From contig JAIGNY010003789.1 in the NCBI GenBank assembly GCA_020152595.1, positions 1 through 64,000 on the forward strand: a stretch of 64,000 nucleotides of DNA, given 5' to 3'. Below are positions 1 to 64,000 of the stretch, one piece after another. This DNA comes from Chiridota heheva (taxonomy: Eukaryota; Echinodermata; Holothuroidea; Apodida; Chiridotidae). The translations under genes were made by a program, and so were the position numbers. The notes under the pieces are model-generated. The model was not told the origin of the DNA and made no database searches. It saw nothing but the letters and a program-made list of their open reading frames with translations. Position 1 is the stretch's first letter; every line of letters begins with the position of its first letter.

Positions 1-168
1 ATGATGTATCAAATACTTATTATGATGTATCAAATACTTATTATGATGTATCAAATACTTATTATGATGTATCAAATACTTATTATGATGTATCAAATAC
101 TTATTATGATGTATCAAATACTTATTATGATGTATCAAATACTTATTATGATGTATCAAATACTTATT
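1..168. repeat. 21-bp tandem array, truncated by the window edge
   Basis: Eight near-identical 21-bp units, each starting ATGATGTATC, run from the first base and then break into TA-rich sequence. Because 21 is a multiple of three the array reads open as a repeated heptapeptide (MMYQILI), but nothing else suggests coding. The array probably continues to the left of the window. Confidence 0.9.
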
Positions 169-200
169 ATGATGTATATTATATATAATAATTATATAAT

Positions 201-736
201 AATTATTGTCACAAATATTAAAAGGTTCAACACTTTGAGAATTTGTTACAATTGAATTTAATTGATCTGATAAATAAAATGTAGACAGTTTTCAGTATTC
301 TACGTTCAATTGAGTCAATGATATTTTCTGTATAAGTCTCTTGCCTCAAGAACCCACTAAAGCTAGAATTTCTACAATTCAATTTGATGGTAGACCCTAA
401 CTATATATTTTTTTTCATGCAAAACAAGACTTGAAAATGACAACTTAACATTTCATCTTCGCTTGATATCACCTTTACTACTCTTTTGAACATTTTTGTG
501 ACAAAGTTGAGCTTCGACATCATTGATGTTCTGGTATATAGTAATTATTGTTACAAATATTAAAAGGTTCACTATTTGATAATTTATGTTATAATTAAAT
601 GTTGTTAATCTGATAAATAAAATGTAGACAGTTCTCAGAATTCCATGTTCAATTGAGTCAATGACAATTTTTGAATAAGTCTCTTAGTACAACCCACTAA
701 GCTGGAATTTCTACAATTCAATTTCAATTTGATGAT
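201..736. repeat. Diverged direct repeat, two copies about 342 bp apart
   Basis: Two related segments at about 201-395 and 543-736 share blocks such as AATATTAAAAGGTTCA, GATAAATAAAATGTAGACAG, TTCAATTGAGTCAATGA and GGAATTTCTACAATTCAATT (one base differs in the first copy of the last block). They differ by substitutions and small indels, which fits an old tandem or interspersed duplication. No coding signal is seen. Confidence 0.7.
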
Positions 737-1650
737 TATAGTTACAGTTTAGGGAGTGATGTGCGGCAGTGGTGAAACTAGCCAGTATCAGTATCAAGGA
801 GGGGTGGGGGCAGGAGGGGGTTATGACAAGGGCAAAAGGTAACCCTTCTTAAGTACTTTCTCTCTGAGAACAATCCTGGCTGGCTACGGACCTATTCCTG
901 TCCTGAATGAGTCCTTGAGCAGACATTTTATTCCACTTGTTTTGTCTACCCAGCTGTAAATACAATCAGTGTTGCTGGGGATTCGACTGTCATCCAGGGA
1001 GTCATTGTTTTTCATCTGCTTACCCCATCAGTAGCGGCGCCATGAGGAAGGGGGCATTCACCTACGAGATTGCTTTCCTCCACTTGCCTCCAGAAAATTT
1101 GTAAAGTGACATGTCTTGTCCGATTTATAGGCCTTTACCCCATGAGACAAAATTTCCCCTCTTGCCCCCTTCCCTCTCATGATAAAAATCCTTGCGCCGC
1201 CACTGCGCCCCATTGAAACTGGGGAAGAGCTTACATTGCCATTGAGTCATAGCTCGGAAAGGATTGATCATTTTAAGATTGTACTTGTTTCTGGAGTAAC
1301 ACCATCCTTCAAGTCCCTCCCCTTCCCACACCTCCCATACCTGTGGAATATCATCCTTTAACTCCCTCCCCTCCCACACCTCCCATACCTATGGGGTCTT
1401 CACCCTCCTACTTTAAAAAATGTAATGTAATCAAGGTCTTTCGAAACCCCATTTGTTTTCTAATTGACATCAAAAGTCATGGATGGATCCCCAACTGTTT
1501 GGATGGCTATCCCCTTCTCCTGTCCCTAACCCCCACTAACGAATAAAAACTCAAAAATAAATAAAAGACACTTAACTTTCATTTTTACTTACATTATTTT
1601 CATTTTCTGACTCTCACAATTTACGTGACTCTTGTCTTATAATACAAATC
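737..1650. other. Intergenic region downstream of the protease gene
   Basis: No gene is recognised. The stretch contains C-rich low-complexity sequence. A short tandem duplication of about 46 bp around 1312-1385 carries the motif CCTCCCCTTCCCACACCTCC or close variants. A segment at about 1101-1210 resembles 18831-18940 and therefore looks like a dispersed repeat. Confidence 0.5.
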
Positions 1651-1656
1651 TTTAAT
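1651..1656 (-). promoter_or_regulatory. Candidate polyadenylation signal (ATTAAA) of the protease gene
   Basis: On the minus strand ATTAAA lies about 82 bases after the TAG stop of the protease gene. It is the best signal I see close to the stop; no canonical AATAAA was noticed there. The true cleavage site would need transcript data. Confidence 0.3.
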
Positions 1657-1737
1657 TTCAATTTAAATACTTTCTACTGGTCAACTTAATCAATTTCTCA
1701 GCATATCCGGATATTACCTATCCAGATCCAAACGTTT

Positions 1738-13361
<11,624 letters not shown>

Positions 13362-13422
13362 TTTGACTTGATTAATTCTAACTGTCAGGAGAAATGAATT
13401 CGCATCCCCTTCTGCACTGTTT

Positions 13423-13430
13423 TTTATATG
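13423..13430 (-). promoter_or_regulatory. TATA box of the protease gene
   Basis: On the minus strand the sequence CATATAAAAAAC places a TATATAAA-type box about 62-70 bases upstream of the ATG. With initiation about 30 bases downstream, the 5' untranslated region would be only about 30-40 nt. A short TATA-driven leader is common for secreted digestive proteases. Confidence 0.6.
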
Positions 13431-13445
13431 CGTAAAGTTATCACT

Positions 13446-13714
13446 TTAAGAGGATTAAGAATGGATATACTGATAACACAAAACAAAGTGCAGATTAAGT
13501 GAGCTCAAATGGAACAGGTGCTCCATTTTCCTAAAAGAAATAATTCTGATCCGGCATGACCATCTTATAAGAGAAACAGGGTGATGAAGGTCGTTTTCAG
13601 AAATCGGTCGGGGTAATCGGTTTTGGAACCAAAGAGCTTCTATGTAGAAGCTCTTTGTTGGAACCCTCGTCATTAATAATGTGACGGTATACCTCTAAAC
13701 AGACGTTTTCCTAA
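13446..13714. other. Upstream flank of the protease gene
   Basis: Region 5' of the TATA box. It includes a small inverted repeat around 13627-13653 (AAGAGCTTCTATGTAGAAGC) but no recognisable gene. It may contain regulatory sites, none of which I can identify. Confidence 0.35.
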
Positions 13715-14266
13715 AGGAATATTCCCATGGATTTTTATTTTTTCATGTATGATAGAGAATCTTTTCTGAAACATAGCTAATATTTTATTCTGCCTAGAAG
13801 TTACGAAATTTTAAAGTATTTTGAATTTGGACAAAAGGGACTGATTGGCATCATCTGTGATGCCATAGAGACAATTTCAACAAAACGTCTTTTTGTATTT
13901 CTTTAAAAATTATTTGCATTTTTTTCTCATTGAAAATGTGATGTTACACCAAGGAAAAACAAAAAATTTTCTTGTAAATTATATATTCCACCCTATCTCT
14001 ATAATGAACCAAAAATGCTGTTCGATAATGTAAAACAAGTGTGATTAAATTTATGAGAAATACATAAGACTGTGCTGGAATTGCCTTGATGACATCATCA
14101 AGCTGAAGGACATATACTGTACGAGGTGTTTTTAAGAACATTTTTCTACTCTTTAATTGTTACAACTTATGAACGGAATAAGATATTAACATAGTTTTTT
14201 CACCACTTTGTTTTTATAAATATTTTATATCATATATGTAAAATTAAAATCCATGGGAATATTCCT
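13715..14266. mobile_element. Second type of foldback element (552 bp)
   Basis: The left end AGGAATATTCCCATGGATTT (13715-13734) is matched in inverse at the right end by AAATCCATGGGAATATTCCT (the last letters ending at 14266). Similarity extends inward over about 40 bp. The interior has AT-rich sequence and no transposase. Its arms are unrelated to copies A-C. Confidence 0.7.
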
Positions 14267-15600
14267 AATTTAAATGCAATGCAATATCTCCGATAAGTAT
14301 AACCAATGCACTTTGATTGCATAGAATAAAGAAAATGATACATATTTTAATTAAAAAACCTTATGAATGAAATAAAACAATGAAAACAACTTGAAAACAT
14401 TTGTCGCCAAAATTACTAACATTTTTCCTTATTTTTCTTTTTTCTCGACACTTGAACAGACATATGAAATGGGGGTGAAACGTCTAGCTATTGGATAAGT
14501 TAAGATGAATAATTTCACTTTTAAAATTCCTCCCAAAGAAAACATTTCTACAATCTAACATTTATATTGCATTAGGTGCAAATGTTAGGATGGCAATTGG
14601 CATCATTGGTAATTGAGCAAAATGGTTACCTCCATTGTGCCTAAAAATTCCATCATTTATGAAGCTTCTCTCGGATCGTATGATTTATATAATTGTTGAG
14701 AAAAAAATGGGGATGTGACGTCACTCTCCTGTAACAGACTTTCTACATCAGTCATGGCTTTTCGTACAAGTTTATTTTAACATTAATAATCAGCATCTTT
14801 GTTTCTCATGCCCATAGCAAGCAATGGTTCCCCGCCGCCCACCCCTACCCTTCTTTCCCCACCCCCTTCCTTTCAAAACAAACTAACACATATATATCTA
14901 ACATGGAGAATCTGCCCATCTTGGCCAGCCGGGAAATATTCCTACACTTCTGTAATTCGTTTAATACTTTCTCATAAAAAAAACGCATTGTGCTTACAGG
15001 CCGTAGCCAACATAAGGCATGGAAGACTGTCCACCCCCTCCCTCCTACCCCTCCTCCCCTTGCGAGGGTATGCGCAAAATCAAACAAAAAATGTAAGACG
15101 ATGATTATATGGAGAACGTCTGTGCAAGTGCCCCTCGTTAAGGGCTTCCCCCCCCCTCACCCCACTCTGCGGAAATCCTTACTACGTGCCTGCATACTAG
15201 ACAGTATCTTACTAGCCAGTTAGCCGATTAGGCATAGGCCTAAATATGATTTCAAACCAAAAAATTCGACTTTAGAACTTAAATCGAAATTTTAACTTAC
15301 TTCTCGAAATTAGGACATCGTATAAACAGAAAAAAGAACGTGCACATATCAGATTATTGTGCGAAAGTTTCCATATGCGCAAAAGTTGCAATCTCGCAAC
15401 ATCGCTTGTTCCAAGGAGAAAGAAGATTAAAACTGATGAAAAGATAAAAAGGATGGAAATTCTTTCAGGACGCACGTCAATATACCAGATAGTATCCACA
15501 GTAATGTGATGAAATTTAATCGCATTGTTGTTAATGATACTAATGACCCAATTTTACTCCAGGAGAAAATCCGCGATGTCGGAACCACGTGGGCAAGAGG
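14267..15600. other. Intergenic region, no gene recognised
   Basis: AT-rich non-coding DNA with a few C-rich patches near 14830-14870 and 15030-15160. A phrase at 14755-14770 resembles the interior of foldback copy A (TTTCTACATCAGTCAT versus CTACATCAGTCATTTC). No RNA or protein gene is supported. Confidence 0.4.
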
Positions 15601-15639
15601 GTACTTCCCCCTTGCCCTAGCTTCCCCCTTGCCCTGGCG

Positions 15640-15790
15640 TAATGGGGCAGGAGGTGCCCTTTTGAAATTTGGGGTGGACGGGCCGGCAAGAGGTGACAGG
15701 AGGTGCCCTTTCAAAATTTGGTCGCGGACAGGGCAGGAGGTGCCCTTTGAAAGTTGGGGGCGGACGGGCGGTGCCCTTTTGAAATATATG
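15640..15790. repeat. Short tandem repeat, about 3.5 units
   Basis: Units of variable length (roughly 37-47 bp) each contain GGAGGTGCCCTTTTGAAATT or a close variant followed by a GGACGGGC-type segment. Similar GTGCCCTTTTGAA-type phrases occur near 16310 and 17440. Confidence 0.7.
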
Positions 15791-15799
15791 AAATTATTC

Positions 15800-18700
15800 T
15801 AGGTTATTCTTGAAGCTTGTAAACAAATAGAAATCCACTCACTCATAAATCCTACATAATACATAGAAGTTGTAACATACATTTAGTATTTATTTGACAC
15901 AATTAAAGCATGTCATTTACCAGAGGCCCGAAACCGAGGGCCGTGGTGGGAGAAGGCATGACCCCCAATAATTTTCATAGCAGTACTATTGAAAAGTAGC
16001 ACTTTTACCTATTCGCCCGATGGGCAATTGCCAACATTGGTCCGGGTCCCCAATCTCAAACCCATAGGTGGGATTTGCCTATACAGAGTGATGGAAAAGT
16101 TTAAAGTGTGTGAATGTGTGTGTGGCGGAGGGGGGGGGGTAAGGGGGTCGTATAGTACAAAACATCACCATACAAAAGTACACATTTGGAAAAACGTGAG
16201 GGTGGAGCAAGTGCTTCCTTGCTCCCCCAAATCCAACTTATACTCAAAGCATATGTGTAGGAACGGGGTGACAGGGAACACGTGCCCCCACTTCTTCGAA
16301 AACTGACAAAGTGGCCCTTTTTGAAAATGGAAAAGTGCCCCTCAATTACTGTCAAAAATTGTCCTTCCTTAATTTTCTGTCCTCCTCGACCCAAGTTCCG
16401 ACACCCCTGGAGAAATTTCTCATTGAAACTCAATCAAAATTGATGGGAACCATGCATTGAGCCAATGGGAACTGTCGGAACTAACTCATTTCCCAAATCC
16501 CGCTCGTATGGTTTTCCATTGAATGGGTGTCAGTGGGAATTTACTATTTGGGTGGATGCATAGGTGGGATTTGCTTAGTACAATTGTGTGTGTGTGTGTG
16601 TGTGGGAGGGGGTCGGTTGAGTCACAAGTTGAGTCCCCTATATCGCCCGATTAACACGTAGTGAGTGGCAGAGGCGGCGGAAGATGTTAGAATCTGGGCA
16701 CTTTCCAACTTTCGTATTCTCAAAGCATAGCCTAGGGTCAAACCCCACCCCACACACACACACGACCGTAGATTTTTAAAAAAAAAAAATTTTCAGTCCA
16801 AAAATTAATGGTGACCCACTTTCCCTTCTTTTGATTTTTTAATTCACAGCTTCAAAAATTCAAGATAATTTGTTCCAAAATTCGGTAAAATAGAATAATT
16901 TGATACAAAATCTACAAAAATTGGGAAAATTATAGATCATGAGTCTCGAAATCAAAAGGATGTAGATCTTGATAGCCAATTGTATTGTTCATGATTTCGG
17001 AATATATTTTATGTCTAAAATAATGTGAAAAGCAAGTTTATGTCATAACAATTGGCCCGGGTCCAAGTAAGTTTTGCCATGCATGGCCCATTTCAAACTA
17101 GCCCCAATGATGAAATTTGGGATCATGGATCGCACACCCTAGAAAGTCAGACTCTTGAAAGAGTTTTTACAAATTACAAGATGGGAGAACAAAGGTAGGC
17201 AGAGGCGAAGGCTTTTTAAGTATGAAAAAGTCTAATATGCAGGGTGATGGGCCCCGACTTTGCCTGTAGGGAAAATCCAGAATAGTGTATACGCGCGAAG
17301 CGCGTGGAATTTCAGATATTTAGTATTTTTAGTGCAAAATTTGTGTTACTTTCTTAAATGCAAAGGTCAGATATAATCTTTAAAGAAAAAGGTTTTTAAT
17401 GTTTGAAAAAGCTTGTTCATTTTCTAAAGAGGTACTTTAGTGTCCTTTTTGAAGGGGCACTTTTCCTTCTGAAAAGATGGTACTTTTTCCTAAAGAGGCA
17501 CTTTCCTCTCTGAAAAAGGACAATTTTTAAACTTTTCAGAAAATGGGGAGGGTGTTCCCTTTGTGCCCCGGTTCCACCGCCTATACCGAGTGGTCTGGAA
17601 TAAGTAGAGTGTTTGCTTGCAATATGGACAAATTGCAGCGCTCGCGGCGGGTACCTTTGCATACGAGCTGGTGAGCTAGACTGAGTTTACATATCACTGC
17701 AGTGACTGCGAAATCGTAACTACCTTCTTGCAATCTCCTTATCAATTTTAGGTCATTTTGTGCATCAAAAACAAGGAATTTCCAGAGCTTCCGGGGCTTC
17801 GCCCTCCTGGCCAAACCCGTATCAGGGCTTTGGGTCTGGACCCTATAGGTTTTTGGGAAGAGAAAATATAAATATTCTGAGCATTTAAAAAAATGTAACT
17901 GTTCCCATCATTTCATGCCATCAAAACAAGGAATCTTTAGAGCTTCCGGGGGCTTGACCCCACGCTGTTATGCGCACGCTATATATGCGTGCGCAGTGAT
18001 GCCATGGTGGCGTTCATCATTTTGGGGGAAATTTTCATCCCCACCTTCCCCCCTCTCCTCGCCCCTCTCCTCGCCCCCCCCCCCCCACACACACACAAAT
18101 ACAATTGGGCGCTGATGCCTATATCCGCATGGTATTGTTTCTCAATTAATTTGCTAAGTTCCCATAATCCAGAATTTCAGTGGCGGAACCAGGCACCACG
18201 AATCGTGGGAGGGACATTTACATACCCCTAAACCTCGACATTTTCTCCCCGCATTTGCAAAATAAAAAATCTTGAAAAGAAGTTGGGGGCGGCGTGGCTT
18301 CGCTATAAATTGGAAGTCTAACCCAACCCTCCACACAGAATCAATTTCTCCTCAGATTTGAACGAATCGGATAATCAATCTTGGCGAGAAGTAAGGGACG
18401 GCGAGTCCCCGGTCCTCCTTGTGGCGTCGCTTATCGGTGGAAGAACTCCAACCCCCTCCACATTTTGTCCTCGAATTTGTACAACTTGACTGGGGGAGGG
18501 AAAAGTTACACCCAGTCCTTCAGTCGTGGCGCCCATACTGAGTCGGATTGGGCCTTATAGAGTTTTTATGAAAAATATTAAAATATCAACCATTTTTCAA
18601 GGTTCCCTTCACTGCTTCAGAAGCCTAACATTAAATACCTTTGTTGCTATTTCGAGTGTAGCCGGAATCAATCTGCACGTATGAGAAGTTAAATGGAAAG

Positions 18701-18960
18701 AACTTCCAAAAATTCGATGCATAAACAACCCACATAAAAGGGGAAAGAGGCAGTGGCGGGCCTACAGGGGCATGGAGGAAATTTCCGTCTCCCCCACGAG
18801 TTGCCTTTCCCCATTTTCCCCCAATTTTTTTGTAAAGTGACATATTTTGTCCGATTTATAGGTTTTTACACCTCATTGAACACATTTGCTCCTTTCTTTT
18901 TCTAGTGACCAAAATCCTGATGCCATCACTGATGGGGAAGGGGGTGGGGGATACGAGTGT
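15800..18960. other. Intergenic region built of dispersed-repeat fragments
   Basis: No gene is recognised. CATAGGTGGGATTTGC occurs at 16064 and 16559, each followed by a GT-rich stretch. AAACAAGGAAT followed by AGAGCTTCCGGGG occurs near 17770 and 17925. A perfect short hairpin ACGCGCGAAGCGCGT lies at about 17290. The segment 18831-18940 is a copy of 1101-1210. C-runs lie at 18050-18095. Confidence 0.5.
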
Positions 18961-20229
18961 AAAATATTATGTGTACGCTTCTATCTGTATAAAACAAATA
19001 TTATTTCAGCCGGATGTTATTAACCATTATTAGTATTTTTTCGAAAAAACTGCGTTTCCGTCCCAATACCAAAAAAGCTGCATTATGCAATCGCTGAAGG
19101 AAATCGATAAACAGCCTTTGTTATGCATCGCCAAACTTGGCCAATCTAACTCAATCAATTTCCAGCTTACATCATAAAGCTTTCCAACTACATGCATTTC
19201 AGTATTTCTACAATAGTTTTCTTTCTTTGAAAACCCACAATGCAACTTTTGCTCCATATGATTTGTGATGGATATCTCAACTAATGATTATTTCAAATGT
19301 TTAAATGTGGTGACGTCATGTATTTGCCTGGTTCAAAATTTATGTCACTTAGTCCGCAGACATGGCGGGAAGACGCGGAATCTATCGGAGAAAGGTAAAG
19401 GATGAAGATAACTGCGGGAGGATGGAGCGATTGAACGAAAGATGAAGCTATATTTATTGGGAAGAAATGCATGGCTGGGCCGTACCAACGCGCTTACTTT
19501 CAAAGCATTGGTAAGTTTTCGGTATTTCGATACAACTTTTAAGGATTTTTGAGAAATTGAGAAATTCTGATTAGGCGTACACTTCTGCACTTGAAACTCT
19601 TGAACGCATATTTTTTTTCCAGAATGACTTGATAAATGCGTGTTTTTCTAAAGATACGAACAGTTTTGACATTTCTTTGTCTCGAAACTTAAAACGAAGA
19701 CCTTAGCATTGCATTAGTTACAATTCCCAAGACACAATTTATGTTGTGAAGTTGTATGTAAACTTGTAGACTTATTTTATATTTACTATAGGCCTACAGC
19801 ACTGAACCCGTAGGTCCTGAACCCATAGGATGCAACCCCTCTCCCTGTTTGACGTTTTGAAGTCTCATTGATTTAGTGTGCACATAATTATTGCCTTACG
19901 GGTACAGTGCACAAACTTGATTATGGGAGATATTTTGATCAAAAACCATTTTAAAAGTTCGATTTCCGCCTACAGTCCACGTATCTTACTCTCCTTATAG
20001 ATTATTTATGTAAGATATACTTGTTTGCAGCATAATACAGGACACCATTCCCTTAACCAGTGCCTGCCTGCCTGCCTGCACTCTAACTTTTGCAGAAAAT
20101 CTTTAAAAAAGACTTGACGTCGAATAAACTCAACGATTTTATAATTATCACCCAACATTATCTATCCACCTGCATGAAGTAGAAAGTTTCTCGCAGTATT
20201 ATTTGAAATTCATATGATTTCCCGTCAAA
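18961..20229. other. Intergenic region left of the AT-rich satellite
   Basis: No gene or RNA is recognised. Contains (CTGC/TGCC)n at about 20065-20082 and the motif CAGGACACCATTCC at 20038-20051, which reappears just beyond the 45-bp satellite at 35931. Confidence 0.4.
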
Positions 20230-23200
20230 AGGGGTGGACTAACTGACTGAGGTTCCCATTATTTTATAAACGGCTTGCTGATAATAGAAAAGGGTTTGAC
20301 TAGCTGACAGCCTGGGGTTCCTATTATTCTATGATAAAAAAGGATTTGACCAACTGACTGAGGCTCTCATTATTTCATAAACAGCTTAGTGTAAATGAAA
20401 ACAAAGTTTGAATAGCTGACTGAGGTTCCCAATATTCTATAAACGGCTTGGTGATAATTAAAAAGGGTTTGACTAACTGACTGATGTTCCCATTATTTCA
20501 TAAACGGCTTGGTCATGATAAAAAAGAGTTTGAATAACTGACAGGCTGAGGTTCTTAATATTTTATAAACGGCTTGGTGATAATTAAAAAGGGTTTGACT
20601 ATCTGACAGGCTGAGGTTCCCAATATTCTATAAACGGCTTGGTAATAATTAAAAAGGGTTTGACTAACTGACTGATGTTCCCATTATTTCATAAACGGCT
20701 TGGTCATGATAAAAAAGAGTTTGAATAACTGACAGGCTGAGGTTCTTAATATTTTATAAACGGCTTGGTGATAATAAAAAAGGTGTGACTAACTGACAGG
20801 CTGAGATTCTTAATATTTTATAAACGGCTTTTTAATAAAACTAAGTGACTGAGGTTCCCACTAATGTCTTGGTGATAATTAGAAGGGTTTGACCAACTGA
20901 CTGAGGTTCCCATTATCTTTGTTTAATAAACGGTTTAACTAATTGACAGGCTGAGGTTCCCATTATTTTATCAACGGCTTGGTGATAATTAATATAGGTT
21001 TTGACTAGCTAACTGAGGTTACCATTATGATATGAATGGCTTGGTGATATTAACAAAAAGGGTTGGACTAACTGACTGAGGTTCCCATCATTTTATAAAC
21101 AGCTTGGTGATAATAAAAAGTAATTTGACTGACTAACTGAGGCTCTCATTATTCTGTAAACGGCTTGGTGATAATGAAAAAGGGTTTGACTGACTAAAAG
21201 GTTGAGGTTCCCATTATTTTATAAACGGCTAGGTGATAATGAAAAAAAGTTTGACTAACTGACAGGCTGAGGTTCCCAATATTTTATAAATGGCTTGGTG
21301 ATATAAAAAAAAAGAAAAGTTTGACCAACTGATTGAGGTTCCCATTATCTTATAAACGGCTTGGTGATAATACAAAGCAATTTGACCAACCGACTGAGGT
21401 TCCCATTATTTTATAAAGGGCTTGGTGATGATAAAAAAGGGTTTGACTAAATGACAGCCTGGGGTTCCTATTATTTTATAGACGGCTTGGTGATAATAAA
21501 AAAGGGTTTGACTAAGTGACTGAGCTTTTCATTATTTTATAAACAGCTTGGTCAAAATGAAAAAAAAACGTTTGACTAGCTTACTCAGGTTCGCATTATT
21601 TTATAAACGGGCTTGGTGATAATAAAAAAGGGTTTGACTAACTGACAGGCTGAGGTTCCCATTATTTTATAAAGGGCTTGGTAATAATATAAAAGGGTTT
21701 GACTAAATGACAGCCTGGGGTTCCGATTATTTTATAGACGGCTTGGTGATAATGAAAAAGGATTTGACTAACTGAGAGGCTGAGCTTCCCATTATTTTAA
21801 AAACGGCTTGGTAATGATAATAAATAAAAAGGGTTTGACTAACTGACTGAGATTCTCAATATATCATAAAGGGCTTGGTGATAATAAAAGAGTTTGACTA
21901 AATGATTGAGGTTCCCATTATTTTATAAACGGCTTGGTAATAATAAAAAAAGGTTTGATTAACTGACAGGCTGACGTTCCCATTATTTTATAAACGGCTT
22001 GCTGATAATAGAAAAGGGTTTGACTAGCTGACAGCCTGGGGTTCCTATTATTCTATAGACGGCTTGGTGATGATAAAAAAGGATTTGACCAACTGACAGG
22101 CTGAGGTTCCCAATATTCTATAAACGGCTTGGTAATAATTAGAAAGGGTTTGACTAACTGACTGATGTTCCCATTATTTCATAAACGGCTTGGTTATGAT
22201 AAAAAAGAGTTTGAATAACTGACAGGCTGAGGTTCTCATTTTTTTTAAACGGCTTGGTGATAATAAAAAAGGGTGTGACTAACTGACAGGCTGAGGTTCT
22301 TAATATTTTATAAACGGCTTAATGATCATAATAAAGGGTTTGACTAAGTGACTGAGGTTCCCATTGTTTTATAAACGGCTTGGTGATAATTAGAAAGGGT
22401 TTGACCAACTGACTGAGGTTCCCATTATCTTTAAACGGCTTGGTGATAATAAAAAAGGGTTTGACTAATTGACAGGCTGAGGTTCCCATTATTTTATCAA
22501 CGGCTTGGTGATAATTAATATAGGTTTTGACTAGCTGACTGAGGTTACCATTATGATATGAATGGCTTGGTGATATTAACAAAAAGGGTTGGACTAACTG
22601 ACTGAGGTTCCCATCATTTTATAAACAGCTTGGTGATAATAAAAAGTAATTTGACTGACTAACTAAGGTTCTCATTATTCTGTAAACGGCTTGGTGATAA
22701 TGAAAAAAAGTTTGACTAACTGACAGGCTGAGGTTCCCAATATTTTATAAATGGCTTGGTGATATAAAAAAAAGAAGAGTTTGACCAACTGATTGAGGTT
22801 CCCATTATCTTATAAACGGCTTGGTGATAATACAAAGCAATTTGACCAACCGACTGAGGTTCCCATTATTTTATAAAGGGCTTGGTGATGATAAAAAAGG
22901 GTTTGACTAAATGACAGCCTGGGGTTCCTATTATTTTATAGACGGCTTGGTGATAATAAAAAAGGATTTGACCAAGTGACTGAGCTTCTCATTATTTTAT
23001 AAACAGCTTGGTCAAAATGAAAAAAAAAGTTTGACTAGCTTACTCAGGTTCGCATTATTTTATAAACGGCTTGGTGATAATAAAAAAAGGTTTGACTATC
23101 TGACAGGCTGAGGTTCCCATTATTTTATAAAGGGCTTGGTAATAATATAAAAGGGTTTGACTAAATGACAGCCTGGGGTTCCGATTATTTTATAGACGGC

Positions 23201-26200
23201 TTGGTGATAATGAAAAAGGATTTGACTAACTGACAGGCTGAGCTTCCCATTATTTTAAAAACGGCTTGGTAATGATAATAAATAAAAAGGGTTTGACTAA
23301 CTGACTGAGATTCTCAATATATCATAAAGGGCTTGGTGATAATAAAAGAGTTTGACTAAATGATTGAGGTTCCCATTATTTCATAAACGGCTTGGTGATA
23401 TGAAAAAGTAATTTGACTTACTGACTGAGGTTCTCATTATTTTATAAACGGCTTGGTGATAATAAAACAGGTTTGAATAACTGACAGGCTGAGGTTTCCA
23501 TTATTTTATAAATGGCTTGGTGATAATAAAAAAGAGTTTGACTTAACTGACAGGCTGAGGTTCCTATTATTTTATAAACGGCTTGGTGATAATAAAAAAA
23601 AGTTTGACAAACTGACAGGCTGAGATTCTTATTATTTTATAAACGGCCTAATGATCATAAAGGGTTTGACTAAGTGACTGAGGTTCCCACTATTTTATAA
23701 ACGGCTTGGTGATAATTAAAAAGGGTTTGACCAACTCACTGAGGTTCACATTACTTTATAAACGGCTTGGTGAAAATAAAAAAGGGGTTGACCAACTGAC
23801 TAAGGTTCCTATTATTTTATAAGCGGCTTGGTGATAATAAAAAAAAAGGGGTTTGACTAACTGACAGGCTGAAGTTTCCATTATTTTATAAAGGGCTTGG
23901 TGGTAATAAAAAAAGGGTTTGACTAAATGACAGCCTGGGGTTCCTATTATTTTATAGACGGCTTGGTGATAATAAACAAGGATTTGACCAACTGACTGAG
24001 CTTCTCATTATTTTATAAACAGCTTGGTCAAAATGAAAAAAAAGTTTGACTAGCTTACTGAGGTTCGCATTATTTTATAAACAGCTTGGTGATAATTGAA
24101 AAGGGTTTGACCAACTGACTAAGGTTCCCATTATTTTATAAACGGCTTGGTAATAATGAAAAAGGGTTTGACTAACTAAAAGGTTGAGGTTCCTATTATT
24201 CTATAAATGGCTTGGTGATAAAGAAAAGAGTTTAATTAACTGATTGAGGTTCCCATTATTTTATAAACGGCTTGGTGATAATACAAAACTAATTTGACTA
24301 ACTGACTGAGGTTCTCATTGTTTTATAAACGGCTTGGTGATAATAGAAAAGGGTTTGATTAACTGACAGGCTGAGGTTTCCATTATTTTATAAATGGCTT
24401 GGTGATGATAAAAAAGAGTTTGACTAACTGACAGGCTGAGGTTCCCATTATTTTATAAACAGCTTAGTGATAATAAAATAAGGTTTGACTAACTGATTGA
24501 AGTTCTCATTATTTTATAAACGGCTTGGTGATAAAAAACAAAAGTTTGACTCACTGACAGGCTGAGGTTTTTATTATTTTATGAACAGTTTAATAATCAT
24601 TAAAAAGGGTTTGACTAAGTGACTGAAATTCCCATTGTTTTATAAACGGCTTGGTGATAATTAAAAAAGGTTTGACCAACTGACTGAGGTTCCCATTATT
24701 ATATAAACGGCCTGGTAAAAATAAAAAAGGCTTTGACTAATTGACTGGCTGACGTAGTTTCCCATTATTTTATAAACGGCTTGGTGATAATTAAAAAGGG
24801 TTTGACTAACTGACTGAGGTTCTCATTATTTTATAAACAGTTTGGTGATAATAAAAAGTAATTTGACTAACTGACGGAGGTTCTCATTATTCTATAAACG
24901 GCTTGGTGATAAAGAAAAGAGTTTGATTAACTGACTGAGGTTCTCATTGGTTCATAAACAGCTTGGTGATAATAAAAATGGTTTGACTAAGTGAGTGAGG
25001 TTGTCATTATTTTATAAACGGCTTGGTGATAATAAAAACAGGTTTAATTAACTGACAGAGGTTTCCATTATTTTATAAATGGTTTTATGATTAAAAATAA
25101 AAGGGTTTGACTAACTGACAGGCTGAGGTTTCCACAACTTTATAAACAGCTTGGTGATAATGAAAAAGGGTTTGACTAACTGACTGATGTTCTCACTATT
25201 TTATAAACGGCTTGTTAATAATTAAAAAAGGTTTGACTAATTGACAGGCTGATGTTCTCACTATTTTATAAACGGCTTGGTAATAATTAAAAAAGGTTTG
25301 ACTAACTGACAGGCTGAGGTTCTCATTATTTTATCAACGGGTTGGAGATATTTAAAAAAGGTTTTGACTAACTGACTGAGGTTACCATTATGATATGATT
25401 GGCTTGGTGATATTAAAAAATGGGTTTGACTAACTGAATGAGGTTACCATTATGATATGATTGGCTTGGTGATATTAAAAAAAAGGGTTTGACTAACTGA
25501 CTGAGGTTCTCATTATTCTATAAACGGCTTAGTGATAATTAAAAAGGGTTTGACTAACTAAAAGGTTGAGGTTCCCATTATTTTATAAATGGTTTGGTGA
25601 TAAAGAAAAGAGTTTAACTAACTGATTGAGTTTCCCATTAGTTCATAAACGGCTTGGTGATAATAAAAAGTAATTTGACTAACCGAGTAAGCTTCTCATT
25701 ATTTTATAAACGGCTTGGTGATAATAAAAACAGGTTTAATTAACTGACAGGCTGAGGTTTTCATTATTTTATAAACGGCTTGGTGATAATAGAAAAGGGT
25801 TTGACTAAGTGACACGTTGAGGTTCTCATTATTCTATAAACGGCTTGGTGATAATAAAAAATGGTTTGACTGACTAAAACGTTGAGGTTTCCATTATTCT
25901 ATAAAGGGCTTGGTGATAAAAAAAAAGAGTTTAATTGAATGATTAAGGTTCCCATTAATTCATAAAAGGCTTGGCGATAATAAAAAAGGGTTTGACTAAG
26001 TGACTGAGGCTCCCATTATTTTATAAACGGCTTGGTGAAAATAAAAAAGGCTTTGACTAATTGACAGGCTGACGTAGGTTCCAATTATTTTACAAACGGC
26101 TTGGTGATAATTAAAAATGGTTTGACTAACTGACTGAGGTTCTCATTATTTTATAAACAGCTTGGTGATAATAAAAACAGCTTTAATTAACTGACAGGTT

Positions 26201-29200
26201 TCCATTATTTTATAGATAATTTTGTGACAAAAAAAAAAGGGTTTGACTAATTGACAGGCTTAGGTTTCCATTATTTCATAAACAGATTGGTGAAAATGAA
26301 AAAAAGTTTGACTAACTGACTGAGGTTCCCATTATTTTATAAACTGCTTGGTGATAATGATATTTAAAAAGGGTTTGACTAACTGACTGAAGTTTTCATT
26401 ACTTTATAAACGGCTTGGTAATACTAAAAAAAAGGGTTTGACTAATTGACAGGCTGAGGTTCTTATTATTTTATAAATGGGCTTAATGATCATAAAAAAG
26501 GGTTTGACTAACTGACAGGATGAGGTTTCCATTATTTTATTAGCGGCTTGGTCATAAAAAAAAAAGGGTTTGACAAACTGACTAAGGTTCCCATTATTTT
26601 ATCAACGGCTTGGTGATAATTAAAAAGGTTTTGACTAACTGTGTGAGGTTACCATTATGATATGATTGGCTTGGTGATATCAAAAAAAGGGTTTGACTAA
26701 CTGACTGAGGTTCCCATTATTTTATAAACAGCTTGGTGACAAAAAAATGTAATTTGACTAACTGACTGAGGTTCTCATTATTCTATAAACGGCTTGGTGA
26801 TAATGAAAAAGGGTTTGACTAACTAAAAGCTTGAGGTTCCCATTAATTTATAAGTGGCTTGGTGATAAAGAAAAGAGTTTAACTAACTGATTGAGTTTCC
26901 CATTAATTCATAAACGGCTTGGTCATAATAACAAGTAATTTGGCTTACTGACTGAGATTCTCATTATCTTATAAACGGCTTGGTGATGATAAAAACAGGT
27001 TTAATTAACTGACAGGCTGAGGTTCTCATTATTTTATAAACATCTTGGTGATAATTAAAAAGGGTTTGACTAACTGACAGGCTGAGGTTCTCATTATTCT
27101 ATAAACGGCTTGGTAATGATAAAAAAGGGTTTGAATATATGACAGCCTGGGGTTCCGATTATTTTATAGACGGCTTGGTAATAATAAAAAAGGATTTGAC
27201 CAACTGACTGAGGTTCTCATTATTTTATAAACAGCTTAGTGATAATGAAAAAAAAGTTTGACTAGCTGACTGAGATTCGCATTATTTTATAAACGGCTTG
27301 GTGATAATAAAAAAGGGTTTGACTAACTGACAGGCTGAGGTTTCTATTATTCTATAAACGGCTTGGTGATAATTAAAAAGGGCTTGACTAAGTGACTGAT
27401 GTTTCCATTATCTGATAAACGGTTTGGTGATAACTAAAAAAGGTTTGACTTTCTGACTGAGGTTCCTAATTTTTTATAAACGGCTTGGTGATAATGAAAA
27501 AGGGTTTGACTAACTAAAAGCTTGAGGTTCCCATTAATTTATAAATGGCTTGGTGATAAAGAAAAGAGTTTAACTAACTGATTGAGTTTCCCATTAATTC
27601 ATAAACGGCTTGGTCATAATAACAAGTAATTTGACTAACTGAGTGAGCTTCTTATTATTTTATAAACGGCCTGGTAATAATTAAAAAAAGTTTGACTAAC
27701 TGACAGGCTGAGGTTCTTATTATTTTATAAACGGCTTAATAATCATAAAAAGGGTTTCACTAAGTGACTAAGGTTCCCGTTATTTTATAAACGGCTTGGT
27801 GATAATTAAAAAGGGTTTGACCAACTGACTGAGGTTCCCATTATTTCATAAACGGCTTAGTGATAAAAATAAAATAAAAAGGGTTTGACTAATTGACTGA
27901 GGTTCCCATTATTTTATCAACAGCTTGGTGATAATTAAACAGGTTTTGACTAACTGTCTGAGGTTACCATTATGATATGATTGGCTTGGTGATATTAAAA
28001 AAAAGGGTTTGACTAACTGACTGAGGTTCCCATTATTTTATAAACAGCTTGGTGATAATAAAAAGGAATTTGACTAAATGACTGAGGTTCTCTTTATTTT
28101 ATAAACGGCTTGGTGATAATGAAAAAAGGTTTGACTAACTAAAAGCTTGAGGTTCCTATTAATTTATAAATGGCTTGGTGATAAAGAAAAGAGTTTAACT
28201 AACTGATTGAGTTTTCCATTAATTCATAAACGGCTTGGTCATAATAACAAGTAATTTGACTAACTGAGTGAGCTTCTCATTATTTTAAAAACGGCTTGGT
28301 GATAATAAAAAAAAGTTTGACTAACTGACAGGCTGAGGTTCCTATTATTTTGTAAACGACTTCATAATCATAAAAAACGGTTTGACTAAATGACTGAGGT
28401 TCCCATTATTTTATAAAGGGCTTGGTAATAATAAAAAAGAGTTTGACTAAGTGACAGCCTGGGGTTCCGATTATTTTATAGACGGCTTGGTGATAATAAA
28501 AAAGGATTTGACCAACTGACTGAGGTTCTCATTATTTTATAAACAGCTTAGTGATAATGAAAAAAAAGTTTGACTAGCTGACTGAGGTTCGCATTATTTT
28601 ATAAACGGCTTGGTGATAATTAAAAAAAGGGTTTGACTAACTGACAGGCTGAGGTTCCCATTATTCTATAAACGGTTTGGTGATAATTAAAAAGGGTTTG
28701 ACTAACTGACTGATATTTCCGTTATTTCATAAACGGCTTGGTCATATTAAAAAAGGGTTTGAATAACTGACAGGCTGAGGTTCTCATTTTTTTATAAACG
28801 GCTTGGTGATAAAAAAAAAAGGGGTTTGACTAACTGACAGGCTGAGGTTTTCATAATTTTATAAAGGGCTTGGTGATAATAAAAAAAGGTTTGACTAACT
28901 AACAGGCTGAGGTTCCCATTATTTTATAAACGGCTTAGTGATAATAATAAATAAAAAGGGTTTGACTAACTGACTGATATTCTCAATATTTTATAAACGG
29001 CTTGGTGATAATAAAAAAGTTTGACTAACTGACTGAGGTTCTTATTGTTTTATAAACGGCTTGGTGATAATAAAAAGTAATTTGAATAACTGACAGGCTG
29101 AGGTTTCATTATTTTATAATTGGCTTGGTGATAATAAAAAAGAGTTTGACTAACTGACAGGCTGACGTTCCTATTATTTTATAAACGGCTTGGTGAGAAT

Positions 29201-32200
29201 AAAAAGAAATTTGATTAACTACTGAGGTTCTCATTATTTTATAAACGGCTTGGTGATAATAAAACAGGTTTAACTAAGTGACAGGCTGAAGTTTCCATCA
29301 TTTTATAAGCGGCTTGGTCATAAAAAAAAAGGGTTTGATTAATTGACTGAGGTTCCCATTAATTTATCAACGGCTTGGTGATGATTAAAAAAGTTTTGAC
29401 TAACTGACTGAGGTTACTATTTTGATATAAATGGCTTGGTGATATTGAAAAAAAGGATTAGACTAACTGAGTGAGCTTCTCTTTATTTAATAAACGGCTT
29501 GGTGATAATAAAAAAAAGTTTGACTGACTAACAGGCTGAGGTTCTCATTATTCTATAAACGGCTTGGTGATAATAAAAACAGGTTTGACTAACTGACAGG
29601 CTGAGGTTCTCATCATTTTAAAAATGGCTTGGTGATAATTAAAAAAAGGTTTGACTAACTGACCGAGGTTACCATTATGATATGAATGGCTTGATGATAT
29701 GAACAAAAAGGGTTGGACTAACTGACTGAGGTTTCCATTATTTTATAAACGGCTTGGTGATAGTAAAACAGGTTTGATTAACTGACAGGCTAAAGCTTCC
29801 ATTATCTTATAAGCGGCTTGGTGATAAAAAAAAAAGGTTTGACTAACTGACTGAAGTTCCCATTATTTTATCAACGGCTTGGTGATAATTAAAAAGGTTT
29901 TGACTAACTGTCTGAGGTTACCATTATGATATGATTGGCTTGGTGATATTAAAAAAAAGGGTTTGACTAACTGACTGAGGTTCCCATTATTTTATAAACA
30001 GCTTGGTGATAATAAAAAGTAATTTGACTAACTGACTGAGGTTCTCATTATTCTATAAACGGCTTGGTGATAATTAAAAAGGGTTTGACTAACTAAAAGG
30101 TTGAGGTTCCCATTATTTTATAAATGTTTTGGTGATAAAGAAAAGAGTTTAAGTAACTGATTGAGTTTCCCATTAGTTCATAAACGGCTTGGTGATAATA
30201 AAAAGTAATTTGACTAACCGAGTAAGCTTCTCATTATTTTATAAACGGCTTGGTGATAATAAAAACAGGTTTATTTAATTGACAGGCTGAGGTTTTCATT
30301 ATTTTATAAACGGCTTGGTGATAATAGAAAAGGGTTTGACTAAGTGACACGTTGAGGTTCTCATTATTCTATAAACGGCTTGGTGATAATAAAAAATGGT
30401 TTGACTGACTAAAACGTTGAGGTTTCCATTATTCTATAAATGGCTTGGTGATAAAAAAAAAAGAGTTTAATTGAATGATTAAGGTTCCCATTAATTCATA
30501 AAAGGCTTGGCGATAATAAAAAAGGGTTTGACTAAGTGACTGAGGCTCCCATTATTTTATAAACGGCTTGGTGAAAATAAAAAAGGCTTTGACTAATTGA
30601 CAGGCTGACGTAGGTTCCAATTATTTTATAAACGGCTTGGTGATAATTAAAAATGGTTTGACTAACTGACTGAGGTTCTCATTATTTTATAAACAGCTTG
30701 GTGATAATAAAAACAGCTTTAATTAACTGACTGGGGTTTCCATTATTTTATAGATAATTTTGTGACAAAAAAAAATGGGTTTGACTAATTGACAGGCTTA
30801 GGTTTCCATTATTTCATAAACAGCTTGGTGAAAATGAAAAAAAGTTTGACTAACTGACTGAGGTTCCCATTATTTTATAAACAGCTTGGTAATAATAAAA
30901 AGTAATTTGACTAACTGACTGAGGTTCGCATTATTTGATGAACGGCTTGGTGATAATGAAAAAGGGTTTGACTAACTAAAAGCTTGAGGTTCCTATTAAT
31001 TTATAAATGGCTTGGTGATAAGGAAAAGAGTTTAACTAACTGATTGAGTTTTCCATTAATTCATAAACGGCTTGGTCGTAATAACAAGTAATTTGACTAA
31101 CTGAGTGAGCTTCTCATTATTTTATAAACGGCTTGGTGATAATAAAAAAAAGTTTGACTAACTGACAGGCTGAGGTTCCTATTATTTTGTAAACGACTTC
31201 ATAATCATAAAAAACGGTTTGACTAAATGACTGAGGTTCCCATTATTTTATAAAGGGCTTGGTAATAATAAAAAAGAGTTTGACTAAATGACAGCCTGGG
31301 GTTCCGATTATTTTATAGACGGCTTGGTGATAATAAAAAAGGATTTGACCAACTGACTGAGGTTCTCATTATTTTATAAACAGCTTAGTGATAATGAAAA
31401 AAAAGTTTGACTAGCTGACTGAGGTTCGCATTATTTTATAAACGGCTTGGTGATAATAAAAAAAAAAGGGTTTGACTTGCTGACAGGCTGAGGTTTCCAT
31501 TATTCTATAAACGGTTTGGTGATAAGTAAAAAGGGTTTGACTAACTGACTGATATTTCCGTTATTTCATAAACGGCTTGGTCATATTAAAAAAGGGTTTG
31601 AATAACTGACAGGCTGAGGTTCTCATTTTTTTTATAAACGGCTTGGTGATAAAACAAAAAAGGGTTTGACTAACTGACAGGCTGAGGTTTTCATAATTTT
31701 ATAAAGGGCTTGGTGATAATAAAAAAAGGTTTGACTAACTAACAGGCTGAGGTTCCCATTATTTTATAAACGGCTTAGTGATAATAATAAATAAAAAGGG
31801 TTTGACTAACTGACTGAGATTCTCAATATTTTATAAACGGCTTGGTGATAATAAAAAAGTTTGACTAACTGACTGAGGTTCTTATTGTTTTATAAACGGC
31901 TTGGTGATAATAAAAAGTAATTTGAATAACTGACAGGCTGAGGTTTCATTATTTTATAAATGGCTTGGTGATAATAAAAAAGAGTTTGACTAACTGACAG
32001 GCTGACGTTCCTATTATTTTATAAACGGCTTGGTGATAATAAAAAGAGGTTTGACTAGCTGATTGAGGCTCTCATTATTTTATAAACGGCCTGGTGATAA
32101 TAAAAAAAAGTTTGACTAACTGACAGGCTGAGGTTTCTATTATTCTATAAACGGCTTGGTGATAATTAAAAAGGGCTTGACTAAGTGACTGATGTTTCCA

Positions 32201-33470
32201 TTATCTTATAAACGGTTTGGTGATAACTAAAAAAGGTTTGACTTTCTGACTGAGGTTCCTAATTTTTTATAAACGGCTTGGTGATAATGAAAAAGGGTTT
32301 GACTAACTAAAAGCTTGAGGTTCCCATTAATTTATAAATGGCTTGGTGATAAAGAAAAGAGTTTAACTAACTGATTGAGTTTCCCATTAATTCATAAACG
32401 GCTTGGTCATAATATCAAGTAATTTGACTAACTGAGTGAGCTTCTTATTATTTCATAAACGGCCTGGTAATAATTAAAAAAAGTTTGACTAAGTGACAGG
32501 CTGAGGTTCTTATTATTTTGTAAACGGCTTAATAATCATAAAAAAGGGTTTCACCAACTGACTGAGGTTCCCATTATTTCATAAACGGCTTGGTGATAAA
32601 AAAAACAAAAAAGGGTTTGACTAATTGACTGAGGTTCCCATTATTTTATCAACAGCTTGGTGATAATTACAAAGGTTTTGACTAACTGTCTGAGGTTACC
32701 ATTATGATATGATTGGCTTGGTGATACTAAAAAAAAGGGTTTGAATAACTGACTGAGGTTCCCATTATTTTATAAACCGCTTGGTGATAATAAAAAGGAA
32801 TTTGACTAAATGACTGAGGTTCTCTTTATTTTAAAAACGGCTTGGTGATAATGAAAACGGGTTTAACTAACTGACTGAGGTTACCATTATGATATGAATG
32901 GCTTGGTGATATTAAAAAAAAGAGTTTGACTAACTGACTGAGGTTCCCATTATTTTATAAACAGCTTGGTAATAATAAAAAGTAATTTGACTAACTGACT
33001 GAGGTTCTCATTATTTGATGAACGGCTTGGTGATAATGAAAAAAAGTTTGACTAACTGACAGGCTGAGGTTCCTATTATTTTGTAAACGACTTCATAATC
33101 ATAAAAAACGGTTTGACTAAATGACTGAGGTTCCCATTATTTTATAAAGGGCTTGGTAATAATAAAAAAGAGTTTGACTAAATGACAGCCTGGGGTTCCG
33201 ATTATTTTATAGACGGCTTGGTGATAATAAAAAAGGATTTGACCAACTGACTGAGATTCTCATTATTTTATAAACAGCTTAGTGATAATGAAAAAAAAAG
33301 TTTGACTAGCTGACTGAGGTTCGCATTATTTTATAAACGGCTTGGTGATAATAAAAAAAGGGTTTGACTAACTGACAGGCTGAGGTTCCCATTATTCTAT
33401 AAACGGTTTGGTGATAATCAAAAAGGGTTTGACTAACTGACTGATATTTCCATTATTTCATAAACGGCTT
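20230..33470. repeat. AT-rich satellite, 61-65 bp monomers, about 13.2 kb
   Basis: Roughly 200 monomers each carry TTTGACTAACTGACTGAGGT, then CCATTATTTTATAAACGGC, TTGGTGATAATAAAAAAGG. Two main monomer classes exist: one reads GACTGAGG, the other has a 4-bp longer GACAGGCTGAGG. A third reads GACAGCCTGGGG. Blocks of many monomers are themselves duplicated (for example 25.88 kb against 30.41 kb, and a block near 28.35 kb repeated at 31.19 and 33.08 kb). Stops occur in every frame. The array ends inside a monomer at TAAACGGCTT. Confidence 0.97.
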
Positions 33471-33957
33471 TTAACTTTTTAAGTTTGAATGTATCTAACC
33501 AAATTTCACCTTCACTTGTGCATCCTGTTTTCGATTGAAATTCTTGAGATATGCTTAAAATGGCGGACTTGATGGCAAAATAATACAGCGGGGATTGGAC
33601 GCTTAAAAAAACAATTATAAACTTTAATTATAATGGAACAATTCAATTTTTCATATGCTGGTTCAAAGTTAGCATTATTACCGGCAAATAGCTAAATATA
33701 TTTCCCACGTTTGCTGGCGTAAAGCCCGGGACACGGGGGACCCATCCCCTTAACAATTGCTTTAAAGTGGTACCTCTATGGGCAGAGTAGTTTTTAAATT
33801 ACGACAGTAGCCCTGCATTACTATTATTATTTTATTAATGCAAAAGTTGTGATGTAAAAGAGCTCAACACCTTTATTTAATTGAAATTATTCTGTTGTCA
33901 AATTCAGTTATTGTAACTGAAAATCATTCGACTTTTTTCTCCTGCTAAATTTTGATA
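33471..33957. other. Spacer between two satellites
   Basis: About 490 bp without tandem structure or recognisable gene. It separates the AT-rich satellite from the 45-bp satellite. Confidence 0.5.
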
Positions 33958-35883
33958 GAAGGTATATTAAGCTCACCATGTTGTTGCTATGCCTAGCCAT
34001 CTTGTAGTTTATTAGGCTTACCGCGTTGTTGCTATGCCTGGCCATCTTATAGTATATTAAGCTCACCACCTTGTTGCTATGCCTGGCCATTTTGTAGTAT
34101 ATTAGGCTCACCATGTTGTTGCTATGCCTGGCCATCTTATAATATATCAAGCTCAACACGTTGTTGCTATGCCTGGACATCTTATAGTATAATAAGCTCA
34201 TCACGTTGTTGCTATGCCTGGCCATCTTATAGTATAATAAGCTCACCACGTTGTTGCTACGCCTGGCCACCTTATAGTATATTAAGCTCACCACGTTGTT
34301 GCTACGCCTGGCCATCTTATAGTATATTAAGCTCACCATGTTGTTGCTACGCCTGGCCATCTTATAGTATGTTAGGCTCACCACGTTGTTGCTACGCCTG
34401 GCTAGCTTATAGTATATTAAGCTCACCACGTTCTTACTATGCCTGGCCATCTTGTAGTATATTAAGCTCACCATGTTGTTGCTATGCCTGGCCATCTTAT
34501 AGTATATTAAGCTCACCACCTTGTTGCTATGCCTGGCCATTTTGTAGTATATTAAGCTCACCACGTTGTTGCTACGCCTGGCCATCTTATAGTATAATAA
34601 GCTCACCACGTTGTTGCTATGCCTGGCCATCTTATAGTATATTAGGCTCACCACGTTGTTGCTATGCCTGGCTATCTTACAGTATATTAAGCTCACCACG
34701 TTGTTGCTACGCCTGGCCATCTTATAGTATATTAAGCTCACCATGTTGTTGCTACGCCTGGCCATCTTGTAGTATATTAAGCTCACCATGTTGTTGCTAC
34801 GCCTGGCCATCTTATAGTATATTAAGCTCACCACGTTGTTGCTACGCCTGGCCATCTTATAGTATATTAAACTCACCACGTTCTTACTAGGCCTGGCCAT
34901 CTTGTAGTATATTAAGCTCACCACGTTGTTGCTAGGCCAGGCCATCTTATGGTATATTAGGCTTACCACGTTGTTGCTATGCCTGGTCATCTTATAGCAT
35001 ATTAAGCTCACCACGTTGCTATGCCTGGCCATCTTATAGTATATTAAGCTCACCATGTTGTTGCTACGCCTGGCCATCTTATAGCATATTAAACTTACCA
35101 TGTTGTTGCTACGCCTGGCCATCTTATGGTATATTAAGCTTACCACGTTGTTGCTACGCATGGCCATCTTGTAGTATATTAAGCTCACCACGTTGTTGCT
35201 ACGCCTGGCCATCTTATAGTATATTAGGCTCACCACGTTATGATATGCCTGGCCATATTGTAGTATATTAAGCTCATCACGTTGTTGCTATGCCTGGCCA
35301 TCTTATAGTATATTAAGCTCACCATGTTGTTGTTACGCCTGGCCATCTTATAGCATATTAAACTTACCATGTTGTTGCTACGCCTGGCCATCTTATAGTA
35401 TATTAAGCTCACCACGTTGTTGCTATGCCTGGCCATCTTATAGTATATTAAGCTCACCATGTTGTTGCTACGCCTGGCCATCTTATAGCATATTAAACTT
35501 ACCATGTTGTTGCTACGCCTGGCCATCTTATAGTATATTAAGCTTACCACGTTGTTGCTACGCATGGCCATCTTGTAGTATATTAAGCTCACCACGTTGT
35601 TGCTACGCCTGGCCATCTTATAGTATATTTGTCTCACCACGTTATGATATGTCTGGCCATATTGTAGTATATTAAGCTCATCACGTTGTTGCTATGCCTG
35701 GCCATCTTATAGTATATTAAGCTCACCATGTTGTTGTTACGCCTGGCCATCTTATAGCATATTAAACTTACCATGTTGTTGCTACGCCTGGCCATCTTAT
35801 AGTATATTAAGCTCACCACGTTGTTGCTATGCCTGGCCATCTTATAGTATATTAAGCTCACCACGTTGTTGCTACGCCTGGCC
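33958..35883. repeat. 45-bp satellite, about 43 copies
   Basis: The unit contains AAGCTCACCACGTTGTTGCT, CGCCTGGCCATCTTATAGTA and TATTA. Since 45 is 15 codons, it stays open for long stretches (442 codons on the minus strand, as a 15-residue repeat containing VSLIYYKMARRSNN). The variation is not protein-like: insertions and TA/CA changes are scattered over all codon positions. A block of about 404 bp (about 35237-35640) is repeated directly at 35641-35883, marked by the variant GTTATGATATG. Confidence 0.95.
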
Positions 35884-36431
35884 GTAGATCTTGAAGGATA
35901 CAATATGCAGGTATGTGAGATGTCCTTATTCAGGACACCATTCCAGGATCTTCCACTATCTCACCTACAAGTCATTTTTAAACATTTGCAAAAACTTAAA
36001 CAAATGACTTTACTTCGAACAAAATGAATGCTTTTACTATCCAAATTAAATTACCTGAACAACACCTGAATCAGGCAGAACATTTGCAAAAAGCCTCATA
36101 GGATTTGACTAGGGCAGCCTATCCATATTTTATAAACGGCGCTGTGAATATAGTAAGTGTTGTAGCTAAGCACATCCCGGGCATGGCTTCACCCCCCCCC
36201 CCCCTCCCCCCTCCCTTCTTCTTTTTTCCCCTTCCAACCCCCAGCCACACCCCACAAAGAAAACATCTGGCCGTCGATTCGCTAAATATAACATATTGAT
36301 AAATAACCTATACGTAAAATCGCTAAAGATAACACATGGTTAATTATAAAGTGATACGTAAAAGTTGCAAAAACATGATGAAGCAGCTTTTGAAGCCTGT
36401 TTTAAACTAAATTTTCAAAAAAGAAAGAAAA
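35884..36431. other. Spacer between the 45-bp and 17-bp satellites
   Basis: Contains a C-run (36190-36212) and one stray monomer of the 13-kb AT-rich satellite at about 36100-36156. No gene is recognised. Confidence 0.55.
36100..36156. repeat. Orphan monomer of the AT-rich satellite
   Basis: The stretch reads GGATTTGACTAGGGCAGCCT, then ATTTTATAAACGGCGCTGTG. This matches the monomer order GGATTTGAC, GACAGCCT, ATTTTATAAACGGCTTGGTG of the array that ends 2.6 kb to the left. Confidence 0.65.
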
Positions 36432-38489
36432 TAGAGTCCGACCGGGGACCAAGCCACAGTCTGAACGTGGACTGAGACTGAACGGGGACCGAGCCATAGT
36501 CTAACTGGGGACCAACCCAGAGTCCGACCGGGGTCTGAAACAGCAGAGTCCAATCGGAGACTGAGCTAGACTCCGGCCGGGGACCGAGCTAGAGTCCGAC
36601 CGGGGACCGAGTCCGACCAGGGACCGAGTCCGACCAGGGACCAGTCCCGACCGGAGACCGAGTCCGACTGGGGGACCGAATCCGACCAGGGACCGAGTAC
36701 GACCGGGGACCAAGTCACAGTCTGAACAAGGACTGAGACTGACCAGGGACAAAGCCAGAGTCCAACTGGGGACCAAGCCAGAGTCCGACCGGGGTCCGAG
36801 CCAGAGTCCGACTGGGGACCTCGACTAACCTAGACTGACCTAAGCTCCGGCCGGGGACGGAGCTTGATTCCAAATAGGATCGAGTCCGACCGGGGATCGA
36901 GTCTGGCCGGGGACCAAATCCGACCGGGCGCCAAGTCCGACCGGGGGCCGAGTCCGACCGGGTACTGAGTTCGACGGTGGACCAAGTTCGACCAGTGACA
37001 AATCCAGAGTTTGTCCGGGAACCGAGTCGGACCGGGGACTGAAACAGAGTCCGACCTCGGACAAAGTCCGACCGGAAACCCAGCCAAAATCTGATTGGGG
37101 AACGAGTCAGAGTCCGATCGGAGACCGGGTCCGATCAGGGACCAAGTCCGACCGGGTCTAAGTCCGACCGGCGAATGAGCCACAGTCCATCTGGGACCGA
37201 GACCGACCGAAGACCGAGCCAGAGTCCAGCCAGGGTTCGAGTCCGACCGGGGACCAAGTCCGACCGGGTCGGAGTCCGACCGGCGAATAAGCCAAAAGTC
37301 AGAGCCAGAGTCCAACTGGGAAACGAGTCGGACCATGAAATGAGTCTGACTGGGGACCGAGCCAGAGTCCGACCGAAGACCGACCGGGTACCGAATCCGA
37401 CCGGGTTCTGAGTTCAACAGAAAACCGAGTTTGACCAGTGACCAATGCAGAGTTCGACCAGGGACCGAGTCTGACCGGGGACCGAGTTCGACCGGGGACC
37501 GAGTCCGACCGGGGACCAAGTCCGACCAAGGACCGAGTCCGACCGGGGATCGAGTCCGACCGGGGACCGAGTCCGACCGGGGACCGGGTCCGACCGGGGA
37601 CCGAGTCTGACCGGAGACCGAGTCCGACCGGGGACCGATGCCGACCGGGTACCAATGCCGACCGGAAACGGAGGCCGACTGGGGACCGAGGCCGACCGAA
37701 AGGCCAATGCGACCGAGGACCAAGGCCGACTGGGAACCGAGTCCGACCAGGGACCGAGTTCGACCAGGGACCGAGTCCGACCGGGGACCGGTGCCGACCG
37801 GGTACCAATGCCGACCGGAAACCGAGTCCGATCGGGGACCGAGTCCGACCGGGGACCGAGTCCGACCAGGAACCGAGTCCGACCAAGGACCGAGTCCGAC
37901 CAGGGACCGAGTACGACCAGAGACCGGGGACCGAGTCTTACGACCGAGTCCGACCGAAGACCGAGTCCGACCGGGGACCGAGTCCGACCGGGGACCTAGT
38001 CCAACCAGGGACCAAGCCCGACCAGGGACCGATGCCGACCGGGGTCCCTGTCCGCCCGGACACCGAGTCCGACCGGAGACCGAGTCCGACCGGGAACCGA
38101 AACCGACCGGGGACCGAGTCCGACCGGGGACCGAGTCCGACCGGGGACCGAGTCCGACCGGGGACCAAGTCCGCCCGGACACCGAGTCCGACCGTAGACC
38201 GAGTCCGACCGGGAACCGAAACCGACCGGGGACCGGGTCCGACCGGGGACCGAGTCCAACCGGAAACCGAGTCCAAACGGGGACCAAGTCCGACTGGGGA
38301 CCGAGTCCGACCGAAAACCGAGTCCGATGGGGACCGAGTCCGATCGAGTCCGACCAAGGACCGAGTCCGACCGGGGACCGAGTCCGACCGGGGACCGAGT
38401 CTGACCGGGGACCAAGTCCGACCGAGTGTGACCGGGAACCGAGTCCGACCGGGGACCGAGTCCGACCGGGGACCAAGTCGACCGGGGAC

Positions 38490-38520
38490 CGAGTCTGACT
38501 CGGTCCCTGGTCGGATTTGG
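38490..38520. other. Left inversion junction in the 17-bp satellite
   Basis: The sequence passes from complement units to forward units through GACCGAGTCTGACTCGGTCC (38476-38505 region), an almost perfect palindrome. Upstream everything reads GGGGACCGAGTCC; downstream everything reads GGTCGGACTCGGTCC. Confidence 0.85.
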
Positions 38521-41500
38521 TCCCCAGTCGGACTCGGTCCCCGATCGGACTCGGTCCCCGGTCGCATTGGTACCCGGTCGGCATCGGTCCCCGGTCGGAC
38601 TCGGTCTTCGGTCAGACTCGGTCCCCGGTCGGACTCGGTCCCCGGTCGGACTCGGTCGGACTCGGTCCCCGGTCGGACTCGGTCCCCGGTCGGACTCGGT
38701 CCCCGGTCGGACTCGGTCCCCGGTCGGACTCGGTCCCCGGTCGAACACAGTCGGACTCGGTCCCTGGTCGGACTCGGTCCCCGGTCGGATTTGGTCCCCG
38801 GTCGGACTCGGTCCCCGGGCGGACTCGGTCACTGGTCGGACTCGGTCCCTGGGCGGACTCGGTTCCCAGTCGGACTCGGTACCCGGTCGGACTCGGTCCC
38901 CGGTGGGACTCGGTCTCTGATCGCATCGGCCTCCGTTTGGCCTCGCTCCCCAGCCAGCATCGGTCTTCGGTCGGCATCAGTACCCGATCGGCATGGTTCC
39001 CCGGTCGTTCTCCGGTCAGACTTGGTCCCCGGTCGGACTCGGTCCCCGGTCGAACTCGGTCACGGTCGGACTCGGTCCCCGGTCGGGCTCGGTCCCCGGT
39101 CGGACTCGGTCCCCGGTCAGACTCGGTCACCGGTCGGACTCGGTCCCCAGTCGGACTTGGTCCCCGGTCGGCATCGGTCCCCGGTCGGACTCGGTCCCCG
39201 GTCGGACTCGGTCCCCGGTCGGACACGGTCGGACTCGGTCCCCGGTCGGACTCGGTCCCTGGTCGGATTTGGTCCTCGGTCGGACTCGGTCCCCGGTCGG
39301 ACTCGGTTTCCTGTCGGACTCGGTCCCCGGTCGGATTTGGTCCCCGGTCGGACTCGGTCGGAGTCGGTCCCCGGTCGGACTCGGTCCCCGGTCGGACTTG
39401 GTCTTCGGTCAGACTCGGTCCCCGGTCGGACTCGATCCCCGGTCGGACTCGGTCCCCCGGTCGGACTCGGTCCCCGGTCGGACTCGGTTCCCGGTCGGAC
39501 TCGGTGCCCGGTCGGACTCGGTCCCCGGTCGAACACGGTCGGACTCGGTCCCTGGTCGGGCTTGGTCCCTGGTTGGATTAGGTCCCCGGTTGGACTCGGT
39601 CCCCGGTCAGACTCGGTCTTCGGTCGGACTCGGTCCCCGGTAAGACTCGGTCCCTGGTCCCCAGTCGGACTCGGTCCCTGGTCGGACTCGGTCCCTGGTC
39701 GGATTTGGTCCCCTGTCGGACTCGGTCCCCGATCGGACTCGGTCCCCGATCGCATTGGTACCCGGTCGGCATCGGTCCCCGGTCGGACTCGGTCTTCGGT
39801 CAGACTCGGTCCCCGGTCGGACTCGGTCCCCGGTCGGACTCGGTCGGACTCGGTCCCCGGTCGGACTCGGTCCCCGGTCGGACTCGGTCGGTCCGGTCGG
39901 TCGGTCCCCGGTCGGACCGGTCCCCGGTCGGACTCGGTCCCCGGTCGGACTCGGTCCCCGACTCGGTCGAACACAGTCGGACTCGGTCCCTGGTGGTCGG
40001 ACTCGGTCCCCGGTCGGATTCGGTCCCCGGTCGGACTCGGTCCCCGGGCGGACTCGGTCACCGGTCGGACTCGGTCCCCGGTCGGACTCGGTTCCCAGTC
40101 GGACTCGGTCCCCGGTCGGACTCGGTCCCCGGTCGGGACTCGGTCGGAGTCTCGATCGCATCGGCCTCCGGTCGGCCTCGCCCCCAGCCAGCATCGGTCT
40201 TCGGTCGGCATCGGTACCCGATCGGCATGGTTCCCCGGTCGTTCTCCGGTCGGACTCGGTCCCCGGTCGGACTCGGTCCCCGGTCGAACTCGGTCACGGT
40301 CGGACTCGGTCCCCGGTCGGGCTCGGTCCCCGGTCGGACTCGGTCCCCGGTCGGACTCGGTCACCGGTCGGACTCGGTCCCCGGTCGGACTCGGTCCCCG
40401 GTCGGCATCGGTCCCCGGTCGGACTCGGTCCCCGGTCGGACTCGGTCCGGTCGGTCGGACACGGTCGGACTCGGTCCCCGGTCGGACTCGGTCCCGGGTC
40501 GGATTTGGTCCTCGGTCGGACTCGGTCCCCGGTCGGACTCGGTCCCCGGTCGGACTCGGTCCCCGGTCGGATTTCGGTCCCCGGTCGGACTCGGTCGGAG
40601 TCGGTCCCCGGTCGGACTCGGTCCCCGGTCGGACTCGGTCCTTCGGTCGGACTCGGTCCCCGGTCGGACTCGTCCCCGGTCGGACTCGGTCCTCGGTCGG
40701 ACTCGGTCCCCGGTCGGACTCGGTCCCCGGTCGGACTCGGTCCCCGGTCGGACTCGGTGCCCGGTCGGACTCGGTCCCCGGTCGAACACGGTCGGACTCG
40801 GTCCCCGGTCGGGCTCGGTCCCGGTCTGGATTCGGTCCCCGGTTGACTCGGTCCCCGGTCAGACTCGGTCTTCGGTCGGACTCGGTCCCCGGTAAGACTC
40901 GGTCCCCGGTCTCCGGTCAGACTCGGTCTCCGGTCAGACTCGGTCACCGGTCGGACTCGGTCCCTGGTCGGATTCGGTCCCCGATCGGACTCGGTCCCCG
41001 GTCGCATTGGTACCCGGTCGGCATCGGTCCCCGGTCGGACTCGGTCTTCGGTCAGACTCGGTCCCCGGTCGGACTCGGTCCCCGGTCGGACTCGGTCCCC
41101 GGTCGGACTCGGTCCCCGGTCGGACTCGGTCCCCGGTCGGACTCGGTCCCCGGTCGGACTCGGTCCCCGGTCGGACTCGGTCCCCGGTCGGACTCGGTCC
41201 CCGGTCGGACTCGGTCCCCGGTCGGACTCGGTCCCCGGTCGGACTCGGTCCCCGGTCGAACACGGTCGGACTCGGTCCCTGGTCGGACTCGGTCCCCGGT
41301 CGGACTTGGTCCCCGGTCGGACTCGGTCCCCGGTCGGACTCGGTCCCCGGTCGGACTCGGTCCCCGGTCGGACTCGGTCCCCGGTCGGACTCGGTACCCG
41401 GTCGGACTCGGTCGGACTCGGTCCCCGGTCGGACTCGGTCCCCGGTCGGACTCGGTCCCCGGTCGGACTCGGTCCCCGGTCGGACTCGGTCCCCGGTCGA

Positions 41501-44500
41501 ACACGGTCGGACTCGGTCCCTGGTCGGACTCGGTCCCCGGTCGGATTCGGTCCCCGGTCGGACTCGGTCCCCGGTCGGACCGGTCGGTCGGTCGGACTCG
41601 GTCCCCGGTCGGACGGTCCTCCGGTCCCCGGTCGGACTCGGTCCCCGGTCGAACTCGGTCCCCGGTCGGACTCGGTCCCCGGTCGGACTCGGTCCCCGGT
41701 CCCCGGTCGGACTCGGTCCCCGGTCGGACTCGGTCCCCGGTCGGACTCGGTCCCCGGTCGGACTCGGTCCCCGGTCGGAGTCGGTCCCCGGTCGGCATCG
41801 GTCCCCGGTTTCCCGGTCGGACTCGGTCCCCGGTCGGACTCGGTCTCCGGTCGGACACGGTCCCCGGTCGGACTCGGTCCCCGGTCGGACTCGGTCCCCG
41901 GTCAGACTCGGTCGTCGGTCGGACTCGGTCCCCGATCGGACTTTGTCCCCGGTCGGACTCGGTCGGACTCGGTCCCCGGTCGGACTCGGTCCCCGGTCGG
42001 ACTCAGTCCCCGGTCGGACTCGGTCCCCGGTCGGACTCGGTTTCCGGTCGACTCGGTCCCCGGTCGGACTCGGTCCCCGGTCGGACTCGGTCCCCGGTCG
42101 GACTCGGTCCCCGGTCGGACTCGGTCGCCGGTCGGACTCGGTCCCCGGTCGGACTCGGTCCCCGGTCGGACTCGGTCCCCGGTTGGATTCGGTCCCCGGT
42201 CGGCATCGGTCCCCGGTTTAGACTCGGTTTCCGGTCGGACTCGGTCCCCGGTCGGACTCGGTCCCCGGTCGGACTCGGTCCCCGGTCGGACTCGGTCGGA
42301 CTCGGTCCCCGGTCGGACTCTCCCCGGTCCTCGGTCGGACTCGGTCGGTCCGGTTTCCGGTCGGACTCGGTCCCCGGTCGGACTCGGTCGGTCGGACTCG
42401 GTCCCGGTCGGACTCGGTCCCCGGTCGGACTCGGTCCCCGGTCGGACGGTCGGTCGGTCCCCGGTCGGACTCGGTCCCCGGTCGGACTCGGTCCCCGGTC
42501 GGACTCGGTCCTCGGTCGGACTCGGTCCCGGTCACTCGGTCCCCGGTCGGACTCGGTCGGTCCGGTCGGACTCGGTCCCCGGTCGGATTCGGTCCCGGTC
42601 CGACTCGGTCCCTATCGGTCGGTCGGTCCCCGGTCGGACTCGGTCCCCGGTCGGACTCGGTCCCCGGTCGGACTCGGTCCCCGGTCGGACTCGGTCCCCG
42701 GTCGGACTCGGTTCCGGTCGGACTCGGTCCCCGGTCGAAAACGGTCGGACTCGGTCCCTGGTCGGACTCGGTCCCCGGTCGGACTCGGTCCCCTATCGAA
42801 CTCGGTCCCCGGTCGGACTCGGTCCCCGGTCGGACTCGGTCCCCGGTCGGACTCGGTCCCCGGTCGGACTCGGTCCCCGGTCGGACTCGGTCCCCGGTCG
42901 GACTCGGTCCCCGGTCGGACTTTGTCCCCGGTCGGACTCGGTCGGACTCAGTCCCCGGTCGGACTCGGTCCCCGGTCGGACTCGGTTTCCGGTCGAACTC
43001 GGTCCCCGGTCGGACTCGGTCCCCGGTCGGAATCGGTCCCCGGTCGGACTCGGTCGCCGGTCAGACTCGATCCCCGGCCGGACTCGGTCCCCGGTCGGAC
43101 TCGGTACCCGGTCAGACTCGGTCCCCGGTCGGACTCGGTCCCCGGTCGGGCTCGGTCCCCGGTTGGACTCGGTGCCTGGTCGGCATCGATCCCCGGTCGG
43201 AGTCGGTCCCCGGTCGGACTCGGTCCCCGGTCAGACTCGGTCCCCGGTCGGACTCGGTCCCCGGTCGGACTCGGTTTCCGGTCGGACTTGGTTCTCGGTC
43301 GGACTCGGTCCCCGGTCGGACTCTTTCCCCGGTCGGCATCGGTCCCCGGTCGGACTCGGTCCCTGGTCGGACTCAGGCTCCGGTCGGACTCGGTCCCTGG
43401 TCGGATCAGGCTCCGGTCGGACTCGGTCCCCGGTCGGCATCGGTCCCCGGTCGGACTCGGTCCCCGGTCGGACTCGGTCCCCGGTCGGACTCGGTCCCCG
43501 GTCGGACTCGGTCCCCGGTCGGACTCGGTCCCCGGTCGGACTCGGTCCGGTCGGACTCGGTCCCCGGTCCCCGGTCGGCATCGGTCCCCGGTTTCGGACT
43601 CGGTTTCCGGTCGGACTCGGTCCCCGGTCGGACGGTCGGTCGGTCCCGGTCGGACTCGGTCCCCGGTCGGACCCGGTCCCCGCTCGGACCCGGTCCCCGG
43701 TCGGACACGGTCCCCGGTCGGACTCGGTCCCCGGTCGGACTCGGTCCCCGGTCGGACTCGGTCGGACTCGGTCCCCGGTCGGACTCGGTCCCCGGTTGGA
43801 TTCGGTCCCCGGTCGGCATCGGTCCCCGGTTTAGACTCGGTTTCCGGTCGGACTCGGTCTTCGGTCAGACTCGGTCCCCGGTCGGACTCGGTCCCCGGTC
43901 GGACTCGGTCGGACTCGGTCCCCGGTCGGACTCGGTCCCCGGTCGGCTCGGTCCCCGGTCGGACTCGGTCCCCGGTCGGACTCGGCCCCGGTCGGACTCG
44001 GTCCCCGGTCGGACCGGTCGGACTCGGCCCGGTCAGACTCGGTCCCCGGTCGGCATCGGTCCCCGATCGGACTCGGTCCCACGTCGGACCCGGTCCCCGG
44101 TCGGAATCGGTCCCCGGTCGGACTCGGTTTCCGATCGGACTCGGTCCCCGGTCGAAAACGGTCGGACTCGGTCCCTGGTCGGACTCGGTCGGACACGGTA
44201 CCCGGTCGGACTCGGTCCCCGGTCGGACTCGGTCCCCGGTCGGACTCGGTCCCCGGTCGGACTCGGTCCCCGGTCGGACGGTCGGTCCCCGGTCGGACTT
44301 GTCCCCGGTCGGACTCGGTCGGACTCAGTCCCCGGTCGGACTCGGTCCCCGGTCGGACTCGGTTTCCGGTCGAACTCGGTCCCCGGTCGGACTCGGTCCC
44401 CGGTCGGACTCGGTCCCCGGTCGGACTCGGTCGCCGGTCAGACTCGATACCCGGCCGGACTCGGTCCCCGGTCGGACTTGGTCCCCGGTCGGACTCGGTC

Positions 44501-47074
44501 CCCGGTCGGACCCGGTCCCCGGTCGGACCCGGTCCCCGGTCGGACACGGTCCCCGGTCGGACTCGGTCCCCGGTCGGACTCGGTCCCCGGTCGGACTCGG
44601 TCCCCGGTCGGACTCGGTCCCCGGTCGGACTCGGTCCCCGGTCGGACTCGGTCCCGGTCGGACTCGGTCCCGGTCAGACTCGGTCGGTCGGACTCGGTCC
44701 CCGGTCGGACTCGGTCCCCGGTCGGACTCGGTCCCCGGTCGGACTCGGTCCCCGGTCGGACTCGGTTTCCGATCGGACTCGGTCCCCGGTCGAAAACGGT
44801 CGGACTCGGTCCCTGGTCGGACTCGGTCCCCGGTCGGACTCGGTCCCCTATCGAACTCGGTCCCCGGCCGGACTCGGTCCCCGGTCGGACTCGGTCCCCG
44901 GTCGGACTCGGTCCCCGGTCGGACTCGGTCCCCGATCGGACTTTGTCCCCGGTCGGACTCGGTCGGACTCAGTCCCCGGTCGGACTCGGTCCCTGGTCGG
45001 ACTCGGTTTCCGGTCGGGCTCGGTCCCGGAGTCTCGGTCCTCGGTCCCCGGTCGGACTCGGTCCCCGGTCGGACTCGGTCCCGGTCGGTCGGACGGTCGG
45101 TCGGACTCGGTCCCCGGTCGGACGGTCGATCGGTCCCCGGTCGGACTCGGTCCCCGGTCGGTCGGACACAGTACCCGGTCAGACTCGGTCCCCGGCCGGA
45201 CTCGGTCCCCGGTCGGACTCGGTCCCCGGTTGACTCGGTGCCGGTCGGCATCGGTCCCCGGTCGGCATCGGTCCCCGGTCGGACTCGGTCCCCGGTCGGA
45301 CTCGGTCCCCGGTCGGACTCGGTCCCCGGTCGGACTCGGTCCCCGGTCGGACTCGGTCCCCGGTCGGACTCGGTCCCCGGTCCTCGGTCTCGGTCGGACT
45401 CGGTCCCCGGTCGGACTCGGTCCCCGGTCGGCATCGGTCCCGGTCGGTCCGGTCGGCTCGGTCCCCGGTCGGACTCGGTCCCCGGTCGGACTCGGTCCCC
45501 GGTCGGACTCGGTCCCCGGTCGGATCAGGTCCCCGGTCGGACTCGGTCCCGGTCGGTCGGTCCGATCGGTCGGTCGGACTCGGTCCCTCGGTCGGACTCG
45601 GTCCCCGGTCGGACCCGGTCCCTCGGCATCGATCGGACTCGGTCCCCGGTCGGACTCGGTCCCCGGTCGGACTCGGTCCCCGGTCGGACTCGGTCGGTCC
45701 CGGTCGGACTCGGTCCCCGGTCGGACTCGGTCCCGGTCGGACTCGGTCCCCGGTCGGACTCGGTCCCCGGTCGGACTCGGTCCCCGGTCGGACTCGGTCC
45801 CCGGTCGGACTCGGTCGGACTCCCGGTCGGACGGTCCCCGGTCGGTCCCCGGTCGGACTCGGTCGGTCGGACTCGGTCGGACTCGGTCGGACTCGGTCCC
45901 CGGTCGGACTCGGTCCCCGGTCGGACTCGGTCCCCGGTCGGACTCGGTCCCCGGTCGGACTCGGTCCCCGGTCGGACTCGGTCCCCGGTCGGACTCGGTC
46001 CCGGTCGGACTCGGTCCGGTCGGACTCGGTCCCCGGTCGGACTCGGTCCCGGTCCCTGGTCGGGTCGGTCCCCGGTCGGACTCGGTCCCCGGTCGGACTC
46101 GGTCCCGGTCGGACTCGGTCCCGGTCGGACCGGTCGGTCGGACTCGGTCCCCGGTCGGACTCGGTCCCGGTCGGACTCGGTCCCCGGTCGGACTCGGTCC
46201 CCGGTCGGACTCGGTCCCCGGTCGGACTCGGTCCCCGGTCGGACTCGGTCCCCGGTCGGACTCGGTCCCCGGTCGGACTCGGTCCCCGGTCGGACTCGGT
46301 CCCCGGTCGGTCGGACTCGGTCGGACTCGGTCCCCGGTCGGACACGGTACCCGGTCAGACTCGGTCCCCGGTCGGACTCGGTCCCCGGTCGGATTTGGTT
46401 CCCGGTCGGACTCGGTCCTCGGTCGGACTTGGTCCCCGGTCGGACTCGGTCCCCGGTCGGACTCGGTCCCCGGTCGGACTCGGTCCCCGGTCGGACTCGG
46501 TCCCCGGTCGGACTCGGTCCCCGGTCGGACTCGGTCACCGGTCGGACTCGGTCCCCGGTCGGACTCGGTCCCCGGGCGGACTCGATCCCCGGTCGGTATC
46601 GGTCCCTGGTCGGACTTGGTCCCTGGTCGGACTCGGTCGTAAGGCTCGGTCCCCGGTCTCCGGTCGGACTCGGTCCCTGGTCGGACTCGGTCCCTAGTCG
46701 GACTTGGTTTTCGGTCAGACTTGTTCCCCGGTCGGACTCGGTCCCGGTCACACTCGGTCGGACTTGGTCCCCGGTCAGACTCGGTCCCCGGTCGGACTCG
46801 GTCCCCGGTCGGACCCGGTCCCCGGTCGGACTCGGTCCGGTCGGACTCGGTCCCGGTCGGACTCGGTCCCCGGTCGGACTCGGTCCCGGTCGGACGGTCC
46901 CCGGTCGGTCCCCGGTCGGACTCGGTCCCTGGTCGGACTCCCCGGTCGGACTCGGTCCCCGGTCGGCCTCGGTCCCCGGTCGGACTCGGTCCCCGGTCGG
47001 ACTCGGTCCCCGGTCGGACCCGGTCCCCGCTCGGACCCGGTCCCCGGTCGGACACGGTCCCCGGTCGGACTCGG

Positions 47075-47130
47075 TCCCTGGTCGGACTCGGTCCGACCGG
47101 ACCGAGTCCGACCGGTCGGACCGGTCCGAC
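47075..47130. other. Right inversion junction in the 17-bp satellite
   Basis: Forward units end in GGACTCGGTCC and turn over through CGACCGGACCGAGTCC and GACCGGTCGGACCGGTCC into complement units. Short palindromes (GACCGGTC, GGACCGGTCC) crowd the switch. Confidence 0.85.
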
Positions 47131-48486
47131 CGGGGACCGATGCCGACCTGGTACCAATGCCGACCGAAAACCGAGGCCGACACCGGACCGAGGCCCGGGG
47201 CCAACCGGCGACCGGGGACCGAGTCCGACCGGGGACCGAGTCCGACTGGGGACCAAGTCCGACCAGGGACCGAGTCAGGCCGGGGATCGAGTCTGACCGG
47301 GGACCGAGTCCGACCGGGGACCAAATCCGACCGGGGACCGAGTCCGACCGGAAACCGAGTCCGACCGGGGACCGAGTCCGACCGGGGACCGAGTCCGACC
47401 GAGGACCAAGTCCGACCAGGGACCGAGTCCGACCGGGGACCGGGGAGTCCGACCGGGACCGAGTCCGACCGGGGACCGAGTCCGACCGGGGACCGAGTCC
47501 GACTGGGGGAGTCCGACCGGGACCGAGTCCGACCGGGGACCGGGGAAGTCCGACCGGGGACCGAGTCCAACCAGGGACCGAGTCCAACCGGGAACCGAGT
47601 CCGACCGGGAACCGAGCCGACCGGGGACAGAGTCCGACCGGGGACCGAGTCCGACCGGGGACCGAGTCCGACTGGGGACCGAGTCCGACCGGAGACCGAC
47701 CGGGGAACCATGCCGATCGGGTACCGATGCCGACCGAAGACCGATGCTGGCTGGGGACCGAGGCCAAACGGAGGCCGATGCGATCAGAGACCGAGTCCGA
47801 CCGGGGACCGAGTCCGACCGGGTAACGAGTCCGACTGGGAACCGAGTCCGCCCAGGGACCGAGTCCGGCCAGTGACCGAGTCCGACCGGGGACCGAGTCC
47901 GACCGAGGACCGAAACTAACCGGAGACCGAGTCCGACCGGGGACCGATGCCGACCTGGTACCAATGCCGACCGAAAACCGAGGCCGACTCGGGACCGAGG
48001 CCAAACGGGGGCCAATGCGACCGGGGACCGAGTCCGATCGGGGACCGAGTCCGACTGGGGACCAAGTCCGACCAGGGACCGAGTCCGGCCGGGGATCGAG
48101 TCTGACCGGGGACCGAGTCCGACCGGGGACCGAGTCCGACCGTGACCGAGTTCGACCGGGGACCTAGCGAGAGTACGAATGGGGACCGAACCATAGTCCG
48201 ACTGGGGTTCGAGCTAGAGTCTTAAGCTATCCGACAGGGGATTGAGCTAGAGTCCGACCGGAGACAGAGTACAACCGGAGACCGAGTCTTACCGTGGACC
48301 AAAACAGGGGACCGAGTCCGACATGGGACCGAGTCTAAACGGGGACAGAGTCCTACCCGGGACGGAGTCCCAACGGGGATCAAGCCACAGTCCGCACGGG
48401 GACCGAGATCCACCGGGAACCGAGTCCGACCGGGAACCGAGACAGAGTCTGACTGGGGACCTAGTCCGACCGAACCCGAGTCCGGT

Positions 48487-49044
48487 GAACAACACGTACA
48501 TTTATCTGACTAAAAGTGCTCTTCATTGTTAAAAGCGTTCTAATATCATAAGTACGAGTACAAACTCAGAATTGTGCTCATGAATACAAAAATTGTACTC
48601 ACACTACAAGTTGGGTTATAATCATGGATTATTCAACATATCAAAGAGCCTATACGCGCCTAATGGATTTCTTTTTTTGTATTTCTTATAAAAGGTCGAT
48701 GGACATGTAGCGGTTTCTTTCTTGCCTAAAATCTGATCAGATCAGTTTGTTGATTTTAGAACAAATTACGTTTATGTTTTAAGCTATGGTTGACTAGAAT
48801 TGTATCAGTTTTTTAATTAAGCTAAATTTGTGACGTATGCATGGGCGGGCGGCTCAGATCTTTAAGTAATTCTCTAAACAAAAATAAATTTCTCCAACTT
48901 TATCGGGGGCACAGTGAAGAATCAGAAACTTTTGCTCAGAATTTCCTACACCACTTAAAAAAGTATGATAGACATTTAAAAACCAAAGTATTACAAAAGA
49001 TTATCAGGGTCGCCCTTTATACATCCAAAGTTCAAGCTCAAGTT
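48487..49044. other. Spacer between the 17-bp and 71-bp satellites
   Basis: Single-copy-looking AT-rich DNA of about 560 bp. No gene is recognised; an open frame that starts here at 48841 runs into the TA microsatellite and is not credible. Confidence 0.5.
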
Positions 49045-49100
49045 CATAACATTTATATGGTGCTATATCTGAAAAAATGTATTCTAATGCGCCTAGCATT

Positions 49101-49913
<813 letters not shown>

Positions 49914-50040
49914 TAATAACATTTATATGCTGCTATATCTAAAAGAATTTATTCTAATGCGCCTCAGCATTCATATATATGAAAGTAATAACATTTATAT
50001 GGTGCTATATCTGAAAGAATTTAATCTAATGTGCCTAGCA

Positions 50041-50219
<179 letters not shown>

Positions 50220-50345
50220 TAATAACATTTATATGGTGCTATATCTAAAAGAATTTATTCTAATGCGCCTAGCATTCATATATATGAAAGTAATAACATT
50301 TATATGGTGCTATATCTAAAAGAATTTAATCTAATGTGCCTAGCA

Positions 50346-50384
<39 letters not shown>

Positions 50385-51487
50385 TAACATTTATATGGTG
50401 CTATATCTAAAAGAATTTATTATAATGCGCCTAGCATTATATATATTAAAGTAATAACATTATATGGTGCTATATCTGAAAGAATTTATTCTACTGCGCC
50501 TAGCATTCATATTTATGAAAATAATAACTTTTATATGGTGCTATATTTCAAAAAATTATTCTAATGCGCCTAGCATTCATATATATGATAATATAACTTT
50601 TATATAATGCTATATTTAAAGGAATTTATTCTAGTGAGCCTAGCATTCATATATATGAAAGTAATAATATTTATAAGGCGCTATATCTGTATATCTAAAA
50701 GAATTTATTCTACTGAGCCTAGTATTCATAAAAGTAATAACATTTATATGGTGCTATATCTAAAAGAATTTATTCTAATGCGCCCAGCATTCATACATAT
50801 GAAAGTAATAGCATTTATATGGTGCAATATCTAACATAATTTATTTTAATGCGCCTAGCATTCATATATATAAAAGTAATAACAGTTATATGTTGCTATA
50901 TCTACAAGAATTTGTTCTAATGAGCCTAGCATTCATATATATGAAAATAACAACATTTATATGTTACTATAATTGAAAGAATTTATTCTATTGCGCCTAG
51001 CATTCATATATATGAAAGCAATAATATTCATATGGTGCTATATCTAAAAGAATTTATTCTAATGCGCCTAGCATTCATATATATGAAAACATTTATATGG
51101 CGCTATATCTGTATATCTAAAAGAATTTATTCTACTGAGCCTAGTATTTTGAAAACAATAACATTTATGTGGTTCTATATCTAAAGAATTTATTCTACTG
51201 CGCCTAGCATTCATATATATGAAAGTGATAACATTTATATGGTGCTATATCTGAAAGAATTAAAGCGCCTAGCATTCATATATATGAAAACAATAACATT
51301 TATATGGCGCTATTAATACAATAATTGATTCTAATGAGCCTAGCATTCATATATATGAAAATGATAACATTTATATGGCGCTATATCTAAAAGAATTTAT
51401 TCTACTGCGCCTAGCATTCATATATATGTGAAAGTAATAACATTTATGTTGCGCTATATCTAAAAGAATGTATTTTACTGTATTAGC

Positions 51488-51522
<35 letters not shown>

Positions 51523-52485
51523 GAAATATCATTTATATGGTGCTATATCTAAAAAAAGATATTCTACTGCGCTTAGCATGCATATGCATGGAAGTAATAA
51601 CATTTATATGGTGCTATATTTAAAAGAATGTATTCTAATGCGCCTAGCATTCATATGCATGAAAGTAATGATATTTATATAGCGCTATGTCTGAAGAATT
51701 TATTCTACTGCGCCTAGCGTTTATATATATGAGAGTAATAACATTTACATGGCGCTATATCTAAAAGAATTTATTCTAATGCGCCTAGAATTCATATATA
51801 TGAAAGTAATAACATTTATATGATGCTATCTCCAAAAGAATGTATTCTACTGAGCCTAGCATTCATATATATGCAACTAATAACATTTATATGGTGCTAT
51901 ATCTATAAAAAAAATTATAATGCGCCTAGCATTCATATATATAAAATTAATAACATTTATATGGTGCTATATCTAAAAAGAATTTATTCTAATGCGCCCA
52001 GCATTCATATATATGAAAGTAATAACATTTATAAGGTGCTATTTCTAGAATAATTTACTTTATTGCGCTTAGCATTCATATATAGGAAAATAATAAAATG
52101 TATATGTTGCTATATTTAAAAGAATTTGTTCTATTGCGCCTAGCATTCATATATATGAAAACATTTATCTGGCGCTATATCTGTATATCTAAAAGAATTT
52201 ATTCTACTGAGCCTAGTATTTATGAAAGTAATAACATTTATGTGGTTCTATATCTAAATAATTTATTCTACTGCGCCTAGCATTCATATATATGAAAGTG
52301 ATAACATTTATATGGTGCTATATCTGAAAGAATTAAAGCGCCTAGCATTCATATATATGAAAACAATAACATTTATATGGCGCTATTAGTAAAATAATTG
52401 ATTCTAATGAGCCTAGCATTCATATATATGAAAATGATAACATTTATATGGCGCTATATCTAAAAGAATTTATTCTATCCTAGCA

Positions 52486-52594
<109 letters not shown>

Positions 52595-53368
52595 GAAATA
52601 TCATTTATATGGTGCTATATCTAAAAGAATTGATTCTACTGCGCTTAGCATTCATATGCATGGAAGTAATAACATTTATATGGTGCTATATTTAAAAGAA
52701 TGTATTCTAATGCGCCTAGCATTCATATGCATGGAAGTAATAATATTGATATGGCGCTATGTCTGAAGAATTTATTCTACTGCGCCTAGCGTTTATATAA
52801 ATGAGAGTAATAACATTTACATGGCGCTATATCTAAAAGAATTTATTCTAATGCGCCTAGAATTCATATATATGAAAGTAATAACATTTATATGATGCTA
52901 TCTCCAAAAGAATTTATTCTAATGCGCCAAGCATTCATATATGAAAGTAATAACATATATATGGTGCTATATCTAAAAAATATTATAATGCGCCTAGCAT
53001 TCATATATATAAAATTAATAACATTTATATGGTGCTATATCTAAAAGAATTTATTCTAATGCGCCCAGTATTCATATATATGAAAGTAATAACATTTATA
53101 TGGTGCTATATCTAAAAGAATTTATTTTATTGCGCTTAGCATTCATATATAAAAAATAATAAAATTTATATGTTGCTATATCTAAAAGAATTTGTTCTAT
53201 TGCGCCTAGCATTCATATTTATGAAAGTAATAACATTTATGTGACGCTATATCTAAAAGAATTTATTCTACTGCGCCTAGCATTCATATATATATGAAAG
53301 TAACAACATTTATATGGCGCTATATTTAGAAGAATTTATTATAATGCGCCTAGCATTCATATATAAAT

Positions 53369-53638
53369 CGTCGACGAGTGAACACACAATTACAATGACG
53401 GGGTTGTCGCCTGCGTATTCGGTTATGATAGTAACAATGCTATCTCGAAACGCTTAAAACGACCCGGACGAGTACACAGGTACGACATACGTACAGACAT
53501 AACATCGCTAACCAAGTCAATGTCCACGGCCTTTGATAACCAGTTGTGGTACACTGGCGTGTCTACCCAACCCAGGCTTAAACCTAAGGCCTCGTGGTCT
53601 ATAGACAGGTCTGATAACCGCTACACCACAGTAGGTAG
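53369..53638 (-). mobile_element. tRNA-derived SINE, copy 1, in the 71-bp satellite
   Basis: A 270-bp element reading on the minus strand. Its head starts CTACCTACTGTGGTGTAGCG, has an A-box-like TGTAGCGGTTATC and a B-box-like GGTTTAAGCC, and it ends in CACTCGTCGACG. It interrupts a satellite monomer between TTCATATATAAAT and ATATGAAAGTAATAAC. It is slightly diverged from copies 2 and 3. Confidence 0.75.
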
Positions 53639-54925
53639 ATATGAAAGTAATAACATTTATATGGTGCTATATCTAAAAAAAATATTATAATGCGCCTAGC
53701 ATTCATATATATTAAAGTAATAACATTATATGGTGGTATATCTGAAAGAATTTATACTACTGCGCCTAGCATTCATATATATGAAAGTAATAACATTTAT
53801 ATGGTGCTATATCTAAAAGAATTTATTCTACTGAGCCTAGCATTCATATATATGAAAGTAATAACATTTATATGGTGCTATATCTGAAAGAAATTATTCT
53901 AATGAGCCTACCATTCATCTATATAAAAATAATAACATTTATATGGCGCTATATCTAAAAGAATTTACTCTACTGCGCCTAGCATTCATATATATTAAAG
54001 TAATAACATGTATATGGTGCTATATCCAAAAGAATTTATTCTACTGAGCCTAGCATTCGTATGTATAAAAGTAATAACATTTATATGGTGCTATATCAAA
54101 AGAATTTATTCTACTGAGCCCAGCATTCATATATATGAAAGTAATAACATTTATATGGTACTATATCTAAAAGAATGTATTTTAATGCGCTTAGCATTCA
54201 TAGGCATGGTAATGATAACATCTATATGGCGCTGTATCTAAAAGAATTTATTCTACTGCGCCTAGCGTTCGTATATATGAGAGTAATAACATTTTATGTG
54301 GCGCCATATCTAAAAAATTATTATAATGCGCCTAGCATTCATATATATAAAAGTAATAACATTTATATGGTGCTATAGATCTAAAAGAATTTATTCTAAT
54401 GCGCCCAGCATTCATATATATATTTATGAAAGTAATAACATTTATATGGTGCTATATCTAAAAGAATTTATTCTAATGCGCCTAGCATTCATATGTATAT
54501 TTATGAAAGTAATAATATTTATATGGTGCTATATTCAAAAGAATTTATTCTAATGCGCCTAGCATTCATATACATGAAAGTAATAACATTTTATGGTGCT
54601 GCTATTTCTAAAAGAATTTATTTTATTGCGCCTACCATTCATATATATGAAAATAATAACATTTATATGTTGCTATATCTAAAAAAATTGTTCTATTGCG
54701 TCTAGCATTCATATTTATGAAAGTAATAACATTTATGTGGCGCTATATCTACAAGAATATATTCTAATGCGCCTAGCATTTATGTATATATGAAAGTAAC
54801 AACATTTATATGGCGCTATATCTAAAAGAATTTACTCTACTGCGCCTAGCATTCATATATATGTGAAATGAAATAACATTTATGTTGCTATATCTAAAGA
54901 ATGTATTCTACAGCGCCTAGCATTC

Positions 54926-54927
<2 letters not shown>

Positions 54928-54978
<51 letters not shown>
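54928..54978. repeat. (TA)n microsatellite inside a 71-bp monomer
   Basis: About 50 bp of TA between GCCTAGCATTCAT and AGTAATAATATTCATATA. The next 100 bp are rich in short TA runs as well. Confidence 0.92.
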
Positions 54979-54980
<2 letters not shown>

Positions 54981-56104
54981 ATAATATTCATATATATATA
55001 TATATCTAAAAGAATTTATTCTATATATATATAAGCATTATATATATATGAAAACATTTATATGGCGCTATATCTGTATATCTAAAAAAATTTATTCTAC
55101 TGAGCCTAGTATTTATGAAAGTAATAACATTTATGTGGTTCTATATCTAAAGAATTTATTCTACTGCGCCTAGCATTCATATATATGAAAGTAATAACAT
55201 TTATATGGTGCTATATCTGAAAGAATTAAAGCGCCTAGCATTCATATATATATGAAAACAATAACATTTATATGGCGCTATTAATAAAATAATTGATTCT
55301 AATGAGCCTAGCATTCATATATATGAAAATGATAACATTTATATGGCGCTATATCTAAAAGAATGTATTCTACTGCGCCTAGCATTCATATATATGAAAA
55401 AGTAATAACATTTATATGGTGCTATTGTTAAAAGAATGTATTCTAATGCCCTAGCATTCATATGCATGGAAGTAATAATATTGATATGGCGCTATGTCTA
55501 AAAGAATTTATTCTACTGCGCCTAGCGTTTATTTATATGAAGTAATAACATTTACATGGCGCTATATCTAAACGAATTTATTGTAATGCGCCTAGCATTC
55601 ATATATATGAAAGTAATAACATTTATATGATGCTATCTCTAAAAGAATTTATTCTAATGCGCCTAGCATTCATATATATGAAAGTAATAACATATATATG
55701 GTGCTATATCTAAAAAATATTATAATGCGCCTAGCATTCATATATATAAAACTAATAACATTTATATGGTGCTATATCTAAAAGAATTTATTCTAATGCG
55801 CTTAGCATTCATATATAGGAAAGTAATAAAATTTATAATGTTATTATAGAATAATTTATTTTATTGCGCTTAGCATTCATATTTAGGAAAATAATAAAAT
55901 TTATATGTTGCTATATCTAAAAGAATTTATTCTACTGCGCCTAGCATTCATATACATATGAAAGTAATAACATTTATGTGACGCTATATTTAAAACAATT
56001 TATTCTACTGCGCCTAGCATTCATATACATATGAAAGTAACAACATTTATATGGCGCTATATTTAAAAGAAATTTATTATAATGCGCCTAGCATTCATAT
56101 ATAT

Positions 56105-56378
56105 CGTCGACGAGTGAACACACAATTACAATTACGGGGTTGTCGCCTGCGTATTCGGTTATGATAGTAACAATGCTATCACGAAACGCTTAAAACGACC
56201 CGGACGAGTACACAGGTACGACATACGTACAGACATAACATCGACAACCAAGTCAATGTCCACGGCCTTTGATAACCAGTTGTGGTACACTGGCGTGTCT
56301 ACCCAACCCAGGCTTAAACCTAAGGCCTCGTGGTCTATAGACAGGTCTGATAACCGCTACACCACAGTAGGTAGGTAG
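56105..56378 (-). mobile_element. tRNA-derived SINE, copy 2, in the 71-bp satellite
   Basis: Nearly identical to copy 3. It occupies the same position in the monomer (after GCATTCATATATAT). Its 5' end has an extra GTAG unit and the right flank is rearranged. Confidence 0.75.
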
Positions 56379-56469
56379 GATATGATTTAAGCTATATCTA
56401 AAAAATTTATAATGCGCCTGCATTCATATATATCTAAAAAAATAATATTTAATGCGCTATTAATAAAAA

Positions 56470-57051
<582 letters not shown>

Positions 57052-58170
57052 TTATATGGTGCTATATCTAAAAGAATTTATTCTAATGCCAAGCATTCAT
57101 ATATATGAAAACATTTATATTTATATCTAAAAGAATTTATTCTATGAGCCTAGTATTTATGAAAGTAATAACATTTATGTCGTTCTATATCTAAAGAATT
57201 TATTCTACTGCACCTAGCATTCATATATATGAAAGTAATAACATTTATATGGTGCTATATCTGAAAGAATTAAAGCGCCTAGCATTATATATATGAAAAC
57301 AATAACATTTATATGGCGCTATTAATAAAATAATTGATTCTAATGAGCCTAGCATTCATATATATGAAAATGATAACATTTATATGGCGCTATATCTAAA
57401 ATAATTTATTCTATAGCATTCATATATATGAAAGTAATAACATTTATGTTGCGCTATATCTAAAAGAATGTATGCGCCAGCATATATAAGTAATAACATT
57501 TATATGGTGCTATTGTTAAAAGAATGTATTCTAATGCGCCTAGCATTCATATGCATGGAAGTATATATTGATATGGCGCTATGAAGAATTTATTCTACTG
57601 CGCCTAGCGTTTATTTATATAGTAATAACATTTATATATCTATTTATTGTAATGCGCCTAGCATTCATATATGAAAGTAATAACATTTATATGGTGCTAT
57701 ATCTAAAAAAAAATATTATAATGCGCCTAGCATTCATATATATAAAACTAATAACATTTATATGGTGCTATATCTAAAAGAATTTATTCTAATGCGCCCA
57801 GCATTCATATATATGAAAGTAATAACATTTATAAGGTGCTATTTCTAGAATAATTTATTATATTGCGCTTAGCATTCATATATAGGAAAATAATAAAATT
57901 TATATGTTGCTATATCTAAAAAATTTGTTCTATTGCGCCTAGCATTCATATATTTATGAAAGTAATAACATTTATGTGACGCTATATCTAAAAGAATTTA
58001 TTCTATATAGCATTCATATACATATGAAAGTAATAACATTTATATGGCGCTATATTTAAAACAATTTATTCTACTGCGCCTAGCATTCATATACATATGA
58101 AAGTAACAACATTTATATGGCGCTATATTTAAAAGAAATTTATTATAATGCGCCTAGCATTCATATATAT

Positions 58171-58440
58171 CGTCGACGAGTGAACACACAATTACAATTA
58201 CGGGGTTGTCGCCTGCGTATTCGGTTATGATAGTAACAATGCTATCACGAAACGCTTAAAACGACCCGGACGAGTACACAGGTACGACATACGTACAGAC
58301 ATAACATCGACAACCAAGTCAATGTCCACGGCCTTTGATAACCAGTTGTGGTACACTGGCGTGTCTACCCAACCCAGGCTTAAACCTAAGGCCTCGTGGT
58401 CTATAGACAGGTCTGATAACCGCTACACCACAGTAGGTAG
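58171..58440 (-). mobile_element. tRNA-derived SINE, copy 3, in the 71-bp satellite
   Basis: The A-box-like motif lies at 58415-58430 and the B-box-like at 58376-58386, starting 44 bases apart as in a tRNA gene. The unrelated body contains GTGGACATTGACTTGGTTGT on the minus strand. It is flanked by ATATAT on the left and ATATG on the right, a possible short target duplication. Confidence 0.78.
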
Positions 58441-58559
58441 ATATGAAAGTAATAACATTTATATGGTGCTATATCTAAAAAAAATATTATAATGCGCCTA
58501 GCATTCATATATATATATAAAAATAATAACATTTATATGGCGCTATTAATAAAATGATA

Positions 58560-58909
<350 letters not shown>

Positions 58910-59849
58910 GTAATAACATTTATGTGGCGCTATGTTGAAAATAATTTATTCTACTGAGCCTAGCATTCATATGAAAGTAATAATTTTTATATGGTGCTAT
59001 ATCTAAAAGAATTTATTCTAATGCGCCTAGCATTCATATATATGAAAGTAATAACATTTATATGGTGTTATAGCTAAAATAGTTTATTTTAATGCGCTTA
59101 GCATTCATATATATGAAAACAATAACATTTATATGGCGCTATATCTGTATATCTAAAAAAATATTCTACTGAGCCTAGTATTTATGAAAACAATAACATT
59201 TATATGAAGCTATATCTAAAGAATTTATTCTACTGCTAAAAGAATTTATTCTACTGCGCCTAGCATTTATATATATGAAAGTAATAACATTTATGTGGCA
59301 CTATATCTAAAAGAATTTATTCTACTGCGCCTAGCATTCATTTATATGAAAGTAATAACATTTATATGGTGCTATATCTAAAATAGTTTATTTTAATGCG
59401 CCTAGAATTCATATATATGAAAACAATAACATTTATATGGTGCTATATCTAGAAGAATTTATTCTACTGAGCCTAGTATTCATAAACGTAATAACATTTA
59501 TATGGTGCTATATCTAAAAGACTTTATTCTACTGCGCCTATCATTCATTTATATGAAAGTAATAACATTTATATGGTGCTATATCTAAAATAGTTTATTC
59601 TAATGCGCCTAGAATTCATATATATGAAAACAATAACATTTATATGGTGCTATATCTAAAATAATTTATTCTACTGCGCCTAGCATTCATATATATGAAA
59701 GTAATAACATTTATATGGTGCTATATTTGAAAAATTTATTTTAATGCGCTTAGCATTCATATATATGAAAATAATAACATTTATATGGTGCTATATCTAA
59801 AAGAATTTATTTTAATGCGCTTAGCATTCATATATATGAAAATAATATA

Positions 59850-60648
59850 AATAGCAGCTATAATATCACGATGATGTAATAAAAGGTTACACCATTGAGG
59901 AAGCCATACATCATAATAAAAACAGATTTTCTGTCAACTTAGCAGAGGTTTTCTTTACTACCTATAGCTTGTCCTAATATAAGGAATCTTCAGGTGATTG
60001 AGGGAGTATCACAGGCCTTTATTATCATTGCAAAAATAATCAAGAACAGCTGAGTAGAATTATTTGACAAATTAAAAAAGTTCGGTTGGGGAATCCGGGA
60101 GAGCTTAATTTATTTTAAAATGAAATAATCTCCAAACGTTTTGGTAACTTTCCTTCCTTTCCAGACTGCCAGAAGAAAATTTATTGGTAAAGACTACTTA
60201 ATAAAAGAGGGAAAAGTGTTATAAAATTAGCGGCAATGTATTCTGTGGTGGCTTCTTGATGATAATTTCAAATAGGTAGGCCTACCTACTGTGGTCTATA
60301 AATTTTGTCCGTCCTCAAACCTCTCTCAATTTTTCAAATAATCTTTTAATATAACAGTGATAGCTCATCTTGCTTAGGTTTTGCAATAATTGACAATGCC
60401 ACACTCCACGAGTCACCCCAGACGGCCCCCACCCTTCGGAAATAATACACTGGCAAACACCGAATAGGGTACATAGCATGTACAAACAGAATATAAGCTT
60501 TTCAAGTAATACAATTCGAATACGGATATATGAACCCCATAGAAAGGTAATACGCATGGGCGAGATTTGATGACAGAGATTTTGCTGAGGCAAAATCACG
60601 CTAAGATAAAAACTAAATAAATCACTATGATATAAAAGATACAAATTT
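59850..60648. other. Intergenic region right of the 71-bp satellite
   Basis: No gene or clear repeat. Open frames here lack codon structure or similarity that I recognise. Confidence 0.4.
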
Positions 60649-60833
60649 CGCCAGTGCACCACAACTGGTTATCAAAGGCCGTGGACATTGACTTGGTTGT
60701 CGATGTTATGTCTGTCCGTACGTCGTACCTGTGTTCTCGTCTGGGTCGTATTAAGCGTTTCGTGATAGCATTTGTACTACCATAACCGAATACGCAGGCG
60801 ACGACCCCGTCATTGTAATTGTGTGTTCAACTC
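60649..60833 (+). mobile_element. SINE copy 4, 5'-truncated, plus strand
   Basis: Begins at CGCCAGTGCACCACAACTGG and continues through the shared body to GTGTGTTCAA, without the tRNA-like head. A CT-rich run follows. Truncation at the 5' end fits copying by a LINE machinery. About 360 bp upstream (60281-60294) CCTACCTACTGTGG resembles the SINE head start, which might be its separated 5' end or chance. Confidence 0.7.
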
Positions 60834-60840
60834 TCTCTCT

Positions 60841-61581
60841 CAGATACAAATTCGAAAGAAAAAAGTGGGAGGGTAAGTGCCCTACCCCCCCACCCCTCCC
60901 CTTCCCCTCTATTAAATCCCGCCATGGTTATACATAACTGTTAGTGAAACAGAGACAGTTTTGGTAATAATATTTCCCATGATTTACTAACCTTCAAATT
61001 ATTTTCGAATTTGAAATAGCTTATGTAGGGATGAAATTTGTCTGAAACTCAAGAGACAATGGTGATTCAGTATGGGTCAAGGGGCAACAATTTCCATCTG
61101 TTTTCGGGACTTATCTTTCATTTCCAGGAAATGTTGCCAAAATTATTTAAAAGTATACACAAATTTTAAACAATTTTACAATTTTTTTATAATCATTTTA
61201 CCAAATTTTATAATAATTTATTACAAGTTTCCTTCATTTTATCAAATTCTCCCACCCGGGAAAGTGAAATCAAGACTTTCCACCTGCTTTCTAACGCCTC
61301 TTTGTACAGTCCGTTCCCGGTAATTACCCCTCCCCCTCTCCCCCAATTCACCCCGGCACTGAAAGCTGAATACGCCGCCACTGCTCAGAGGTATACTGTT
61401 TGCATGCATGACTAAATATGTTTTATGCCATAATTTTTTGAAACTGGATTAGAGCAAACAAAACTCATAAGGCTTTTGGCGCCAAATGATCCAAATCCAG
61501 CAGCCATGAACGACTGTTTGTTTAGGTGCAATTTGTAATTCTTTAAGGTCAATTATTGCTTCTGCACAATTTTATACCAAG
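60841..61581. other. Intergenic region
   Basis: AT-rich with C-rich patches near 60880-60910 and 61325-61360. No gene is recognised. Confidence 0.4.
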
Positions 61582-62424
61582 ATTTGAATCTGAATCTGAA
61601 ACATTTAAGCGGCAAAAATCCCTTAAGAGGACATGAACGCCAACCGAGCGTAAAAAGTATGAGTAAAAATAATATAAAAAAAACTATTTAGCAATACAGG
61701 TGTTAGTAAGTTTAGCTTTGAAACAATTGAGACTTAGTGCATGAACAATGTCTGACGGTAAAGCATTCCAATCCTTTAGTGTGTGAGGGAAGAAAGAGTG
61801 TTTATATACATTCTTTTTAGCATAGGGAACCTGGAAATTAAGGTCATGATTATTTCTTGTATTAGTTCTAACGGTGGGTATAAGTTCATCTTTATTGATG
61901 GCGACAAGATTGTTATTGATTTTATATAGCATATGTAGCCGGGTGTTGTATCGTCTTGTTTTAAGCAGGGGCCAATCTAATTTATAACATTTTTTACACT
62001 AGATTTATAAGAGTAGTCTGCCATACAGAACCTGGCTGCTCTCCTTTGAATAGATTCAAGTTTATCCACATCGCACTGGTGATGGGGGTCCCAGACTGCA
62101 GATGCGTACTCAAGTACTGGCCTGACTAGAGCTTTATAAGCAGTGGATTTAACGTCGGTGGGACAGTTTAAGAGGTTACGTTTTAAAAGGCCAAGTATAG
62201 AGTTAGCTTTCTTGGTTATGTTATGTATATGTTTATCCCATCTAAGTTTATTATCAATTTCAACACCTAGGTATGGGTGGGAGTTGACATGTTTTAGTGG
62301 CTGGTTGCATAAGGTATAAACAGGTGATTTAAAGCATTTCTTAGAGAAAATTGACAAGATGTAGCATTTGGAGGGGTTGAAATTCATTTGCCATTTGTTT
62401 TGCCATTGTTCAAGTTGAACCACA
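61582..62424 (-). pseudogene. 5'-truncated LINE fragment: reverse transcriptase C-terminus and 3' tail
   Basis: Minus-strand coding remnants. The part at 62423-61977 encodes WQMNFNPSKCYILSIF, HPYLGVEIDNKLRWDKHI, LLKRNLLNCP and LVRPVLEYASAVWDPH, then LESIQRRAARF. This is the thumb and C-terminal part typical of CR1/Jockey-superfamily LINEs. A frameshift at about 61976 separates it from 61932-61684 (VPYAKKNVYKHSFFPHTLKD, WNALPSDIV) and a stop. After a short 3' untranslated region it ends in TTCAGATTCAGATTCAAATC, a short tandem tail. The polymerase core is absent, so the copy is dead on arrival. Confidence 0.85.
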
Positions 62425-63280
62425 AAACGGCAACAGGACGCCTACAATTTCAAGCATTGCAGTGGGTTTTTTTTTTTATTACATAAATTATGATAGCAAA
62501 CTTAGTAAACCCTATTTCATAACTTTATAAATGAAATTTCCTCTTCGAAAATCCGCAATCAATTAATTTTGAAATATCTAAGGGTGGTTTGATTCTAATC
62601 GGCCAAAAATAAAAGTTAAGATCACCCTTTTTATACCCTCATAAACTTCATATCCTCATAAACGGTTACCGCGGAGATGATTATGGAATTGTATATGTCT
62701 GATATAAGCGCATGGTTATTATAATCATAATTGGAATTTTCACAAACATTAATCAATGAAAAGAGAAAAACTTACCAAAGCTGCAAATATGTTGCGTATT
62801 TCTGACAAAAACATTGACTTGAACAGTTTCTCTTCCACCAGTGTCCAAAGCCCAGTTTCTCTTCCACCAGTGTCCAAAGCTTCATTCTTCCTCAAAAATG
62901 CAACTAGATCCTTCTCTCGAGATGTCCACAAATCAAATGACGCCAATTTTGAATCTAAGCAAGCATTATGACGCCACCACGATCAAGCATTTTGAAATAA
63001 ATCTTAGCTAAGACTTCCATCACAAGAAGAATATTTCAATGAAAATTCCTTAAATATTACCGTTTTTTGATATAAATTGTATGGTCGTTGAAGAATTAGT
63101 GCTTTCAGTTCTGGAACAAAATACATTAGATTGGCACTACAAATGTGTTGTGGCGAAGAGCGCTATTCTATCTTTAGCAAAAGCTTTAATTGATTTTTTA
63201 CTAAATCCCGTGATTCTAAACAGTGTTATACACTGCCGAGTGTTGTGACAATGAAACACACTGATATAAAAGAAATAAGA
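62425..63280. other. Intergenic region with a small tandem duplication
   Basis: CAGTTTCTCTTCCACCAGTG is repeated at 62824 and 62853 (29-bp period). The surrounding open frames on both strands (about 62749-62971) have no recognisable similarity and are not called as genes. Confidence 0.45.
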
Positions 63281-63552
63281 ATGGTGTAATATGGTTATCA
63301 TACCTGTCTACAGACCACGAGGCCCTATGTTCAAGCCTGGGTTGGGTAGACACGCCAATGTACCACAACTGGTTACCAAAGGCCGTGGACATTGACTTGG
63401 TTGTCGATGTTATATCTGTCCGTACGTCGTACCTGTGTTCTCGTCCCGGTCGTATTAAGCGTTTCGTGATAGCACTGTTACTATCATAACCGAATACGCA
63501 GGCGACGACTCCGTCATTGTACGGTAATTGTGTGTTCACTCGTCGTCGTCGT
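63281..63552 (+). mobile_element. SINE copy 5, full length, plus strand
   Basis: The head ATGGTGTAATATGGTTATCA matches the A-box region. The B-box GTTCAAGCC lies at 63329-63337 and is closer to the RNA polymerase III consensus than in the array copies. The body ends in CACTCGTCGTCGTCGT, showing a (TCG)n tail. An open frame antisense to it is not a gene. Confidence 0.78.
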
Positions 63553-64000
63553 AATATGGAAGCTATAGAAATTCATAAGAAAAAAAAATCATTACTGACG
63601 ATGGAATCAAACGTAACCCCCTTCTCAGTGTCGCTACTGGGTGTCGGGGGTCCGTGGGGAATTTAGCATTCGGGGCCCCCATAACATACATATCGTAGTG
63701 TCAACGCTCAAGGTCCCTAAATCTCGATTTTTGCTCGGGGACCGTGGGGTTTACCCACCCTTCCCACACTATTGTTGCGCCATTGCCCGTTCTATTAACT
63801 CGGCCCACTATAGGAATCGAACCTGGGAGGAGCTCTAGCTTGCCATGCTAATGCTGGACAACAGAGGAGAGGGTTTACCATATGAAAGAGTAGCCTCCTC
63901 CTACACTACACCCAGCAGAATTTGTCCACTGAAAGTGTGTGTGGGGTGGGGAGGGGAGGGGCGGCTGGGGTACCAAAATCACCACACAAAAGTGAAAAAG
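63553..64000. other. Right-edge region with a tRNA-like fragment and dispersed repeats
   Basis: On the minus strand a perfect B-box, GGTTCGATTCC, lies at 63823-63813. A weak A-box-like TGTCCAGCATTAG starts about 37 bases upstream, suggesting a tRNA-derived SINE head or a decayed tRNA. The last 100 bp (GT/G-rich, then CACACAAAAGTG) resemble 16110-16190. Confidence 0.35.

Follow-up and report, generated by a model that had tools for sequence, protein, structure and literature searches.

Locus-specific minisatellites, or VNTR arrays, consist of a short GC-rich unit in tandem, with diverged edges, a homogeneous centre and higher-order duplications. Large arrays that are both GC-rich and CpG-dense have been described in the macrosatellites DXZ4 and D4Z4 and in the tandem CpG-island hotspots of the dog (PMC3491370, PMC5333175). 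The SSUsat satellite of the bivalve Spisula subtruncata has a 315-bp unit of 44% GC with CpG and CCGG sites and makes up at least 1.3% of the genome; its measured methylation is 3.38% compared with 1.13% for the genome, and no higher-order repeats were found (PMC5537241). Methylation in invertebrate genomes, according to the same paper, is patchy and falls mainly on genes (PMC5537241). What, then, is the role of CpG-dense DNA that holds no gene in such genomes? The array described here bears on this question. It lies in the first 64,000 bases, below called the window (1-64000), of the 603,770-bp contig C3309 in the Chiridota heheva assembly, which comprises 1.10 Gb in 3744 contigs.

A CpG-dense array in a repeat-rich window

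Our analysis confirms that the 12-kb CpG-dense satellite proposed by an earlier sequence-only reading is real. A continuous array of about 715 units of GGTCCCCGGTCGGACTC (period 17) occupies window positions 36433-48486. These are head-to-tail copies of one short unit, as in tandem satellites and minisatellites, interrupted by two changes of orientation. These switches, the higher-order duplications of ~1.25 kb and the related arrays at other loci had escaped that reading. Each unit carries three CpG, as it had claimed; one of them spans the unit boundary. The expected 2000 or so CpG sites come to a counted 1851 within 36432-48486, set against 1020 in the remaining 52 kb of the window. The array is 12,054 bp long with a GC content of 0.714 and a CpG observed/expected ratio (o/e) of 1.21, and its flanks have 33–38% GC. 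Its CpG density is 153.6 per kb compared with 21.9 in ten random 2-kb pieces of the genome, and 540 CCGG sites fall inside it against 31 elsewhere in the window. By sequence, a CpG island is a stretch of 200 bp or more with over 50% GC and a CpG o/e over 0.6; by these three measures the array is a CpG island in sequence. Chance is no explanation, since the exact unit occurs 211+32 times and the same pattern with its letters reversed has 0 copies in the whole genome.

The composition changes as sharply as had been noticed: 1-kb bins wholly inside the array have a GC content of 0.65–0.75, and the bins just outside drop to 0.41–0.43 (left) and 0.07 (right). The claim that AT-rich satellites lie on both sides is correct for the right, where AT and 71-bp arrays follow, but not for the left, which is bordered by a 45-bp array with 42.5% GC. 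Altogether, seven tandem-array intervals cover 62.6% of the window bases. Exons were recognised in the window only at 1738-7268 (chosen frames); they belong to a trypsin-like gene 29 kb from the array. A piece of a reverse transcriptase was recognised as well. Together with a DNMT1 exon in the assembly (see below), these finds fit an animal genome; a COX1 search of the assembly gave no match.

Table 1 Features of the array and its flanks, in window coordinates. Unit counts and identities to the consensus are from wraparound alignment of the three blocks.
Feature	Position	Strand	Details
Left flank	35884-36432	.	8 genome matches; the sole match to all 543 bases queried is the flank itself
Block L, ~118 diverged units of GGTCCCCGGTCGGACTC	36433-38488	-	identity 0.854; bins 36401-38400 are free of + strand unit 9-mers
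L/M orientation switch	38480-38500 (at 38488)	.	9-mer strand change in the 38401-38600 bin
Block M, ~515 units, most homogeneous, ~1.2-kb higher-order duplications	38488-47092	+	identity 0.949
Variant-rich segment of M, inverted copy in R (47474-47947)	38757-39230	+	479 aligned columns, 91.2% identity
M/R orientation switch, scrambled part-units	47081-47140 (at 47092)	.	change from + to - strand
Block R, ~82 diverged units, orientation as L	47093-48486	-	identity 0.877
Right flank, pieces of dispersed repeats	48487-49045	.	41 matches among 40/770 candidates scored

Could the array be an artefact of assembly or a contaminant? Long low-complexity arrays are often mis-assembled, and the two orientation switches could be joins. 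Against this, the array lies well within its contig, and its left flank is single-copy as a whole, with diverged dispersed relatives of its first ~190 bases. No second full-length copy of the right flank (559 bases) appeared among the 40 of 770 candidates scored. The internal variants are arranged in higher-order duplications, and related arrays occur on further contigs of the same assembly. A prokaryotic or viral source was rejected: the matching stretches in the respective collections (22 and 2) hold one isolated 17-mer each. We consider an artefact very unlikely.

A protein-coding repeat is harder still to credit. A stop-free + strand frame of 3494 amino acids, the longest on that strand, spans 37435-47919; none of 300 column-resampled simulations (mean 2066) produced one as long. 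The stop totals, however, match expectation (63 against 66.3 on the + strand, 74 against 79.9 on the -), and we attribute the long frame to unit composition, because the consensus unit is stop-free in every frame and its length of 17 is not divisible by 3. Moreover, the frame crosses both strand switches, so that the repeat peptide would change twice, and it is overlapped by further long frames on either strand.

Internal structure: duplication, probable homogenisation and a proposed inversion

The identity of units to the consensus, taken per 430 bp, ranges from 0.815 to 0.919 in block L, from 0.891 to 0.995 in M and from 0.839 to 0.943 in R. The proposed pattern of diverged edges and a uniform centre is thus borne out, and its attribution to unequal exchange gains support, with segmental duplication inside the array as an additional feature. 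In block M, 203 of the 516 parsed units are identical to the consensus. Its non-consensus units repeat most strongly 74 units apart (~1.26 kb), with lags of 96, 75 and 72 next in rank, and duplicated blocks of ~250–620 bp with 93–97% identity are found at shifts of 1188, 1235 and 1254 bp, among many other shifts. Around 1.2 kb, the spacing of these duplications is irregular. A uniform centre with segmental duplicates is what homogenisation would leave behind, and unequal exchange is the process that we infer from it.

How did the middle block come to point the other way? The variant-rich segment of M and its inverted copy in R have a core (38906-39030 versus 47798-47674) of 96% identity. When M is divided into eighths, R shares 124/494 and 84/537 variant 20-mers with the first two and 22/378 with the last. 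Block R thus resembles the left end of M and little the right end that it adjoins, which fits an inversion or a later growth of M better than a fold-back. The low count in the adjoining end led us to reject a fold-back origin of the M/R switch. From the coordinates of the duplicates, the inverted pair would lie ~1.1 kb apart if M were turned round, near the higher-order spacing, and this arithmetic speaks for an inversion of M. For block L the picture is mixed. Of its variant 20-mers, 70 recur in the leftmost 2.2 kb of M and 37 in the rightmost 2.2 kb; its 430 bp nearest to the junction favour the right (21 against 11), and the next two bins favour the left (34 against 4 and 20 against 10). 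Since L shares more with the left of M than with the right, a single inversion would be insufficient to explain it.

Expansion driven by hairpins was also considered. Single-strand folding of the unit is not unusual when compared with shuffles (z 0.13 and 0.27), and the idea is unsupported because the unit folds no better than these.

Relatives of the array in the genome

The sequence-only reading had suggested searching the unit against the whole assembly, with a single or few loci taken as a sign of a locus-specific array. The exact 17-mer occurs 211+32 times in the 1.10-Gb assembly, all of them in the window, and a 40-mer with up to 3 mismatches gives 249+41 in both. The array is not an abundant satellite of the centromeric or heterochromatic type, with the same unit at many loci. 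A family pattern that joins two units through two loose positions, one of them excluding G, and tolerates up to 3 mismatches yields 60+258 in the genome, of which 46+258 lie in the window and 14+0 on contig C3522. This second array measures 260 bp with 15.3 copies of a unit that is 15/17 identical to that of the window and retains all three CpG; shuffled letters reach 15/17 with P 0.0001, a value for one pair of units that is uncorrected for how many arrays the genome holds. A search with the C3522 array gives 23 matches spread over nine contigs, counting the query array and the window. One search found the C3522 locus and missed the window itself, so the DNA searches are not exhaustive. The array is locus-specific in the sequence of its unit, then, but not in its kind, and the C3522 locus together with the matches on nine contigs contradicts a strictly single-locus array.

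To what extent are these matches true relatives? A control search with the reversed unit returned 7 matches on 4 contigs (C1589, C1601, C1683 and C810) at 70–75% identity and up to 132 bits. Two loci exceed this control by identity: C2529 (best 81%, 242 bits; 89 copies in 1498 bp) and C2447 (best 81%, 194 bits; 1084 bp). The window itself, found with the C3522 array, scores 80% and 123 bits, above the control by identity and inside its range by bits. The arrays on C3668, C1934, C1196, C1365 and C2044 reach 68–73% and up to 99.6 bits; on these scores they appear alike in kind and no closer than the control. Periods among the nine arrays are 15, 16, 17 or 20. The C1365 array extends over at least 8.2 kb with ~453 units, a GC content of about 0.75 and about 185 CpG per kb, and shows no orientation switch in the 9.4 kb viewed. 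Its unit has CCCCGGTCGG in common with the window unit (13/17), a level that shuffled letters of the C3522 unit reach with P 0.005 for one pair of units.

The flanks of the different loci have little in common. When 0.25–1.3 kb on each side of the C3309, C3522, C2529 and C2447 arrays were compared, no common flanks were found, the sole match being 53 bp at 77% between C2529 and C2447. For these four loci, the result speaks against transposon cargo. Among the contigs of the reversed-unit control, C1589 and C1601, the two read for CpG content, carry 17-bp arrays of 70% GC with 0 CpG in 728 bp and 1 in 1194 bp, respectively.

CpG decay as a possible record of germline methylation

Methylated CpG mutates to TpG or CpA. 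In a methylated array, CpG sites should consequently show a higher rate of transitions than the remaining C/G sites of its units. The counts for CpG and other sites are 82/697 and 76/810 in L, 105/3032 and 130/3442 in M, and 40/483 and 44/561 in R, which gives a ratio of 1.04 for all blocks (block bootstrap 0.86–1.24) and 0.92 for M (0.69–1.17), bearing in mind that changes in tandem copies are not independent. A stricter baseline omits the CCCC run of the unit, which is itself mutable, and raises the ratio to 1.70 (1.38–2.13), with 1.95 in L, 1.53 in M and 1.78 in R. This would allow for weak or edge methylation; the highest ratio is that of the old left edge.

Neighbouring arrays provide a scale for these values. 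A 38-bp array in the window serves as a positive control with 15/93 against 1/280, a ratio of 45. The 45-bp array has a ratio of 4.7 (33/171 against 28/685); its CpG changes are all C-to-T on one strand and perhaps represent inherited variants. The AT-rich neighbours reach 1.48 (1.12–1.94) for the 61-bp and 0.56 (0.26–1.21) for the 71-bp array, and the 28-bp array gives no ratio, its unit being without CpG. With little or no CpG excess in the 61-bp and 71-bp arrays, low decay is not special to the 17-bp array.

The arrays on other contigs point in a similar direction. CpG against other transitions number 13/2684 and 51/3066 in C1365 (0.29), 1/90 and 3/109 in C3522 (0.40), 3/358 and 7/510 in C2529 (0.61), 3/270 and 24/322 in C2447 (0.15), and 0/186 and 37/817 in C1934 (0); the low ratios are imprecise because several of the non-CpG counts stem in part from one or two variable sites per array, namely C10 in C1365, G9 in C2447, and C1 and C2 in C1934. 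Two short arrays have high ratios with intervals that span 1, namely C1196 (1/42 against 1/221; 5.3, 0.33–84) and C3668 (5/106 against 1/105; 5.0, 0.58–42).

Outside the array, CpG o/e is 0.53 and 0.82 in the flanks, 0.51–0.82 in the non-array parts of the window and 0.43–0.77 in the next 40 kb. Taken together, the ten random pieces are CpG-depleted, with a pooled o/e of 0.66, TpG at 1.18 and CpA at 1.17; individually they span 0.33–1.09, six of them at 0.62 or less and four at 0.85 or more. This spread would be consistent with a genome that is methylated in patches. A C-terminal exon of DNMT1 is present in the assembly (E 2.5e-20 to a DNMT1 chain).

These observations have to be weighed against a methylated heterochromatic satellite, one that is methylated in most cells and whose CpGs persist through youth and constant homogenisation. 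The wealth of tandem arrays in the window offers a heterochromatin-like setting, and the bivalve SSUsat is methylated above its genome. The strict-baseline excess can be read in the same way, as can the doublets of L, where TG/CA make up 74/332 compared with 99/678 single transitions at CC/GG. On the other side stand the overall ratio near 1, the low ratio of the equally CpG-dense C1365 array and the strong CpG decay of the 38-bp array in the same window. Furthermore, within a unit the CpG sites and all others are equally old and equally homogenised, so that youth alone should not flatten the ratio. The sequence-only reading had offered a large methylated domain and an unmethylated CpG-island-like block as alternatives. 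Judged from these counts, strong CpG decay is absent from the 17-bp array and the substitution spectrum leans towards low germline methylation; we regard a methylated satellite as rather unlikely, if still a reading to be reckoned with.

A functional domain or a passive block?

In a further view, the array would serve as a platform that is transcribed or binds proteins, such as a promoter-like island, a boundary or a macrosatellite-like organiser, with its CpG core under selection. The motif CCCGRTCRG (either strand) is present at 0.47–1.65 per 17 bp in seven of the nine arrays examined, block M among them, compared with 7 occurrences in 20 kb of random pieces. CpG o/e is 1.2–1.6 in the arrays of C3309 (M), C3522, C2529 and C2447, whereas the near flanks of C3522, C2529 and C2447 have 0.17–0.66. 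The trypsin-like exons might also be counted in favour, at their distance of 29 kb. But the remaining two arrays are without the core (C3668 0.00, C1196 0.05), and since the arrays were chosen by similarity, a common core is partly built in. The reversed-unit control likewise yields GC-rich arrays of the same period, the two examined nearly devoid of CpG. An Rfam search of the sequence gave nothing at gathering score, a tRNA search found none, and the folding of the unit is, as noted, ordinary. Such a function seems unlikely to us.

We favour, with a probability of roughly 60%, a locus-specific, very long minisatellite of a small GC-rich 17-bp family that grew by unequal exchange and segmental duplication, is little methylated in the germline and forms a passive, orphan CpG-island-like block. 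On this account a seed 17-mer would have been amplified, and unequal exchange together with the copying of ~1.25-kb segments would homogenise the middle, while the ends exchange less and keep older units at the edges. At least one rearrangement would have turned the ~8.6-kb part (M) round. If the germline leaves the array little methylated, as the variant pattern suggests, the three CpG per unit would decay not much faster than other sites, although CpG is depleted in much of the genome. The array would have neither gene nor protein of its own and would act passively as a large block. That this block is open, and possibly bound by readers of unmethylated CpG, is a guess from general knowledge.

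A broader and more tentative idea, which we think improbable, is that dispersed 17-bp GC-rich arrays meet two fates in this genome: those of C3309, C1365, C3522, C2529 and C2447 are CpG-dense, up to 12 kb long and would escape germline methylation within a CpG-depleted genome, and those of C1589 and C1601, of like period and GC content, hold practically no CpG. If this were true, the long arrays would be orphan CpG-island domains that stem from satellite growth and not from genes, and the class as a whole would let one ask, as in a natural experiment, how DNA is kept unmethylated.

Comparison with known systems

Large GC-rich tandem arrays are already known, and so is the methylation of a satellite in a bivalve. 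For a minisatellite, 12 kb and ~715 units are long. To our knowledge, it is less usual to find a 17-bp CpG-dense array this large outside mammals and near-absent elsewhere in its genome, or to find, within one genome, arrays of equal period of which some are CpG-dense and others CpG-free; a literature search with the unit letters in four phases found no paper. With its 1851 CpG and 540 CCGG in 12 kb, the array is a clean test object for the question of whether a high density of CpG by itself accompanies an unmethylated state in the germline, and the CpG-dense and CpG-free arrays on other contigs supply built-in comparisons.

Among the described systems, minisatellites and VNTR arrays resemble this locus in their short GC-rich unit, the gradient from edge to centre and the higher-order duplications; it differs from them by its two internal orientation switches and its three CpG per unit. 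SSUsat is likewise an invertebrate satellite with CpG and CCGG sites, but one whose methylation was measured and which makes up at least 1.3% of its genome, whereas the present array is known from sequence and its exact unit is confined to one locus. With DXZ4, D4Z4 and the dog hotspots it has in common the large, GC-rich and CpG-dense tandem block. The repeat unit of DXZ4 measures kilobases and is bound by CTCF; that of the present array has 17 bp and is not known to bind a protein, and the irregular ~1.2-kb shifts do not amount to a kilobase repeat of that type. Set beside all of these, the array looks like an unusual yet explainable satellite.

Tandem arrays and neighbouring features

Seven tandem-array intervals (span 1-59847) make up 62.6% of the window. 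The 45-bp array looks confined to its locus, as does the CpG-dense 17-bp satellite, since the counts of an exact 26-mer are equal in the genome and in the window (13 vs 13). Its CpG changes are C-to-T on one strand, without exception. In the 38-bp array, transitions affect 15/93 CpG positions compared to 1/280 other C/G sites. This strongly decayed array and the little-decayed 17-bp array lie 26 kb apart. The three trypsin-like exons listed below belong to one gene.

Features in the window and on other stretches of the assembly
Feature	Location	Strand	Remarks
45-bp array	window 33962-35883		neighbours 17-bp array
38-bp array	window 8309-10065		strong CpG decay
Trypsin-like serine protease exon	window 1738-2064	-	Pfam PF00089
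Trypsin-like serine protease exon	window 2359-2577	-	Pfam PF00089
Trypsin-like serine protease exon	window 6966-7268	-	Pfam PF00089
Retrotransposon piece	window 4248-4769	+	RVT_1 match
Putative retrotransposon piece	window 61684-62441	-	RT-like by eye alone
Second long CpG-dense array	C1365:319172-327391 (L105, L103, L106)		17-bp unit GTCGCAGACCCCGGTCG
17-bp arrays	L107, L108 (C1589, C1601)		70% GC; unit AGCCCTGGTAGGGGTCC
Further tandem repeat	L036 4301-7111		
Partial retrotransposon-like frame	L033 8816-9693		zinc-finger-like stretch

Further remarks on individual arrays and pieces

The array on contig C1365 is at least 8.2 kb long, and its transitions show no excess at CpG over other C/G sites. 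The arrays on C1589 and C1601, contigs matched in the reversed-unit control search, hold 0 and 1 CpG, respectively. Compared by eye, their unit resembles the latter half of an array on C1196, a contig matched in the C3522-array search. The L036 repeat has long frames free of stops, whose peptide is rich in proline and serine.

A Pfam search of the putative retrotransposon piece in the window (61684-62441) returned no match. The L033 frame carries a 2A-like motif, GDIESNPGP.
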